Of a stretch of DNA of 64,000 nucleotides, positions 1-64,000 are shown piece after piece. The position numbers were made by a program, and so were the translations under genes. The notes below the pieces were generated by a model, which was not told the DNA's origin, searched no databases, and was given only the letters and a program-made list of their open reading frames with translations. Numbering within the stretch: position 1 is the stretch's first letter; every line of letters starts with the position of its first letter. This stretch comes from Fibrobacter sp. UWB13 (GTDB lineage: Bacteria; Fibrobacterota; Fibrobacteria; Fibrobacterales; Fibrobacteraceae), in NCBI RefSeq assembly GCF_900177805.1, contig NZ_FXAX01000001.1:1612001-1676000 (forward strand), in the 5' to 3' direction.

Positions 1-59
1 AAGCAATATTTTCGTCGATTTTTGAGAATACAAAAAAGGACGCAGATCGTTGCATTTAT

Positions 60-256
60 CTGTGTGGGGCTCTAGACTGCCTTTGAACAATAAACACAAA
101 CGACCCACGCCCCGAAAGGGCTGTTGCCCATTGGTCATACGACCAAAGACCGACTCAAAAGTCGGTACAGCAAACTGAAACACACCGCAAATACGGCATG
201 CCTGCGTGAGCGTTCGCCTTATTCTCGTTCAAGGAAATTGTCTAGATTTCACACAG
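60..256 (+). ncRNA. Candidate structured RNA of about 197 nt, family unknown
   Basis: No credible gene covers 1-481. A long terminal helix closes this stretch: 60-69 pairs with 247-256 and 71-77 with 240-246, with only C70 bulged. Three of the pairs (67-69 with 247-249) are G-U pairs possible only in plus-strand RNA, which suggests the strand. A second helix, GAAC at 85-88 with GTTC near 226-229, lies inside. Compact hairpins follow, including GCCC-GAAA-GGGC near 108-120, TTGGTC/GACCAA near 132-147 and ACCGAC/GTCGGT near 150-167. Length and closing stem resemble 6S RNA, but no diagnostic 6S, RNase P, SRP or tmRNA motif was recognised. The promoter and 3' end are not clear. Confidence 0.45.
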
Positions 257-363
257 AGAACAAGAGCTAAACTCTTCTATGCTAAAAAGATAACTTATAA
301 TTGATGAAATTGCTCTATTTCAAGCTAAAAATTTGCTGATTGAGGGAATTTACCCCTAAAAAA

Positions 364-447
364 GGCGATGCCGTCCCCATTCGCGGATCATGACCACATA
401 AGAACTAAAGTTCTAAGTGGTCAAAGAGAACGGAGTCCGGCATGACA
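364..447 (-). repeat. REP-like dispersed element, copy A
   Basis: Read on the minus strand, the element starts TGTCATGCCG and ends CGGCATCGCC. Its core is a two-step hairpin: outer arms TGACCAC/GTGGTCA (391-397 with 417-423) and inner arms AGAAC/GTTCT (401-405 with 410-414). It is followed by a T-run (minus sense, 358-363) and lies just downstream of nrdG in the same orientation, so it may end that transcript. The stretch after the core, TGATCCGCG then ATGGGGA, is shared with copy B at 18337-18419. Confidence 0.75.
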
Positions 448-481
448 TTCTCAAAGCAAAGCGCCTTTACGCACTTTGCAC

Positions 482-1042
482 TTACGTATTGTATTCCCTG
501 TCGGGGTGTTCCGCCATCTCGTCCAGTTGAATCTGGTGGATGACCACATGGCCTTCGACAAGGCTTTTTTGCACATCGATAATGCGCTGGTTCCAAGAAC
601 CTCTGAACTTGATATCCAGGGACTTTTTCGCCATGACAAACGGACCGTCGATGAGGATGTCCGCAAACGTGAGCAGTTCAAAAAGCTCCGGCTTTTCGGG
701 CGTAAGCTTCATCAGCTGTTCGTACGTGTATCCCGTGAAAATCACGAGATTGAGACCGCGTTCCTTGATTTCGCGGGCAAGCGGAATAAGAGCCGCCGCC
801 TGGTCCATCGGATCGCCTCCGCTAAACGTCACGCCATCGAGCAGCGGATTATCCTTGATCATCGTGATGATCGCTTCGCGCTCGATAAAGTGCCCGCCCT
901 CAAAATCATGAGTCTGCGGATTCTGGCAACCTGGGCAGTTGTGATGACAGCCCTGGGTAAACACAGTCAAGCGGATTCCGGGACCGTCCACGAAAGATTC
1001 GGGCTCAATCCCTGCAATCCGCAGTGGAGGATATTCATCCAT
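482..1042 (-). CDS. nrdG: Anaerobic ribonucleoside-triphosphate reductase activating enzyme
   Basis: This radical SAM activase generates the glycyl radical on class III ribonucleotide reductase, using S-adenosylmethionine and a 4Fe-4S cluster in the cytoplasm. The 186-residue protein has the cluster motif C32-x3-C36-x2-C39 and a following SGGDP motif typical of radical SAM activases. Its length fits the family. It is the last gene of the nrd operon; its ATG follows the TAA of the small glycyl-radical gene by one base, so translation is probably coupled. A REP-like element follows the stop codon and may act as terminator. Confidence 0.95.
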   Translation of the reverse strand: MDEYPPLRIAGIEPESFVDGPGIRLTVFTQGCHHNCPGCQNPQTHDFEGGHFIEREAIITMIKDNPLLDGVTFSGGDPMDQAAALIPLAREIKERGLNLVIFTGYTYEQLMKLTPEKPELFELLTFADILIDGPFVMAKKSLDIKFRGSWNQRIIDVQKSLVEGHVVIHQIQLDEMAEHPDREYNT

Positions 1043-1043
1043 C

Positions 1044-1190
1044 TTATACGCCGTGCTTCACGCGATCGTTGACTTCAGCGCGCTTGGCGTTGTTGAAGCG
1101 GTCGACTGTACCGACGAGGTAACCTGTAATGCGGCGGATGCGTTCGAATCCGACACCTTCACCATACTGAGACATTTCTTTTTCAGACAT
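1044..1190 (-). CDS. Separate glycyl-radical domain of anaerobic ribonucleotide reductase
   Basis: A 48-codon gene fills the gap between nrdD and nrdG. It starts at ATG 1190 with AAGGAG eight bases upstream. The peptide contains the segment FERIRRITGYLVGTVDRF and ends in RVKHGV. This is the C-terminal glycyl-radical region that normally follows the zinc motif inside NrdD; the glycine of TGYL is the expected radical site. The preceding 776-residue NrdD ends without this segment, so the two proteins probably assemble into one enzyme, with NrdG activating the small subunit. I recall similarly short NrdD-type entries in other anaerobes but cannot check. A recent break of one gene is less likely because the small gene has its own ribosome-binding site and start. 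Confidence 0.85.
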   Translation of the reverse strand: MSEKEMSQYGEGVGFERIRRITGYLVGTVDRFNNAKRAEVNDRVKHGV

Positions 1191-1210
1191 TTTTTGCACT
1201 CCTTGTAAAA

Positions 1211-3541
1211 TCATCTGATCCCTCTGAAAGCGGGCATTCCAGGGAATTTCTTTCTAAGTTCTTCGAGCTTTTCGCAAGAGATAGCGTGGCCTTCGCTACG
1301 TCCGCAACGCGGGCAAACATCGCCAATCACACCCACAAATCCGCAAACCGGATCGCGGTCCACCGGATGGTTGATGGAGCCGTAACCGATACCGACCTTT
1401 GCCATGTACTTCACGATCTTTTCGAAAGCGTCCAGGTTCTGCGTCGGGTCGCCATCGAGTTCGATGTAGCTGATGTGGCCAGCGTTGGTGAGCGCATGGT
1501 ACGGAGCTTCGAGCGAGAGCTTCTTGAAAGCAGAAATCTTGTAGTAGACCGGCACGTGGAAAGAGTTGGTGTAGTAATCGCGGTCGGTAACGCCCGGGAT
1601 AATGCCAAACTTCTTCTTGTCCATGCGCACAAAACGGCCCGAGAGGCCTTCAGCCGGCGTTGCAAGCAAGCTGAAATTGAGGCCAAGGCGTTCGGATTCC
1701 TTGTCGCAGAATTCGCGCATGTGGCCGATAATCTTGAGGCCGAGTTCCTGAGAAGCTTCGGATTCACCGTGGTGCTTGCCCGTAAGCATCACCAACGTTT
1801 CGGCAAGGCCGATAAAGCCAATCGAGAGCGTACCGTGCTTGATGACTTCGCCCACGGTATCTTCCCAGCCGAGCTTGTCGGAATCAATCCACACGCCCTG
1901 TCCCATGAGGAACGGGAAGTTCTTGACCTTGCGGCGGCTCTGCACGGCAAAACGTTCCATGAGCTGATCGCTCACGAGTTGCATCATGCGGTCGAGTTCC
2001 TTGAAGAACAGGTCCACGGACTTCATCTTGATAGCGATACGCGGGAGGTTGATCGAGGTAAAGCTCAAGTTGCCACGACCGTAAGAGATTTCGCGGCTCG
2101 GGTCGTAATGGTTGCCAATCACGCGGGTACGGCAGCCCATGTACGAAATTTCGGTTTCCGGATGGCCCGGCTTGTAGTACTGCAGGTTGTACGGAGCGTC
2201 CTGGAAGCTGAAGTTCGGGAACAGGCGCTTGGCACTCACGCGGCAAGCGAGCTTGAACAAGTCGTAGTTCGGTTCGCCCGGATTGAGGTTGATGCCATCC
2301 TTGACGCGGAAAATCTGGATCGGGAAGATAGCCGTTTCGCCACCGCCGAGGCCTTCTTCGGTCGTGAGGAGCAAGTTCTTCATGACCATGCGGGCTTCGG
2401 GTTCGGTGCACATACCATAGTTGATGCTAGAGAACGGAGTCTGGGCACCAGCGCGGCTGTGCATGGAGTTCAAGTTGTGGACAAAAGCTTCCATTGCCTG
2501 GAACGTCGCCTTGTCGGTTTCTTCATAAGCCATCTTTTCGGCAAACTTCTGGGCGTTCTTTACCGTTTCGACGTCATAAGTTTTGGAAAGTTCGTGGACT
2601 TCAGTTGTCTGGAACTTTTCATTCGGCACGAGCGTTGCGACCATGCCCATTTCAGCCATTTCGCCGTGGAGCTTTTTCACCACCGGCAGGACTTCTTCTT
2701 CGGTTTTGCCCGTCAAGAGCATGAGAGCCTTGACCATGTTCGAAAGGTAAGCCTTGCGGTACGTGATGCGCACACCGTTAGCCATGGCGTAATCGAAGTT
2801 CGGCACGGACTGTCCACCGTGCTGGTCGTTCTGGTTACTCTGAATGGCGATAGCGGCCAAAGCGGCGTAGCTGCGGATATCCTTCGGTTCGCGCAAGTGA
2901 CCGTGACCTGTGTTGAAGCCGTTCTTGAACAACTTAATGAGGTCAATCTGGCAGCAAGTCATCGTAAGAGAATAGAAATCGAGGTCATGGATGTGAATGT
3001 CACCATCCATGTGGGCACGGCTATGTTCCGGCTTGAGCATCATCATCGTGTAGAAGTGCTTAGCGGATTCGCTCCCGTACTTGAGCATGGTACCCATGGC
3101 GGTATCGCCGTCGATATTGGCGTTTTCGCGCTTGAGGTCGGATTCCTTGGCAGAGCTGAACGTAATGTCGTGAAGCGTCTGCATGAGACGGGTGTTAACT
3201 TCACGTACGCGGGTACGTTCGGCACGATACAAGATATAGCTCTTGGCGGTATCAGCGTAACCGCCTTCGGTCAAAGCTTTTTCAACAGCATCCTGGATTT
3301 CTTCGATGTCCGGCTTGGTCTTATTCTCGGCTTCAAGATGGCCAACAGCTTCGGCAGCAACCTTAAGAGCAACGTTTGTCAGAAGGTCGTCGTTTCCAAG
3401 CAAATTCATTTGAGCTTGGGAGGCCTTAATCTGTTCATCCAACTCGCCAGAGGCTCTAAAAGCCTTAATTACGGCATCAGCAATCTTCTCAATGTTGAAC
3501 GGCATTTCGCGGCCGTCGCGCTTTTTCACAGTAAAAATCAT
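1211..3541 (-). CDS. nrdD: Anaerobic ribonucleoside-triphosphate reductase, catalytic subunit lacking its glycyl-radical tail
   Basis: This class III ribonucleotide reductase makes dNTPs from NTPs without oxygen. The 776-residue protein begins with an ATP-cone domain (about residues 1-95), the allosteric site, followed by the ten-stranded catalytic barrel. It ends just after a zinc-binding segment in which the usual first cysteine pair CPVC reads DPVC (C733), followed by C743-x2-C746 and an extra C756. The glycyl-radical motif expected next is absent and lies in the small gene downstream. Order is nrdD, radical peptide, nrdG. Candidate NrdR boxes occur 55-103 bases upstream of the start. Confidence 0.93.
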   Translation of the reverse strand: MIFTVKKRDGREMPFNIEKIADAVIKAFRASGELDEQIKASQAQMNLLGNDDLLTNVALKVAAEAVGHLEAENKTKPDIEEIQDAVEKALTEGGYADTAKSYILYRAERTRVREVNTRLMQTLHDITFSSAKESDLKRENANIDGDTAMGTMLKYGSESAKHFYTMMMLKPEHSRAHMDGDIHIHDLDFYSLTMTCCQIDLIKLFKNGFNTGHGHLREPKDIRSYAALAAIAIQSNQNDQHGGQSVPNFDYAMANGVRITYRKAYLSNMVKALMLLTGKTEEEVLPVVKKLHGEMAEMGMVATLVPNEKFQTTEVHELSKTYDVETVKNAQKFAEKMAYEETDKATFQAMEAFVHNLNSMHSRAGAQTPFSSINYGMCTEPEARMVMKNLLLTTEEGLGGGETAIFPIQIFRVKDGINLNPGEPNYDLFKLACRVSAKRLFPNFSFQDAPYNLQYYKPGHPETEISYMGCRTRVIGNHYDPSREISYGRGNLSFTSINLPRIAIKMKSVDLFFKELDRMMQLVSDQLMERFAVQSRRKVKNFPFLMGQGVWIDSDKLGWEDTVGEVIKHGTLSIGFIGLAETLVMLTGKHHGESEASQELGLKIIGHMREFCDKESERLGLNFSLLATPAEGLSGRFVRMDKKKFGIIPGVTDRDYYTNSFHVPVYYKISAFKKLSLEAPYHALTNAGHISYIELDGDPTQNLDAFEKIVKYMAKVGIGYGSINHPVDRDPVCGFVGVIGDVCPRCGRSEGHAISCEKLEELRKKFPGMPAFRGIR

Positions 3542-3595
3542 CTAAAAAAAACCTTCAATTCCCGATTCCTCAAATATAGTCAAATTTTTCTGATT

Positions 3596-3611
3596 TTACT
3601 ATATCTTGTGT
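3596..3611 (-). promoter_or_regulatory. Candidate NrdR box, proximal to nrdD
   Basis: Minus-strand reading ACACAAGATATAGTAA matches 13 of 16 positions of the palindromic NrdR consensus acaCwAtATaTwGtgt, including all the strongly conserved positions. It lies 55 bases upstream of nrdD. The consensus is from memory, and the function is inferred. Confidence 0.5.
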
Positions 3612-3628
3612 CCGAGGTCGAACCACAC

Positions 3629-3644
3629 CCACAAGATGTAGGTC
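3629..3644 (+). promoter_or_regulatory. Candidate NrdR box, distal to nrdD
   Basis: Reading CCACAAGATGTAGGTC keeps the core conserved positions of the NrdR box (10 of 16 overall). Its centre is 33 bases from that of the proximal box, about three helical turns, the usual arrangement for paired NrdR sites. Confidence 0.4.
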
Positions 3645-3691
3645 GACATCAATACAAGTATAATAAATCTTAGCCTTTTTTGAAAGACTTT

Positions 3692-3720
3692 TTGCATGTT
3701 AGATGTAATTTTTTTATAAT
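3692..3720 (+). promoter_or_regulatory. Sigma-70-type promoter of the KefF-like gene
   Basis: TTGCAT at 3692-3697 and a perfect TATAAT at 3715-3720 are separated by 17 bases. Transcription would start near 3727, about 24 bases before the ATG at 3751. Confidence 0.65.
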
Positions 3721-3750
3721 ATATCATCAACTTATCAACAAGAAAAAATA

Positions 3751-4278
3751 ATGAACAATCAAATCACAATTCTTCTATCGCATCCGAACATTTCTAACTC
3801 AATGTTTAACAAACACTTAGTGGATATCAACAGAAAAAATCCCAATTTTGTATTTCACCACCTTGACAAAAACCGAGTTAATGGCTACTTCGACTTGGAA
3901 GCCGAAAAGAAATTGTTGAGGGAGTCCAAGGCGATTGTGTGGCAGTTCCCTATATATTGGTATAACTCCCCCGCAAGTTTGCGTGACTGGCAAGATCAGG
4001 TCATGAGTCCGATTGTGTACAGCGCCGACAACTTCTTGAAGGGTATGCCCGTACGCGTCGTATTTACGGCAGGCGCCGCCGCCGAACATTACACTCACGA
4101 AGGACTCAACCGCTACACCGCAGACGAGATGCTCATTCCATTCGAAATGACGGCAAACGCCGCCGGGATGAAGTGGTTTAAGCCTCTCGGATTCTACGGT
4201 TGCAGCCCGGATATGACAAAAGCCGCCCTCGAAAAGGCGGCTCAGGAATACGAAAAAAGCCTGTTAGAACTACTTTAG
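3751..4278 (+). CDS. KefF/MdaB-like NAD(P)H oxidoreductase (flavodoxin-2 fold)
   Basis: The 175-residue protein resembles the flavodoxin-2 family, FMN-dependent NAD(P)H:quinone reductases such as KefF, the ancillary subunit of the KefC potassium efflux channel. The N-terminal ITILLSHPN strand-loop is the expected phosphate-binding region. The central WQFPIYWYNSPASLRDWQDQ motif is typical of the family, whose quinone reductases use two-electron transfer. No kefB/kefC is nearby, so a free-standing quinone reductase is as likely as a channel regulator. It has its own promoter. Its 3' end overlaps the convergent SIMPL gene by nine bases. Confidence 0.8.
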   Translation: MNNQITILLSHPNISNSMFNKHLVDINRKNPNFVFHHLDKNRVNGYFDLEAEKKLLRESKAIVWQFPIYWYNSPASLRDWQDQVMSPIVYSADNFLKGMPVRVVFTAGAAAEHYTHEGLNRYTADEMLIPFEMTANAAGMKWFKPLGFYGCSPDMTKAALEKAAQEYEKSLLELL

Positions 4279-5055
4279 TTCATAAACGACGCGAACCGAA
4301 GCGCTTACCTCGACGGAGTCGGCAATAGCCGTTTCGTCGGGAGCGGTGGCACCGTCCATCATAGCGTTTGCCGCAAGCATGACACCCTTGGCGCGATAGA
4401 CGCGATTGTACTGGTTGTAAATAATTCCGCCACCTTCGCCATTGATTTGAAGAACGCGGCCAAGCTTGGCACCAACGCCTTCGGCATAATCATTAGCCTT
4501 GGCGGTAGCCTTTTTACCCGCCGCCTTGATGACTGTAGACTGCACAGCATCCACATCCTTGAGCTGGGCGGACGTGCGCTGGATTTCGACATCCGGTTCC
4601 GAAGAAAGCGCCTGCACGAGAGCGGCGGCATCAATCTTACGATTCACCGTAATCACAAAGCTCTGTGTCGCCACATAACCGACGAGTTCGCGCTTGCTAT
4701 TGCGATAAGACCATTCCTTGTGCATTTCGACGCTGTTCTGTTCTACGTTGGATTGCGGAATTTCAAGCGATTTCACGTTTTCGAAAATCACGGAACGGCG
4801 TTCTGCCAAGCGCTTGGAAACCGATTCTTTGTCCTTGCCGCGGATTTCGAGGCTAAAGCCCATTTCGAACTTGTCAGCGGCAAATTTCTTGGTTTCGGAC
4901 GCCGAAACTTCGATTTTCGGGACTTCAAACACCGTTGTGCCATTAGATGCAGCTACAGGAACTGCAGCTGGTTCCGCCTTCACGACGCGAATGAGAACGC
5001 ACACGCAGACGATCAGCAGTACGAGATAGATGATATTGAGCAATTTTGAGATCAT
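4270..5055 (-). CDS. SIMPL domain (DUF541) protein, membrane-anchored
   Basis: The SIMPL/DUF541 family is a group of periplasmic or surface-exposed proteins of poorly known biochemistry. Residues 1-25 form a hydrophobic N-terminal anchor or signal (IIYLVLLIVCVCVLIRVV). The SIMPL domain fills about residues 40-261, with the family feature of an early segment on G-F-S-L-E-I-R-G and a later GVGAKLGRVLQI segment. The start at 5055 is preferred over 5070 because GAGGG lies six to ten bases upstream; the upstream ATG is part of that ribosome-binding site. It is transcribed alone, separated from the FISUMP gene by a terminator. Confidence 0.8.
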   Translation of the reverse strand: MISKLLNIIYLVLLIVCVCVLIRVVKAEPAAVPVAASNGTTVFEVPKIEVSASETKKFAADKFEMGFSLEIRGKDKESVSKRLAERRSVIFENVKSLEIPQSNVEQNSVEMHKEWSYRNSKRELVGYVATQSFVITVNRKIDAAALVQALSSEPDVEIQRTSAQLKDVDAVQSTVIKAAGKKATAKANDYAEGVGAKLGRVLQINGEGGGIIYNQYNRVYRAKGVMLAANAMMDGATAPDETAIADSVEVSASVRVVYELK

Positions 5056-5148
5056 CAAATGACCCTCCATAAAAAATCTGTTTTTAAATTAAAATTTTTT
5101 GCAGCGAGAGACCAACACAGAAAAAAGTTTTACACCAAAACAACAAAA

Positions 5149-5170
5149 GGCAAATCCATTTGGAATTGCC
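5149..5170 (-). terminator. Intrinsic terminator after the FISUMP lipoprotein gene
   Basis: GGCAA/TTGCC and TCC/GGA arms form a hairpin followed on the minus strand by TTTTGTTGTTTT. Confidence 0.6.
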
Positions 5171-5208
5171 CTATCTTGACGATAACAATAATTCAGAAAG
5201 TATGATAG

Positions 5209-6051
5209 TTAGTCCATTACGCAACGGAGATATGTAAATATTGATGTTTTGCTCTTCGCTTCGACCTTTATCGGTTTAGACGGTTCTTCACAATAAAGCA
5301 CAACCGCATAATTTTTTGTTGAATTAGCTTCATCAAGCGCCAGGAACTCTGGGATATTTTCTTCATCTTCATTAGCGGCGTTCAACGACAAGCCATAATC
5401 ATCCGTGCCAACAAAATAACGCATTTTCCAGTCAGTCGAAAGGAGCTCTGTTAACGGAGCGGCATTAAAAAGTTCTTGCCATTCATCAATTGAAGGAATA
5501 TGCCATCCTGTTGGGCAAAGTCCTTGATGGGGCTGTTGAATTTCCGATTTAGCCAACTGTTCTTCGTACTTGCATGAAATCTGCATCGCGGTCATCCAGC
5601 CATAGTGATGACCGTACTTTTGCAAAACAGCTTCATCTTTTATAGTGTAATCGTAATAGTTGCTAGAGCAATCGTCTAAAGTATTGGGATTTTCCAAACG
5701 CAGATTCTGAGCCATCCAAATCTGGTTCCCAACCTTAGCGGTCTTATAGACATTGCCATCGCGTTCATCGGTCAGCAATCCCGTTGCAGGATCATAGTTC
5801 GAAACAACCTTTTTCGAGCTACTCGATGCAACCGAAGAGCTGCTGGCAACATTATTTTCGGCAGAGCTTGACTGTCCATTATCTGCAATGGACGAACTAG
5901 AAGCTACAGAAGCAGAGCCATTATCAGAACTTGAAAGCGGGGCAACCGCAGAAGAATTCGGAGTATTTTCGGTAGCAGGTCCCGAAGAACTATCATCACC
6001 ACAAGCCGCAAAAAGAACAGCAGCCCCCAAAAGCAAGTATTTGCACTTCAT
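5209..6051 (-). CDS. FISUMP-domain lipoprotein with serine-rich linker
   Basis: A 280-residue surface lipoprotein of the Fibrobacter succinogenes major paralogous family (FISUMP, TIGR02145). The signal peptide ends in the lipobox LFAAC with C17 as lipidated cysteine. Residues about 20-85 are a Ser/Ala/Asn-rich linker with repeated SSSS runs. The FISUMP domain follows, with the motifs GNVYKTAKVGNQIWMAQNL and LCPTGWHIPSIDEWQELF. The start at 6051 is chosen over 6090 because AAAGGA precedes it and it begins the signal peptide directly. The family is expanded in Fibrobacter, is likely displayed outside the cell, and has no known reaction. Confidence 0.88.
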   Translation of the reverse strand: MKCKYLLLGAAVLFAACGDDSSSGPATENTPNSSAVAPLSSSDNGSASVASSSSIADNGQSSSAENNVASSSSVASSSSKKVVSNYDPATGLLTDERDGNVYKTAKVGNQIWMAQNLRLENPNTLDDCSSNYYDYTIKDEAVLQKYGHHYGWMTAMQISCKYEEQLAKSEIQQPHQGLCPTGWHIPSIDEWQELFNAAPLTELLSTDWKMRYFVGTDDYGLSLNAANEDEENIPEFLALDEANSTKNYAVVLYCEEPSKPIKVEAKSKTSIFTYLRCVMD

Positions 6052-6137
6052 ATAAAATCCTTTTATTTTGTTACACTTCGAATATAACAAAAACTAAAGG
6101 CAAAATAATTCTTCGCCGCAGAAAACCAATAAAATTA

Positions 6138-6217
6138 CCGGATCCTGCTCCTACGAACCTAATTCAACTAAGGCACTAAAGTGCCAAGTTTCATATATCG
6201 ACTCAGCTCAGGATGAC
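6138..6217 (-). repeat. REP-like dispersed element, divergent copy C
   Basis: Minus reading starts GTCATCCTGAGC. It has a core hairpin with inner arms GGCAC/GTGCC (6172-6176 with 6181-6185) and outer arms AACT/AGTT (6166-6169 with 6187-6190), spaced like copies A and B. It ends near GGAGCAGGATCCGG. It sits downstream of the symporter gene in the same orientation. Confidence 0.5.
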
Positions 6218-6232
6218 GCGATTAATCCATTC

Positions 6233-7732
6233 TTATTTGCGTTTTGCGCAAACAGCATTCGCCACGAAGTTCACGACAAGCGCTACGACGATGGTGGTGG
6301 TCATGCTGATGAAGGGCAACCACGGCCAGCTAAAGACGCCGTCGAATACGGCTTTCACGCCAAACGCAGGGATTCCCTGGAACAAAACGAGGCTAGCCAT
6401 GCCGCAAAGCACGGCGACAATCACAACCCACGCGCGTAACGCTTTTTCAGCGGCTCCAAAAATTTTGTCGGCAAAGAACGCAAGGAGAAACATGCCAAGA
6501 AGCGGTCCCGTGAAAAGTCCCGTAAAGAAGATGGCGTTCTTGAGGAGGCTTCCCTGCTGCGTTGCTGCAAAGAGCGCAAAGAACACGCCGAGCACGCCCC
6601 AGACAACCGTCCAGATTTTTGCACGCTTAAGCCCGCCCATTCCCGTCGATTCGCCCCAACCAAGGAAGTCGCGCTCGGACGTATTGCTGAGAGAATTGAT
6701 GGCACTAGAAAGGCTACTCATCGCAGCCGCGCAAATGGCGGCGACAATCAAGCCCGTCACACCAGACGGAAGGCCGTTCACGATGAAATACGGGAACACG
6801 TCATTTTGACCAAGGTTTTCCGGAAGCGTAGCGACCTGAGCCTTTTTGTAAAAGACAAAGAGCGCGGCTCCGACCCAGTAAAAGAGAATCGAAACGGCGC
6901 AGCCAAGCACCATCGAAAGTACGCTCGAGCGGTTCGCCGCCTTCACATCCTTGCAGCTGAGGTAGCGCTGAACAAACTGCTGGTCGCAACCGCGAATGGC
7001 TATTTCGAGAATCGCATACGCAAAACCCGCCGAGATGAGCGTGCGTGCATCAGAAATGTCCATCGACGGATTCCACCAGCGCGTTTTGCCCGCTTCGCTA
7101 GCGAGTGTCGCCATTTCGCCAAAGCCACCCACCTGACTTGCGATAATCAAAAGCACAAGCACGCCACCGCCAAAGAACACGCAGAATTGCATCACGTCGG
7201 TCCAGATGACCGCCTTGATGCCGCCAAACCACGTGTAGAAAATGGCAATCGCCGCCGAGACGATAATTGCAAGTTTCAAGTCAATGTGCAAAATCTGTGC
7301 AAGCACAAGCGAAGGCGCGTAAAGCAAAATGCCCGTACGCAAAAGCAAATGCAAGCAGTAAAAAATCGCAGCCAAGCGGCGCACCGAGCGGCTCCCAAAA
7401 CGCACTTCGAAAAGTTCATAAGCGCTCGAAATGCCCGACGAGCGGAGCCTCGGGATAAACACAAAGCCCACCACAAAAATGCTAAGGAGCGCACCGATCT
7501 GGAACATCAAAAAAGTCATGTCATCGCCGAAGACATCGGCAGGCGCGCCAAGAAACGTCGTTGCACTCACGGAAGTCGCAATGAGGCTAATCCCCACAGC
7601 CACCCACGGCATCGAACCGCCGCCGAACATGTATTCCTTGAGGTTTTTGTTGCCACGAGAAACCCAGAGCCCAATCGCCAAGGATAAGAGCAAGTAAGCG
7701 ACTAAGACAATCCAATCGAGAGCTGTGAACAT
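6233..7732 (-). CDS. Sodium:solute symporter (SSS family)
   Basis: This 499-residue integral inner-membrane protein is hydrophobic throughout, consistent with the 13 or so helices of the SSS family. N-terminal features match the family: a first helix with LLLSLAIGLWVSR, then the KNLKEYMFGGGSMPWVAVGISLIATSVSATTFLG segment, which contains the sodium-binding region around helix 1. The substrate cannot be read from sequence. The gene starts three bases after the diguanylate cyclase stop and is the last of the lptF-lptG-cyclase-symporter run. Confidence 0.9.
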   Translation of the reverse strand: MFTALDWIVLVAYLLLSLAIGLWVSRGNKNLKEYMFGGGSMPWVAVGISLIATSVSATTFLGAPADVFGDDMTFLMFQIGALLSIFVVGFVFIPRLRSSGISSAYELFEVRFGSRSVRRLAAIFYCLHLLLRTGILLYAPSLVLAQILHIDLKLAIIVSAAIAIFYTWFGGIKAVIWTDVMQFCVFFGGGVLVLLIIASQVGGFGEMATLASEAGKTRWWNPSMDISDARTLISAGFAYAILEIAIRGCDQQFVQRYLSCKDVKAANRSSVLSMVLGCAVSILFYWVGAALFVFYKKAQVATLPENLGQNDVFPYFIVNGLPSGVTGLIVAAICAAAMSSLSSAINSLSNTSERDFLGWGESTGMGGLKRAKIWTVVWGVLGVFFALFAATQQGSLLKNAIFFTGLFTGPLLGMFLLAFFADKIFGAAEKALRAWVVIVAVLCGMASLVLFQGIPAFGVKAVFDGVFSWPWLPFISMTTTIVVALVVNFVANAVCAKRK

Positions 7733-7735
7733 AAA

Positions 7736-9547
7736 CTACGCCGTTACGGCTTCAGATTCTACGGTTTCAAAACGCACGACCTGATTGCGGCCGCCATCCT
7801 TCGCCTTGTAGAGCGCCTGGTCGGCATTGTTCACCGCCTTCTTCATGTCCGTAAATTCCGGTTCCACAAGGAAGGCGCCAATGCTAACCGTCACGCGGAG
7901 CGGGTCCGTCAAGTGCACGTTGAATTCGAGCTTGCCCACCGCCTTGCGGATGCGTTCTGCCGTTTCAATCATGCCTTCCGGAGTCGTATCGATAAGCGCC
8001 ACCACAAATTCTTCGCCGCCATAGCGAGCCACGACATCAATTTCCTTGCGGATTTCACCGCTAATCGCCGTAGCAATACCCTTGATGACTTCGTCACCAA
8101 CCGGGTGTCCATACGTATCGTTCACGTTCTTGAAGTGGTCAATGTCCATCATCAAGACGCCAATATTATACTTCTTGCGGTCAGCGCGAATCTTTTCGGT
8201 GCGCAGCGTCTCTTGCAGAGAGCGGTGGTTCATGAGCCCAGTAAGGCCGTCGCGTGTAGCAAGGTCCTTGTCCTTTTCAACCTGACGGGCACGGGCGTAA
8301 GCAAAGCCTGCGACACCCGCAAATGCCTTGAGGAGTTTCTTTTCGTGATCCTGATAGCGGTTCGTGTAACGGCTTTCAAGGCAAATAGCAAGTTCAGCCG
8401 TTTTCGCTTCGGGTTCCGAAGCCACCGGCATTACAAACAACTGACGCAATTCCATATTGCGCTTTTCAGAATCGTTCAAACGAGGCACGTAATCGGTATA
8501 TCCCGACGTAAACGAACGGAACACCGGACGGTTCCTCATGAGAGCAAGAACAAAGATGCCCTTATCGGACAACGTAAATTTCTTATTGGCAAACTGCTCG
8601 GAATCCACACCCACGCAGTAGACCACACGACCGACACCTTCATCCAGCCTATCCATAGCGAGAATCGTCAAGCGGTCAAACGGGATATTTTCCTTCACGT
8701 ATTCGAACATCTGCTTGTAAATATCCTTGACCGTCATCGTCTGGAAGAACTTGCGCTGGTAGCGGTAAAGCGTACTGAACTGTTGCTGTTCGATGTAGTT
8801 CTGCGCCGAGGCATAGCTCTTGAAACTGACCATGTACATCGCATGCGAAATGAACGTAAGAGCCTGGGCTTCTGCAGCAGTAAACGCATTCGGGTGCAAG
8901 GAGTCCACCAAGATGATTCCCAAGCGGCGTTCTTCGCGGTCCAAGAGCGGCACACCGACCAAGGAGCGGATCATTCGATTTTCAATGTAGTACGGGAGGC
9001 GCTTGCCGACAAGCAAATCGCCTTCCAAAATGCGAGAGACTTCCGGGCGCAAAAGCTGGCTCAAGATACCCATGTTCTCGGTAATCTTAGCCCCCGTATC
9101 GATACAGTTCGGGATATCGCTCTGGAACGTTCTCAAACGGAACTCGGTTGCACTACCGCCATTCGTAAAAATCGTAATCGTGTTAGCCTGCGGCATCAAC
9201 ACCTTGAGGCAACGCAACATATCGCCAAACGCCTTGTCGACATCCGCATTAGCACGGGACCAGATCTGGTTCACACGGAGCGAGGAATTCGGTTCATTGG
9301 TATCCATCTTGACATCGTTCGTAAACTCGTTACGAATATCCGGAGACACAACCGGAGTAAGCGCCGTCGAACGCTTGTTCTTGATCACAGGAATAACAGT
9401 CGTGCCATTCGGGAGACTCGGACGGTTCATGATGGCAAGTGAAAACGCAACGACAGCAAAGGGGGTAAGGAAAAGAAACATGCCCCCCTGAAAAGCAAGA
9501 CCTATTAACGCACCAGCGACAACAAACAATATCTCAGATACGGACAT
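7736..9547 (-). CDS. Diguanylate cyclase with GAF domains (GGDEF)
   Basis: A 603-residue signalling protein that should make cyclic-di-GMP from two GTP. Two hydrophobic helices (about residues 5-40) anchor it in the membrane. Two GAF-like sensory modules follow (roughly 100-255 and 265-430). A C-terminal GGDEF domain has the intact active site ARYGGEEF. The usual product-inhibition site RxxD reads KEID, one residue out of register with R, so feedback inhibition may be weak. It lies between lptG (8-base gap) and a symporter (3-base gap), linking c-di-GMP to an envelope operon. Confidence 0.93.
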   Translation of the reverse strand: MSVSEILFVVAGALIGLAFQGGMFLFLTPFAVVAFSLAIMNRPSLPNGTTVIPVIKNKRSTALTPVVSPDIRNEFTNDVKMDTNEPNSSLRVNQIWSRANADVDKAFGDMLRCLKVLMPQANTITIFTNGGSATEFRLRTFQSDIPNCIDTGAKITENMGILSQLLRPEVSRILEGDLLVGKRLPYYIENRMIRSLVGVPLLDREERRLGIILVDSLHPNAFTAAEAQALTFISHAMYMVSFKSYASAQNYIEQQQFSTLYRYQRKFFQTMTVKDIYKQMFEYVKENIPFDRLTILAMDRLDEGVGRVVYCVGVDSEQFANKKFTLSDKGIFVLALMRNRPVFRSFTSGYTDYVPRLNDSEKRNMELRQLFVMPVASEPEAKTAELAICLESRYTNRYQDHEKKLLKAFAGVAGFAYARARQVEKDKDLATRDGLTGLMNHRSLQETLRTEKIRADRKKYNIGVLMMDIDHFKNVNDTYGHPVGDEVIKGIATAISGEIRKEIDVVARYGGEEFVVALIDTTPEGMIETAERIRKAVGKLEFNVHLTDPLRVTVSIGAFLVEPEFTDMKKAVNNADQALYKAKDGGRNQVVRFETVESEAVTA

Positions 9548-9555
9548 ACAACCCT

Positions 9556-10656
9556 CTACAAGCGGAATGATCTATATAACATGACAAATGCGAGACTGGC
9601 ATAAATAAAGTGACTGTTCCACGCCGCCCAGAACGGCGACAGAGCCCCGTTTTCACCCATTTTAAGTCCAATCCTCTCTAGAATATAATAGCTAAAAACA
9701 AGCAACAAGCCAACACCAAATTTCTGGGAGAGCCCCCCAGAACGGCTATACCGGTGGCAAAGCGCAGCCCCTATCAAAAGGACAATCAGGTTCATCCAGT
9801 GTGCGGAATACTTAAACTGGAGCGCCGTCTCCATCGCACGGGTATCTTCACCTGAACGGCGAAGCACATCGATACGAGCCTTGACCATCTTGGAGTCCAT
9901 TTCGTCGGCAAGCTGCCTTTCGTTAATCAAGTCATTCGGGTGCGTGCTGACCTTGCCCTTCATATTTGCAAAACGGACCGGGAAAACCTGAACGGAACCA
10001 TCCTTTTTGAACTTGCGGTGGAACCCGTTTTCGAACCTCCAGAATCCATCACCGGTCACAGAATCTTTTACGATCCAGCGGATGGCACGAACATCGTAAC
10101 GTTCGACCAGACGCCCTTGCTCGCGGATCAGGAGAACCACATCTCGCCCGACTTTACTTTTGCCCGAGTAATGCTTGAAGAACCAGCTATTCTTTTCGCT
10201 ATCAATAAACGTAAAGTCCTGTTTTTCCTTGATGCGCGGGTTCTTACGCTTTTGCGCGTTGGTTTCCATGATTTCAAAGCGTTTGTGGTTAGCATCCGGG
10301 AGCCAATGTTCACTCATTTCGTACGAGCCAATCGACATGAGGATGCCCAAGAAGAATATCGGCATTAGCGTCTTGAACGGACTTTGGCCCGAGCTCTGCA
10401 TCGCACACATTTCGAGGTGGCGTGCCATATTGCCCACCGATGCTAGGACCGCAATAAACAGAGCGACCGGGGTAATCAAGTACAAAATATACGGAAGGTA
10501 GCTCAAGTAGTAATCGGTCACCGCCTTCATCTCTCGGGCTGACCAGGTCTTGATATTACCGACAAAGTCAATTACCACAAAGATAAGGACTGCACCGCAG
10601 ACCACGATGAGGAACATCTTCAAAAAATTCCAGATAAGGTATCTTGAAAATTTCAT
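9556..10656 (-). CDS. lptG: LPS export permease LptG
   Basis: A 366-residue permease of the YjgP/YjgQ family, likely the LptG half of the LptB2FG transporter that extracts lipopolysaccharide from the inner membrane. Three N-terminal helices are followed by a periplasmic beta-jellyroll domain (about 125-265) and three C-terminal helices. The order LptF then LptG, overlapping by four bases, is the usual one and is the main basis for the naming. The length fits LptG (about 360). The ATPase LptB is not in the window. Confidence 0.82.
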   Translation of the reverse strand: MKFSRYLIWNFLKMFLIVVCGAVLIFVVIDFVGNIKTWSAREMKAVTDYYLSYLPYILYLITPVALFIAVLASVGNMARHLEMCAMQSSGQSPFKTLMPIFFLGILMSIGSYEMSEHWLPDANHKRFEIMETNAQKRKNPRIKEKQDFTFIDSEKNSWFFKHYSGKSKVGRDVVLLIREQGRLVERYDVRAIRWIVKDSVTGDGFWRFENGFHRKFKKDGSVQVFPVRFANMKGKVSTHPNDLINERQLADEMDSKMVKARIDVLRRSGEDTRAMETALQFKYSAHWMNLIVLLIGAALCHRYSRSGGLSQKFGVGLLLVFSYYILERIGLKMGENGALSPFWAAWNSHFIYASLAFVMLYRSFRL

Positions 10657-12053
10657 CCGAACCTCTTCGTGATTTTACCAAAGAATCGACCAATCTTCCT
10701 AAAGAAGCGGGAAATTTTGGAATCGCCCGAGAAGCGGTCGCGAATCATCGCACGCGTCAGGAATATGCCGAATATGCCGATAATGATATTCGAAATCCAC
10801 ATGGCAAGTTCCGGAGAGACCACCAGGCGGTCGGCAAGGTTTTCGCCACCGATAAGGCAAATCCAGTAGATGACAAAGAACGCAAGGCTATAGAGAATGC
10901 CTGTGCCAATGCCACCCTTGCGCGCCATGATTCCAAGCGGAGCGCCGATCAGCACGAACACAAAGCATGCAAAAGCGGTGCTGAACTTTTTGTGGATTTC
11001 AACCATGTACTGGGCGGCACGCTTGAGTTCGCCTTCCATGCGCCCCCAGGCACGTTCTGTGGCACGAAGCGAAGCCGTTTCCTGCACGCGAACTTTACGG
11101 AGGCTCTGCACAATCTGCATCGAATCGCCCAAAGGAAGTCCCTTGACGTCAGCCGAGAGAACACTATCGCCATCGACAAAATCACGGATGCGAAGGAGAG
11201 TCGGCAAGCGGCGGGTCTTGGCTTGCACTGCTGCCGTATCGTAGTTCTTACGGGCTTCCGTCACCACGTCCCACATCATTTCGACAGGCATTTCGCGGTC
11301 ACTGCGGTAACTGCGGCTGCGGCGTTCCAAGCGGTCATCCACATTCTGCATCGCAAGATCCTGCGAGAAGAATCGGATGCGGAAGTAGTTATCGGCATCA
11401 TCCGGATCAACGAGATGCGTTTCACCACTGCGAAGCCTAAGCATGAGAGTCGCACCGTTGTCCACATAGTCCATCGAGGCGCTATCGGCATAGACAATAC
11501 GCGGAGCGCCCTTCTTTTCCATTTCGAAAATCTGGATCCCGTACAAGGTTCCCGACACGGGGTCAATTCGGTTTACCCAAAGTTGCACGCCGGGGAACTG
11601 CGTAATCAGGCGCCCGGCATCAATAAACACGTGCGGTTTCTTGCGCGACACCGCATTCATGAGTTCCACAGACCTATGGTTTGCCTCCGGGAGCACCCAG
11701 TTATTGAACACGACCATCAAGACCGAGAGAAGCAGCGCCACAAGCAACACCGGGCGCATCAGCGACAAAGGCGATATGCCTGCTGCCTTGACCGCCGTAA
11801 TTTCCTGGTCGCCAGACATACGACCAAACGTCATGAGGCTTGCGACAAGCACCGCCATCGGGATCGACAGCGAAAGCATCCACGCCAAGTTGAGCACAAA
11901 AATTTCAAGAACTGTAGATGTAGGCAAGCCCTTGGACAACACATTGTCCAAGATTTTGACCAAAAAGTCAACTACAAACAAAAAAGTAATGCCAAAGAGC
12001 GACGCCAAAAAAGGGGCAATTAGCTCTTTCAAGACATAGCGGACTAAAATCAT
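10653..12053 (-). CDS. lptF: LPS export permease LptF
   Basis: A 466-residue YjgP/YjgQ permease with helices at the N-terminus (about 5-120), a periplasmic jellyroll domain and C-terminal helices ending near residue 440. It is about 100 residues longer than E. coli LptF; the extra length is in the periplasmic part, which has a charged stretch (about 230-340) rich in Arg and Ser. It is the first gene of the run and diverges from bamD, so a shared control region of about 60 bases may coordinate LPS export and outer-membrane protein assembly. Confidence 0.82.
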   Translation of the reverse strand: MILVRYVLKELIAPFLASLFGITFLFVVDFLVKILDNVLSKGLPTSTVLEIFVLNLAWMLSLSIPMAVLVASLMTFGRMSGDQEITAVKAAGISPLSLMRPVLLVALLLSVLMVVFNNWVLPEANHRSVELMNAVSRKKPHVFIDAGRLITQFPGVQLWVNRIDPVSGTLYGIQIFEMEKKGAPRIVYADSASMDYVDNGATLMLRLRSGETHLVDPDDADNYFRIRFFSQDLAMQNVDDRLERRSRSYRSDREMPVEMMWDVVTEARKNYDTAAVQAKTRRLPTLLRIRDFVDGDSVLSADVKGLPLGDSMQIVQSLRKVRVQETASLRATERAWGRMEGELKRAAQYMVEIHKKFSTAFACFVFVLIGAPLGIMARKGGIGTGILYSLAFFVIYWICLIGGENLADRLVVSPELAMWISNIIIGIFGIFLTRAMIRDRFSGDSKISRFFRKIGRFFGKITKRFG

Positions 12054-12117
12054 TTTTCTCTAGAGTCGTTTTTTTCTACTTTACAGCGTGAAAGTTAGAA
12101 TTAACCAAAGAAAAAAA

Positions 12118-12969
12118 ATGAAAAAAGTTTTCAAGTATACCCTGTTCGTTCCTTTTTTCCTTTATATGGCAACTGTGATGGGTTGTTCTTCGACCTCCAA
12201 CAAAAAAATGACCCACACGGAATGGTGCAAAACGCGCTACGAAGCCGCCGAAGAACTCTACAAGGCAAAAAAATACGGCAGAGCCACCGAAAAACTCGAA
12301 GAAATCCTTTCTACCTGCGCCGGTTCCGGATACATGGAACAAGCCCAGTTCTTGCTTGCCGAAAGCCGTTTCAACCTGGAGCAGTGGATTGAAGCCCGTG
12401 GCGAATACGGAAGCTTTATCGTAAACTTCCCGGGTTCTCCGTTTGCTGAAACCGCCGAATTCCGCAAGGCAGTCTCTTCGTTCAACATGGAATACAAGAT
12501 TGACCGCGACGAATCCAACACGACAACCGCCATGAAGGATTTTGAACGCTACTTGGCAAACCACCCGGAAACCCCGCTCCGCGACTCCGTCAACTACTAC
12601 TACAACCTCCTCGTCGACCGCGTTGCCGAAAAGGAATTCCAGACGGGCCGCCTCTACTTGCGCATGGAAAAGCCGCAGGCAGCCGTCATCTACTTCAAGG
12701 AATTTTTGGAAACGTACCCCAAGGCAAAACGCCGCCAGGAAGTACTCTTCCTCATCTCCGACGCTTACACGGACCTCGACCAGTTTGAACCGGCAAGGCA
12801 GTACCTCGCCATCGCCCAGAACGAAGCCAGCGATGATCAGGACATTCAAAAGCGCGTGAAAAAGGCTGAAGCCAAAATCGCTAGCGCCGAAGAATCCTAC
12901 GAAAAGCGCCTGAAGAAAGAATCTGAAAAGAAGCGCCTCCAGAAAGAAGAAAAGAAACTGGCTGAATAA
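12118..12969 (+). CDS. bamD: Outer-membrane assembly lipoprotein BamD (YfiO family)
   Basis: BamD is the TPR lipoprotein that works with BamA to insert beta-barrel proteins into the outer membrane. The 283-residue protein has a signal peptide ending ATVMGC, with C23 as lipidation site. TPR-like helices follow from about 35 to 245 (for example YKAKKYGRATEKLEEIL and FAETAEFRKAVSSF), then a highly charged Lys/Glu tail (about 250-283) likely to be coiled coil. The start at 12118 is preferred to the GTG at 12088 because it begins the signal peptide directly. It heads a plus-strand operon with the barrel and PHP genes. Confidence 0.85.
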   Translation: MKKVFKYTLFVPFFLYMATVMGCSSTSNKKMTHTEWCKTRYEAAEELYKAKKYGRATEKLEEILSTCAGSGYMEQAQFLLAESRFNLEQWIEARGEYGSFIVNFPGSPFAETAEFRKAVSSFNMEYKIDRDESNTTTAMKDFERYLANHPETPLRDSVNYYYNLLVDRVAEKEFQTGRLYLRMEKPQAAVIYFKEFLETYPKAKRRQEVLFLISDAYTDLDQFEPARQYLAIAQNEASDDQDIQKRVKKAEAKIASAEESYEKRLKKESEKKRLQKEEKKLAE

Positions 12970-12978
12970 GGCAACAGG

Positions 12979-14136
12979 ATGAAATCGAAATCCGGAAAGA
13001 TATTTTCACTTTTGGCATCTTTGCTGTTCTCTGCAAATGCCTTTGCTGCAAGTGAAGAAAAACTGGATCACGACAATTCCATCCTTTCTGTATTTGTACA
13101 GCCGTCGATTTCGTTCATCAGCTTTGAAGAACGAAAATACTTCCAAGAAGCCATCGATACCATTTATTACGGATTTAGGGCAGAAGCCGTTACCAGCGCC
13201 GAAACGCTAAACGTCGCCAAGCAGGATTTCCAAAAAGTGAACTTCTGCTTCCCGATTACGGCAGGTATCCAGTGGCAATTCATGGAAGACCAATTTTTAA
13301 GCGCGGGCATCGGATTTATCTACGACAATGAATCAGTCGTCTTGACCGACCGCAGGAGCGGCACCCACAGTTACGAATACACGCTGCAAGGCATTCCGCT
13401 GTTCCTCGAATACCGCTTGGCACTCCCCAAGAACTTCATCACGCTCAGCACGGGCGGGCTCTTTAGCATAGCCGTCCGTTGGTACTGGGTGTTACCGGGC
13501 ACAGAAATCTACACGACCTGGGGTTACCTCGGTGCAGAAACTCCACTCCTTGGAGCAGGCTTTGGCGTAAGCGTGGGTTACCTTTTTGCAAGCTGGAAAA
13601 ACTTTAAACTCTATGGCGATATTGGGTTCAATTCCATTTCGGTGAAGTCGGACAAGAAGTTCTCGGACATCGTCCCGAACGGTCCGGAAGAAAAAGCAAA
13701 GTGGAACTTGGGTGGAATTCAGTTGCAAATCAGAGGTTCTTTTGGTTTCTGGAACAAGCCGGAACCCAAAGACGATGAAGATGACGACGACGATGACGAT
13801 GGAGACAAGAAACCCAAAGTCAAATTTATCGACGATACGAAAAAAGATTCTGTGAAGGTCGATTCAGTGAATGTCGCCGCACAGGATAGCGCAAAGATTG
13901 ATACGAGCGTAGTTCGTGATACATCCGCAGTGCAAGACTCCGCCGGAATTGCAGATTCACGGAAAACTGCAGTGCAAGATTCAACAGCTGCACAAGATTC
14001 CGCAAAAATCGATACGAGCGTCATGAAAGCTTCTGTTGGTACGGCTCCGGAAAATGCGCCGAAAAATGCGCCCGCACCACAAGACGCGCCTAAAAAGAGC
14101 GCGGATCCTGCAAACGTAAAATCAAAAGGTGACTGA
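12979..14136 (+). CDS. Outer-membrane beta-barrel protein with acidic and Asp-Ser-Ala repeat tail
   Basis: Not recognised as a named family. The 385-residue protein has a signal peptide (cleavage after NAFA, about residue 23). Alternating hydrophobic strands with aromatic belts follow to about residue 255, consistent with a small barrel of the OmpW/OmpX type. Then comes a run of aspartates (DDEDDDDDDDGD) and a tail with near-repeats of AQDSAKIDTSV and VQDS, ending in a Pro/Ala/Lys-rich stretch. It lies nine bases after bamD and overlaps the PHP gene by one base, so the three are probably cotranscribed. The acidic run could bind divalent cations; this is inference. Confidence 0.6.
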   Translation: MKSKSGKIFSLLASLLFSANAFAASEEKLDHDNSILSVFVQPSISFISFEERKYFQEAIDTIYYGFRAEAVTSAETLNVAKQDFQKVNFCFPITAGIQWQFMEDQFLSAGIGFIYDNESVVLTDRRSGTHSYEYTLQGIPLFLEYRLALPKNFITLSTGGLFSIAVRWYWVLPGTEIYTTWGYLGAETPLLGAGFGVSVGYLFASWKNFKLYGDIGFNSISVKSDKKFSDIVPNGPEEKAKWNLGGIQLQIRGSFGFWNKPEPKDDEDDDDDDDGDKKPKVKFIDDTKKDSVKVDSVNVAAQDSAKIDTSVVRDTSAVQDSAGIADSRKTAVQDSTAAQDSAKIDTSVMKASVGTAPENAPKNAPAPQDAPKKSADPANVKSKGD

Positions 14137-15755
14137 TGAGTTTTTGGCCGGGGGAAAAATTGCGTTATGCAGAAACGCATTTTAAGTTCAAGCTACCCTG
14201 GTCGCTCCTTTACAAGCCGTGGCCCGAAATTATTTTCGATGCGCCGTTCCAGTTTGTGCCAGGCATCGAACCTTACCTCTGGATTGTCGTGCGCGATGCA
14301 GACCATTTCCCGACAATCATAAAAAGTGCGGAAATCGTTTTAAAAGCGCAGGCACAAGAAACGCAACAAGATGCGTTGCAATTACAAGACGCGCCGCAGC
14401 CGGACATCGTCATTTGCAAAGAATTGAATATCGAAGTCCGCGAACAGATGAAATTCATTCCGCTTGCGCTTGGGAAAATTCCGACAGGCACATACGAAGC
14501 CCATTGCAAATTGACCGTCGAACGCGAAGGCAAATCGCAAACGTTTGAGCGCTGGAACTTGCCAAGACTCAAGCATGTTCCGCTCCGCTTTAAAGTCCTG
14601 AACGAGATGCCGCCCATCGCCCCCGGCTACGCCGCGGGCGAAATGCACTGTCACACGCACTACTCCGCAGACCATGTGGAATACGGCGCCATACCAGAAG
14701 TTTTGCAGCTCGCCGCCAAAGCGGTCGGGCTCGACTTTGTAAGCTGCACGGACCACGCCTACGACTTTGCATTCACACAAGAAGATTACACCAAGGAAGC
14801 GGACTCGCCTGTACCGAGATTCCAGAAATTGCGCGAAGAGATTGCAGCGCTCCCAAAGAAAGATGAAAACGGCAACGACATGCCGCTCATGCTCGCAGGC
14901 GAAGAAGTATCTGCCGGGAACAGCAAAGGCGAGAATGTACACATGACTGTCCTCGCCCCCGAAGGTTACCTCCCGGGGCTCGGCGACTGCGGCCGCTATT
15001 GGCTTGAAAACAGACCAACGCGTAGCATCAAGCAAATCCTGAACATGACCGAAGCGCACTGCTTCGCAGCGCACCCGTTCCAGCAAATGGGAATGTTGGA
15101 AAAGTTCGTGTTCCGTCGCGGTTACTGGAAGCCCGAAGATTTGCAGTTGAAAAACAAGCACTCTATTCGCGGACTGCAATTCTGGAACGGCATCCGCGAT
15201 GAAGGATTCAAGCTTGGCAGAGAATTTTGGATAAATGAATTAGGCAAAGGCAATTACCTGCTCCCCATCGGCGGGAACGACGCCCACGGTGATTTGAACA
15301 GCATGACCGCCGTTGACTTACCGCTCATTTCGCTCAAGCACACCCGTGCGCATACTTTCGGAAATGTAAGAACGGTGATTAAACTAGATGAGAGTGGAGC
15401 AAAACAAAAGTCCCCACTCACCCTCGCCACCATCAACACAGCGTTCGCCGCAGACAACTGCTACATCACGGACGGTCCGGCCCTCTGGTGGGAACGCGAC
15501 AACAACGGTATCACGTTCCATGCCCGCAGCAACAAAGAAACCGGCGGCGGTTTCCGCTACGTCCGCATTTACGGTCGCCGCATACAGCCAAACGGCAAGC
15601 TCGCCCCCGAAGAAGAAGTCATGATCGGGAGCCTCATCGCGACTCCCGACCACGCCGACATTCCGGTCGCGACACTCGGCTTTGCCTACGTCCGCGCCGA
15701 ATGTGAAACGGCAACCGGCAAGTTCGCCCTCACCTCGGCAGCAAAGTTGCTCTGA
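14136..15755 (+). CDS. PHP-domain metallohydrolase (CehA/McbA-like)
   Basis: A 539-residue protein whose centre is a PHP-type metal-dependent phosphoesterase domain. Metal-binding motifs in order are EMHCHTHYSADH (about 169-180), SCTDHAYDF (near 205), the GEEV segment (near 255), HCFAAHPFQ (near 310) and GGNDAHGD (near 380). CehA/McbA-type enzymes belong to this superfamily and act on varied ester or carbamate substrates; the substrate here is unknown. The N-terminal 160 residues are a beta-rich domain of unknown role. No signal peptide is evident. It is the last gene of the bamD run. Confidence 0.78.
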   Translation: MSFWPGEKLRYAETHFKFKLPWSLLYKPWPEIIFDAPFQFVPGIEPYLWIVVRDADHFPTIIKSAEIVLKAQAQETQQDALQLQDAPQPDIVICKELNIEVREQMKFIPLALGKIPTGTYEAHCKLTVEREGKSQTFERWNLPRLKHVPLRFKVLNEMPPIAPGYAAGEMHCHTHYSADHVEYGAIPEVLQLAAKAVGLDFVSCTDHAYDFAFTQEDYTKEADSPVPRFQKLREEIAALPKKDENGNDMPLMLAGEEVSAGNSKGENVHMTVLAPEGYLPGLGDCGRYWLENRPTRSIKQILNMTEAHCFAAHPFQQMGMLEKFVFRRGYWKPEDLQLKNKHSIRGLQFWNGIRDEGFKLGREFWINELGKGNYLLPIGGNDAHGDLNSMTAVDLPLISLKHTRAHTFGNVRTVIKLDESGAKQKSPLTLATINTAFAADNCYITDGPALWWERDNNGITFHARSNKETGGGFRYVRIYGRRIQPNGKLAPEEEVMIGSLIATPDHADIPVATLGFAYVRAECETATGKFALTSAAKLL

Positions 15756-15758
15756 CAG

Positions 15759-15850
15759 CGTTTCAAAAAAGTCCTTAAGTATTTGTTTTTGAAACGTTTG
15801 TATGTTATCTTTTGAATAGATAGCGAATCTATTTGAGCTAATTTTAGCTC
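15759..15850. other. Three consecutive hairpins before the rhomboid gene
   Basis: Stems are CGTTTCAAAAA (15759-15769) with TTTTTGAAACG (15786-15796), ATAGAT (15816-15821) with ATCTAT (15827-15832), and GAGCT (15835-15839) with AGCTC (15846-15850). The first may end the bamD operon; the others could be a leader or operators for the rhomboid gene. No known riboswitch was recognised in the 178-base gap. Confidence 0.4.
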
Positions 15851-15933
15851 TCTGGGTTTGTTTGAGGTAAATTTCCTTTTTTGGCACGGAGTTTGCATTT
15901 AAGGAAAAGTTTCCAAAAATCAGGAAGGTTGCC

Positions 15934-16977
15934 ATGCCACACTTTATGTCGCCCATGATTCGCCGCAGGCCATCCGCCGAAGAATCGCGCTCAACCTCTG
16001 CAAATCAAGAGTCCGCGCAACCTTCAATTGTACAAAGCATCGATTTTTCACAGCCAACACAGCCTTCGACTGAACAAAGCGCCGAGCAATCCGCGCCGTC
16101 CGAAGAACAGCAACAAATTCTGCCCGATGTCCGCGTGAGCGAAGGCGGTTTCAGGCAAATCCGCGACGAGAGTCTCGTGCTTTTGTCGCAAGGCATTACG
16201 CACCGCATCGAACGCTCCGAAGAAGGTCCGTTCCAGATTTTTGTGGAGCCCGAAAAACGCCGCATGGCACAATTCCAAATTCGTCTTTACCACCACGAAA
16301 ATCCACCGCTCGACGAGAATCCGCCCCTCCCGCTAAAGCTTACGCTACACCCGCTCTGGGTGCTTGCCATTCCCATCATTTGCACGCTCTTAGATTTTTC
16401 TGACATCTCCGTTCAAATGCACAATTCAGGCATTGCCGATGCCTCCAAAATTCTACGCGGAGAATGGTGGCGCACGATTACAGCCATGACGCTCCATGCC
16501 GACAGCCGCCATCTCGGGAGTAACCTCGTATCGGGATTTCTCGCTTTGAGCCTATTGCACTACCGCATCCCACTTGCAAAGCTCGTGCCTTTCCTAGCGG
16601 TCGCCAGTGCCGTTGCCAACTTCTTCGTAGCGCTTACCGTGCAAACAAGCTTCCGTTCGCTCGGCTTTTCCGGCTTCGTTTTTGCAACCATCGGTTGCCT
16701 CGCCGTCATCGAGTTCCGTCTCATGCCGCGCGAAACGCACGGCATGCTCCGTCGCTTTGCGCCGCTCTGCGGCGCCGCCTCGCTTGCCGTATTCCTCGGT
16801 CTTGGCGAAAACGCAGACATCCTCGGTCACTTTTACGGTTTTATAGCGGGCCTGCTTTGCGGATTCATCCCCACAAAAAAGACGCTCCGCTGGGGAGCGC
16901 CTACTACAGCCGCCGACATCTTTGGAGTCCTCGCCTACTACGCATTGTTCGCCGTAGGCTGGGCATTAGCCCTTTAA
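15934..16977 (+). CDS. Rhomboid-family intramembrane serine protease
   Basis: Rhomboids cleave transmembrane segments inside the bilayer. The 347-residue protein has a Ser/Gln/Glu-rich soluble N-terminal region (1-135) and a rhomboid core from about 140 to 347. The catalytic dyad is visible as S246 in the GFSG motif and H299 in the GHFYGF motif. HLGSN (H193, N197) supplies the oxyanion-side residues, and WWRTITAMTLH is the family's L1 region. Substrates are unknown. It is probably transcribed on its own after a structured gap and converges on the small lipoprotein gene. Confidence 0.88.
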   Translation: MPHFMSPMIRRRPSAEESRSTSANQESAQPSIVQSIDFSQPTQPSTEQSAEQSAPSEEQQQILPDVRVSEGGFRQIRDESLVLLSQGITHRIERSEEGPFQIFVEPEKRRMAQFQIRLYHHENPPLDENPPLPLKLTLHPLWVLAIPIICTLLDFSDISVQMHNSGIADASKILRGEWWRTITAMTLHADSRHLGSNLVSGFLALSLLHYRIPLAKLVPFLAVASAVANFFVALTVQTSFRSLGFSGFVFATIGCLAVIEFRLMPRETHGMLRRFAPLCGAASLAVFLGLGENADILGHFYGFIAGLLCGFIPTKKTLRWGAPTTAADIFGVLAYYALFAVGWALAL

Positions 16978-16985
16978 CAACAGGC

Positions 16986-17276
16986 CTACAGCGTAGGCAC
17001 AGCTTTTGCATTCTTGTCGTTTAGCTTTTTCAATTCAATAAAGAACTTTTCAACGACCTGTTTCTGGATGCGTTTCTGTTCTTCTTCAGTAAAATTGTGA
17101 TTGCGCGTACGAAATTCTACAGCGAGCTGATCGCACTTCGCCTCGTCGTACTCGTGCGTTTCGCACTTGATTCCGCTATCAACCACATCGTTCACAAACT
17201 TTTCCGGGGAATCTCCACATGCAGTGAATAACAATGACAAAAAAATCATTGTTAAAGACCATAAAAACATTTTCAT
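16986..17276 (-). CDS. Small hypothetical lipoprotein
   Basis: Not recognised beyond being a lipoprotein. The 96-residue product has a signal peptide ending LLFTAC (C20) followed by a soluble domain of about 75 residues with two cysteines (in KCETHEYDEAKC). The C-terminal half is strongly charged and probably helical. The start at 17276 follows GGGAGG with proper spacing; the ATG at 17291 is part of that ribosome-binding region. It converges with the rhomboid gene, nine bases apart. Confidence 0.7.
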   Translation of the reverse strand: MKMFLWSLTMIFLSLLFTACGDSPEKFVNDVVDSGIKCETHEYDEAKCDQLAVEFRTRNHNFTEEEQKRIQKQVVEKFFIELKKLNDKNAKAVPTL

Positions 17277-17369
17277 GGTGCACCCTCCCATTTTAGGTTG
17301 TGTATAATACCAATATACTCTTTAAAAGCGCGCCCGTTTGTAAATTGATTTTTATGATGAGAAATCAAT

Positions 17370-17402
17370 AAAAAAAGCCCGTCCCCAAAACGGAGACGAG
17401 CC
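17370..17402 (-). terminator. Intrinsic terminator after the TPR gene
   Basis: Stem 17377-17386 with 17392-17401 is complete only on the minus strand, where two G-U pairs form, and is followed by six T. Confidence 0.8.
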
Positions 17403-17423
17403 AAAATTCAAAAAAATCAGCGA

Positions 17424-18110
17424 TTAGAGAGCGGCGAGGAACTTGCGAGCCTTGTCAGCAAAAGCGCGGTTGTCGCCATAAATCTGGAGGAGACGTTCGG
17501 CAGTAGCCTTAGCCTTGTCGCTTGCACCAAGCTGCTGGTACACGAGAGTGAGCTTCCACATGGCATCTGCAACCATCGGGACCTCGTCAGCCGGTTCGTC
17601 CTTCTGATAGCGGTCTTCCTTGTCGCCAGTGCGCTTGCCGTATTCAGCAATGTACTTTTCGAGGAAGTTTGCAGCAGCGGAGAAGTCACCCTTTTCCATC
17701 TTCACAGCGGCAAGACCATGCATGGCAGCCGAACGGACGAGAGCCACGGAACCAGCGTTGTCAAGAGCATTCTGGAAGAGGAGAGCAGCACCATCAAAGT
17801 CCTTCTTTTCGAACTTGATGTTACCAGCGAGGAGGGATGCCTTAGCGAGAGCAAGACCTTCAAGCTTGCCAGAAGCAATCTTGCCTTCGAATTCCACGAG
17901 AGCGCTATCCTTTTCGTTCGCATAGAGATAGGTAAGACCCACGCCGATAAGTTCGCTCTGTTCGGCAGCAGCGACCTTGCGAGCTTCCTTATACTGGACA
18001 ATGCCAGCAATAATTGCGAAGAGGACGACAAACGCTACAGCGATCTTGGTGCCATGGTGGACAAAGAACGCTTTAAGTTCAGAATTATTGTTATTAGATT
18101 CGTTAGCCAT
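17424..18110 (-). CDS. Membrane-anchored TPR protein (YfgM-like)
   Basis: The 228-residue protein has a short Asn-rich cytoplasmic start, one transmembrane helix (about 23-42) and a periplasmic tetratricopeptide region (about 55-228), the layout of the YfgM family. In other bacteria YfgM assists periplasmic chaperones around the SecYEG translocon. Helical repeats include LAKASLLAGNIKFEKKDF, then MHGLAAVKMEKGDFSAA and WKLTLVYQQLGASDKA. It has its own terminator, and the next gene upstream, tRNA-Thr, is divergent. Confidence 0.75.
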   Translation of the reverse strand: MANESNNNNSELKAFFVHHGTKIAVAFVVLFAIIAGIVQYKEARKVAAAEQSELIGVGLTYLYANEKDSALVEFEGKIASGKLEGLALAKASLLAGNIKFEKKDFDGAALLFQNALDNAGSVALVRSAAMHGLAAVKMEKGDFSAAANFLEKYIAEYGKRTGDKEDRYQKDEPADEVPMVADAMWKLTLVYQQLGASDKAKATAERLLQIYGDNRAFADKARKFLAAL

Positions 18111-18183
18111 ATGTTAAGCTTCCATGTTTAAAATTTTCTCGTAGACCAATCATAGAAAAAAAAATAAAGGTTGTCAGTAAATC

Positions 18184-18212
18184 TTGACAAGAAATCATTG
18201 TTTTACTATCTT
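18184..18212 (+). promoter_or_regulatory. Promoter of tRNA-Thr
   Basis: TTGACA at 18184-18189 and TATCTT at 18207-18212 are spaced by 17 bases; transcription would begin a few bases before the mature tRNA 5' end at 18224. Confidence 0.6.
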
Positions 18213-18223
18213 TGTCTTCGCTC

Positions 18224-18296
18224 GCCGCTCTAGCTCAGCTGGTAGAGCAGCTGATTCGTAATCAGCAGGTCGGCAGTTCAAATCTGCTGGGCGGCT
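18224..18296 (+). tRNA. tRNA-Thr(CGT)
   Basis: The 73-nt cloverleaf has acceptor stem GCCGCTC with GGGCGGC (one G-U pair), D-arm with AGCTCAGCTGGTAGAGC, anticodon stem GCTGA/TCAGC with loop TTCGTAA (anticodon CGT, reading codon ACG), and T-arm with TTCAAAT. The discriminator base is T, and CCA is not encoded. An intrinsic terminator follows at once, so it is a single-gene transcript. Confidence 0.97.
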
Positions 18297-18302
18297 CGAA
18301 AG

Positions 18303-18334
18303 ACTCCTCGGACACAAGTCCGGGGAGTTTTTTT
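18303..18334 (+). terminator. Intrinsic terminator of tRNA-Thr
   Basis: A ten-base-pair stem (18303-18312 with 18319-18328, one G-U pair) with loop CACAAG is followed by seven T. Confidence 0.9.
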
Positions 18335-18336
18335 CA

Positions 18337-18419
18337 TGTCATTCCCGCCTCCGAGCTCTTTGACTACTTGCAGCTCTGCTGCTTAGTAGTCATGATCCGC
18401 GTATGGGGAGGGATTCTCC
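18337..18419 (+). repeat. REP-like dispersed element, copy B
   Basis: It starts TGTCATTCCC and ends GGGATTCTCC, with a T-rich tail. The core has outer arms TGACTAC/GTAGTCA (18361-18367 with 18386-18392) and inner arms GCAGC/GCTGC (18370-18374 with 18378-18382). After the core it shares TGATCCGCG and ATGGGGA with copy A, while the arms differ in sequence but keep pairing. Confidence 0.75.
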
Positions 18420-18506
18420 TTTTATATACCAGAGCCTTTTTGTAAGATTTTCAGCAAAAATGCGAGTCTTGCGAAATGCGCCCTAAATAACTAAATTTGT
18501 CGCTCT

Positions 18507-20282
18507 ATGAATCCGAATGGCGCAATCATTGTACAAAGTAACCTCGAAATTATGGTCGAGGTCGATAATCCTAATTACACTACCGCACGTGATGCAATCG
18601 CTCCTTTTACAGAGCTTGTCAAAAGCCCGGAGCATCTGCACACTTATAAGATTTCTCATTTGAGCTTGTGGAACGCCGCCGCAACAGGCCTGCGCGCTCC
18701 CGAAGTCCTCGAACGCTTGGACAGCCAGAGCCGTTACCCCGTGCCGCCGACCGTCGTGACCGAAATCGAAGACTACATGGCTCGTTACGGTTTACTTCGT
18801 TTGAAAAAAGAAGACGACCGCTTGTTGATGGAATCTGATGATAAATTAATGTTCCTTGAAATTTGCAAGCTCAAGGACGTTGAACCTTTTATTATCGAGC
18901 ACATTGACGACACGCACGTCGTTGTTGACCCGGAACGCCGTGGTCACTTGAAGATGGTCCTTACCAACGCAGGTTTCCCGGTCGAAGACTTGGCTGGTTA
19001 TACCGTTGGCGACCCGCTCCCCATCCAGCTCCGCGAAACAACCGTTTCCGGCAAGCCGTTCAAGCTCCGCGATTACCAGAAGGACGCCGCACAGGTGTTC
19101 TACGCCAGCGGTAGCGAAAAGGGCGGTTCCGGTGTGATCGTTCTCCCCTGCGGTTCCGGTAAGACTGTGATTGGCCTTGCCACGATGGCTTTGGTACAAA
19201 CTAAAACTTTGATTTTGACTCCGAACATTTCGTCTTCCCGCCAGTGGATCCGCGAAATCTGCGACAAGACAAACCTCACGCTCGACCAGGTCAAGGAATA
19301 CTCCGGTGAAGTCAAGGAAATCGGTCCAGTGACGGTTGCCACTTACCAGATTTTGACGCAGCGCAAGCGCGCCAAGAAGGGCGAAGAAAACAAGGAAGGC
19401 AAGGAACCAGAAATGACCGAAGAAGAGGTCAAGAAGGAACTTGCAAACTTCCCGCTTTTCAGCCAGGAAAAGTGGGGCCTCATGATTTACGACGAAGTCC
19501 ACTTGCTCCCGGCTCCGGTGTTCCGCCTGAGTACCGAAATGCAGGCCACTCGCCGCTTGGGCCTTACGGCAACGCTCGTCCGTGAAGACCACAAAGAAAC
19601 CGAAGTGTTCAGCTTGATTGGCCCGAAAAAGTTCGATATTCCGTGGCGCATCTTGGAAGCACAAGGCTGGATTGCAACTGCCGACTGTAACGAAATCCGC
19701 ATCCCGATGGATCCGGAACTCAAGATGAAGTACGCTCTTGCTCCGGTGCGCGACAAGATTACGCTTGCGAGCACGAACCCCGAAAAGACGGACATTGTCG
19801 AACGCTTGCTCAAGTACTTCAGCAAGCCGGATGACCGCGTACTCATCATCGGCCAGTACATCGACCAGCTCGAAGCGCTCTCCGAAGACTTGCAGATTCC
19901 GCTCATTACCGGCAAGACTCCGAACAAGGAACGCGAAAAGCTCTACGGAGCATTCCGTTCGGGCGCGCAGAAGAACCTCATGGTTTCGAAGGTCGGTAAC
20001 TTCGCTATCGACTTGCCGGACGCCAACGTACTTATCCAGATTTCGGGTACGTTCGGAAGCCGTCAGGAAGAAGCCCAGCGCCTCGGCCGCGTGTTGCGCC
20101 CGAAGAGCGACGGCGGTGCAGCACACTTCTACAGCATCGTGACGCAGGACTCCAAGGAACAGGAATTCGCCATGAACCGCCAACTGTTCCTCACGGAACA
20201 GGGCTATGCCTATAAAATCATCAAGCGCGGCGACTGGGATATTCTCATGAGGTCGCCCGAGGAACTCGCCGCACGCCCGTAG
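18507..20282 (+). CDS. XPB-type superfamily 2 DNA helicase
   Basis: This 591-residue protein matches bacterial XPB helicases, ATP-driven 3'-5' helicases related to the TFIIH/repair subunit XPB. Residues 1-165 form the family's N-terminal domain. Helicase motifs follow: Walker A LPCGSGKT (213-220), motif II DEVH (329-332), GLTATLVRED (the RED-motif region) and motif VI QRLGRVLRP near 525. A charged Lys/Glu insert (about 287-314) lies between motifs Ia and II. The gene stands alone, followed by a structured gap and terminator. The nuclease partner Bax1, found with archaeal XPB, is not seen here. Confidence 0.9.
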   Translation: MNPNGAIIVQSNLEIMVEVDNPNYTTARDAIAPFTELVKSPEHLHTYKISHLSLWNAAATGLRAPEVLERLDSQSRYPVPPTVVTEIEDYMARYGLLRLKKEDDRLLMESDDKLMFLEICKLKDVEPFIIEHIDDTHVVVDPERRGHLKMVLTNAGFPVEDLAGYTVGDPLPIQLRETTVSGKPFKLRDYQKDAAQVFYASGSEKGGSGVIVLPCGSGKTVIGLATMALVQTKTLILTPNISSSRQWIREICDKTNLTLDQVKEYSGEVKEIGPVTVATYQILTQRKRAKKGEENKEGKEPEMTEEEVKKELANFPLFSQEKWGLMIYDEVHLLPAPVFRLSTEMQATRRLGLTATLVREDHKETEVFSLIGPKKFDIPWRILEAQGWIATADCNEIRIPMDPELKMKYALAPVRDKITLASTNPEKTDIVERLLKYFSKPDDRVLIIGQYIDQLEALSEDLQIPLITGKTPNKEREKLYGAFRSGAQKNLMVSKVGNFAIDLPDANVLIQISGTFGSRQEEAQRLGRVLRPKSDGGAAHFYSIVTQDSKEQEFAMNRQLFLTEQGYAYKIIKRGDWDILMRSPEELAARP

Positions 20283-20286
20283 TCTC

Positions 20287-20377
20287 GTTAGAAGCGTCGT
20301 CTAGCGACGTTCTCGACCCACTCGCCGTATTTATATACGGCTTCGGGGTCTGCGGCCTTGCTATACTCGCTTCTAAC
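20287..20377. other. Structured intergenic element
   Basis: A ten-base inverted repeat GTTAGAAGCG/CGCTTCTAAC (20287-20296 with 20368-20377) encloses two hairpins: CGTCG/CGACG (20295-20299 with 20305-20309) and GCCGTA/TACGGC (20324-20329 with 20336-20341). Further on, near 20420, GTCATTCTGAGC resembles an end of the REP-like family. A minus-strand 74-codon reading frame covers it but looks fortuitous. Confidence 0.45.
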
Positions 20378-20471
20378 TTCGACTATTATGCAAGCATTCT
20401 CGCTACTCTCGGCTTCTACGTCATTCTGAGCAGCGAATAGCCGCGAAGAATCCAGTCCAAGTCTCGCATGT

Positions 20472-20502
20472 AAAAAGGCTCCGCCACTGCGGAGCCTTTT
20501 TT
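20472..20502. terminator. Bidirectional intrinsic terminator
   Basis: GGCTCCGC (20477-20484) pairs with GCGGAGCC (20489-20496), flanked by five A and six T, so it can serve both the helicase gene and the convergent repeat-protein gene. Confidence 0.88.
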
Positions 20503-20516
20503 GCATTGCCAAGTCT

Positions 20517-22664
20517 TTATTTCACGGCAATTCTTGCGGTACGAACCATGCTATTGCTTTCGACTCGCACCAGATAATTGCCTCGGTTCAAATGAGCGAG
20601 ACTAATGCTCTTTGCGCCATTCACAGATTCTGCAAACGTTTCGACCAAATGACCGGTCAAGTCGAACACTTGCACACGCACCATCGAAGATGTGGGCACC
20701 GCAATCGTCAGCGCATTGTTTGCATAGCCAAACTTCACGCCGTTCATCGCCACCGTCACAATCTTAGTAGTCTTTTCGCTCGAAGAGGATTCGGCCTTTT
20801 CGCTAGAGCTGGACTGCACGGCAGAACTGCTGGACTTCGCGGAACTTGAAGAGGACTTGTCATTCTTGCCGGAGCTAGAAGACTGAGTCTTTGCTGAACT
20901 AGACGAAGACTTCGAATCGCTAGACTTAACCGAGCTGGAGGACGATTTATCATCCTTTTTGCTAGAGCTTGAAGACTTCACACTGGAACTAGATTCTTCG
21001 ACAGAGCTGCTAGACTTTGCAGAACTTGAAGATGTCGCCTCCGAGCTCGAAGATGCCACAACGCTAGAGCTGGACTGCACGGCAGAGCTACTACTCGTTG
21101 CCGAACTCGACGAAGACGAAATATCGTCAATAGATGCAACGACATTAATCTTGCCCGTTACAGTCTTTGTTTCTCCATAATAATCCGTCAGTTCGAACCA
21201 ATAAACGTATTCATAGGCCGCCATTTCAGGATCCACAGTTCCATAAATCTTAACTTGCTTTTTTTCTTTATCTTGTTCCACTTTCAAATCAGCAAGGATT
21301 TTTTTACCATTAATAAGTTTCACATGGTTGTACTGATAAACTATCGGAACAATCTCTTGGCCAGCAACAACCGTTTGATTATCGCTACCTTCAATAACAT
21401 CGAACGACATAACCCCAGCTGCTACATTAATCGTCGCCTTGGCACTCGCATTGTTGTCGGCACCAGTGACTGTAAGCACAACTTCATACGGACCCTTAGC
21501 ATTTTCTTCAACCAGCCCTGTAATAGTCACCGTATTACCATCTTTTTTAAGCCCGTAACCACCCGGGAAATTCGTAAGCTCAAGATTAGAGCCATGTTCT
21601 ACCTTGAAAACAATCGGTTCGATCGAATCGCCGGCGGTCACCGTCTGCGTTTCATTTTCAACAACAGATACACTCGTCACGACAGACTTATGAATCACAT
21701 CAACGTTTGCAAAAGCGGTATCATTGTTATTTTCACCAATTGCAATAACTCTTATCGTGTATAATCCACCCTTCAAATTCTCATCGACAGTTCCACTGCA
21801 CGTGAGCTTATTTCCTTCTACACTATACGCAAACGATCCTTTTAACGATCCTTCGAACTTAAATGAAGATAAACTTTCATCGTCACGAACATTTGCAAAT
21901 TCGAACACGACAGGCTCAATCTCATTGCCCGCCAGGACTTCCTGTCTTGCTTTTTCACTAACAAGTTTTATTGATGTGCGAGCCTTGCCACTTTTCACAA
22001 CAATCGTTCCCGACATGCTCTTTTCATCGCCTTGGTCGTTCTTAACAGTGACTTTGTATTCATAATCACCAGACATTACATCGCTATTTACAGAGCCGAC
22101 AATCATGATTTTATGTTTTTTTTCATCAATATTCTTTACAAGTCCAGACGGGAGTCCACTCACGCTATAACTTGTTATTCCCTCGTAATCGAAAACGATA
22201 GGTGTAATAGACTTACCCGCAGTGACTTCCTGATTCACGTCACCGCTACTTTTATTCCATTTTAAAGACAACGTTTCTTCTTTTTCCAGCACAGTGAACT
22301 CGAACTCTGTCTTGGCGAACTTGCCTTCATTGTCCCGGACGACGATAAATGCAGTGTACGTACCAGCGGAAATATCATCCCTCATCTCTCCCGCAATTTC
22401 ACAAGCGGGCCCCTTAGTCCACCTTTTCGACAATCCAAAATTTTCCAAAAAGTTCGTCGATGAATATTCTGGAACAACATTTTCGGCAAGGCCAGTATTT
22501 TCATATAGAATCGTAATCGGCTTAATTTCATCGCCAGCATACACGGTCTGGGTAAGTTCCCCTGACAGAACCTGTTGCGTGATCTTTTCCGAAGCCACGT
22601 AAGTTTCAGCGGCATTTGCTACCGCAAAGAACAAGGCAAAAACCAACGCCATGATTTTTTTCAT
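20517..22664 (-). CDS. Secreted multi-repeat protein with poly-serine linker and type IX-like sorting domain
   Basis: The 715-residue protein starts with a signal peptide ending AVANAA (about residue 19). Five tandem repeats of roughly 90 residues follow, each opening with a motif like QxVxAGxxIxPIVxxY (for example QTVTAGDSIEPIVF). They are probably Ig-like beta sandwiches. Next is a linker of about 120 residues with many SSSS runs broken by Ala, Val, Glu and Lys. The last 70 residues (VQVFDLTGHLVETF, then RGNYLVRVES) look like a C-terminal sorting domain of the type IX secretion system. The start at 22664 has GGAGGG just upstream. Adhesion is a reasonable guess; no catalytic motif is visible. 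Confidence 0.78.
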   Translation of the reverse strand: MKKIMALVFALFFAVANAAETYVASEKITQQVLSGELTQTVYAGDEIKPITILYENTGLAENVVPEYSSTNFLENFGLSKRWTKGPACEIAGEMRDDISAGTYTAFIVVRDNEGKFAKTEFEFTVLEKEETLSLKWNKSSGDVNQEVTAGKSITPIVFDYEGITSYSVSGLPSGLVKNIDEKKHKIMIVGSVNSDVMSGDYEYKVTVKNDQGDEKSMSGTIVVKSGKARTSIKLVSEKARQEVLAGNEIEPVVFEFANVRDDESLSSFKFEGSLKGSFAYSVEGNKLTCSGTVDENLKGGLYTIRVIAIGENNNDTAFANVDVIHKSVVTSVSVVENETQTVTAGDSIEPIVFKVEHGSNLELTNFPGGYGLKKDGNTVTITGLVEENAKGPYEVVLTVTGADNNASAKATINVAAGVMSFDVIEGSDNQTVVAGQEIVPIVYQYNHVKLINGKKILADLKVEQDKEKKQVKIYGTVDPEMAAYEYVYWFELTDYYGETKTVTGKINVVASIDDISSSSSSATSSSSAVQSSSSVVASSSSEATSSSSAKSSSSVEESSSSVKSSSSSKKDDKSSSSSVKSSDSKSSSSSAKTQSSSSGKNDKSSSSSAKSSSSAVQSSSSEKAESSSSEKTTKIVTVAMNGVKFGYANNALTIAVPTSSMVRVQVFDLTGHLVETFAESVNGAKSISLAHLNRGNYLVRVESNSMVRTARIAVK

Positions 22665-22736
22665 ATAGCCCTCCATTTTTCGCCCCTAAAAAGGGCCAAG
22701 GTCACCTACTAAATTGCAAATATAAAAATATTGAAA

Positions 22737-22757
22737 GAGCCGCATTCCCTGCGGCTC
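22737..22757 (-). terminator. Intrinsic terminator after the Na/Pi cotransporter gene
   Basis: GAGCCGCA/TGCGGCTC arms with a five-base loop; the minus-strand transcript continues TTTCAATATTTTTAT. Confidence 0.7.
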
Positions 22758-22765
22758 CATTCCGA

Positions 22766-24475
22766 TTACTTTCCGAGCAATCTGTGGTTCACGTGCGCTT
22801 CGACGACGTTCACCACGTAGTCCCCCAGCTTTTCGCAGTCGTTCACCACATCCATGTAATGCACGCCAATCTGGTAGCTGTAGCGCTGCGCATTGATATC
22901 TTCGATATTCAAGTCCTTGAGCATCTTGCGGTAATCGTTGATTTCAAATTCAAGCGTCATCGTATTCGAAGCCTTCGTATGCGGCTTGTCCTCGATAACA
23001 TCCACCATCTGCACTAGCGCCTGGTCGCAAAGTTTCATCATGTTTTCTATGCGGCTGTACTGTTCCTCGGTAAAATCTTCCTCAAGATGGAACTTGCGGT
23101 TGATGGCGCGAGCCATGTTGTAGCAAGCATCGCCGATACTTTCGATTTCAGAAATTTCCTTCTGCATGCACTGCAACATCGTCTTACTTTCGATACTCAA
23201 GCGACCGCCGCTGACCTTGTTCAAGTATTCACCAATTTCAATTTCAAATCTGTCGCTGATACCTTCGTACTTTTCGATGCGGGCGAACAGCTTTACAAAG
23301 TCCTCTTCATTTTTCATCTTGAGGAGGTCCGGCAAGAAGCGGAACATCTTGAGAGTGCGTTCTGCAAAAACGTTAATTTCCTTGCGGGCTTCAAAGAGCG
23401 AAAGTTCTGCCGTACTCATGAGGCCACCGCTGATAAACTTGATACGGAAATCTTCGCCGTCGTCCTTTTCCTTGATAATCTTGCAAATGAGATTTTCCAT
23501 CGGCTTAATGAACCAAATCAACAAGAGCACGTTGCACAGGTTAAATGCCGTGTGGAATCCAGAAAGTGCATACGTCACACGCACACTTGCATGGGCAATT
23601 TCTTCTTGAGTCTGCGGCACAAAATTAGGGTCAAAGCCAACAAAATGGCAAACCATGTTCACAAACGGGTGGAACAAAATCAGCACCCACACCACACCGA
23701 ACACGTTGAAGAGCATGTGCGCCAAAGCCGCGCGCCTAGCCTGCGTACTTGCCGATAGCGCCGCCAGGTTCGAGGTCACCGTCGTACCGATGTTTTCGCC
23801 CATCACAAGCGCAATTCCCTGGTAAATCGGGAGCACGCCACTAGAGCAAAGAATAAGCGTAATCGCCATGATAGCCGCCGAAGACTGCACGCACATCGTA
23901 AGGATACCGCCCAGGAGCAAGAACAAAAGCGTGCTCCAGATGCCGTAGCCGCCCGTCGAGGCAAAGAAATCAATAATCGTCTGGTTATGCGAAAGGTCCA
24001 TCGCCACCGCGTTTTCACGGAGCGTCGTGAGCCCGAGGAACATAAACGAGAAGCCGAACACAAATTCGCCAAAGCTCTTGACACTGTTTTTGCGGACGTA
24101 GGTTAGCACAATGCCAAGCGCAAAGAACGGCCACACCACGCTGCTCATGTTGAACTGGAATCCGAAGATGGACATGAGCCAAGCCGTTGCCGTCGTACCG
24201 ATATTTGCGCCCATAATAACAGGAATGGCCTGCTTAAGAGTAAGCAAGCCAGCATTCACAAAACTAACAGTCATGACGGTAGTCGCAGTCGAAGACTGCA
24301 CAGCAGCAGTAACGGCAGTACCCGTAAGAAGTCCTCCAAGCCTATGCTTGGTCATAGTTCCAAGAACAGTACGGAGATGTCCACCAGTAAGCTTTTGCAA
24401 GCCTTCACTCATCGTCTTCATGCCAAACATGAGGAGAGCAAGGCAACCGATCATCTTGAGAATCATAAGAGTCAT
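22766..24475 (-). CDS. Na+/phosphate cotransporter with PhoU-like tail
   Basis: A 569-residue member of the NptA/PNaS family, which imports phosphate with sodium. The N-terminal two thirds are membrane helices and carry the two inverted family repeats, each with a QSS motif: TAVQSSTATT and MCVQSSAAIM, with GANIGTT and GENIGTT further on. The last 190 residues form a PhoU-like helical bundle. It is flanked by secreted-protein genes and has its own terminator. Some family members export phosphate, so direction is not certain. Confidence 0.9.
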   Translation of the reverse strand: MTLMILKMIGCLALLMFGMKTMSEGLQKLTGGHLRTVLGTMTKHRLGGLLTGTAVTAAVQSSTATTVMTVSFVNAGLLTLKQAIPVIMGANIGTTATAWLMSIFGFQFNMSSVVWPFFALGIVLTYVRKNSVKSFGEFVFGFSFMFLGLTTLRENAVAMDLSHNQTIIDFFASTGGYGIWSTLLFLLLGGILTMCVQSSAAIMAITLILCSSGVLPIYQGIALVMGENIGTTVTSNLAALSASTQARRAALAHMLFNVFGVVWVLILFHPFVNMVCHFVGFDPNFVPQTQEEIAHASVRVTYALSGFHTAFNLCNVLLLIWFIKPMENLICKIIKEKDDGEDFRIKFISGGLMSTAELSLFEARKEINVFAERTLKMFRFLPDLLKMKNEEDFVKLFARIEKYEGISDRFEIEIGEYLNKVSGGRLSIESKTMLQCMQKEISEIESIGDACYNMARAINRKFHLEEDFTEEQYSRIENMMKLCDQALVQMVDVIEDKPHTKASNTMTLEFEINDYRKMLKDLNIEDINAQRYSYQIGVHYMDVVNDCEKLGDYVVNVVEAHVNHRLLGK

Positions 24476-24587
24476 AGGTCAATCCTATAGAAGCGCCTCT
24501 TACCGGGGTCATCGTCGCTGCCTTTCAGCTAGTCCGGATTCGAAACGTAGTTGTTTTTTGTTTTTAGAACTATATAAAAAATAGAAA

Positions 24588-24614
24588 TCCCCCTCTGATT
24601 CGTCAAAGGGGGGA
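24588..24614 (-). terminator. Intrinsic terminator after the GLUG-repeat gene
   Basis: A CCCCC/GGGGG stem with a long loop; the minus-strand transcript continues ATTTCTATTTTTT. Confidence 0.55.
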
Positions 24615-24641
24615 AGCTTACATTTTTAGTAGGATGCTTCT

Positions 24642-24671
24642 TGTCATGCCCGCCACCAAACGGGCATCTCC
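24642..24671 (+). repeat. REP-like element, short copy D
   Basis: TGTCATGCCCG and CGGGCATCTCC enclose only eight bases, a minimal form with the family's terminal arms but no two-step core. Confidence 0.6.
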
Positions 24672-24688
24672 ATCTAAGCAATCCAGCA

Positions 24689-27600
24689 CTACCTTACAGT
24701 CACAATTCTTGCCAGCGAGCCACTGCGGACGATGTAGCGCCCTGCCCTCGGGACCGCAATATTCACCGACGGACCATGCGCACGGACGGACTTCACCAAG
24801 CGTCCCTGCATATCCATCACGAGCACCGGTCGATTTTCAGAAAGCCCCGAAACCGCAATGTCACGGGCAACCACCTGGACATTCAACGGAGCAACCTTCG
24901 CCATCACCGGAGTCGGAATCGCCACGGGACCTTCGCCACTACCCGAGCCCGCCTCAGCAAGCACAACCGTTTCCTTATAGCCCACAACATACGGCTCATC
25001 CGAATCGCCAAAAGAATCCTTCACCACCGATTCTGCACAAGCCGAGGTCGTATCGTAAGCAAATACCGGCAAGCATCCGTTATCCACCCACGGGTTCGAC
25101 AAGTATCTCGAGGATTCCTGCGAAATTGACGCAAACTTCATCTTTTCAAAGTTCAGCGCCTTAATCAAAGTGTCACGACGAATTGCATTTTCTGCCACAG
25201 CCCCCAAAGCCTGATAATCCGCAAAATTTGCGCCATAGAAAATATCAGACAAGTCGTTAGAGCCCGTCACTTCATAAGCCACATTGGCAACTTTATCCCC
25301 CGACAAAACATCCACATACGAATATGCATTCGAAATAATAGAAGTATCCATTGTAGCAATGAACCCGCCCGTTACCGATTTCGGAGACTCGTTCTTAATT
25401 TCGCCCCTATTATAAACGGTCTGCAATACAACACCCTTGCTCTTACCGACAATACCGCCAGCATAAGCCTCCTCAGCAGCCACCTTCACCGTTACCGGAC
25501 CGTAGTTAAACAAATTGGACACTGAAGTTGTCACAGAATATATCTTCTGAGCCGGAACGTAATAGATATACCCGTAAGCACGACCTTCTATACCACCGGC
25601 GTAAACCGTCTTTCCAGAAAGTGCATGCACGCGTCCCCAGTTACCGCTATCCGTAACCCTCGTCGAATCATGGCTACCGATAATACCACCCACAGAGAGG
25701 ATCCCCGCCACAGAAGCTCCTTCCACCAAGCCCGTATTGAACACGCTGCTTACCGTCGCCTTATGCGAGTAACCTGCAATGCCGCCACCCGAAACAGAAC
25801 TTTCCCCGGAAACAAGAACCATGCCCGAATTGGTATTTTTACCAACATACGCCGGATCGCCATTAGAAACCTTATAGGCATAGCCCACAATACCGCCAGC
25901 AACGCGTCCGTAAACGCGACCCGAATTGTTCAAATTTTGTAGCACGCCATAAGATTCGCCAGCAATACCACCAGCAATATTCATAGAAATAACAGTCGTA
26001 TTCTCGTTCTTGGAATTCATCAGAACGCCATACGACATGCCCTGATTGTAAGCCACGATTCCACCGACAGATTCTCCGCCACGCACAAGGCTTTTGCGGA
26101 CCGTCACGTTCCTAATGCAACCGCCATTCTTAATTGCAACCGCAGCCGCAGATGTTCCATAATCGTTTTCAAAACGGCTATTCGCAATCGTCAAGTTTTC
26201 AACAATCGAATTCGTATCCACGCAGAAGAACATCGCACGCGTCATGTTGAGTCCATAAATCGTGTGATTCTGACCATCAAAATTCATCTTAAAGCAACGA
26301 CCGCTCGTATCGATAGAGGTCTTGCGCATCGAAAGGTGCACAGAATCCTCCCCCATCACGATATCGTTTGATAACTGGACCTTGAACTTCTTGTAGCCAA
26401 AAGACGTACCCGCTTCAAGCAAAGTCGAGAGTTCGTCCGCCGTCGAAATCGTGTAAACGACAGTATCATCTACAACCTTCGATGCTGGGAACGCATATTG
26501 TTGTACATCAAAGTAAATCGAATCATTTTTGTACAAGCTATCAAACGAAAGCACCGGATACCCGCCACGGCGCACCCACAATTTGCGGTCCGCAACGGCG
26601 CCCGCTTCCGTATTCAAGAGAGCAAGCATCTCATCGCTTTGCAATTCAGAAGTTTTCTTTTCGCTCTCCGGATAATCTATTTCATTGTAGTTTTTGCCCG
26701 CCGCCTTAACACCAGCAAGAGTCTTGTCAAAGTAAGTATTACGCGGAGCATCGATATCAAGAGCATAACCAACGACACCGCCCACAGAATCACCCTTAAG
26801 ACTCGGAGACGCGCTATACGCATTTGCCACATAAGCGGACGGATAGCGGCTGAGTCCCAAGATACCGCCAACATAGCTATCGCCATAAGAAAGCTTGCCA
26901 TTCGCTAAAAGTTTTCCACGGTTGTAGACATCGCTAACCACGACAGCGTTGCAGTATCCGGCAATACCGCCCACGTTCAAAGCTTCGGATTCACTCGACG
27001 TATCGGCAACAACACCCGTCACATCGCCATAGTTAAACGACTGGCGCAATCCCGGTTCCTTCAAGAAAGGTCCTTCCATCGAACCGACGACACCGCCCAC
27101 ATGCGTACGGAACGTTCCACTACCATAGACGTCACCGCGATTTCTGAGTTTAGTCAAGCCATTCGAGTAAACATGCAATTCGGTCCAACCAATAGCACCA
27201 CCAACATACGTTTCGGTCAACTTGCCAAAGCCATAAGCCGTAACAGAGCCACGATTAAGCGCATTCGTGAGGCTCGCCTTATCGGACTCGCCCACAATAC
27301 CGCCGACCATGAGTTTGCCCTTTTCAATCCTGTTGTCAAGAACACCAAGCACATTCCCTGCATTCAAGAAATCGCGATTGTCGCTAGACTGATCCACATG
27401 CAGCAAGTGCGCCCCCGCAATGCCACCGACAACAGCAATCGAAGACCAAAAAGATTTTGCAGTATCTGATGCAAAGAGCACCTTAGCCGTAACTTTTCCA
27501 TAGTTCTGGAGATTTTCCATGTTTCCAAGAACAGAGCCCGCAATGCCACCCGCATACGTCTGCATATACGGAGATTCAATTTCAACATCGCCATGGTTGA

Positions 27601-28399
27601 CGCAACTTGCGATAGCCGTACCACGACCCGTTTTAGAGTAACCTGCAATACCGCCAATGTAGACATCGCTATTAGGGTCATTCTCTTTCAGCGAATCATT
27701 CGCAAAGTAAACACGAGCTGAATTAGTACTGCCCAAGATTCGCCCTGCAGCAAAACCTGCAATACCGCCCACGTAACCATTGGCACTAACAGAACCGCCA
27801 ACAACATTGCTATTGAGAATCATGGCATAACGTCCGTCATCTTCAGAAACGCTCGACATGTAGGCCGCAATGCCACCCGCATAATAAAGCGCCCGGACAT
27901 CCGTATTATAAACATTCACGTTCCAGATGCGGGCATGCAAATGTTCCGCAATCGCAGCTGCAGACACCGCCGAATCACTACCGAACGAGCTATTCGCCAC
28001 ATTAAAATCGTGAACAGAACCCGCACTCGTGCCGACCAAGCCAAACAAAGCATGTTCTGCATTTACGCCATAGACCGTATGCCCACGGCCATCGAAATCG
28101 CCTACAAAATATTCTTCTCGATCGCGATTTTTCCATCTTTTATCACTAAGCTTGGATGTATCGGCACCAAAAACAATATCATTTTTCAAATAAGCCTTGA
28201 TATTCTCTTTGCCTGTATTCGCTGTAGTTACCGAATCCAGGAAGCCAATCAATTCTTCAGGGGATGTGATTTCATAAAATTTTTGACCATTCTCGGTCAC
28301 AACTTTCGGCACCCTCGCCGAGCCATTCCACGCCGCAAACGAAACTTGAGCCAGAACAGCAACCCCCATGGCTACCGCAGTATAAAACTTTTGGTGCAT
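24689..28399 (-). CDS. Large secreted GLUG-repeat protein with type IX-like sorting domain
   Basis: The 1236-residue protein has a signal peptide ending VSFA and then two similar halves. Each half begins with a capping segment (YEITSPEELIGFL in the first, YTISTADELSTLL in the second), followed by a D-F-D-G-x-x-H-T-x-Y-G motif and then GLUG repeats. About nineteen copies of a YxGGIxG motif are visible, predicting a beta-helix or solenoid. The C-terminal 65 residues (VLVMDMQGRLVKSV, then RAGRYIVRSG) resemble a type IX sorting domain. The start at 28399 follows AGGAG; the ATG at 28414 overlaps that site. GLUG proteins are usually surface adhesins or substrate binders. Confidence 0.8.
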   Translation of the reverse strand: MHQKFYTAVAMGVAVLAQVSFAAWNGSARVPKVVTENGQKFYEITSPEELIGFLDSVTTANTGKENIKAYLKNDIVFGADTSKLSDKRWKNRDREEYFVGDFDGRGHTVYGVNAEHALFGLVGTSAGSVHDFNVANSSFGSDSAVSAAAIAEHLHARIWNVNVYNTDVRALYYAGGIAAYMSSVSEDDGRYAMILNSNVVGGSVSANGYVGGIAGFAAGRILGSTNSARVYFANDSLKENDPNSDVYIGGIAGYSKTGRGTAIASCVNHGDVEIESPYMQTYAGGIAGSVLGNMENLQNYGKVTAKVLFASDTAKSFWSSIAVVGGIAGAHLLHVDQSSDNRDFLNAGNVLGVLDNRIEKGKLMVGGIVGESDKASLTNALNRGSVTAYGFGKLTETYVGGAIGWTELHVYSNGLTKLRNRGDVYGSGTFRTHVGGVVGSMEGPFLKEPGLRQSFNYGDVTGVVADTSSESEALNVGGIAGYCNAVVVSDVYNRGKLLANGKLSYGDSYVGGILGLSRYPSAYVANAYSASPSLKGDSVGGVVGYALDIDAPRNTYFDKTLAGVKAAGKNYNEIDYPESEKKTSELQSDEMLALLNTEAGAVADRKLWVRRGGYPVLSFDSLYKNDSIYFDVQQYAFPASKVVDDTVVYTISTADELSTLLEAGTSFGYKKFKVQLSNDIVMGEDSVHLSMRKTSIDTSGRCFKMNFDGQNHTIYGLNMTRAMFFCVDTNSIVENLTIANSRFENDYGTSAAAVAIKNGGCIRNVTVRKSLVRGGESVGGIVAYNQGMSYGVLMNSKNENTTVISMNIAGGIAGESYGVLQNLNNSGRVYGRVAGGIVGYAYKVSNGDPAYVGKNTNSGMVLVSGESSVSGGGIAGYSHKATVSSVFNTGLVEGASVAGILSVGGIIGSHDSTRVTDSGNWGRVHALSGKTVYAGGIEGRAYGYIYYVPAQKIYSVTTSVSNLFNYGPVTVKVAAEEAYAGGIVGKSKGVVLQTVYNRGEIKNESPKSVTGGFIATMDTSIISNAYSYVDVLSGDKVANVAYEVTGSNDLSDIFYGANFADYQALGAVAENAIRRDTLIKALNFEKMKFASISQESSRYLSNPWVDNGCLPVFAYDTTSACAESVVKDSFGDSDEPYVVGYKETVVLAEAGSGSGEGPVAIPTPVMAKVAPLNVQVVARDIAVSGLSENRPVLVMDMQGRLVKSVRAHGPSVNIAVPRAGRYIVRSGSLARIVTVR

Positions 28400-28453
28400 A
28401 AACACTCCTGCCAAATTACCTATAAGCTATAATATACAAAATATATTACGGAC

Positions 28454-28488
28454 AAAAAAAGCCCGACCAGGAATAAAACCTTGTCGGG
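28454..28488 (-). terminator. Intrinsic terminator after ispF
   Basis: CCCGAC (28462-28467) pairs with GTCGGG (28483-28488); the minus-strand transcript ends in seven T. Confidence 0.8.
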
Positions 28489-28532
28489 AATACACTCGTG
28501 CCATCCTGAGCGAAGTCAAAGCACCAGTAAAA

Positions 28533-29018
28533 TTACAGACTGCGCACCATCGCAACAGCTTGGCTGGCAATGCCTTCGCCGCGACCCGTAAAGCCGAGTT
28601 TTTCCGTCGTCGTCCCCTTGATGCCAATCTGCTTCACATCCAGACCGAGCACGCGAGCGATATTTGCCTTCATTTGTTCCTTGTGCGGGTTCACCTTCGG
28701 GCGTTCGCACATCACGATGCTATCGATGTTGATGATTTCGTAGCCCGCCTTCTTGACTTCTTCGCCAACCTTGCGCAAAAGTTCCAGGCTATCAGCGCCC
28801 TTGAACGCCGGATCCGTATCCGGGAAGTACGTGCCGATGTCGCCAAGACCCGCAGCCCCGAGCAAAGCATCGCTAATCGCATGCAAAAGCACATCGGCAT
28901 CGCTGTGGCCGAGCAAGCCCTTTTCGTACGGGATGTCCACGCCGCCGATAATGCACTTACGGCCTTCCACCAGCTTGTGAACGTCAAAACCAATACCAGA
29001 ACGATAAATCTTATCCAT
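28533..29018 (-). CDS. ispF: 2-C-methyl-D-erythritol 2,4-cyclodiphosphate synthase
   Basis: IspF forms the cyclic diphosphate intermediate of the MEP pathway to isoprenoids, releasing CMP. The 161-residue protein has the conserved zinc-binding motif GFDVHKL (D and H) at the N-terminus, [15 protein letters not shown] in the middle with the third ligand histidine, and [16 protein letters not shown] at the C-terminus. Length is standard. The start at 29018 has AAAGGA upstream and removes a non-homologous N-terminal stretch. A terminator follows the gene; no other MEP gene is adjacent. Confidence 0.97.
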
Positions 29019-29070
29019 AATAATTCCTTTTTTTGCGCTTGGAAAAATAAAAAAATACAAGCAAAACCAT

Positions 29071-29646
29071 TTAAACCATATTTGAAATTTTCCTAACTAT
29101 TTCAAAAGCAGTAAAACCAACCATAAACTCGCTAACCCACACTAAAATGCGGATATATAAATCAGATTTTTTTTTCACAAATAGCAATACTATAATTAAC
29201 CAAAGAGCAATAGATAGTAATGCCGCTCCAAAAAAGCCAAGCATTGGATTGGACGGGAATGCTGTTTGAAAAAATTTTGCAAGCCAAAAATTCAAAAAGA
29301 CAACATTAGGCAAAACAATAAGGACATACACCAAAATTTTCGGAATTTCCTTAAGCACTAATGTCAATGAAATTCTTTTTTTCGGCATTGCTTCCATTGA
29401 CTTTTCTTTAAAATCTTCTGTAAGGACTATTGACGGCTTCTCATTCAAAGCATTTTTTATTTCATGAAAAGCCGTTACCGAGGTTTCTTTTAGTTCCTCC
29501 AAATTATCATGTAAAGTAAACTGTTCCGCTTTTTCTTCAGCCCTCAAACGTTCCATAACAGCAGCATGATCCGGATTCGGAGCATCGCACCAAAGGCAAC
29601 GAGGCATATCATCTTCGTACTTTTCACCACATTTCGGACAAATCAT
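29071..29646 (-). CDS. Zinc-ribbon membrane protein of unknown function
   Basis: Function not recognised. The 191-residue product opens with a zinc ribbon, [18 protein letters not shown] (two CxxC knuckles, residues 3-21), then a charged helical stretch. Three hydrophobic helices follow (about 105-130, 135-160 and 165-185). The ribbon would lie in the cytoplasm. Start 29646 is chosen because AAAGGA lies upstream and it places the ribbon at the very N-terminus. It lies downstream of the complex I operon and upstream of ispF. Confidence 0.6.
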
Positions 29647-29674
29647 ATTTAGTTCCTTTTTAAGAACAAAATAC

Positions 29675-29707
29675 AAAAAAAACATCCCGACTTATTCAGC
29701 CGGGACG
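29675..29707 (-). terminator. Intrinsic terminator of the nuo operon
   Basis: A nine-base-pair stem (29683-29691 with 29699-29707) uses two G-U pairs on the minus strand and ends in eight T. Confidence 0.78.
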
Positions 29708-29733
29708 TTTTTCAATTTGGTAATGGTGATTTA

Positions 29734-31218
29734 CTAGCCGATCAATGCAAGTGCCGGGCGAGCGCTAATCACGAGGAGTGCGATAGCGGACACGGCAACA
29801 GCAAAGCGGAGCAAGTAAACGTATGCGTAGTTCGACTTGCAGCAGATATGGTCGCCACCACAGCACTTGTCGTCCTTTGCCGGGGCAAAGAGCACGTAGG
29901 CAATGCGGAGGTAGTAAACCGCAGCCACCAAGGAGAGGCCAAAGCCAACAGCGGCAAGCCAGCCGAGGTCAGCATTGAAGGCTTCGGTGAACAGCGTGAA
30001 CTTGGCAAGGAAACCTGCAACCGGCGGAAGGCCAGCGAGAGAAGCAAGGCAAACGGCAACGCCAAGAGCCACAAACGGACGACGGCGACCAGCACCCTGG
30101 AGGTCTTCGAGATTTTCCTTGCAATCATCCTTGCCCGACATGTAGGCAATACCCGTCAAGGCGCCTGCAGAGGCAATCGCATAAGTGATGAGGAAGTAGA
30201 ACATCGGGCCCATCTGGATTTCACCCTTGCCGAGGTAATTCGGGACCAAGAGACCAATCACGATAAAGCCAGCGTTCATCACGGCAGAGAAAGCCAAGAT
30301 GCGACGCACAGACTTCTGAGCAAGGCCACTAAATGCACCAATCACCATGGAAAGGATTGCGACAACCAAAACCACGTAGAAGAGCGGCTTAGACGGATTT
30401 GCGACAGTCACCTTTTCGGCGAGGTTCCACACAGCTTCGGCACCGGAGCGCGTCACGAGAACGCTTACCCAGACCGTACCGAGAGCGGCAAGAGCACCGA
30501 CCTTCACGACAGCGGCCATAAAGCCCGTCACAGCGACAGAGGCGCCCGTATAGACGTCAGCCACCCAGAAGTGGAGCGGAGCTGCACCAGCCTTGAAGAG
30601 GAGGCCAGCAATCACAAAGAGCATACCGACGCTGTAGATTGCCATACGGCCTTCGAGCACGTGACCGCAGAAATGCGTCGAGCCCGTTGCACCGTAAATG
30701 AGCGAAACACCGTAGAGGAAGATGGCGCAGAAAACAGCACCCGAAACGAAGTACTTGAACACGCCTTCGTTAGCGTTCACGTCCTTACGGCGGATGCCCA
30801 CGAGAGCGTAAATCGGGAAGCTCGTGAGTTCCATAGCAATGAACAAGGCAACAAAGTCGATAGCCTGAGTCATGAGCATAGCACCGCTAGTAGCAAGCAT
30901 CATGAGGCCATAAGCTTCACCGCCCTTGAACTGTTCACGACCAAGAGTCCACTGGAGGCCCGAAATACCGAGGAAACCGCAGAGGAGGATAGCCATGCAG
31001 AGCACGCGGCGAACCGGGTCCATCGCGTAAAGGTTCAAGAGAGCTTCGGTCTTTGCGTAGTACAAAGCGGCAACGCTAAGAGCAATGAAGAAAGCAGCCA
31101 CCCAAGGAAGAACCTTGTGCTTGTTTTCGTCGCGCAAGAACGGTTCAGCAGCGAGAGCCACCATGCCGCCCAAGACCACGAAGATCACCGGCAAGAGATA
31201 AACAAGATTACTTAGCAT
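29734..31218 (-). CDS. nuoN: NADH-quinone oxidoreductase subunit N
   Basis: An antiporter-like proton-pumping subunit of respiratory complex I, 494 residues and membrane-spanning throughout. Family features include a conserved helix with GAMLMTQAIDFVALFIAMELTSFPIYALVG, carrying the glutamate of helix 5, and the lysine/GLLFKAGAAPLHFW region of helix 7. A short loop near the C-terminus reads KCCGGDHICC, four cysteines not typical of the family. It overlaps nuoM by 11 bases with AAGGAGG upstream, and is the last gene of the operon before a terminator. Confidence 0.95.
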   Translation of the reverse strand: MLSNLVYLLPVIFVVLGGMVALAAEPFLRDENKHKVLPWVAAFFIALSVAALYYAKTEALLNLYAMDPVRRVLCMAILLCGFLGISGLQWTLGREQFKGGEAYGLMMLATSGAMLMTQAIDFVALFIAMELTSFPIYALVGIRRKDVNANEGVFKYFVSGAVFCAIFLYGVSLIYGATGSTHFCGHVLEGRMAIYSVGMLFVIAGLLFKAGAAPLHFWVADVYTGASVAVTGFMAAVVKVGALAALGTVWVSVLVTRSGAEAVWNLAEKVTVANPSKPLFYVVLVVAILSMVIGAFSGLAQKSVRRILAFSAVMNAGFIVIGLLVPNYLGKGEIQMGPMFYFLITYAIASAGALTGIAYMSGKDDCKENLEDLQGAGRRRPFVALGVAVCLASLAGLPPVAGFLAKFTLFTEAFNADLGWLAAVGFGLSLVAAVYYLRIAYVLFAPAKDDKCCGGDHICCKSNYAYVYLLRFAVAVSAIALLVISARPALALIG

Positions 31219-32848
31219 CGGAAGCCTCCTTCACAGATTTTTCAGATTTTGCATCAGCGGAAGCGTCGCCCTTCATCTGAGCGATGATCGAAGCGCGTTC
31301 GTCATCCTTGAAGCCTGCTGCGGCAAGCGTCGAATCCAGCTGGTGGATTTCTTCAGCCGTCATCGGAGCTTCGCCGTTATTGAGGGCGGCATTGTTTAGC
31401 ACCTGAACTGCAGCCGGATCTTCGTTCACATCAGCTTCGTTGAGGGTATCCGTCACGTATGCCGGGTGGAAACCGAACACGAGGAGGAGCAAGAGCATCA
31501 CACCGATGCTAACGCCTTCGAGCGGCATCGTGCGACGGCCTTCTTCGTATTCACGAGCCTGCTTACCGAAGATGACCTTCTGGATAAAGCGGAGCATGTA
31601 TGCAGCGGAAAGTATCAAGGTGAAACCTGCCACGAGAGCCGGGAGCGGGCCCATGTCCCACAAAGTGAGGAGCACGGAGAATTCACCGACAAAGCCTGCC
31701 GTACCAGGAACAGCGAGAGCCATCACGCCGGCAAAGCCAAAGAGCGTCGAGAACACCGGATTCTTGGAAGAAAGACCGCCAAGCTTATCAAGTTCGCGCG
31801 TACCCGCCATGCGTTCTGCAATACCCATGAGGTAGAACTGAGCGCCAGCCGAAATGCCGTGAGCGACGAGCAACACGAGCACAGCCGGAAGCATAGCTTC
31901 GGAGAGGCTGAATACGCCAGCCACAGCGAGACCCAAATGGCCCATGGAGCTGAAAGCGAGGAGCTTCTTGCCATCCGTTGCGCGGAGAGCCATGAGAGCG
32001 CCGTAAACTGCCGTGAAGAGGCCAAGCCACATCAAGCCAGAGACAGCATTCATCGAAAGCGGGAAAATCGGGAGGATCCAGACGATAAAGCCAAACACGC
32101 CGGCCTTACTCATTGCACCCGTGAGGATTGCAGAGAGCGGAGCCGGAGCTTCGGCGTAAGTGATCGCCTGCCAGCCGTGGAACGGGAAAATCGGAGTCTT
32201 CACAAGGAATGCCAAGAGGAAGCACACGAGAAGCACGTTCTGGGTTCCTTCCGGGAGGCCCTGGACAGCAACGGCGAGCGAGATGAGCGTCGAGTTATCG
32301 GCAATCGTCAAGATGTACCAGAGAGCGACCATCATCGGAGCAGAACCGACCAACGTGTAAATCGCAAACGTCATCGCAGCCTTCATTCTGTCCTTGCCAC
32401 CGAAACCAGCGATGAGAACCGCAGCCGGAATCACCATGGCTTCGAAGAAGAAGAAGAAGAGCACTGCATCAGCCGCAAGGAAGGTGCCGTTCATGGCGCC
32501 CATCAAGGAGAAGATGCCGATAGCGAAGTTGCGATAGCTTCTGCAAGTGATTCCACGAGCAGAAATCAAGGACACGAGAGAAAGGCCACTGGAGAGGAAC
32601 ACCATCCAGGAGGCAAGTCCGTGACTCGTGAGGTAGTAGTAGACAGGTCCCTTGCAGCCAGGAATCTGGAACCATTCAATAGCTTCCGTCGAAACGCTAC
32701 CGCCTGCAATCAAGGCGACAGACATGGCCGTAAAGCCAATACCCATCAAAATGGCAAGGCGGGAAGAAGACTTGGAGTCTTCCTTGGACGTCATCACCAT
32801 GAGGATGGCGGCAACGAACGGGGCGAGGACAAGGAGATGTAACAGCAT
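31208..32848 (-). CDS. nuoM: NADH-quinone oxidoreductase subunit M
   Basis: The second antiporter-like subunit of complex I, 546 residues. The motif FFFFFEAMVIPAAVLI, with the essential helix-5 glutamate, and the later FLVKTPIFPFHGWQ segment with lysine and histidine are family hallmarks. About 75 extra residues at the C-terminus (NEADVNEDPAAVQVL onward) are hydrophilic, Ala/Asp/Lys-rich and absent from typical NuoM. Its ATG overlaps the stop of nuoL by one base (TAATG), implying coupled translation. Confidence 0.95.
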   Translation of the reverse strand: MLLHLLVLAPFVAAILMVMTSKEDSKSSSRLAILMGIGFTAMSVALIAGGSVSTEAIEWFQIPGCKGPVYYYLTSHGLASWMVFLSSGLSLVSLISARGITCRSYRNFAIGIFSLMGAMNGTFLAADAVLFFFFFEAMVIPAAVLIAGFGGKDRMKAAMTFAIYTLVGSAPMMVALWYILTIADNSTLISLAVAVQGLPEGTQNVLLVCFLLAFLVKTPIFPFHGWQAITYAEAPAPLSAILTGAMSKAGVFGFIVWILPIFPLSMNAVSGLMWLGLFTAVYGALMALRATDGKKLLAFSSMGHLGLAVAGVFSLSEAMLPAVLVLLVAHGISAGAQFYLMGIAERMAGTRELDKLGGLSSKNPVFSTLFGFAGVMALAVPGTAGFVGEFSVLLTLWDMGPLPALVAGFTLILSAAYMLRFIQKVIFGKQAREYEEGRRTMPLEGVSIGVMLLLLLVFGFHPAYVTDTLNEADVNEDPAAVQVLNNAALNNGEAPMTAEEIHQLDSTLAAAGFKDDERASIIAQMKGDASADAKSEKSVKEASDAK

Positions 32849-34791
32849 TAGAGAGTACCTCCAGTCAAAATAACAATAGCCAACAACGCCACCAGGCCAA
32901 GAATGCTAAGGGCAATCTGGAGGCGAACCTTGCGCACCTGGAACGAGGCGGCACCGTCACCGAGAATCGTTGCGATTGCACCAATCGTCCACTGGGCAGC
33001 CGCGAGAATCTTGTCGACAACGACATCGCAGATCCATGCAAGCACGTTAACCGGGATGATACCCACGTACTTGTGGATGGAATCGAACAGGAACGTCCAC
33101 GTAGCCTTGCCACCTTCAGGAGCGGAGCTACCCTTAGCAGCCGGGATACGGGCATTGGCGTAAATCTTGTAAGCGATGAACATACCGAGAAGTGCAGCCA
33201 CCGTACCGAGAGCGGCAAAGACCACCGGGTTCACGTGAGTAACCACAGCCGGAGTGTTGTAAGCCTGAGCGGCGCCAACGACCGGAGCGAGCGTTTCGGC
33301 AAAGAACTTGATGCCGATGGAATCAGCCCAAAGGTAACCGGCAAACACAGCACCGAAAGCGAGAATCACCATCGGGATGAGCATGACAGCCGGAGCTTCG
33401 TGGATGTGTTCTTCACTTTCCTTAGAACCGCGGTAGCTACCGAAGAACGTAAGGATAATGAGGCGACCCATGTAGACAGCGGTAATCACAGCCGTAATGA
33501 GACCCACGACGTAAACAGCCTGGCCCATCGTGCCACTCATGAAAATCTTTTCGAGAATCAGGTCCTTGGACCAGAAACCAGAGAAGCCCGGGAAGCCTAC
33601 AATCGCGAGGAACGCAAAAATCATCACGCAGGCAGTCACCGGAGTCTTCTTCAAAAGACCACCCATCTTGCGCATGTCCTGTTCGCCCGAGAGAGCGTGA
33701 ATCACGGCACCAGCGCCTAGGAAGAGTGCAGCCTTGAAGAAGGCGTGCGTAAACACGTGGAAGATAGAAGCGTCAAAGGCGCAAACACCAGAAGCCATGA
33801 ACATGTAACCGAGCTGGCTAATGGTAGAGTAAGCAAGCACCTTCTTGATGTCGTTCTGGAAGAGACCTGCAACTGCAGCCCAGAAAGCAGTGAGCATACC
33901 GACCACCACGATAATGTCAAGCACCACCGGGAGGAGGGCAAACATGCTGCCGAGACGGGCGAGCAAGTAGACACCAGAAGTCACCATCGTTGCGGCATGG
34001 ATCAAGGCAGAAACCGGAGTCGGACCCGCCATAGCATCCGGAAGCCAGGTGAGGAGCGGAATCTGAGCAGACTTACCCGTGCAACCGATGAAGAAGAGGA
34101 TACCAGCGATAGAGAGAACCGGGATAACCAGGTCAACGTGGTTACCGCTGATGACCATGCTGATGAAGTTCGAAAGCACATCGTAGTTGAGGATAGCAGA
34201 GCCACCAATCGTCACGAGGCAGAGCATACCGAGCAAGAAGCCGATATCGCCCACGCGGTTCACGATGAAAGCCTTGTTAGCGGCATGGCAGTTCTTGATA
34301 TCCTTGTTCCAGAAACCGATGAGGAGGTAGGAGCAGAGGCCCACGCCTTCCCAACCGAGGAACGTGAGGAGCAAGTTGTCCGAGAGCACGAGCACGATCA
34401 TGCTGAACAAGAAGAGGTTGATGTAGGCGAAGTAACGGGCAAAGCCGCGGTCGCCGTGCATGTAACCGATCGAGTAGAGAGCGATGAGGGAGCCAATACC
34501 CGTCACGAACAAGAGCATGATGCGGGAAAGACCATCGAACAGGAATCCGATATCCACGCGGAACATCGGGATGTCGATCCAGTTGCAGAGCGTTTCACGA
34601 ACGCCGCCTTCCGGCATGTTAAGCGAAAGGAGAGCAACACCTGCAAAGGAGAGAGCCGGGAAGAGGACTGCGAGAGTTCCAACGAAACCTTCAGCAGGGC
34701 CCTTCTTGCTGCCCGAAGAAATGACGGCGATAGCACCGAGGATAATGCATCCCAACAACGGGAAGAGAGGTATCAAACCAAGAGAAATCAT
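32848..34791 (-). CDS. nuoL: NADH-quinone oxidoreductase subunit L
   Basis: The distal antiporter-like subunit of complex I, with the long lateral helix, 647 residues. Visible family segments include LLTFLGWEGVGLCSYLLIGFW (helix-5 glutamate) and the helix-7 region GKSAQIPLLTWLPDAMAGPTPVSALIHAATMVTSG. The stretch after residue about 540 (YKIYANARIPAAKGSSAPEG) leads into the lateral-helix and anchor region. It lies six bases after nuoK and overlaps nuoM by one base. Confidence 0.96.
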   Translation of the reverse strand: MISLGLIPLFPLLGCIILGAIAVISSGSKKGPAEGFVGTLAVLFPALSFAGVALLSLNMPEGGVRETLCNWIDIPMFRVDIGFLFDGLSRIMLLFVTGIGSLIALYSIGYMHGDRGFARYFAYINLFLFSMIVLVLSDNLLLTFLGWEGVGLCSYLLIGFWNKDIKNCHAANKAFIVNRVGDIGFLLGMLCLVTIGGSAILNYDVLSNFISMVISGNHVDLVIPVLSIAGILFFIGCTGKSAQIPLLTWLPDAMAGPTPVSALIHAATMVTSGVYLLARLGSMFALLPVVLDIIVVVGMLTAFWAAVAGLFQNDIKKVLAYSTISQLGYMFMASGVCAFDASIFHVFTHAFFKAALFLGAGAVIHALSGEQDMRKMGGLLKKTPVTACVMIFAFLAIVGFPGFSGFWSKDLILEKIFMSGTMGQAVYVVGLITAVITAVYMGRLIILTFFGSYRGSKESEEHIHEAPAVMLIPMVILAFGAVFAGYLWADSIGIKFFAETLAPVVGAAQAYNTPAVVTHVNPVVFAALGTVAALLGMFIAYKIYANARIPAAKGSSAPEGGKATWTFLFDSIHKYVGIIPVNVLAWICDVVVDKILAAAQWTIGAIATILGDGAASFQVRKVRLQIALSILGLVALLAIVILTGGTL

Positions 34792-34797
34792 TGCTTA

Positions 34798-35112
34798 TTA
34801 CCCCTTCATGTTAGAATACGTGTCGGCGTCAACGCTTTCACGGTTGCGGAAAATGAGAATGACCATAGCAAGGCCGACGCAAGCTTCAGCGGCAGCGACT
34901 GCGATGGAGAACAGCGGAACCACCTGGCCCACAATGCTTGCCTCCGCAGGGAGCGTCTTTGCAAAGCCCACGAAAGAGAGGTTCACGGCGTTCAGGGCAA
35001 GTTCAACGCCCATCAGCACAAAGAACACATTGCGGCGAGAGACCGCGACCATGAGGCCGATGGCGAAAATGACCAGGGCCAAGATCTGAACATATATAGC
35101 TTGGAGTTCCAT
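34798..35112 (-). CDS. nuoK: NADH-quinone oxidoreductase subunit K
   Basis: A small complex I membrane subunit of 104 residues with three transmembrane helices. It carries conserved buried glutamates in MGVELALNAVNL (helix 2) and AVAAAEACVGLAMVILIF (helix 3), which belong to the central proton pathway. Length is standard. The ATG overlaps the nuoJ stop by one base. Confidence 0.96.
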   Translation of the reverse strand: MELQAIYVQILALVIFAIGLMVAVSRRNVFFVLMGVELALNAVNLSFVGFAKTLPAEASIVGQVVPLFSIAVAAAEACVGLAMVILIFRNRESVDADTYSNMKG

Positions 35113-35654
35113 TAGTGTTTATCCTCCGTTTTTTCGGATTCCACAGAACCAAGGCGCTTCTTGGCGAGAAGCACTGCGGCACCCATGGCAGAAAGCAGAA
35201 GCACACCGAGGACTTCGAAAAGCACGAAGTAACCAGGGCCGCTCTGAGCTACATCAAAGAGAGTCTTGGAAGTGATTGCCACAGAACCGCGAACCGTTGC
35301 AGCATCAAAGGCGATCGGGGCGCGGACGAGGGCAAAGCCCACGAGACCAGCAAGCACGATGACGGCAGGAATCACAAAGAGCGAAACCTTGTCAAACATC
35401 GGCGTGTGGGAGTCACGGGCGCCATTCAAGACCATGATCACGAACGTGAGGAGCATCATGATTGCACCTGCGTAGACCATGATCTGCACGACGCCGAGGA
35501 ACGGGCTTCCGAGAAGACCGTAGATACCGGCAAGAGACACCATCGAGGCGACCAGCGAGAGGGCGCCATAAAGCGGGTGTCTAGAGAGGAGCACGCAAAC
35601 GGCACTGCCGACTGCGATTACTGCGAGGACAATGAAATAAATCAATGCAAGCAT
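35112..35654 (-). CDS. nuoJ: NADH-quinone oxidoreductase subunit J
   Basis: A 180-residue complex I membrane subunit with five hydrophobic helices. The third carries the family signature VQIMVYAGAIMMLLTFVIMVLN, which forms the pi-bulge helix implicated in coupling quinone reduction to proton movement. A charged tail (KKRLGSVESEKTEDKH) ends the protein. It is translationally coupled to nuoI and nuoK by one-base stop/start overlaps. Confidence 0.95.
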   Translation of the reverse strand: MLALIYFIVLAVIAVGSAVCVLLSRHPLYGALSLVASMVSLAGIYGLLGSPFLGVVQIMVYAGAIMMLLTFVIMVLNGARDSHTPMFDKVSLFVIPAVIVLAGLVGFALVRAPIAFDAATVRGSVAITSKTLFDVAQSGPGYFVLFEVLGVLLLSAMGAAVLLAKKRLGSVESEKTEDKH

Positions 35655-36220
35655 TATTTGACCTCCATGCCCCAGACCTTGCGGGCCTCGGCATTCTTTG
35701 TACCGCCCGGAGCCATCTGGCTCTGTTCGTCATTCGGGTAATCCTTCGGATCCCAGTTGGTGAGATCGTAAAGGTGAGCCACGAAATCTTCGCGGGAACG
35801 GTGTTCGAAAATGATTTGCTTCGTATCCATGCGGAGGGCATCGACCGGGCAAGCTTCTGCGCAAAGACCGCAGAACACGCAAGTCAAGTGGTCAATGTCA
35901 AAGCGCATCACGCGCTTTTCGATACGCGGGTCATCGCTCTGCGTTGCCTCGATGAAGATGCAGTGGGCAGGGCAAGCCGCAGCGCACATGCCGCAGGCCA
36001 CGCAGCGAGGCGTACCATCCGGGCGAAGCATCAAGCGGTGCTTGGCACGGTAGGTATTGCGGATTTCGGGCTGACCTTCCGGATAAGAAATCGTCGGAAG
36101 TTCTTCATAGCGGAACAAGCCACGAGCCGCATGCTTAAGGGTTGTCCACAGACCGCGAATCGCCTCGAAAATGTAAAGGCGTTCAATGACGGTCATCGGT
36201 TTTTGCTTAATAACGCGCAT
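35654..36220 (-). CDS. nuoI: NADH-quinone oxidoreductase subunit I
   Basis: The complex I ferredoxin-like subunit carrying clusters N6a and N6b, 188 residues. Two CxxCxxCxxxCP motifs are intact: CVACGMCAAACP and CVFCGLCAEACP. The N-terminal amphipathic region would bind the membrane arm next to NuoH. The C-terminal tail of about 50 residues is longer than the minimal fold. One-base overlaps with nuoH and nuoJ mark it as part of the coupled operon. Confidence 0.97.
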   Translation of the reverse strand: MRVIKQKPMTVIERLYIFEAIRGLWTTLKHAARGLFRYEELPTISYPEGQPEIRNTYRAKHRLMLRPDGTPRCVACGMCAAACPAHCIFIEATQSDDPRIEKRVMRFDIDHLTCVFCGLCAEACPVDALRMDTKQIIFEHRSREDFVAHLYDLTNWDPKDYPNDEQSQMAPGGTKNAEARKVWGMEVK

Positions 36221-37575
36221 TAGTTACCCCCTAAAAGTTTTGCAATGACCGCAGTCACCACGAGGTTGATGAGGGCGATATTCAAGATAATCTTCCAGCC
36301 GAGGTGCATCACGTGGTCATAGCGGAAGCGCGGGAGCGTCCAGCGGACCCAAATCCAGACCCAGCAGAAGATGAGGCTCTTTGCCACAAGAACGAGCAAG
36401 TGGATGAGTGCCGTACCGACTGCGGTTGCAAAGCTACCGACAGCGAGACCGTTCACCACGAAGTTTTCAGGATTGTAGAAGAACCAGGCGCAAACACCGA
36501 GAGCAATAAATGCAGCGGCAGCGACCCAGGCCACAATCTTGTAAAGCTTGTATTCCTTGAGAATTTCAAAGCGGTTTGTAAGATTCGTTGCCTTGAGCTT
36601 TCTGGAATAGCGGTAAATCATGTGGAGGAAAGCGAGAGCGATGAAAGCGAGCACGCCACAGAGAATGGCAAGGGAGCCACCCATGTGTTCCTGCATCGTT
36701 TCGGTCGTCACAAACGGAACGGCATAACCGCCAAGGAACAGTGTTGCAATGAGGAAGCTGTTGATGCAGATGTGCGAGTATTCGCCCATGTAGAAGAGAC
36801 CGAACTGCATAGCACCATATTCCGTATGGTAACCGGCAACGAGTTCAGGTTCACCTTCAGCGACGTCGAACGGAGCACGGCCCGTTTCAGCAATGCTTGC
36901 AATGAGGAAGCAGAAGAATGCGACCGGCTGGGCAACGATGCCCCACACGTGATTTTCCTGCCACTGCACAATGTCCGTGAGGTTGAAAGAACCGGCGAGG
37001 AGCAAAATGCCCATGAGCGAAAGTCCGAGGCAGACTTCGTAGCTGATGGTCATGGAGCTCGTACGGAGAGCGCCCAAGAAACTGTACTTGGACTTGGAAG
37101 CCCAACCAGCGAGCATGGCACCGTAAGCCGAGATCGAGGAGAAACCGAAGAGCAAGAGCACGCCCACATCGGAATCGATGATGGAACCTGCAATGCGAAC
37201 CGTTTCGCCACCCCAGTCAAAGATCATCGGTCCAAACCACGGGATCACGCACGGAGAGAGGAACACGATAGCGAACGGGATTGCCGGAGCTACATAGTAA
37301 AGGAGCTTGTTCACGCCAGCCGGTGCAAACATTTCCTTGAAGAAGAGCTTCGTACCGTCGCACATGTTCTGCACGTAACCGAGCAAGCGGATCTTGCCGA
37401 AGTACGGGATCTTGATGTAGGAGCGGTTCGGGCCCTGACGGTCTTGCATGAAGCCCGCGCCACGACGTTCCATCGGGATTAAAAGGAGGATGTAAAGGAC
37501 AGGTACGAAGCAGAAAGCGAACTTCGCAATCGTAATTGCCCATTCAATCCAGGTTTTGGATTCAATAATATCCAT
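36220..37575 (-). CDS. nuoH: NADH-quinone oxidoreductase subunit H, extended
   Basis: The complex I membrane subunit that forms most of the quinone chamber, 451 residues against about 325 in E. coli. Conserved features include RRGAGFMQDRQGPNRSYIK (first loop, quinone pathway), AETGRAPFDVAEGEPELVAGYHTEYG (acidic E-channel loop) and the C-terminal WVWIWVRWTLPRFRYDHVM. The extra length is an insertion of roughly 100 residues before the last two helices (about 320-400), with further hydrophobic stretches. It is coupled to nuoG and nuoI by one-base overlaps. Confidence 0.95.
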   Translation of the reverse strand: MDIIESKTWIEWAITIAKFAFCFVPVLYILLLIPMERRGAGFMQDRQGPNRSYIKIPYFGKIRLLGYVQNMCDGTKLFFKEMFAPAGVNKLLYYVAPAIPFAIVFLSPCVIPWFGPMIFDWGGETVRIAGSIIDSDVGVLLLFGFSSISAYGAMLAGWASKSKYSFLGALRTSSMTISYEVCLGLSLMGILLLAGSFNLTDIVQWQENHVWGIVAQPVAFFCFLIASIAETGRAPFDVAEGEPELVAGYHTEYGAMQFGLFYMGEYSHICINSFLIATLFLGGYAVPFVTTETMQEHMGGSLAILCGVLAFIALAFLHMIYRYSRKLKATNLTNRFEILKEYKLYKIVAWVAAAAFIALGVCAWFFYNPENFVVNGLAVGSFATAVGTALIHLLVLVAKSLIFCWVWIWVRWTLPRFRYDHVMHLGWKIILNIALINLVVTAVIAKLLGGN

Positions 37576-39164
37576 TATGCGTTACCTCCCAGGAGCTTTC
37601 CTGTGCTCTTGATGGCATCATAGGTAATGTCGGCGAAAGCCGGCACGTATTCACGAGCCTTCTTGAAAGCTTCGCAAGCCGAATTGAACTTGTTGCCAGC
37701 CAAAGCGGAAATCACTTCGTAAGCCGGGGCAAGCTTTTCATCCGGGCAAGTCGGAGCAGCAGAGAGCTTCTGCAAGATGTTGAGGCTGTTGACCATCGTA
37801 CCCTGGACTTCGCTCCAGTGGCGGATACCGAAAGCGACCTTCGCCTTCTTGGCAGTAGCGTCATCGAAAGCGGAAAGGGCGATGCGGTTCGAAATCTTAT
37901 CGAGAGCCTTAGCTGCAGCAGCGTCTTCGCCGTAGAGGTCAGCGTTCACCGTGATGAGGTTGCTGAATTCTCCTGCGCGCTTGAGGAGTTCTGCAACATC
38001 TGCAAAACCCATGAGCAGCATGCCTGCGCGGTTTGCCACCGGGTCACCGCTCTTGGCGATACCGTCCGGAGCGTTAACCTTGAGGAGGGAACCACCGAAG
38101 AGTTCAGCGCGGTCACCGAGAGCTTCCTTGAGCATCTTGAGAGCGGCGAGGTCTTCGTTCGTGCAAGCGCCACCAGCAACGAGGGCGACCTTACCGCCAA
38201 CCAGCTGGAGTGCAGAAGCGTCGATTGCCGGCAAACGGTTCTTGTCGAACTGCTGGAACGCAAGACGGCTCGTGTTAGAGAGCCAGCTGCGGTTCACTTC
38301 CGGGTTGCAACGCGGCATCACGCGGTAGATGCGGCCATCGGCGTGGTCAAGCCAGATGTTTGCACCGAGGGAATCGTCCATCGAAATCGTCGGCGTGTGG
38401 GCAAGGAGCCAAACGCGCTTCTGGAAGCGGAAGTACTTTGCCGTCATGGCGCCCGTCGGGCATACATCCGTAACGCAGAGGTCGTATTCATGGTCGAGCT
38501 TTTCGCCCGGGAAGGTAGTAATGTAAGTATGGTCGGCACGGCCAGCAAGCTGGAGCTGTTCGTCCTTCGCGATGCTACGCATAAAGCGTACGCAACGGTC
38601 GCACTGCACGCAACGTTCTTCGTCGAGCAAAATGCGCGGACCGATGTCCACATGCTTACCGCCACGGAGCTGCCCCTTCGCATCAATGAACTGATGTTCC
38701 GGATTGCCGTGGTAATTCTTGCCGTATTCCGGACGGAGGCGGCCTTCGTTCTGGCCTGCTTCCATGTAGTTTTCCTGCAAGGTGCATTCACCGGCCTTGT
38801 CGCAAATCGGGCAATCGAGCGGGTGGTTCACCAGCATGAATTCCTGTGTGGCCTTGCGGGCGTTTTTCACGCGGGCGCTGGATGCCGGTGTATAAATCTT
38901 CATACCCGGAGTCACAGGAGTATAGCACGAAATCACGAGCATGCGACCGCGCGGGCCTTCCTGCTCTACCAGGCACTGACGGCAGTTACCCGACACCGGC
39001 AAATACGGATGATAACATACGTGAGGAGTTTCAATCCCGACAGCCTTCAGGGCTTCGAGGAGGTTGGTATCGCCAGGAACCATCACGGCCTTGTCATCCA
39101 CGAAGATTTCCACCTTCGGGCTTGCTTCGGTCGGGAGTTTCGGCATATTGTAGTAGTTACTCAT
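37575..39164 (-). CDS. nuoG: NADH-quinone oxidoreductase subunit G, short form
   Basis: The complex I electron-transfer subunit, 529 residues. The 2Fe-2S ligands are C50, C61, C64 and C80; cluster N5 uses H114 with C118, C121 and C127; further motifs CVQCDRC and CVTDVCPTGA supply N4. The remaining part is a reduced molybdopterin-oxidoreductase-like domain, much shorter than in the 900-residue E. coli protein. Start 39164 is chosen because upstream codons to 39290 overlap nuoF and lack homology; it lies five bases after the nuoF stop. Confidence 0.94.
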   Translation of the reverse strand: MSNYYNMPKLPTEASPKVEIFVDDKAVMVPGDTNLLEALKAVGIETPHVCYHPYLPVSGNCRQCLVEQEGPRGRMLVISCYTPVTPGMKIYTPASSARVKNARKATQEFMLVNHPLDCPICDKAGECTLQENYMEAGQNEGRLRPEYGKNYHGNPEHQFIDAKGQLRGGKHVDIGPRILLDEERCVQCDRCVRFMRSIAKDEQLQLAGRADHTYITTFPGEKLDHEYDLCVTDVCPTGAMTAKYFRFQKRVWLLAHTPTISMDDSLGANIWLDHADGRIYRVMPRCNPEVNRSWLSNTSRLAFQQFDKNRLPAIDASALQLVGGKVALVAGGACTNEDLAALKMLKEALGDRAELFGGSLLKVNAPDGIAKSGDPVANRAGMLLMGFADVAELLKRAGEFSNLITVNADLYGEDAAAAKALDKISNRIALSAFDDATAKKAKVAFGIRHWSEVQGTMVNSLNILQKLSAAPTCPDEKLAPAYEVISALAGNKFNSACEAFKKAREYVPAFADITYDAIKSTGKLLGGNA

Positions 39165-39168
39165 ATTA

Positions 39169-40476
39169 TTACCAGAAAATTCCAGGACGACTTGTTTCTT
39201 GAATACGCGGTTTTGCGTGTTCGGGGTTCTTAGCGATATATTCGTCAAAGTCCGCACGGAACTTTGCAGTGTAGCTCGAGACCGGGCCACCCAAAGAAAT
39301 GGAGAGCGGGCAAATCGTCACGCCACCAAATCCGCTAGAAAGGCTCTGCATGAGTTCCACATCGCCATCGTGACCGTTGCCGGCCACCATCTGGTTCAAG
39401 ATGCGGTGCAAGAGGCCTGTACCTTCACGGCACGGCGTGCACTGGCCGCAAGATTCATGGCTGTAGAAGTTGCCGAGGCAATTCAAGAGGTCTGCCATGT
39501 TGTGCGTATCGTTAATCACGATCATAGCGCCAGAACCAAACATCGTCTTCATCGAGGCGAGGCATTCATAGTCCATCGTGGCGACTGCTGCTTCTTCTGC
39601 AGTGAGCGGAGCGCAAGAGGAACCGCCCGGGAGCACAGCCTTGAGCTTGCCACCCACAACGCCACCGGCGTAATCGTTAATCATAGTCATCATCGGAGTG
39701 CCGAGAGGAGCTTCGTACACGCCCGGATTTTTGACGTCACCGGAAATGCAGAACACCTTCGTACCACCGGCGCGCGGCGTACCCATCTTGGCGTAGTCGC
39801 TCGGGTCGTGGCTCAAAATCCACGGAAGCGACATGATGGTTTCGACGTTGTTCACGCAAGTCGGGGACTTCCAGGCACCACAAACAGCCGGGAACGGCGG
39901 CTTCAAGCGCGGCTGGCCCTTCTGGCCTTCAAGAGAGTTAATAAGAGCAGTTTCTTCACCGCAAATGTAGGCGCCAGCACCGCGATGCACAAAGATATCA
40001 AAGCTGAACTTCGTGCCGCAAATGTTTTCGCCGAGGTAGCCAGCAGCGTAAGCCTGGTTCAAAGCCTTGTTCAAGGCTTCGATGCACGGGAGGAATTCGC
40101 CACGGCAGTAGATGTAGGCCGCGCGAGAGCCAAGAGCCCAAGCGGCAATGATAAGGCCTTCAATCAAGCGGTGCGGATCTTCGAGCATGAGGAAGTGGTC
40201 CTTAAAGGTACCGCCTTCGCCTTCGTCAGCGTTTACGACAATGTAAACCGGCTTGCCCGTACCACGCGGCACAAAGCTCCACTTCATGCCAGTCGGGAAG
40301 CCTGCACCACCGCGTCCGCGGAGGTTAGAACGTTGCACGTAATCGATGAGCTCAAACTGGCTCATGTTGAACAAGCGTTCAGAAATGTTGGAGTAGCCAC
40401 CCAGCTTCTTATAGACTTCGATATCCTGGGCGCCCTTGCCAAAGTTCTGCGTACAAACTTTTACACATTCAGCCAT
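39169..40476 (-). CDS. nuoF: NADH-quinone oxidoreductase subunit F
   Basis: The NADH- and FMN-binding subunit of complex I, 435 residues. GRGGAGFPTG (54-63) is the nucleotide-binding loop, and ESCGQCTPCREG plus the cysteine of TICPL hold cluster N3. The usual NADE(S/M)EPGT(x)KDR motif instead reads NADEGEGGTFKDH (82-94), a change next to the flavin and NADH. All four cluster cysteines are present. It begins two bases after the nuoE stop. Confidence 0.95.
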   Translation of the reverse strand: MAECVKVCTQNFGKGAQDIEVYKKLGGYSNISERLFNMSQFELIDYVQRSNLRGRGGAGFPTGMKWSFVPRGTGKPVYIVVNADEGEGGTFKDHFLMLEDPHRLIEGLIIAAWALGSRAAYIYCRGEFLPCIEALNKALNQAYAAGYLGENICGTKFSFDIFVHRGAGAYICGEETALINSLEGQKGQPRLKPPFPAVCGAWKSPTCVNNVETIMSLPWILSHDPSDYAKMGTPRAGGTKVFCISGDVKNPGVYEAPLGTPMMTMINDYAGGVVGGKLKAVLPGGSSCAPLTAEEAAVATMDYECLASMKTMFGSGAMIVINDTHNMADLLNCLGNFYSHESCGQCTPCREGTGLLHRILNQMVAGNGHDGDVELMQSLSSGFGGVTICPLSISLGGPVSSYTAKFRADFDEYIAKNPEHAKPRIQETSRPGIFW

Positions 40477-40478
40477 AA

Positions 40479-41540
40479 TTAAACCGCCTTTTGTTCCGGT
40501 GCGGGCTTCTGCTTAGTCACAGCAACAGCCGAGGGTTTAGCAACACGTTCACCGGAGGTCGCAATCATACGGTATTCGTCGCCGACCTTTCCGTTCGGGT
40601 CCACAAAAGATTTGTCCTTCACGCCCGGCTCGCCCACAGCGACCCAGTCATTGCCGTTCTTCTTTTCGACGACAATCTTCGTGAATTCCGGAGCGCCCTT
40701 CCAAGTGAGGGTAGCGCCCGTTTCGTCAGCTTCGGACTTGACATTCAAAACCGGAGAAGGAGGAGCGTAGTCAGCAACCTGCGGCTTTGCAATAGCACCC
40801 GGAGCGCCCGGATGACCGCAATGGCCCTTCACCGTACCGCCGAGCACATCGTGCTTCGGAATGTTGTCTTCATGAGCATAGCACCACTTGAGGATGCGGT
40901 CGATGCTGTCGGTCGTAAGCTTTGTACCCGGCTTCATCGTGAGCACATCGCCATCAGCGTCTGTAGCGAAGTCGTCGTTCACGAGCATCATCGGGCCGTT
41001 ACCGCAAGAACCGAGGCATTCCACCTGGAGGATCGTAAAGAGACCATCCGGAGTCGTTTCGCCCGTCTTGATGTTCAAAGCATGTTCCACATAAGCGATA
41101 AGGCTCGGAGCGCCCTTGATTGTGCAGCTGATGTTACGGCAGAACTGCAAGAGGAACTTGCCCTTCGGAGCGTGGTTGTACATTGTGTAGAACGTAGCAA
41201 CGCCAAGAGCATGAGCCGGAGCGCAACCGCAGACGTTTGCAGCCCAGCGGATACCTTCACGCGGCACCCAGCCAAACACGCCCTGCACAAGCCAAAGCAC
41301 TTCAAGAAGTGCGGCCTGACCGACCGGATAGCGGCTGAGCAAATCAGCGCAGCGTTCCTTGATTTCAGGCGTATTGAGCTTGGCGAGCACTTCAGCCGTA
41401 GGCGGCTGCGGCACAGGCTTGTTCACATAGCCAAACTTCTGGCCCGGATCCGGCAATGCATCAATCGGCTGTGCCGGACGGTCGAACTTCAAATGATTGT
41501 TCGAGACAAATTGGACAGCGCCAGTAATATGTTCTCTCAT
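40479..41540 (-). CDS. nuoE: NADH-quinone oxidoreductase subunit E with fibronectin-III-like tail
   Basis: The thioredoxin-like 2Fe-2S subunit of complex I, 353 residues against 160-250 usually. Cluster N1a ligands are C134, C139, C175 and C179 in the standard C-x4-C and C-x3-C spacing. After a Gly/Pro hinge (about 238-260) comes an added domain (261-345) with the pattern of a fibronectin type III fold: PPSPVLNVKSEADETGATLTW, then an EKKNGNDWVAVGE strand pair and a YRMIATSG strand. It overlaps nuoD by four bases. The role of the tail is unknown; a docking site is one possibility. Confidence 0.92.
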   Translation of the reverse strand: MREHITGAVQFVSNNHLKFDRPAQPIDALPDPGQKFGYVNKPVPQPPTAEVLAKLNTPEIKERCADLLSRYPVGQAALLEVLWLVQGVFGWVPREGIRWAANVCGCAPAHALGVATFYTMYNHAPKGKFLLQFCRNISCTIKGAPSLIAYVEHALNIKTGETTPDGLFTILQVECLGSCGNGPMMLVNDDFATDADGDVLTMKPGTKLTTDSIDRILKWCYAHEDNIPKHDVLGGTVKGHCGHPGAPGAIAKPQVADYAPPSPVLNVKSEADETGATLTWKGAPEFTKIVVEKKNGNDWVAVGEPGVKDKSFVDPNGKVGDEYRMIATSGERVAKPSAVAVTKQKPAPEQKAV

Positions 41541-42730
41541 CGGTCAAGTTCTCCAGCAATAATGTTGAGACCCGAAAGCACGGCCATGGAGTCAGCCAAG
41601 AGACCGCCTTCGACGAGTTCATGGAATGCAGCAAACTGCGTGAGGCAAGGCGGACGCACCTTGATGCGGTACGGATGGCCAGAGCCGTCAGAAATAATCG
41701 TGAAGCCAAGTTCACCGTTAGCGCATTCGGAACCGCAGTAGTATTCGCCTTCCGGAACGCGGATGCCTTCGTAAACGCTCTTGAAGCGACCGATAAGGCC
41801 TTCCATATCCTGATAAGCAAGCTTGTGAGCCGGCACGCGGATACGCGGATCGACGATATCGACCGGACCCGGAGCGAGGCGCTTCAAAGCCTGGCGCACA
41901 ATCTTCACGGATTCTTCAATTTCAGCCAAACGAACCTGCAGACGGTCATTGCAGTCGCCCTGAGTGCCGACCACGACTTCCCAGTCGTAGGTTTCGTAAT
42001 CGTAATACGGTTCGTCCTTGCGGAGGTCAGAGGCAACACCGGATGCACGGAGGCAGGGGCCCGTCCAGCCGTAGCTGATAGCCTTTTCAGCAGAAATCTT
42101 GCCGATGCCCACCGTACGGTCGAGGAAGATGCGGTTTCTATCCAAGCAGGCGTGCAAGTCCTTCAATGCCTTTTCGGTTGAATTGAGGGCTGCGAGAACG
42201 TCCTGTTCAAAACCTTCATAGCTATCGCGGTAGAGGCCACCAATGCGTGCAAAGCTGTTCGTAAGACGTGCACCCGTGAGCTTTTCCCAGATGCACATGA
42301 TTTCTTCACGCGGATTGAAGGCGTACATGAACGGAGTCGTACCGCCCAAGTCCTGGAACGCAGCAGCAACGCACACAAAGTGGTCGTTGATACGGGAAAG
42401 TTCGTTCACAATCACGCGGAGCACCTTGCAGCGTTCCGGGATTTCAACCTGGAACATATTTTCGACTGCACGGCAGAACGCAATGTTGTTCATGATAGCA
42501 GAGCAGTAGTTCAAGCGGTCCGTGTACGGGACAACTTGCTGCCAAGTGCCGCGTTCGACCATCTTTTCGAACCCGCGGTGCAGGTAGCCGATTTCTTCGA
42601 CAGATGCCACGATGGTTTCACCATCCATAGCGGTCAAGAAGCGCAAGCAACCGTGAGTCGCCGGGTGGCTAGGCCCAACGTTCAAGGGCATCAAATTCAG
42701 CTTTTCGCCATTCGGATCTAATACGATCAT
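41537..42730 (-). CDS. nuoD: NADH-quinone oxidoreductase subunit D
   Basis: The 49-kDa-type subunit that forms the quinone site together with NuoB, 397 residues of standard length. It shows MPLNVGPSHPATHGCLRFL near the N-terminus (with the histidine lining the quinone pocket) and VDIVDPRIRVP with a C-terminal glycine-rich region ending in GLNIIAGELDR. It overlaps nuoE and nuoC by four bases each (ATGA). NuoC and NuoD are separate genes here, not fused as in E. coli. Confidence 0.96.
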   Translation of the reverse strand: MIVLDPNGEKLNLMPLNVGPSHPATHGCLRFLTAMDGETIVASVEEIGYLHRGFEKMVERGTWQQVVPYTDRLNYCSAIMNNIAFCRAVENMFQVEIPERCKVLRVIVNELSRINDHFVCVAAAFQDLGGTTPFMYAFNPREEIMCIWEKLTGARLTNSFARIGGLYRDSYEGFEQDVLAALNSTEKALKDLHACLDRNRIFLDRTVGIGKISAEKAISYGWTGPCLRASGVASDLRKDEPYYDYETYDWEVVVGTQGDCNDRLQVRLAEIEESVKIVRQALKRLAPGPVDIVDPRIRVPAHKLAYQDMEGLIGRFKSVYEGIRVPEGEYYCGSECANGELGFTIISDGSGHPYRIKVRPPCLTQFAAFHELVEGGLLADSMAVLSGLNIIAGELDR

Positions 42731-43329
42731 GCCTTGATACTCCCTTCCAAAAATTCATTGTCGTTCGTTTCCACTTCCTTAGAGCGCTGGATGACCTTGT
42801 AGCCAAGTTCTTCGAGACGCTTTTCGAGTTCCGGAAGCAGGTAGTCGTTTGTCGAAAGCCACTGGCGCTTCTGGGCAGGGTAATCCTTGCGGAGCGGATG
42901 GCCAACAAATTCAACGTGGTTCAACAGGCGGCGGAGGTCCGGATGACCTTCAAAAATCACACCGAACTGGTCATAGACTTCGCGTTCGTACCAGTTCGCA
43001 TTGGCATAGAGGTCGCTAATCGTCGGGACCTTGAGGTTTTCTTCGGACACCAGCACCTTAAGACGGATGCGGGCACCCGGATTCTTCATGCTCTTGAAAG
43101 CATAAGAGACCGCAAAGCGAGGGCCTTCGTGATTCGGGTAAGTCAAGTAGTCGATACCGGCAATGTCCACGAGCATATCGAACTTGATGCCGGATTCTTC
43201 CTTGAGGAACTGGACTGCGTTATGCAGATAGGGAGCAGCAACGACAGCCGTAACACCCCACTTGTCGAGCGGTTCGCGCTTGACGTCAAACTTTCCTTCA
43301 AGGGCGGCGAAGATTTCTTCAACAGTCAT
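42727..43329 (-). CDS. nuoC: NADH-quinone oxidoreductase subunit C
   Basis: The 30-kDa-type peripheral-arm subunit, 200 residues. The family signature is intact: YEREVYDQFGVIFEGHPDLRRLL, followed by HPLRKDYP. A C-terminal tail of about 35 residues (YLLPELEKRLEELGYKVI onward) is probably helical. It lies four bases after nuoB and overlaps nuoD by four bases. Confidence 0.96.
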   Translation of the reverse strand: MTVEEIFAALEGKFDVKREPLDKWGVTAVVAAPYLHNAVQFLKEESGIKFDMLVDIAGIDYLTYPNHEGPRFAVSYAFKSMKNPGARIRLKVLVSEENLKVPTISDLYANANWYEREVYDQFGVIFEGHPDLRRLLNHVEFVGHPLRKDYPAQKRQWLSTNDYLLPELEKRLEELGYKVIQRSKEVETNDNEFLEGSIKA

Positions 43330-43333
43330 TCTT

Positions 43334-43969
43334 CTACTCCTTCCAGAACTGGGCTTTCTTTACAAGATTTTCTTGTTTTTCTTTCATGAAGTCCTTGATA
43401 TCCACGACCTTTTCGCGGGCGCAGGCAGCTGCTTCACGCTTTGCTTCGGCAGTCTTTGCCTTGATCATTTCAAGCTGTTCCTTGATGCTTTCGGCACGCT
43501 GCTTCATGAAGGATTCGTCTTTGACCTTCTTCTGCAAGTCAAACATGGCATCGAAGAAGGCTTCCGGACGCGGAGGGCAACCACCGATATACACATCCAC
43601 CGGGATAATGTGGTCGATACCGGGCACCGTGCAGTAGCAGTCATAGAAACCGCCAGAGCTTGCGCATGCACCCATGGCAATGACCCAACGAGGTTCAGCC
43701 ATCTGTTCGTAGATGCGCTTTAAGATCGGAGCCTGCTTATAAGTAATCGTACCTGCAACAAGCAGCACATCGGACTGACGCGGCGTAAAACGCACGTATT
43801 CAGAACCGATACGTGAAAGGTCGTAACGACCCACTTCCGTACTCATGAATTCGATTGCACAACAAGCCGTACCGTAAGGGAACGGCCACAAGGAATTGGA
43901 GCGCCCCCAATTGACCAAAAAGTCAAGCGAGGACGTAATGATATTCGGCTTTTCTGCCTCATTACCCAT
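43334..43969 (-). CDS. nuoB: NADH-quinone oxidoreductase subunit B with helical tail
   Basis: The subunit carrying cluster N2, the last electron carrier before quinone, 211 residues. Ligands C36, C37, C102 and C131 are all present (FPYGTACCAIEFM and VYIGGCPPRP). The last 65 residues are an added charged helix with Lys/Glu/Ala periodicity, probably coiled coil. The start at 43969 follows GAGGT; upstream in-frame codons to 44134 are hydrophobic but unlike NuoA. It is the first gene of the operon: no nuoA precedes it, and the next gene upstream is divergent. Confidence 0.95.
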   Translation of the reverse strand: MGNEAEKPNIITSSLDFLVNWGRSNSLWPFPYGTACCAIEFMSTEVGRYDLSRIGSEYVRFTPRQSDVLLVAGTITYKQAPILKRIYEQMAEPRWVIAMGACASSGGFYDCYCTVPGIDHIIPVDVYIGGCPPRPEAFFDAMFDLQKKVKDESFMKQRAESIKEQLEMIKAKTAEAKREAAACAREKVVDIKDFMKEKQENLVKKAQFWKE

Positions 43970-44197
43970 AGGAGTTACCTCATAAAATTCGCGCCTAAAG
44001 ATAGAAACTTTCGTGACCGAACGCACAAAAAACGTAAAGCCAACACACAGGAAAAGCAACATTCCCCGCCCAATCTTCAAATGCAACAAAAATGTAAGAA
44101 ACGGACGGAAGGCAAGAGAAAGGAGGAAAATCACATTTTAATGTTATTTCTCAAAAAATGTTCTCATCTTAGTTCTCATAAATATTATATTAAGCAC

Positions 44198-45037
44198 GTG
44201 GAAAACTATATCGACATTTACCAATTTACGCACTTCCGCAAGTACTTGGAAGAATACCAGGCGGCTAGAGTCCAGTCCGACCCGGAATTCACCCGTACCG
44301 GAATCTGCAATATGCTCGGCCTCCCCAAGACACGTAGCTACTTTGCCGATGTTCTCAGAGGGAAAAAGGTCAGCCCCCGCATGACAGCCAAGTTTATCGA
44401 AGTCCTCGGCCTCAACAAGAAAGCCGCAAAGTACTTCGAAACGATGGTGAAGCTCGACCAGGCAAAAACCGAGACAGCTCGTAGCGCTGCCATGGAAGAA
44501 CTCCTGCACCTGCACCCGAATCCGCAGCATATCCTCGATTCGAACACATACGAATACTATAACCATTGGTACCATAGCGCAATGTTTGCTATTCTTGATG
44601 CTATGGACGTTACAGATGACTTAAACCCCGTACAAAAGAGAATCTTCCCGAAAATTCCACTAGGGAAGCTCAAGGACTCGCTCGCCCTTCTCGAAAAGCT
44701 TGGACTCGCCCGCAAGAACGAATCCGGTTTTTGGAAGCCGACCAAGGAATCCATCTCCAGCGGTCCGTACAACAATGCGGAACTCATCAAGCAGTACCAG
44801 CTGCAATGTTTTGAACTTTCAAAGCAGGCGCTCATCACGCGCCCCAAGATGCCGACCGTCATGAGTACGCTCACGTTCAGCATCTCGAACAACGCCTACA
44901 AGAAGCTTGAATCCGAACTCCAGGAATTCAAGGCAAAGGCAAGACGCATCATCAGCGAAGATAACGAAAAGGCAAATGGCGTTTACCAGATGAACCTGCA
45001 CTTGTTCTCTAACCTCGATCCGGAGGTTAAGGCATGA
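44198..45037 (+). CDS. TIGR02147-family (DUF4423) putative transcription regulator
   Basis: A member of a paralogous family first described from Fibrobacter succinogenes. With the GTG start at 44198 the product is 279 residues and begins MENYIDIYQFTHFRKYLEEY, the usual opening of the family. Residues about 25-65 (ICNMLGLPKTRSYFADVLRG, then KVSPRMTAKFIEVLGLN) look like a helix-turn-helix domain. The C-terminal part matches DUF4423, a winged-helix-like region. The alternative ATG at 44141 has AGGAGG but 14 bases away. It overlaps the downstream lipoprotein gene by four bases, so the pair is cotranscribed and probably works together. Confidence 0.75.
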   Translation: MENYIDIYQFTHFRKYLEEYQAARVQSDPEFTRTGICNMLGLPKTRSYFADVLRGKKVSPRMTAKFIEVLGLNKKAAKYFETMVKLDQAKTETARSAAMEELLHLHPNPQHILDSNTYEYYNHWYHSAMFAILDAMDVTDDLNPVQKRIFPKIPLGKLKDSLALLEKLGLARKNESGFWKPTKESISSGPYNNAELIKQYQLQCFELSKQALITRPKMPTVMSTLTFSISNNAYKKLESELQEFKAKARRIISEDNEKANGVYQMNLHLFSNLDPEVKA

Positions 45038-46506
45038 TGAATTTTAAGATTATAAATACAGCAGGGATTTTTGCCCTCGCATCGATTTTCTCCGCCTGCT
45101 CCGACGAAAACCACGCCGGCGTGCTCACGGAAACTGAATCCGGCACGACCATCGCAAGTATCGTCATCGACGGAAATGGCTCCCCTGTCGTAAGCGCAAG
45201 AGTTAGCCTCCTCTCGGCAAACCACGTCGCCACGCGCATGGCCCCCATCAAGACCGCCACGACGGACAAAGATGGCAAATACACCATCGACAGCGTCTCT
45301 GCTGGCGAATACGCCTTGCAGATTAGCAACACAGAGAACACGCAGTCCGCCTACCAGACGATCACAGTCGAAGAAAACAAGACCGACTTGCAGACCATAA
45401 ACGTCCCCGAAGCAAAGCTCGAAGAGAACGCAAGCCTTGAACTCGACCTCAGCACGTATGACCTCGTCAAAGGTGACACGCTCTGCATCACGGGTACACT
45501 CAGCTGCACAGGCGTGAGCGAAAGCGACATCAAGTCTGGAACCCTTACCATCGACGAAATTCCGCCCGCTGAATTCACGAACATCATTCTCATCAGAGGC
45601 TCCGGTCGCGACACAACGTCAAAGCACGTCAAGTGGGACTTTGTCCCTGGCGAAAAACTCGAAGTCTCTTCAGATTTCGTAACAGTCAACGTTCCTGAAG
45701 AAGCTTTGAAAGCCGCAAAGAAGTTGAACGGCAACAAGACGCTCGAATCCATGATTGTTCCGGTAACGATCCCCACGAAGGTAAAGAACCCGGTTCTCAT
45801 TGACAACAACGGAGACTCGCTCGCAGTCTTTAAAGCCGAAAACGATGCGGACTCGTCGCTTTACTTCACGGCAATTCCAAGCATTGACGCAGGCACATAC
45901 AAATTCTCAGTCACATCAAGCGAATCCGTTTACAAGACTTCGGAAATTTCTAGAGTGTTTGCCGAATCCAAATCAGGTTTGTCCGTCACCGAAGGTGATT
46001 TCATGAATACATTCATCACGGACACGTCAAGCAACAGCCTCGGCATCAGTTTCTGGATCGAAGAAGACGGTAGCAAAATCGCAGAAAGCGATTCCTTGTT
46101 CCTCGATTCCAAGGAAAACGACGTCACGTACCGACTGAGAACAGGTGAAAAGCCGGAACAGCTCTGCGCCAACTTCTACAGAAGAGTCTCAAAAGACACG
46201 ACGTATACGGATTCGTTTCCTGAACTCGGTAACTCTTACTGCCACGATGTCTTGGACGGGGAACGCCATCACTACGCCTTGTACATCAAGGCAAACCATG
46301 TCGTTATCGCCATTGACGGAAAGACCGTCGAAGACACCAAGATGAAAAACGCCTTCATCATATTCCCGGGCTTCGTCACAGGAAACCACAAGCTCAAGAA
46401 CCTGACCGTATTCTCGCTCAAGCAATCCGCAATCGCCCAAAGCGACGACAGCGGCTGGGAACGCCTGCAAGCCTGGCTCAACGCATACTACATGATGCAG
46501 AAGTAA
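45034..46506 (+). CDS. Surface lipoprotein with carboxypeptidase-regulatory-like domain
   Basis: A 490-residue lipoprotein (signal peptide ending in SIFSAC, C22). Residues about 40-110 (SIVIDGNGSPVVSARVSLL, then TTDKDGKYTIDSVSAGEYALQI) are a carboxypeptidase-regulatory-like beta domain. The rest is beta-rich and unassigned. Near residues 330-470 a segment (FWIEEDGSKIAESDSLFLD, then HHYALYIKANHVVIAIDGKTV) resembles a concanavalin/LamG-like sandwich; this is only suggestive. Its start codon overlaps the stop of the regulator gene. An intrinsic terminator follows. It may be the sensed or displayed partner of the regulator. Confidence 0.72.
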   Translation: MMNFKIINTAGIFALASIFSACSDENHAGVLTETESGTTIASIVIDGNGSPVVSARVSLLSANHVATRMAPIKTATTDKDGKYTIDSVSAGEYALQISNTENTQSAYQTITVEENKTDLQTINVPEAKLEENASLELDLSTYDLVKGDTLCITGTLSCTGVSESDIKSGTLTIDEIPPAEFTNIILIRGSGRDTTSKHVKWDFVPGEKLEVSSDFVTVNVPEEALKAAKKLNGNKTLESMIVPVTIPTKVKNPVLIDNNGDSLAVFKAENDADSSLYFTAIPSIDAGTYKFSVTSSESVYKTSEISRVFAESKSGLSVTEGDFMNTFITDTSSNSLGISFWIEEDGSKIAESDSLFLDSKENDVTYRLRTGEKPEQLCANFYRRVSKDTTYTDSFPELGNSYCHDVLDGERHHYALYIKANHVVIAIDGKTVEDTKMKNAFIIFPGFVTGNHKLKNLTVFSLKQSAIAQSDDSGWERLQAWLNAYYMMQK

Positions 46507-46530
46507 ATGAATATAATTCTTTAAACAGAA

Positions 46531-46558
46531 AGTCCCGCACAACGTTGCGGGACTTTTT
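46531..46558 (+). terminator. Intrinsic terminator of the regulator-lipoprotein operon
   Basis: AGTCCCGCA/TGCGGGACT with a six-base loop, followed by five T. Confidence 0.9.
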
Positions 46559-46567
46559 CATAACTGC

Positions 46568-46600
46568 AAAAAATCCGACCTCTCATGAGGTCGGATTTTT
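46568..46600. terminator. Bidirectional terminator, mainly for purF
   Basis: An eleven-base-pair stem AAATCCGACCT/AGGTCGGATTT with A- and T-runs on either side ends the purF transcript and backs up the plus-strand terminator. Confidence 0.85.
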
Positions 46601-46639
46601 CAATTTCAATTTTCGCCGTCAGGATGACGAGAAAGTGAA

Positions 46640-48112
46640 TTATTCCTTATCCTTTTCCTTATCGTGGCAATGGCACGGGCAATGATAGCAGTCACCCGTT
46701 TCGGCGTAGTCCTTGCCAGTCCAGCAGTAAGTGCAAAGGTCTTCTTCCGGGAGGCCGATAGCCTGGATCAAGTCGTCAATGCGCTGGAACGCAAGCGACG
46801 TGAGGTTCAGCTTTTTGCGGATGTATTCGACCATGTCCTTGTACGGCTGGCCATTCGGATCGGTGTACTTGTCGAGATCGGCGTTTTCACCTTCCTGGTC
46901 GCGAATGTAACGGCGCGTGATGAGGTCGTATTCATTCTTGGAGCGGGAGAAGTTGATGAACTTGCACGGATAAACGAGCGGCGGGCAAGCGATACGCATG
47001 TGCGTTTCCTTGCAACCCATCGAATAAAGTTTCTGGGCTTGCTTACCGAGCTGCGTTCCGCGAACAATGGAGTCATCGCAGAAAACGAGGCGACGGTCCT
47101 TGATAAGTCCCGGAATCGGGATGAGCTTCATCGAGGCGACATGTTCACGCTGGCGCTGGTCCTGCGGCATAAAGGAACGAGCCCAAGTCGGCGTGTACTT
47201 CACGAACGGGCGGGCAAACTTGATGCCTGCTTCATGAGCATAACCCAAAGCGTGAGACGTGCCGGAATCCGGAATACCGCAAGCGGCATCGGCTTCGGTC
47301 GGGGTGCGCTTCGCAAGAGCAGAACCGCAACGATAGCGAGTCATTTCAACATTACGTCCTTCGTAGCTCGATGCCGGGTAACCGTAATACACCCAGAGGA
47401 ACGAACAAATTGCCATCTTCTTGCGTGGCGGAACGAGCGTTGTTTCGCCATCCGGCGTGAGCTCTACCACTTCACCCGGACCAAGATCACGGACGTATTC
47501 GTAACCAAGATTCGGGAGTGCACAGCTTTCTTGCAAGGCGATCATGGCGCCATCCTTCTTACCGAGGATGATTGCCGTACGGCCCCACTTGTCGCGGCAG
47601 GCATAAAAACGCCCCGCGCTATCCATAATCAGCACGGAGCAACTTCCCTTCACCTTGTCTTGAACGTACTTGAGACCGTCAATAATTGAATCCTGCGTAG
47701 CGATAAGCGCTGAAACAACTTCGGTCGGACCGACCATGCCACTCGTTGTAGAGAACTGGAGCTGCATGCAGTTGTTGCGGAAAAGTTCGTTCTTAATATC
47801 TTCGATGTTCGTGATGAGACCAACGGTCACAATCGCGAATGTTCCCAGCTTGGAGGTCATGACGAGCGGCTGCGGGTCCGTGTCAGAGATGACGCCTAAG
47901 CCAACCTTGCCGGAAAAATGGGTTAAATCGTGTTCAAACTTACTGCGGAACGGAGTGTTCTGGATGTTGTGAATCGAGCGATGGAAAACACCATCCGATT
48001 TCAAAACAGCCATACCGCCGCGGTGAGTGCCAAGGTGAGAATGGTAGTCGGTTCCGTAAAAGAGATCGCAAACGCAATCTTCTTTGGAAATAACACCACA
48101 AAAGCCGCCCAT
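46640..48112 (-). CDS. purF: Amidophosphoribosyltransferase (PurF-type)
   Basis: The first committed enzyme of purine synthesis: PRPP plus glutamine gives phosphoribosylamine. The 490-residue protein has an N-terminal glutamine amidotransferase domain with C5 in MGGFCGV as nucleophile and GTDYHSHLGTHRGGMA. The phosphoribosyltransferase domain has the PRPP motif VFCDDSIVRGTQL. The C-terminus has CTYCW, found in the family, plus an unusual Cys/His tail CYHCPCHCHDKEKD. Start 48112 follows AGGAG and gives the catalytic cysteine position. The gene may be a divergent paralogue of the canonical PurF, whose nucleophile is normally Cys1. Confidence 0.88.
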   Translation of the reverse strand: MGGFCGVISKEDCVCDLFYGTDYHSHLGTHRGGMAVLKSDGVFHRSIHNIQNTPFRSKFEHDLTHFSGKVGLGVISDTDPQPLVMTSKLGTFAIVTVGLITNIEDIKNELFRNNCMQLQFSTTSGMVGPTEVVSALIATQDSIIDGLKYVQDKVKGSCSVLIMDSAGRFYACRDKWGRTAIILGKKDGAMIALQESCALPNLGYEYVRDLGPGEVVELTPDGETTLVPPRKKMAICSFLWVYYGYPASSYEGRNVEMTRYRCGSALAKRTPTEADAACGIPDSGTSHALGYAHEAGIKFARPFVKYTPTWARSFMPQDQRQREHVASMKLIPIPGLIKDRRLVFCDDSIVRGTQLGKQAQKLYSMGCKETHMRIACPPLVYPCKFINFSRSKNEYDLITRRYIRDQEGENADLDKYTDPNGQPYKDMVEYIRKKLNLTSLAFQRIDDLIQAIGLPEEDLCTYCWTGKDYAETGDCYHCPCHCHDKEKDKE

Positions 48113-48302
48113 ATAAGACTCCTGGATAGAAAAGGATTTTCCACGTACAAAAATAGAAATCTTGCGCCATCTGCAAAGACTAAACCTGAAAATTTTTTCT
48201 TTCAACCGCCGGGCAACCCCTGCAAATAGCCATATTTTTTGCTTACCAGCCCTCAAGTCCGCCACATTCCGCAAAAAATCCGATTTGGAATATTGCCTTA
48301 TT

Positions 48303-48330
48303 TTGATTTAAGACCTTTTGAGTATATATT
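48303..48330 (+). promoter_or_regulatory. Promoter of the MBL-fold gene
   Basis: TTGATT (48303-48308) and TATATT (48325-48330) are spaced by 16 bases, with AGGGG placed correctly before the ATG at 48366. Confidence 0.5.
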
Positions 48331-48365
48331 GGTATAAAAGCATACATTTTCAGAAGGGGAAGCAT

Positions 48366-49115
48366 ATGGAAATTAAAGCCGTACGCATGTTTGACCATGG
48401 TTTCATGAACCAGGCGTTTGCCTTTGGCGGTGAAGAAGGCAAGGACAAGTTTGACGAGCAGATTATCTACCGCAGTAGTCTGCAAAACTTTCTCATCGAC
48501 ACCGGGAGCGAAGTCATCCTCGTCGATACGGGATTCGTCAATGACTTCGCAGCACCCGAAAAGAAGCTCGGCGCTCCGCTTTACATGGGCGAAAAGCTAA
48601 AGGACTACACCAAAGCCTTTGCGGAACTCGGCTACAGGCCCGACCAGGTCACTAAAATTCTCATCACGCACAAGCATCCGGACCATTCCGCAGCCATCCA
48701 GTATTTCCCGAATGCAAAGGTTTTTGTCTCGCCCGAAGATGCCGATGCCATGAAGCTCGAAGGTCCAAACATCGTGCGCAGCACTTACAAGGACGGACCT
48801 TACCACAACTTCCCGAAATGCGAAAAAATCGCAGACGGAATCTATTTCATTGAAGCGAAGGGACACACCAAAGGCAACAGCATCATCGTCGCCGAAAACG
48901 AAGGACTCTTCTACATGATGCATGGTGACGTGACCTACTGCGATGCCGCCCTTAAGGCAAACAAATTAAGCATTGTCTTTGAAGACATTGCTGCCGCCCG
49001 CGAAACGCTCGACCGTGTCCGCGAATTTATCGCCAACAACCCGACCGTCTACCTTTCAACGCATTGTCCCGAAGGCTACGAAAATCTCGAAATGAAGCGC
49101 GTGATGAAGCTGTAG
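48366..49115 (+). CDS. MBL-fold metallohydrolase
   Basis: A 249-residue metallo-beta-lactamase-fold enzyme, probably a hydrolase acting through two metal ions. Ligand motifs are visible: THKHPDHSA (HxHxDH), EAKGHTKGNS, YMMHGDVTY and STHCPEGY. Length and layout resemble N-acyl homoserine lactonase-like and related small hydrolases, but the substrate cannot be assigned. The start at 48366 is set by AAGGGGA upstream; the in-frame ATG at 48318 lies in the promoter. It converges with the glycan locus at 49120. Confidence 0.87.
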   Translation: MEIKAVRMFDHGFMNQAFAFGGEEGKDKFDEQIIYRSSLQNFLIDTGSEVILVDTGFVNDFAAPEKKLGAPLYMGEKLKDYTKAFAELGYRPDQVTKILITHKHPDHSAAIQYFPNAKVFVSPEDADAMKLEGPNIVRSTYKDGPYHNFPKCEKIADGIYFIEAKGHTKGNSIIVAENEGLFYMMHGDVTYCDAALKANKLSIVFEDIAAARETLDRVREFIANNPTVYLSTHCPEGYENLEMKRVMKL

Positions 49116-49119
49116 AGAG

Positions 49120-50064
49120 TTACTTAAAAACTTTCTTCAGGAGGCGCCACCAATTGCCAAGCGTTCCCGGTTTTGCCCCGCGATTCAGCGGAACATCCCT
49201 GAACGGGGACTGCATATAGCGGCGCCACCATTCATGCGCTAAGAGCACATCGTAGTATTTCCAGGGCTTGCCAGCACCCGTCCAATGTATCACGGACGGG
49301 TCGTCAAACGCTTCGCGAACTTCTTTGGCAGAATACAGCGCAGTCATTCGCTTGGCATGTTTGATGTTGCTCATCGTCACGTTGTAGCGGCACGGGATAA
49401 AGCCGATTTTGCCATAGCACACGTAATTCAAAATCAGCTGGTCGGCAGGATCAAGCGGCGCAAATTCCTTTTTGCCCACAAGCGCCAGGCACTTGTTTTC
49501 AATACCGTCATCGCGCATCGCCTTGAGGTTCATTAAAAGCACACCGCTGTTCACGTAAAAGTCCATGCCAGGAATTCCACTTTGCTTGAGCCAGCGATTT
49601 CGATCGCTCTTTTTAATTTGCGCCCAAACGACAGGCACGCCCGCCATGTAAATTCCGTCCATCGGCATTTCAAAAAGTTCTCGCAAATCCGTGCGCACCA
49701 TTGTATCAGTATCGAGGTACAGAACCTTATCCAAAAGCGGCAACACCGACGGCGCTTTTAAGCGGTAAAGCGCAGGCGTCGTCACGGAATGCACCATCCC
49801 GACCTTTCCACTGTACTGGATTGCATTATCCTTGAAATAAGGCGACATGTCCACCAGCGTCACGGAACAATTCTTTCGCGGGGTATCCGCACATTGCGAT
49901 AAACGGTTACGATTTTCTTCAGTCACGTTATCCGAAAGAAAACAGTAAAAATCGTAATACGTCCCCTCGACCGCCGTCTCAATAGCAGACGTCATAACAA
50001 CAGCCATGGCATTGATCTGATTGTTATCGCTCGAAAGGATAATCGGAATGTGAACGTTTTCCAT
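49120..50064 (-). CDS. Glycosyltransferase family 8
   Basis: A 314-residue retaining glycosyltransferase that should transfer a sugar from UDP-Glc or UDP-Gal to the growing surface glycan. The DxD motif is in LYLDTDTM, and an early segment ILSSDNNQINAMAVVMTS starts the nucleotide-binding fold. A later HWTGAGKPWKYYD is the GT8 HxxGxxKPW hallmark. A basic C-terminal tail suggests membrane association. It is the last gene of the minus-strand glycan locus. Confidence 0.88.
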   Translation of the reverse strand: MENVHIPIILSSDNNQINAMAVVMTSAIETAVEGTYYDFYCFLSDNVTEENRNRLSQCADTPRKNCSVTLVDMSPYFKDNAIQYSGKVGMVHSVTTPALYRLKAPSVLPLLDKVLYLDTDTMVRTDLRELFEMPMDGIYMAGVPVVWAQIKKSDRNRWLKQSGIPGMDFYVNSGVLLMNLKAMRDDGIENKCLALVGKKEFAPLDPADQLILNYVCYGKIGFIPCRYNVTMSNIKHAKRMTALYSAKEVREAFDDPSVIHWTGAGKPWKYYDVLLAHEWWRRYMQSPFRDVPLNRGAKPGTLGNWWRLLKKVFK

Positions 50065-50085
50065 GTCGTTTTACTCCAAGAATCT

Positions 50086-51102
50086 TTAGAAAAGCTTGCC
50101 CAGGATTTCCAAAGGCTTCACGAGGAAAGGCATTTTCTTGTACAGCCAAGCAAGAGACTTTGCAAACGCGTAAGAGCGGATGATGTAAGCGCCAGCAGCA
50201 CCGACCTTGTTCGTCTGGTACATGAACGCATCCTTCGCATGCGCAATCACGTCATCGTAATACTCGTTGATGTGAATGGACTTGTCCGCGTTTACCGTCA
50301 CAGGGAGGTTCTTCAAGTTCGTGTAAAAATCCTTGCGCAAAATCTTCGGCAAAAAGATATTCATCGACTCCGGCACCTTGCGGCCACGCGTATCGATAAT
50401 GCGCGAACCGAAGAAGTGCAACACCTTCGCCGTCGGCAAGAAGCGATTGCCATAAGCAAGCTGGCAGTTCCAGCCGCCATCCATCTTCTTCGTCACGTAA
50501 CCGAACTTGTAATTGGTTTCAGCAAGCGAAGCCATGTCATACGGGAAGTTCTTGGAAACGCAGTAAAGCCAAAGTTCGTGCCAAGTCTTGAAGAACTCGC
50601 GGGCTTCAGGCGTATCGGCGGCGAACATCACGCCCCCGTTGAAAATCTCGTCGTTGAGGATTGGCGAAAAGCCCATCATCTTCGCGTTGTTCAAGACCTT
50701 CTTACGGTTAATCGCCTTCGAGAGATTCGTGTGGAAGTCGAGCACGGCATAAATGCCACCACGCCATTCGTCTGGAATCGTCAAATCATCAACAATCGCG
50801 ATGTCCGAATCCATGTACAAGAAGTCGCCATCGACCACATTGCGCATCACAGTCTTGAGGTAACGAGAACGAAGCATCGGTGTGAACTTTTCATCAAGCG
50901 TCAAGACCTTGAGTTCATCGACAGCGTCCTTCAAGACCGCACGCGGTCCCGTCAGAGTTTCAGCCGTCTTGTCATCAGTCAACAACGTCACAAATGCATT
51001 CGGGTTATGGACGCGCAGCGAAGCAATCGCCACAAGCGTCTGCTCGCAAAAAAAGTCCTTCGGGGAGCTCGTCAACACAAAAAGATATTTCACGGAAGGC
51101 AT
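50086..51102 (-). CDS. Glycosyltransferase with DxD motif (GT-A fold)
   Basis: A 338-residue protein of the nucleotide-diphospho-sugar transferase type. DSD in YMDSDIAI is the metal- and sugar-nucleotide-binding motif. The N-terminus (KYLFVLTSSPKDFFCEQTLVAIASL) matches a GT-A fold, and NGGVMFA near the middle is typical of GT8-like enzymes. The hydrophobic/basic C-terminus (about 300-338) suggests membrane association. It lies two bases after the GT32 gene stop. Confidence 0.75.
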   Translation of the reverse strand: MPSVKYLFVLTSSPKDFFCEQTLVAIASLRVHNPNAFVTLLTDDKTAETLTGPRAVLKDAVDELKVLTLDEKFTPMLRSRYLKTVMRNVVDGDFLYMDSDIAIVDDLTIPDEWRGGIYAVLDFHTNLSKAINRKKVLNNAKMMGFSPILNDEIFNGGVMFAADTPEAREFFKTWHELWLYCVSKNFPYDMASLAETNYKFGYVTKKMDGGWNCQLAYGNRFLPTAKVLHFFGSRIIDTRGRKVPESMNIFLPKILRKDFYTNLKNLPVTVNADKSIHINEYYDDVIAHAKDAFMYQTNKVGAAGAYIIRSYAFAKSLAWLYKKMPFLVKPLEILGKLF

Positions 51103-51104
51103 AA

Positions 51105-51926
51105 TTATCCTTGAATCTTAAGAGGTTCCTTGTTTTCGTAAGCAGCGAGTCTACTTTCGACAGAGCCACGCGGGGCGTTCCTGAGAAAGCCCTTGATACG
51201 CTGCCACAGCGGGCGCCAGCTGCCGTTGGTCACGTGAATTGCAAAAGGCTTGACCTTGGATTCATTAATGCTCGGCAAGAACACATCGCCCGGATAAATC
51301 GTAATCCCTTCGGAAAGTTTTTGCATTTCGTTCTTGTACACAAAGCCAAACTGCTGGGCGGCATGGGCATAAACGCACGGCGAAATATTCTTGATATTCA
51401 ATTCGCCATTCGGCAAAATGAACTTTTCCGTCTCGTAATATTCCATGCACTTTTTAAGGAACGGGTGCCCCCCCTCGCCACCGAAAATTGCTGCCTGCAA
51501 AGCAATCCCCGGAATTACCATCTGGTTCGGGTCTTTCTTGGTTCCGTCTTCGTTCAAGAATCTCCAGGACCTGTTTTTCTTATAGTGCGAAGTAAATTCA
51601 ATGCTCGAAAAATAGCGGTTGTTCAGGAACGGATCAAAACTCTGGTACATGAAAACGTCTGTATCGCAGTAAATGCCACCCTCGTGGTAAACCGCATAAA
51701 GACGGATGTAATCGCTAATAAAAGCCCATTTAGAAACGCTTTCCGCTTCACGGAGGTACGGAATACTTTCAATAATATCCTTGCACTTATCAATATCCCA
51801 CTTTACGATTTCGTAGTCGGGGCAATGCCTCTTCCAGCTAGAAACGCAAAGTTCCGAAAGCGGGGAAAGCGGGGCGTTATTCTTAGAAAACCAAATCAGA
51901 TGTAATTTTTTAGGAATCATTGCCAT
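51105..51926 (-). CDS. Glycosyltransferase family 32 (OCH1/capsular type)
   Basis: A 273-residue sugar transferase. The signature IPKKLHLIWF at the start and SDYIRLYAVYHEGGIYCDTDV with its DxD motif identify the GT32/Gly_transf_sug family, which adds hexoses in O-antigen, capsule or lipooligosaccharide synthesis. The start could also be M3. Strong ribosome-binding sequence is not apparent, and a 33-base gap follows the flippase gene. The adjacent flippase supports an O-unit or capsule role. Confidence 0.83.
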   Translation of the reverse strand: MAMIPKKLHLIWFSKNNAPLSPLSELCVSSWKRHCPDYEIVKWDIDKCKDIIESIPYLREAESVSKWAFISDYIRLYAVYHEGGIYCDTDVFMYQSFDPFLNNRYFSSIEFTSHYKKNRSWRFLNEDGTKKDPNQMVIPGIALQAAIFGGEGGHPFLKKCMEYYETEKFILPNGELNIKNISPCVYAHAAQQFGFVYKNEMQKLSEGITIYPGDVFLPSINESKVKPFAIHVTNGSWRPLWQRIKGFLRNAPRGSVESRLAAYENKEPLKIQG

Positions 51927-51959
51927 AATTTACGAAATTACGCTCCGCAATGTGCAAGG

Positions 51960-53417
51960 CTATACATTTTTTGGCGGTTTTTCGGCAGCTCGCTTGATGA
52001 CCAGATAAACGAGAGATGCGGTAGTCACCACAAAAATGGCGATTTTCTGCCACATTTCAGGTTCAAATCCAGTATTCAGGAGCACAAACAGGATAAGCAG
52101 AGCAATCGCCCACGCAAACTGCACCCACAACCCACGGCGATAAGGCCAAATTCCGTTTTTCAAAAGCTCGGCGTTCATCCAAATGCCCTGGAAAATTTGG
52201 AAACTGAGTGTCGAAATCGCAGCACCGACCAAGCCAAATTTCGGGATTAGCAACAAGTTCATGGACACCGCCAAAATAAGCGAATAGACATTCAACTTCA
52301 GCAAGAACTTGCTCTTGCCCATTCCATTAAGCACCATGCCTGTAAAGCAGAACGAGCCATCAAAGAGTCCTGCAAAAAGGAGAATTCCAAGAACTTCCGG
52401 GTTTTGAACAAATGATTTACCGGCAAGCATCAAGGTCTCTTCCGGGAAAAGCACAATAAAGAATCCAATGCCAATCTGAATCGTCGAAATCAACGACACG
52501 CAATAAGAATACACATGCGGAAGTCCCAGCTTCATTCGTTCCGGCTCCATCCCCGCCACAACCGGGAAGAGGATGGAATTGAAATTCTGGCGCACCGTCT
52601 TAATCGCATTGGAAATCGTCACCATGATGGCATAGACACCAGCGTATTCAGGACCAAGCAACACGAGGACCATCCAAAGGTCAGCTCTCAACAAGAACGC
52701 GACGACAAATTCAGAAAAGCCAATCGGCAGCGAAAACGAAAGCAGCGCCTTAGGAATCTTTTCGGACGAAAGCCACTTCATTCCAGGGAACTGGCGCGGC
52801 ATCAAGCGCATATAAATCAAGACCGCAATGCAATTGGCGCACAGCAAGCCGATCGGAAGCGAATAGACCTTGTCACCCGTAATAAAGTAAATAATCAAGG
52901 CAAAAAGCGGTGCAAAGGTAAAAACGGCGAAATCGTTAATGAATATGCGATACTGCGGTTTACGATTTCCTTCCGACGCCCCCGCAAAAATCAAGTTAAA
53001 TACCCACGGGACAATGGACATGATGTACAGGATTATTTCCGTCGAAGAAAGCGATTCAAGCCCCGAGAATATCGTGTAAGAGCCCGTCAATGCCATCACG
53101 ACAATCACCGCAAACACAAGGAGCGCATAATAAAAACCAAGGCGAAGCGACTGAGCAATCCCGTCATGTGCTACTCGGTTGTAAAGCTTATTCTGCGGAA
53201 CGTACCAAGTCAAGCCCTTGTCCAAACCAAGCACGGCTGCACGGCTCATCATCGACACCCAAAGCTGGGTGGATATATAAATACCAAAAGCCTCTTTTCC
53301 AAAATAACGCGCCACCACAAAATTCAACGCCGGACCGGAAACCTTAAGCACAGCGCCGATAATGTTGAGGATGGAACTTTTCAGCAAAAATTTCTGATCA
53401 TTCTCAGCAGAAGACAT
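51960..53417 (-). CDS. Polysaccharide flippase (Wzx/MATE-like)
   Basis: A 485-residue membrane protein with about 14 hydrophobic helices, of the oligosaccharide flippase family that moves lipid-linked glycan units across the inner membrane. Typical features are the N-terminal NIIGAVLKVSGPALNFVVAR and ARYFGKEAFGIYIS motifs. It shares a one-base stop/start overlap with the GT2 gene. It is the only flippase in the locus; no Wzy polymerase or ligase was seen. Confidence 0.85.
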   Translation of the reverse strand: MSSAENDQKFLLKSSILNIIGAVLKVSGPALNFVVARYFGKEAFGIYISTQLWVSMMSRAAVLGLDKGLTWYVPQNKLYNRVAHDGIAQSLRLGFYYALLVFAVIVVMALTGSYTIFSGLESLSSTEIILYIMSIVPWVFNLIFAGASEGNRKPQYRIFINDFAVFTFAPLFALIIYFITGDKVYSLPIGLLCANCIAVLIYMRLMPRQFPGMKWLSSEKIPKALLSFSLPIGFSEFVVAFLLRADLWMVLVLLGPEYAGVYAIMVTISNAIKTVRQNFNSILFPVVAGMEPERMKLGLPHVYSYCVSLISTIQIGIGFFIVLFPEETLMLAGKSFVQNPEVLGILLFAGLFDGSFCFTGMVLNGMGKSKFLLKLNVYSLILAVSMNLLLIPKFGLVGAAISTLSFQIFQGIWMNAELLKNGIWPYRRGLWVQFAWAIALLILFVLLNTGFEPEMWQKIAIFVVTTASLVYLVIKRAAEKPPKNV

Positions 53418-54292
53418 TAATGCACCTTTTCAATATCTTTCAGAACGTTCAGCAAGACTTCAGACGAAGCTAGATAATTTGTATAGACAAATATTTTCTT
53501 TTTACGGGATCCCTTGCAGACCGAATTCGTCGATGCGTTTTCCATGTGGTAAATCTTCAACGCCGGATTGTAAACCATGAGCATCTTGTCACGGAGCATT
53601 TCAGCATACAGGATATCTTCTTCCTGGTACATGAACGTTCCCGAATTCAAGCCGTCGTAACGGGCTACATAGTCGGGCGAAAACACAAGGCAGCAGCCGT
53701 GCAATTCCACATTGACTTGGCGGCGGTCATTAGCGGGTTGGTAGCTGTTCGGCCCAGGTCCCAGGCGATCAGCAAAGAACGAGTACCAAGTGTCTAAAAA
53801 GCCCAAATGCAGAATGTTTCTCACGCGGATTCGGCGCCAGCGCGCCCTTTTGCGCTCGAGTTCTGCAACCGTCATCAGCTTGTCTTTGACTGGGTTTGCG
53901 TTAATCCCGTTCGGGCAATGGATTTCAGGGCCTAAAACGGCAAAATGGCTTTGCTCATATTCATCCAGAATGACCTTGTAAAAATCATCCTGAATCAAGT
54001 ACGTATCGTTGTTCAGCATCACGATAAAATCGCACTTCTTTTCGTTCTTCAAAAAGCGGAAACCCACATTGTTCCCACGTGCAAAGCCTAGATTTTCTTC
54101 GTTCAAAATGACGGACACATGAGCTTTGCCTTCAAACAGCGCCTTTACTTGAGGCCCAGACTTATTCGGAGAGCAATTATCGACAACGACAATCTCAAAA
54201 TCATCGGTATCAATCCGTTCCAGGATCGATGCGACGCACTTTTCTGTTTCAGCGACAACATTATAGTGAAGTACAACAAAGCCTAGACGCAT
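53417..54292 (-). CDS. Glycosyltransferase family 2 (rhamnosyltransferase-like)
   Basis: A 291-residue GT2 enzyme. FVVLHYN at the start, VVVDNCSPNKSG, then NLGFARGNNVGFRFL and the DxD-like LNNDTYL are family hallmarks; bacterial relatives transfer rhamnose or other deoxy sugars. VFSPDYVARYDGLNSGTF with the YQEEDILYAEML segment supplies the acceptor-side ED motif. It is the first gene of the minus-strand locus, and its promoter lies in the 106-base gap shared with the divergent SRPBCC-like gene. Confidence 0.87.
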   Translation of the reverse strand: MRLGFVVLHYNVVAETEKCVASILERIDTDDFEIVVVDNCSPNKSGPQVKALFEGKAHVSVILNEENLGFARGNNVGFRFLKNEKKCDFIVMLNNDTYLIQDDFYKVILDEYEQSHFAVLGPEIHCPNGINANPVKDKLMTVAELERKRARWRRIRVRNILHLGFLDTWYSFFADRLGPGPNSYQPANDRRQVNVELHGCCLVFSPDYVARYDGLNSGTFMYQEEDILYAEMLRDKMLMVYNPALKIYHMENASTNSVCKGSRKKKIFVYTNYLASSEVLLNVLKDIEKVH

Positions 54293-54398
54293 CTCTGTCC
54301 TTTTTAGAAAACATAATTTTATGCAAAATTAAAAAAATTTCGGTATAAAAACATAATATTCCCGTTTTTCCGTTTCATCTTTTACTACATTATACGGC

Positions 54399-54911
54399 AT
54401 GGTAAAATTCAGTCAAACTTCTTGGCAATACGGCACTCTTTCGGACACGCTTGATATTTTGCGTTATGCGCCAATGTCCTTGTCCGTCGGAACGAACGCC
54501 GTTCTATACTACACGTTGCCCAAGAACATTGAATCTGGCGAGTTTATCCGCTACACCATTATGGCGGGTTTCAGAAAATTAAGTTGGACTGGCATCATTG
54601 GAGCGGTCACACCGGGCAAGACGAACAACGTCATCGAAATCGCAGTACGCCTTGGTGAAGGCCCATTCCGTGGTTTTACCGCCACGCACAAGTTTGATTC
54701 CGTCAAGGGAATGACGACCTGCTTTGACGACCTCTCGTTCCAGGGATGCAAGGATTTTGCTGAAGATACATTCGCAATTGTCATGAACAGCGCAAGCTTG
54801 GTTTACGCCATGAAGGCTAGAGAAATGGCTCGCGAACAAATCGCATTTATTGAAGCAAAGAAGAAAACGCAGGCTTTTGAAGCGTTAGACCAGTCCGCAA
54901 CCGCCGGATAA
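54399..54911 (+). CDS. SRPBCC-like ligand-binding domain protein
   Basis: Not firmly assigned. The 170-residue protein has the pattern of an SRPBCC (START/Bet v1-like) fold: GFRKLSWTGIIGAVTPGK in the middle, followed by GPFRGFTATHKFDSVKGMTTCFDDLSF, which resembles the conserved GPF and H-F-...-G-T-x-x-D segments of polyketide cyclase-like proteins. Such domains bind hydrophobic ligands. It lies four bases before the UbiD-type gene, so it may carry or shield that enzyme's substrate. No Shine-Dalgarno is visible, and a possible -10 (CATTAT, 54388-54393) lies so close that the mRNA could be leaderless. Confidence 0.55.
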   Translation: MVKFSQTSWQYGTLSDTLDILRYAPMSLSVGTNAVLYYTLPKNIESGEFIRYTIMAGFRKLSWTGIIGAVTPGKTNNVIEIAVRLGEGPFRGFTATHKFDSVKGMTTCFDDLSFQGCKDFAEDTFAIVMNSASLVYAMKAREMAREQIAFIEAKKKTQAFEALDQSATAG

Positions 54912-54915
54912 CATC

Positions 54916-56796
54916 ATGTACAAGTCCCTCGAACAGGCCCTGCTGGATTTGGAAAAAGCGGGAATGCTCAAACGTATTCACGCCGAAGTCGATCCACACT
55001 TGGAAATGGCCGAAATCGCGAGGGAAAATTTTAGAGAGGGCGGTCCAGCACTTCTTTTTGAACATGTCAAAGGGAGCAAGTTTCGCGCCGCCTGCAACAT
55101 TTTCGGAAGCGACGAACGATTCAATTTTCTGTTCCGAGATGGCTTTGAGCAGACAAAAATCGCAGTCCAATTCAAGTCTAATCCGGTCGAATTTTTCAAA
55201 AATGCTTTCAAGCACCCGCTACAACTGTTCAAGGCGGGATTCGCCGGAATAAAGTCTTTGCCGAGACGCTCCGGCAGCATCAAGGACTTCGAAGAATGCA
55301 GCCTTAGCGACTTGCCTCAGCTGGTCAGCTGGCCGCTAGACGGCGGAGCGTTCATCACGCTCCCGCAAGTCGCCACACGTCCGAGCGAAAATTCAAGCAT
55401 CATGCAAACGAACGTGGGCATGTACCGCATCCAGATTTCAGGCAATGAATACGTCCCGAACGAAGAATGCGGTTTGCATTACCAGATCAAGCGCGACATC
55501 GCAAGGCACCACCAGAAGGCACTCGAAGAAGGTCGCCCGCTCAAGGTGAGCATTTTCATTGGCGGACCTCCATCGCACACATTTGCAGCCGTGATGCCCA
55601 TGCCCGAGAACCTCTCGGAACTGCTTTTCGCAGGCATGCTCGGAAACCGCCGCTTCCGTTACTTTGAACATGACGGTTACCTTGTCTCTAGCGATGCCGA
55701 CTTTTGTATTTTAGGAGAACTCGAACCCGGTTTAAAGCCCGAAGGTCCATTTGGAGACCACATCGGCTATTATTCCGGCAAACACGATTTTCCTTGTATG
55801 AGAGTCCAAAAAGTGCTTTGCAAAAAGAACGCCATTTTTCCGTTCACAGTCGTCGGTCGCCCGCCCCAAGAAGATACGCTCTTTGGCAAATTCATTCACG
55901 AAATCACAAAGCCGATGGTCCCCGCTTCGCTCCCGGGCGTTTACGGGATTCACGCGGTCGATGATGCTGGTGTACACCCGCTTTGCCTAGCACTCGGTTC
56001 AGAGGCGTTCCGCCCCTACGCCAGCCCCGAAGAACGCGAGCCCATGGAACTTTTAAAAACGGCAAATGCGCTGCTCGGATTCAACCAGGCGAGCCTCACC
56101 AAGTATTTGCTTATTGCCGCAAAAGAAGACTCTGCTGACACGAAAGCCGTCGCAAATAAAACCGCCGCGAGCCTCGATGTAAACAACGTCCCTGCGTTCT
56201 TCGGACACGTTCTCGAACGTGTCCACTTCGACCGCGATTTGCATTTCCAGACGGCGACAACGATCGACACGCTCGACTACACCGGCACAAGCCTCAACCA
56301 CGGTTCCAAAGTCGTGATTGCAGCCGCCGGCGCAAAAATTCGCGAACTCCGCAACAAACCGAGCGATCTAAAAACGCTTGCGCTCCCGCAAGGATTCAAG
56401 AACGCGACCATCGTGATGCCCGGCGTGCTCATGATCGAAGGTCCGGCGCATCTCGAAAACGGCAACGAAACATTCCGCGAGTTCAAAGAAACCCTCGCCC
56501 ACTGGGAATTCCGCGAAAACTACCCCTGGATTTCCATCATCGACGAAGGCACCCTTAACGCAAACAATGGCACAAGTAACATCTTGAGCGATTTCCTCTG
56601 GCTCACGTTTACGCGCTCCGCCCCCGCCCAAGACATTTACGGTCTCGACGAAGTTGTCGAAAACAAGCATTGGAAATGCAAGGCGCCCTTGATTATCGAC
56701 GCCCGCATCAAGCCACACCATCAAAAACAGCTGACGGTTCCCGCCGAAATCACCGCCAAGGCAAAGCAAATTCTCAAAAACGCAGGAGTTGTATAA
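54916..56796 (+). CDS. UbiD-family prenylated-FMN decarboxylase
   Basis: A 626-residue member of the UbiD family, which decarboxylates aromatic or unsaturated acids using prenylated FMN made by UbiX. PEGPFGDHIGYYSG is the hallmark loop, with the catalytic glutamate nearby. Length exceeds UbiD (about 490) and resembles the longer UbiD-type enzymes suggested for the futalosine route to menaquinone, but sequence alone does not settle the substrate. No ubiX is in the window. It is paired with the upstream SRPBCC-like gene and followed four bases later by a metalloprotease gene. Confidence 0.82.
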   Translation: MYKSLEQALLDLEKAGMLKRIHAEVDPHLEMAEIARENFREGGPALLFEHVKGSKFRAACNIFGSDERFNFLFRDGFEQTKIAVQFKSNPVEFFKNAFKHPLQLFKAGFAGIKSLPRRSGSIKDFEECSLSDLPQLVSWPLDGGAFITLPQVATRPSENSSIMQTNVGMYRIQISGNEYVPNEECGLHYQIKRDIARHHQKALEEGRPLKVSIFIGGPPSHTFAAVMPMPENLSELLFAGMLGNRRFRYFEHDGYLVSSDADFCILGELEPGLKPEGPFGDHIGYYSGKHDFPCMRVQKVLCKKNAIFPFTVVGRPPQEDTLFGKFIHEITKPMVPASLPGVYGIHAVDDAGVHPLCLALGSEAFRPYASPEEREPMELLKTANALLGFNQASLTKYLLIAAKEDSADTKAVANKTAASLDVNNVPAFFGHVLERVHFDRDLHFQTATTIDTLDYTGTSLNHGSKVVIAAAGAKIRELRNKPSDLKTLALPQGFKNATIVMPGVLMIEGPAHLENGNETFREFKETLAHWEFRENYPWISIIDEGTLNANNGTSNILSDFLWLTFTRSAPAQDIYGLDEVVENKHWKCKAPLIIDARIKPHHQKQLTVPAEITAKAKQILKNAGVV

Positions 56797-56799
56797 GCA

Positions 56800-58464
56800 A
56801 TGCGTTTAAATCCATTTCACAACATCTTACAGGCACCTCTTTTTTCTCTCGCCATCACATTAATTTGTGTGTCAGGCATTGCTTATGCTTATGAAAATGG
56901 CTGCGGAACCGCAAAAGTCATCGAAAATCTGATAAAATATCAAAAAGACCCGCATTATGCCGCCTCGCTTTACAGCAGCGAAAAATGTAGTCCCGAAAGT
57001 TATTACGATTCCGTCTACACAATCGAAACGCCACATTTCCAAGTGATGTACGTTTTGACGGGTCCCCACGCCACCACCAAAGCGTTTGCCGATTCTACCG
57101 CAGCAAGTTTTGAAGATGCATGGGAGCTTTACGTCAACAACATCAAGATGCAAGCGCCCAAAGGTCCAAGCAAGAGCCACCATTTTCAGCAAGATGTTAA
57201 AGCCGGTCTATACCCCGTCGAAATCATCGATGTCGACCAAGTCCGAGACGGACAAATTTTCTTTGGAGGTTCAAGCTCATGCGGTGCCTGCTTTGCAGTG
57301 ACGGTTCCCATGAACAACGGTGCAACTTCACAAATTTTCTTAGACAACGATTTCAATTACGGTGCGACTTACAACATTTCAAAAGAGTCTATAATCGTCG
57401 ATAAAGACACTTGTTATTATTCCAAGGCTGATATTCCTCTGTATAACAGCACCCACGATTATTACTACACAAATGAATGGGCAAAAGGGATACGTCTTAC
57501 AGCATTCCACGAATTTTACCATGCCGTACAGCTAAGCTACCTCAACATGTATTCCAATTCTACGTTCTGGTTCGAAGCTTCAGCCACGGGCTTTGAAGAA
57601 ATTACCAACCCCGAAGTAGACGATTATCTCAGATATTTGCCATCCTTTTTCGACAAAACAGGGAACCCGCTCTCCGCAACATTCCGGAATTACGGAGCAT
57701 CTACTTTGTTCCTTTATCTATACTACAAAGTTTCAAAAAATCTTGACAAGTCCATCTGGGAAAACTTTTCCAAGAACCCCAATAAAAATTTTGAATCGCA
57801 GCTCGAAGCTTCTTTAAAAGCACACGAGCTTGACGCCGACAGCGTTTTCCATGACTATGCAGTTCGACTTTCGTTTTCTGGAGCACGCAGCAAGAAACTG
57901 CAAAAGAAGGAATGGATTAACGAAGATCAATCGCAATGGGCTTCCGCCAGATACCGTTTAGACGACTTAATAAAGCCTGAACTAGAAAGTCTCGCTTTTG
58001 ATTTTTTCAGCAAACAGCAAAACACCCAAGATGTAGACCTTTCTAATTTTGTCGGTAAAGCGACAGTCATTGCTTACCACGATTCAGAGGCAACGATCCA
58101 TAGAATCAGTAGCAACAAAACACTGGATAGCTTAGCTTCATTCTTTTCTACATGCGATTCAACCACTTGGGTTTTCAGCCGTTTCGGAAAATCCGAAAGC
58201 ATCCCCATCACCACAAGCACTTCAGATCCGCATGCATTCCCCGTTCCCTGGAAACATGGCGCACTCTGCTTCGGTCCACTCCCCAGCGACAAGAAATTCT
58301 TTGAAATCCGTAACAGGCGCGGTGATTTAGTCACTCAGCAAAAGTATGAAGGAACAACATTCTGCCTGCAAGAAGACCAAGTCAAAGCGATGATGGCACC
58401 AGGCATTTACCGCTTCCGCGTCGGGAACAAAAGCAAAACGAAAAGTTTTATTGTGATTTACTAG
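56800..58464 (+). CDS. Secreted zinc metalloprotease (HExxH, gluzincin-like)
   Basis: A 554-residue exported protein with a signal peptide ending about residue 30 (GIAYA). The zinc motif HEFYH (H237, E238, H241) is followed 18 residues later by E259 in WFEASATGFEE, consistent with a gluzincin. It resembles the MXAN_6640-type family of putative metalloproteases; the family name is from memory. Several cysteines suggest disulfides. The last 90 residues are beta-rich and end in RFRVGNKSKTKSFIVIY, possibly an outer-membrane sorting signal. It lies four bases after the UbiD gene and ends at a REP-like terminator. Confidence 0.75.
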   Translation: MRLNPFHNILQAPLFSLAITLICVSGIAYAYENGCGTAKVIENLIKYQKDPHYAASLYSSEKCSPESYYDSVYTIETPHFQVMYVLTGPHATTKAFADSTAASFEDAWELYVNNIKMQAPKGPSKSHHFQQDVKAGLYPVEIIDVDQVRDGQIFFGGSSSCGACFAVTVPMNNGATSQIFLDNDFNYGATYNISKESIIVDKDTCYYSKADIPLYNSTHDYYYTNEWAKGIRLTAFHEFYHAVQLSYLNMYSNSTFWFEASATGFEEITNPEVDDYLRYLPSFFDKTGNPLSATFRNYGASTLFLYLYYKVSKNLDKSIWENFSKNPNKNFESQLEASLKAHELDADSVFHDYAVRLSFSGARSKKLQKKEWINEDQSQWASARYRLDDLIKPELESLAFDFFSKQQNTQDVDLSNFVGKATVIAYHDSEATIHRISSNKTLDSLASFFSTCDSTTWVFSRFGKSESIPITTSTSDPHAFPVPWKHGALCFGPLPSDKKFFEIRNRRGDLVTQQKYEGTTFCLQEDQVKAMMAPGIYRFRVGNKSKTKSFIVIY

Positions 58465-58489
58465 TCAATAGTCATTAGTTATTAGAAGA

Positions 58490-58541
58490 TGTCATGCCCG
58501 TCCCGGCTCAGAGGCCGGGATAAACTCCAGCGGGCATCTCC
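58490..58541 (+). repeat. REP-like dispersed element, copy E
   Basis: TGTCATGCCCG and CGGGCATCTCC flank an inner hairpin TCCCGGC/GCCGGGA. A T-run follows directly, so it probably terminates the metalloprotease transcript. The ends are identical to copy D. Confidence 0.75.
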
Positions 58542-58551
58542 TTTTTAAAAA

Positions 58552-60159
58552 CTACAGGCACTCGCCTATGAATGGGAACAAATTGTTCTTCTGCTCTAGC
58601 ATCTTGAGCAACTTGGTATCGGGATTTGCCTTGACCGCTTCTTTATAAAGTGCACTGAGATTTTCGTAATGACCATTCAATCGGGCACGTGCGTAATCCG
58701 CCGCCGAATTGTTATGAATCATAAACGCCCAGTCCGAAGCCTGGAACAGCACGAGTTCGCGCGCCATCTGCGCCAAGAAACGCTTGGCAGTCGCATTTTT
58801 TGAACCGCGCGCAGTCCCAACAGCATTCCCTGCATTAGAAATGCGCGACTTCAAATCGTCCATCATCTTACGCATTCTAAAAAACATCGGGTACTGGAAA
58901 GCAACTTCATCGTTCATCCAAACGTCACCAAAGCCGCCCTCGCCCCAAGACGAGAAAATCGGATTGTGAACATCTGTATCCGCAGGTTCGCGCATCGACT
59001 CTTCAAAAGATGCCATCTCGACCACGCTCGAGCTTGCCGCGCGTTCAAACATTTTCTCGATGAACAGCGGACCTTCAAACCACCAGTGTCCAAAAAGTTC
59101 CGCATCGTACGGACAAAGGATCGAAACCTTATTGCCATCCATGTTCGGAAGCAAATTCGACACAGTCGCTTCGCGATTGGCGACAAAAAGTCGCGCATGG
59201 TCTTCCACCAAGCGGAGCGCATTCCACGGGCGATAAATCTCCTTATTTTCGCTTCCCGTGATGCGGTAATACTTGAGACCCGTTTCAATAGGCGTGCCCG
59301 CCGATAAGAAATAATCGCCTAGATATTCGCTTTCACGTTCGTGCGCAATATCCCTAAAGAACTCGCGATATTCAGGATGCCCCGGGTAGCCCGTTTTGCG
59401 GCTCCATACTTCCATGGAACTGCTCTGTTCACGCCCCATGCAATAAAGCCCTGCCGGAGTCTTGATTGGCGAGAACACGCCATACTTCGGTGCAGGCTTT
59501 GCCAAGAGCACGCCATGCGTTTCCAAGAAGAAATACTTGAATCCGAATTCTGCAAGGATCGCGTCCAGACCTTCAAAATAGCCACATTCCGGGAGCCACA
59601 GCCCGCGAGGCTTTTTGCCAAAAGCGTCTTCGAATGCGCGGACTGTAATCTTCAGCTGCAAACGGATCGCTTCGACATCGTTCTGGTACGCGGGCAAAAA
59701 CGGATGCGTCCCCACGCAAGTGAGCAAGTTGATTTTTCCAATCTGCTCCAAGCGCTTTAACGCAGGGATAATTTCGCAACCGCAATCGCGCTCCCACGTA
59801 TTGATGAGCGCAAGCTGCCTGCGGTAATAAAAATCCACCACTTCCATAAGCTCGGAATTGCCCTGGAAGCGGACTTTTTCGCGTTCAATCAGTTCAAGCT
59901 GTTTGTGCAAATGCACCGAAAAACGGGTAAGCAATAGCTTATCCGTAAGCATCGAGAGCAGCGCCGAAGAAACGCTCAAATTGAGAGTGCCCGGCACGCC
60001 CTTTTCTTCCAGACGGTTGAGCATCTGTATGACGGGCAAATAAGTCTCCGCCATAGCCTCAAAAAACCAGTTCTCTTCCAAGAACCGGTCAAAAGAGGGT
60101 TCACGCACAAAAGGCAAATGTGCGTGAAGCAAAAGATGTAAGCGACCAGGCTTTGCCAT
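58552..60159 (-). CDS. GH57 1,4-alpha-glucan branching enzyme
   Basis: A 535-residue family GH57 enzyme, likely the glycogen branching enzyme that transfers alpha-1,4 segments to 6-positions. Conserved regions are HLLLHAHLPFV (region 1), WLPECGY with nucleophile E191, and CPYDAELFGHWWFEGP with acid/base D352. No signal peptide. Fibrobacter stores glycogen, so a role in that pool is likely. Its ATG overlaps the stop of the DUF4912 gene (TAATG), giving coupled translation. Confidence 0.9.
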   Translation of the reverse strand: MAKPGRLHLLLHAHLPFVREPSFDRFLEENWFFEAMAETYLPVIQMLNRLEEKGVPGTLNLSVSSALLSMLTDKLLLTRFSVHLHKQLELIEREKVRFQGNSELMEVVDFYYRRQLALINTWERDCGCEIIPALKRLEQIGKINLLTCVGTHPFLPAYQNDVEAIRLQLKITVRAFEDAFGKKPRGLWLPECGYFEGLDAILAEFGFKYFFLETHGVLLAKPAPKYGVFSPIKTPAGLYCMGREQSSSMEVWSRKTGYPGHPEYREFFRDIAHERESEYLGDYFLSAGTPIETGLKYYRITGSENKEIYRPWNALRLVEDHARLFVANREATVSNLLPNMDGNKVSILCPYDAELFGHWWFEGPLFIEKMFERAASSSVVEMASFEESMREPADTDVHNPIFSSWGEGGFGDVWMNDEVAFQYPMFFRMRKMMDDLKSRISNAGNAVGTARGSKNATAKRFLAQMARELVLFQASDWAFMIHNNSAADYARARLNGHYENLSALYKEAVKANPDTKLLKMLEQKNNLFPFIGECL

Positions 60160-61352
60160 TATTCCGTGCGCTTTACCACGATCGGAACGATTGTCGTCGG
60201 GAAATCGCCATCCTTATCGGTTGCAAAGACAGGGATAATCTTCGTCACGTCCGGGAGGTCTTCTTCAAAGCTGAAAGTGCCATCCGGGTTGAGCGGGAAC
60301 GGTTCGCCACGCACCTGCAAGTGTGCATCCGGACGCGTACCACCGTAGACGATCAAGCGGGTCTTCACCCACAAGAAGAAGTCCTTGCCGTAGTTCACAG
60401 AATCCTTCGGGAGTTCAAGCTTGTTGCTCTTGAGAGCGGCACTGGAAAGTGCGCCAGAGAACATGGAGCCCGAAGAGCTCGAAAGCGATTCAAGCCAGGT
60501 CTTTGCAGACATCGAAGAAAGTCCCGAGCTGCCAAAGCCACCGAGAGTAGCACCGCCGAGGGAAGCGCGAACAAATACGTTGTCCGTATTCACTTCGGAA
60601 CCTTCGAGCGTGAACGTCTGCATCGGACCAGCTTCGACCAGCGGTTCGAATTTGCCAGCGGCAACAACGCCAAGCGCTGCAGCGCAGTTCTGCGTTGCCT
60701 TGTTTTCCACGTACCAACTACGGGCGTCTGCCGGAACTTCGATATCGTGGAACTTGAGCTTCTTGTTGCGCTTCACGGTCAAGTCGTTCGAGATGTCGAA
60801 CAAGCGAAGCACGAGCTTGCCCTTGCCCTTCTTGGCAGCCTTGATGCGTTCTTCAGAAACTTCCCAGAAGGCCTGCATCCAGTTCGGATCCTTCTGCATG
60901 AGCACGAGGTATTCAGCATCGAAGGATTGCGGCAGAGCTTCCGGAGCAGCGGACTTAGCGACCTTAGCCTTCGGAGTTTCAACAACTTCAACGTCGACCT
61001 TCTTTGCCTTCGTAGCGGTCTTCACAACCTTCTTAGCTGCTTCTACAGACTTTTCCGTCTTTGTAGAAACCTTGGCAGTCTTCGTTGCAGTCTTTGTAGC
61101 CGGCTTTTCAGCCTTTTCGGCCTTAGCCTTTACAGTCTTCTTTGCCGGAGCCGTCTTAGCAGCAACCTTTTCAACGGTTGCGCTCGGCTTTTTGGCGACA
61201 ACCTTCTTTTCGGCAGGAGCTTTCTTTGCAGCAGTCTGCTTCTTTTCAGCTGTAGCCTTCTTCGCTACAGTCTTCGTTTCAGAAACTTTTGTAGAAGCCG
61301 TCTTCTTAGTAGCGGTCTTCTTTACTTCCTCTTCATTCTTCTTAGTAGCCAT
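60159..61352 (-). CDS. DUF4912 protein with histone-H1-like N-terminal tail
   Basis: The 397-residue product has two parts. Residues 1 to about 145 are dominated by Lys, Ala, Thr and Val in repeats such as TKKTAS, AKKAPAEKK and AKAEKAEK, like a histone H1 tail. About 150-397 are a DUF4912 domain with PNWMQAFWEVSEERI and LVLRLFDIS strands, a carbohydrate-binding-like fold. Start 61352 follows AAGGAG. DUF4912 genes are often beside GH57 genes, and here translation is coupled, so it may tether the branching enzyme to glycogen. Whether the basic tail binds nucleic acid or polyphosphate is unknown. Confidence 0.75.
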   Translation of the reverse strand: MATKKNEEEVKKTATKKTASTKVSETKTVAKKATAEKKQTAAKKAPAEKKVVAKKPSATVEKVAAKTAPAKKTVKAKAEKAEKPATKTATKTAKVSTKTEKSVEAAKKVVKTATKAKKVDVEVVETPKAKVAKSAAPEALPQSFDAEYLVLMQKDPNWMQAFWEVSEERIKAAKKGKGKLVLRLFDISNDLTVKRNKKLKFHDIEVPADARSWYVENKATQNCAAALGVVAAGKFEPLVEAGPMQTFTLEGSEVNTDNVFVRASLGGATLGGFGSSGLSSMSAKTWLESLSSSSGSMFSGALSSAALKSNKLELPKDSVNYGKDFFLWVKTRLIVYGGTRPDAHLQVRGEPFPLNPDGTFSFEEDLPDVTKIIPVFATDKDGDFPTTIVPIVVKRTE

Positions 61353-61374
61353 TTCGATCTCCTTCTGTTGAATC

Positions 61375-62619
61375 TTATTGACCACGGGTTTTACCCCAAC
61401 TTCCGACACCGAGCAAACCGAGACGTATACCAATATAGGATTCACTCCAGTTGCGGTCATCGTCTGTCAGGCGAACGCCCCCCTGAATGGACAAATCCAG
61501 CATCGTTCCCTTTCGACCGAGCGGGAAACCAGCACCAATGGATCCACCAATTTCAGAAACATCTTGAACATACCAGTTCTTGAACCAGACACCGGCTCTA
61601 TACGTAATGCGGTTCCAGTATGATTCATAGAAAATATCGCTACCATCGCGCTGGTAACCAAGAGAGATATTGAAATCGTTCTGCGTCTTGGTCACCTTGG
61701 ACAAATTCCAGCTACCAGCAGCATTCTCGATATCCTTATTCCAGGCACGCCATGCAATATCAGCCATCACGTTGTGGCGCTTGTTGAAGCGGTAGTTGAC
61801 ACCCGTTGCAAGCATCGCCGGAACGCGGATTTCACGAGTGTGCTTAGCCGGAACAAGCGTATCGGTTTCACTGTACCTGAAGTTGTATTCCAATTCATTT
61901 TGGAGCGTGTAAGGCGTCGTAAACGAGAAGAAATACGAAGCCATGCGACCGCGGTACTGGGCAGCAAAAGTGTAGTACGCCGGATGGTTCTTGATTTCCC
62001 AGTCCCCATTCACGTAATCCGAAACATCGGTGTTGTTCGTAGCCCAGGCATCCGCCTCATCAATTTCAGAGTTGTCCGGACCAAGCGTAAGTTCACGAGT
62101 ATAGCTGCCCATCACAAAATGAGCCGAGGCGCCCAACGAAATCGCGCGGTAGAACGGGAGTCGAATTGCATAAGTCGGCACCAGTTCATAAATACTGCTC
62201 TGGTATTCAATTTTCGCTTTTTGGTTTTCTTCCTGATTTTCAAAATCTTCACGCATCGAAGCGGCATAATGCTGCCACAGCGAAACACCGAACGCACCAA
62301 AATCACCCATCGGGAACGAAAGGTTCATGGACGGCATCGAAAGATTCGTCTTCGTAAAATGGGAATTCGAACGATCTGCAGTCGAGACATCAAGCAAGAA
62401 GTTCAAGTTCAACACAACCTTGGTATCAAAAGCCTGGCGAGCCGGGTTCACCACAGAAACGCCTTCGGCATCACCGGTCTTTGCATTACCCGCAAAGCCA
62501 CGACCTGCCATGGCGGCAGAGCCACCCGCAATCTGTTCCTGACCCATAGCTTCAAGGCCAATCATCGACGCAAAGGAAAAACTCGAAACACAAAGTAAAG
62601 CACTAATAAACTTTTTCAT
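61375..62619 (-). CDS. Outer-membrane beta-barrel protein (FadL/PorV-like)
   Basis: A 414-residue exported protein; the signal peptide ends near SFA (about 17). Residues 30-60 read GGSAAMAGRGFAGNAKTGDAEGVSVVNPA, the opening segment of FadL/PorV-like barrels. The rest has alternating beta strands with aromatic girdles to residue 414. PorV-like proteins carry cargo in the type IX system, and FadL-like ones take up hydrophobic compounds, so either is possible. Start 62619 follows GAGGAAG and overlaps the upstream lipoprotein stop. It may be cotranscribed with the DUF4912 gene, 22 bases downstream. Confidence 0.7.
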   Translation of the reverse strand: MKKFISALLCVSSFSFASMIGLEAMGQEQIAGGSAAMAGRGFAGNAKTGDAEGVSVVNPARQAFDTKVVLNLNFLLDVSTADRSNSHFTKTNLSMPSMNLSFPMGDFGAFGVSLWQHYAASMREDFENQEENQKAKIEYQSSIYELVPTYAIRLPFYRAISLGASAHFVMGSYTRELTLGPDNSEIDEADAWATNNTDVSDYVNGDWEIKNHPAYYTFAAQYRGRMASYFFSFTTPYTLQNELEYNFRYSETDTLVPAKHTREIRVPAMLATGVNYRFNKRHNVMADIAWRAWNKDIENAAGSWNLSKVTKTQNDFNISLGYQRDGSDIFYESYWNRITYRAGVWFKNWYVQDVSEIGGSIGAGFPLGRKGTMLDLSIQGGVRLTDDDRNWSESYIGIRLGLLGVGSWGKTRGQ

Positions 62620-64000
62620 TATTCTTCCTCCCCGCGCTTCGAGGCAAGCCACAGCTTAAGCGTTGTCGATGTATTTTTGATCGACGAAAAATCATAGCGA
62701 GCGTAATCCGGATAAGGGAAGAATACGCGAACGGAGTCTCCCTTACTATTCACGTAGTAGGAGTTGGAACCGTAGAAATACTCATCCTTGTCCAAAACAA
62801 GTGAGCGATCCAAAACCATCTTCATCTTGAAAGAACGTCCGTCGCTAGCCCTATTGATAAAGTCGCGCATCCCCGTAGTGACCTGCAGAGTAAGCGAGTC
62901 CCCGTCATGGAACACAAGATTCGGATGTCCTTTTTCTGCGATTAAAGAATCGTTGTACTTGGAATAGTTATCCCTACTGCAAACAAGACTATCTTTATCG
63001 CCAGTATAAGTGTAAGCTTCAACAGCTATAGGCATGTCAAGCTCATTACTACCTTTAGAATCATCCCTGTAGAACGTCACCTGAGCCATGACAACGGACT
63101 GGCGGACATCTTCTGCATCATAAGGGAATTCATCACCGTAAAAATCAGACAGCGCCTTCATGATCGGCTTAGACGGGAATTCCACCAAGAGAGAGTCTTT
63201 GACGCCACCATGCAAGACAAGGCAATCTGAACATTCTTCACGATTCGAAATGAGCGTTGCAGCACGCAAAGAACGGTAACCCCTATAGGAATCCTTTTCC
63301 ATTTCCACCATGTACAAAATCGGAGAAACCAAGAGGCCTACAGACGGACCGTAGAAACGATAGGCATGCGGAGCTTCAGGAGCAGATACACGCAACTGCA
63401 AACGGCGATTGCCTGAGTTCTTGCGAACGTCGTCAATAAATGCGCTCGGCAAATCCAAAACCAGGACAGAATCTTTCTTGGTAATGGAAACAGAAACCGT
63501 CGTGTCTGCAGTTTTCTTCGTCTTCCAAGACTTAAGACCATCAATCCATTCCGAATCAACAACCGTTTCCAAGGCATTAAGTTCGGCATCCGTCAGCTTT
63601 TCAGAAAGGGTCCAGCTGATGTTGACATTGACTTCATCTTCAATAGGCAATACCGTCGATGGCAAAACCTTAGACCAATAAACAGCATCAAAAAGGTAAA
63701 GCGACAAATAAGATTTTGCAGAATCAGCCGCCTTCAAATCTGCCAAGAAAGCGCTGTCCACAGCAAAGTCAAAAACAGCATCGTGCACCATGCCCGCAGA
63801 AGCACCGAAAGTTCCGAAAACACCGGCAGAACGAGGGAGCGAATCCTTGTACAATACAGCGGACGTCGGTTTCAAGTCATTTACGGTCACCATCTGGACT
63901 TTATAACTGCTAGGCATTCCCTGGTCAGAAAGCCAGCTGGACAAGCCATCGTCATCCGTATCAAACAGGCAGGATGACAAGAACATCGCTAAAAGCGGGA
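62619..64000 (-). CDS. Lipoprotein, N-terminus cut by window edge
   Basis: At least 460 residues remain; the reading frame runs off the window. The first visible residues, PLLAMFLSSC, form a lipobox, so the signal peptide start lies beyond 64000 and the ATG at 63986 is internal. The rest is a beta-rich domain with no recognised family (for example SWTLSEKLTDAELNALETVV and LLVEFPSKPIMKAL). It overlaps the barrel gene by one base (TAATG), so the two probably form a unit at the outer membrane. Confidence 0.65.
   Translation of the reverse strand, partial: PLLAMFLSSCLFDTDDDGLSSWLSDQGMPSSYKVQMVTVNDLKPTSAVLYKDSLPRSAGVFGTFGASAGMVHDAVFDFAVDSAFLADLKAADSAKSYLSLYLFDAVYWSKVLPSTVLPIEDEVNVNISWTLSEKLTDAELNALETVVDSEWIDGLKSWKTKKTADTTVSVSITKKDSVLVLDLPSAFIDDVRKNSGNRRLQLRVSAPEAPHAYRFYGPSVGLLVSPILYMVEMEKDSYRGYRSLRAATLISNREECSDCLVLHGGVKDSLLVEFPSKPIMKALSDFYGDEFPYDAEDVRQSVVMAQVTFYRDDSKGSNELDMPIAVEAYTYTGDKDSLVCSRDNYSKYNDSLIAEKGHPNLVFHDGDSLTLQVTTGMRDFINRASDGRSFKMKMVLDRSLVLDKDEYFYGSNSYYVNSKGDSVRVFFPYPDYARYDFSSIKNTSTTLKLWLASKRGEEE

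Follow-up and report, generated by a model that had tools for sequence, protein, structure and literature searches.

Organization of the Locus

The window, namely the whole 64,000-nucleotide stretch of Fibrobacter sp. UWB13 DNA that was analyzed, carries two overlapping genes that encode a regulator of the TIGR02147/DUF4423 family and a lipoprotein, and these are preceded by a predicted operator. The features of the locus, all of which are on the forward strand, are as follows.

44148-44178, +, predicted operator with three copies of TTCTCA (44148, 44161, and 44173); no other block is conserved among the upstream regions of 46 orthologues
44186-44191, +, TATATT, resembling a -10 box and lying 6 bp upstream of the start codon; conserved with the operator, assigned by consensus match only
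44198-45037, +, TIGR02147/DUF4423 regulator gene, GTG start, 279 aa (NCBIfam, Pfam; model pLDDT 89)
44234-44407, +, XRE-like helix-turn-helix (HTH) part, residues 13-70 (helices of the model; weak HTH_3/HTH_31 matches in relatives)
44522-45010, +, DUF4423 domain, residues 109-271, including a winged-helix-like part (Pfam, model)
45034-45037, +, ATGA overlap of the two genes (sequence)
45034-46506, +, lipoprotein gene, 490 aa, lipobox cysteine C22 (sequence; CarboxypepD_reg, E=2.5e-11)
45115-45144, +, AGVLTETESG, the conserved tag (residues 28-37), located six residues past the lipidated cysteine (29 orthologues; disordered in the model)
45148-45399, +, CarboxypepD_reg beta-sandwich domain, residues 39-122 (Pfam)
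46036-46413, +, lectin-like C-terminal region, approximately residues 335-460 (fold matches)

The stop codon of the regulator gene (TGA, 45035-45037) overlaps the ATG of the lipoprotein gene by 4 bp, as the initial annotation had described. Based on translations read by eye, the pair is flanked upstream by NADH-dehydrogenase-like genes and downstream by an amidophosphoribosyltransferase-like gene. No SusC/SusD-like genes adjoin the pair, which is not a polysaccharide utilization locus by that criterion.

The regulator scored 283.9 bits against the NCBIfam profile TIGR02147 (Fsuc_second) over model positions 2-270 of 272, which is above the curated cut-off of 50 bits and makes it a full member, and it is also a member of DUF4423 (PF14394; E=1e-25, 90.8 bits, gathering cut-off 30). 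In the structural model, an XRE-like helical N-terminal bundle is followed by a winged-helix part and two long helices. The window regulator alone gave no significant HTH match in Pfam; weak matches to HTH_3 and to HTH_31 each occurred in 12 of the 60 family members, and the solved structures nearest to the regulator profile included C.BclI and a CI repressor, with weak E-values of 0.04-0.5. A whole-fold search of the PDB with the model returned nothing significant, the non-significant local matches including XRE, MarR, and HigA proteins. The model and the weak family and structure matches lend support to the HTH-like part that had been recognized from the sequence. They are consistent with a one-component regulator that would combine an XRE-type HTH with a winged-helix DUF4423 part and is predicted to bind DNA. 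The regulator has no membrane segment. An orthologue that is 99% identical to the regulator is present in a metagenome-assembled genome of F. succinogenes. A phage origin was considered and rejected, as there was no match to PHROG or to any phage record.

The product of the second gene has a signal peptide with the lipobox FSA-C22, the cysteine of which is kept in 29 orthologues. It carries a CarboxypepD_reg domain and was modeled as a mostly beta fold with a beta-rich body, which agrees with its original description as a beta-rich lipoprotein. The structures that its fold matched, at E-values of about 1e-6 to 1e-5, include laminin LG, galectin, CBM40, and trans-sialidase; the limits of the lectin-like region are approximate because the fold search gave no residue ranges and the boundaries were read from the model. 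The modeled fold suggests that the protein may bind glycans, and its fold and fast divergence only are what point to a surface location. No TIGR02145 match was found for it in NCBIfam at E<=1, and it is, therefore, not a FISUMP protein. Among the 29 orthologues of the window pair, regulators are 69-100% identical and lipoproteins mostly 25-35%. The lipoprotein bodies at orthologous positions look mosaic, with near-identical blocks after the tag being common to species that differ elsewhere (loci L038, L045, and L048 versus L039 and L041), as if they had been exchanged by recombination.

Recurrence of the Gene Pair

The genome of Fibrobacter sp. UWB13 contains 36 full-length TIGR02147 copies and one fragment, so that the expansion in Fibrobacter that had been noted holds. 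A lipoprotein gene lies directly downstream on the same strand, at a distance of -20 to +51 bp, in 35 of the 36 full-length copies (automatic calls for 33; R10 and R34 assigned by inspection). This arrangement is far more frequent than in the same neighborhoods at large: an adjacent same-strand lipoprotein gene was found for 29 of 31 TIGR02147 genes versus 24 of 112 other genes (Fisher p=1.3e-13). In a non-redundant sample of regulators, which came nearly all from Fibrobacterota with genomes from many families and classes added, a lipoprotein gene directly followed 203 of 212, a count in which the regulators are not independent because many are orthologues from related species. The most common gap in the 203 pairs was the 4-bp overlap (53 cases) that is present in the window. 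The nine unpaired regulators include one with a tagged lipoprotein 307 bp away (L165), one followed by a second regulator (L188), one cut by a contig end (L241), and the Bdellovibrio outgroup (L283).

These listings of downstream neighbors bear out the idea of a modular unit in many parallel copies, and the pair in the window represents one instance of a module distributed across Fibrobacterota. The restriction to one lineage that had been proposed is roughly right: TIGR02147 was present in 71 of 81 Fibrobacterota genomes and absent from some genera of the phylum, and the part that does not stand is strict confinement, given a divergent DUF4423 homologue in Bdellovibrio.

This homologue is encoded on plasmid pBdHAGR1 of Bdellovibrio sp. 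HAGR004 (L283:2989-4541) and its gene overlaps that of an exported protein by 4 bp; the partner has a signal peptide and no lipobox. The overlap suggests that Bdellovibrionota may have a comparable gene order; a single Bdellovibrio example cannot show that the pairing predates the phylum. In the genome of UWB13, R16 (L014, C1:1851373-1852188) is the sole full-length copy with no downstream lipoprotein gene, and an unpaired tagged lipoprotein gene (1854935) lies near it on the opposite strand, one gene further on. R37, the fragment, is a C-terminal piece resembling R16 that is located elsewhere (L030, C1:63152).

The Lipoprotein Tag

The paired lipoproteins of the genome differ in their bodies and share a short tag after the lipidated cysteine, with the consensus AGG-x-[ST]-E-T-x-N or, more fully, C-S-x(n)-[VLI]-A-G-[GT]-x-[ST]-E-T-x-N. 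When a profile built from 27 sequences of this genome was searched against the genome itself, all 30 top matches were in TIGR02147 operons, and these included second and third tandem lipoproteins that were absent from the profile-building set. Lower matches mostly comprised a signal peptide and cysteine only, namely ordinary lipoproteins. The one near R16 was the only tagged lipoprotein seen outside TIGR02147 operons in this genome. The paired lipoproteins of R12, R14, and R22 are among those with a weak or unrecognizable tag, and an untagged lipoprotein (C3:173864) occurs later in the R27 operon.

Among the 29 orthologues of the window lipoprotein, AGVx[TS]ETESG is invariant, and 8 of the 12 invariant columns of the whole protein fall within the ten-residue tag, which is located in a low-confidence, presumably disordered tether of the model. 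Third codon positions of the tag vary freely, which indicates that the constraint acts on the protein; a role as a DNA or RNA element was rejected on this ground.

One possible role for the tag is that of a sorting or surface-export signal and nothing more, with the regulator gene simply lying upstream. Like the export signal of Bacteroidetes lipoproteins (PMC5080379), the tag sits right behind the lipidated cysteine, whereas other lipoproteins of the genome, including later ones of the same operon such as that of R27, lack it. We regard this as a possible reading that is somewhat on the unlikely side.

Alternatively, the lipoprotein may bind a plant glycan outside the cell and signal inward, through the tag and an envelope partner, to the co-transcribed regulator. 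Near-confinement of the tag to TIGR02147 operons, its invariance while the body diverges, its place in a disordered tether, where a docking motif would be expected, and the lectin-like fold would all suit such sensing, which is an extra step on the explanation preferred below and not a replacement for it. On the other hand, the regulator has neither a membrane segment nor a known partner. Moreover, the similarity of tags and of bodies tracked that of the regulators to the same extent (Mantel r=0.283 and 0.286, respectively; 0.215 and 0.219 when each was conditioned on the other), which is what linked inheritance would give. Sensing across the envelope appears rather unlikely to us. A matching code between tag and regulator was rejected on the basis of the same equal tracking.

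A third possibility dispenses with a trans-membrane relay: the regulator may bind the tag of the unexported precursor in the cytoplasm and thereby gauge lipoprotein supply or export. Translational coupling through ATGA and the location of the tag beside the signal peptide would bring both partners together; we give this proposal very little credence. Several of these three roles could be compatible with the explanation that we prefer.

Predicted Operators

In the alignment of the 46 orthologous upstream regions, GTTCTCA, TTCTCA at a 12-bp period, TATATT, and the start codon are retained while the flanks drift. The conserved core of the predicted operator is the direct-repeat pair at 44161-44178 (TTCTCA-N6-TTCTCA), which most orthologues retain, with several having a single clear TTCTCA copy; the operator was the sole match in the 64-kb window and covers the -35 region of its own promoter. 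The short distance from TATATT to the start codon means that the regulator transcript is possibly leaderless. Within TIGR02147, 11 of the 36 genes have TATATT 3-9 bp before the start, compared with 8 of the 169 other first genes (p=3e-5; loci L001-L029), and this enrichment suggests that some family members are transcribed without a leader.

Related regulators have sites of their own. The promoter of the sister regulator R06, which is 63% identical, carries the site GTACTCA, one base different, in direct and inverted copies that are conserved in 12 of 12 orthologues; it surfaced in the own-genome search for the window site at three mismatches. The distant paralogue R02 has a TGTTC-type repeat whose conservation extends to other genera. 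No genome contained more than one strict match to this repeat, and where examined the match was at the R02 promoter. The presumed recognition helix (residues 47-53) is almost invariant among orthologues (entropy 0.07 bits) and variable among paralogues (2.15 bits). The two sites and the helix entropy favor binding of each regulator to its own site, and each copy appears to recognize its own operator, with conserved sites for three copies and extrapolation to the rest. The operator evidence as a whole thereby supports the predicted binding of DNA by the regulator. Since no lag clearly stood out in the promoters of the 36 paralogues, a repeat spacing shared by all was rejected, and the proposal of private operators rests on three groups. 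R02 was also considered as a second case of remote targets and rejected, as most genomes carry a single site, that of the R02 promoter itself; an additional R02-type site in genome G012 (L312) has no clear target.

Predicted Remote Target Genes

The predicted site of the window regulator recurs before a few distant genes. In its own genome, the pattern GTTCTCAN{3,8}TTCTCA had three matches (reversed-pattern control: 0), which were at the regulator's own promoter, 98 bp before the gene for a secreted GH74 xyloglucanase, and upstream of the gene for a secreted GH5 cellulase that is xyloglucanase-like, its nearest solved relatives including xyloglucan-active enzymes. The stricter pattern TGTTCTCAN{3,6}TTCTCA had 23 matches in 12 Fibrobacter genomes (control: 0), all with one identical spacing though four were allowed. 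All 23 were at promoters, namely those of the orthologous regulator (8), GH74 (4), and pectate lyases (11; nine of these proteins assigned by Pfam, those at L302 and L308 by near-identical sequences). In eight F. succinogenes-like genomes, TTCTCAN6TTCTCA had 19 matches (control: 1 in total), comprising 8 at the regulator, 7 at GH74, and 4 others that were chance-like or had no assignment; the regulator promoter had the site in 8/8 genomes and GH74 in 7/8, the exception being G006. As the genomes are related, none of these matches are independent. The most telling case is G004, in which GH74 is 78% identical and the site has a different spacer. In all six F. succinogenes-like genomes that have this GH5 gene, its promoter contains GTTCTCA-N6-GTTCTCA (13-bp period) along with one more copy, and it lacks the site in two distant genomes.

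Members of the putative regulon vary between species groups. In those Fibrobacter species that are more distant from F. succinogenes, the double site precedes pectate lyase genes and not GH74 (L292-L296, L300, L302, L304, L306, L308, and L310); with pectate lyases replacing GH74 as predicted targets, this looks like a rewired regulon. At the pectate lyase promoters, the site is in reverse orientation directly after a -10-like box. This position, and that of the site over the -35 region of the regulator promoter, suggest that the regulator is probably a repressor.

The analysis thus points to a private operator and a small remote regulon of xyloglucanase and pectate lyase genes, neither of which the initial annotation foresaw. 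The explanation that we prefer, and consider reasonably probable, is that a one-component regulator with its own predicted site controls its lipoprotein operon together with a few distant genes for wall-degrading enzymes. The regulator and tagged lipoprotein would be made from one mRNA; the regulator, presumably the TIGR02147 protein itself binding the TTCTCA sites, would read the GTTCTCA/TTCTCA direct repeats and autoregulate its operon; its further targets would be xyloglucanases (GH74 and GH5) in F. succinogenes-like species and pectate lyases in other Fibrobacter species; and the lectin-like lipoprotein would equip the cell for glycan binding or adhesion alongside those enzymes.

Because the link between the sites and the regulator is one of co-occurrence only, an unrelated regulator, such as one for a general response to plant polysaccharides, may bind the TTCTCA repeats, the TIGR02147 gene being merely a target. 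Against this stand the sister sites, which are one base apart and each conserved, the yet different site of a distant paralogue, and the regulator promoter as the one target common to all eight close genomes; we regard such an outside regulator as unlikely. The suggestion of surface switching in the initial annotation, here taken to mean that the copies supply interchangeable surface proteins of which a single one is expressed at any time, is in keeping with the many parallel copies and the fast-diverging, mosaic-looking bodies. It found no support here, as the operators differ between copies, the remote sites adjoin enzyme genes, and no inversion, recombination, or phase-variation element was noticed in passing, and we consider it highly improbable.

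In the own genome, the last domain of the GH74 target (L284:631-3189, contig C3) is a type IX sorting domain, Por_Secre_tail, and transport of the enzyme to the surface may therefore follow a type IX-like route.

Relationship to Known Systems

The models of the TIGR02147 and DUF4423 families give no function, and we did not find the lipoprotein pairing, the tag, or the operators described; no paper naming TIGR02147 was found, and one was found that names DUF4423. The preferred explanation would provide a candidate function for a family previously without any. XRE one-component autoregulators, such as the controller protein C.BclI, have an HTH of the kind predicted here, short repeated operators at their own promoters, and autoregulation, the last two likewise being predicted for the window regulator. 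The window system differs from these in its winged-helix DUF4423 part, co-transcribed lipoprotein, and remote enzyme targets.

The polysaccharide utilization loci of Bacteroidetes combine SusCD with SusR, hybrid two-component, or ECF regulators. A regulator, a glycan-binding surface lipoprotein, and wall-degrading enzymes under one control, as predicted here, are a common element. Unlike these loci, however, the window pair has no adjacent SusC/SusD-like gene, its enzymes are unlinked, and its regulator is soluble with no envelope sensor domain. If the module is extended to a phylum-wide set of parallel glycan-response units, in each of which the lipoprotein senses one plant polymer and controls, via the tag, the regulator driving a scattered enzyme regulon, signaling of this type would be distinct from that of two-component, ECF sigma, and SusR systems; we consider this extension quite unlikely.

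The tag, which is described in no source that we found, is comparable to the Bacteroidetes export signal, similarly a short conserved stretch beside the lipidated cysteine; relative to that signal (PMC5080379), it is longer, has another sequence, and is almost confined to the regulator-linked lipoproteins of the genome. A further resemblance is to the FISUMP lipoproteins (TIGR02145, Fibrobacter succinogenes major paralogous domain), the domains of which have been suggested as possible cohesin analogues: 8 of the 33 paired lipoproteins checked end in RC[ILV]K, which we take to be typical of that domain. The window lipoprotein, in contrast, has a CarboxypepD_reg and lectin-like architecture.

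Fibrobacter is a gut bacterium and a major cellulose degrader of herbivores. How it regulates its enzymes is the question on which the present predictions bear, with a family of approximately 36 copies, sites predicted at base resolution, and named target genes, and this question is now directly testable with one purified protein. The transcriptional control of cellulases was an unanswered question in the S85 genome paper (PMC3079729), and the text of the S85 transcriptome paper makes no mention of xyloglucan, GH74, or a regulator. In the envelope proteome of S85, four CarboxypepD_reg lipoproteins were lower on cellulose than on glucose, and our guess is that these belong to the tagged class.
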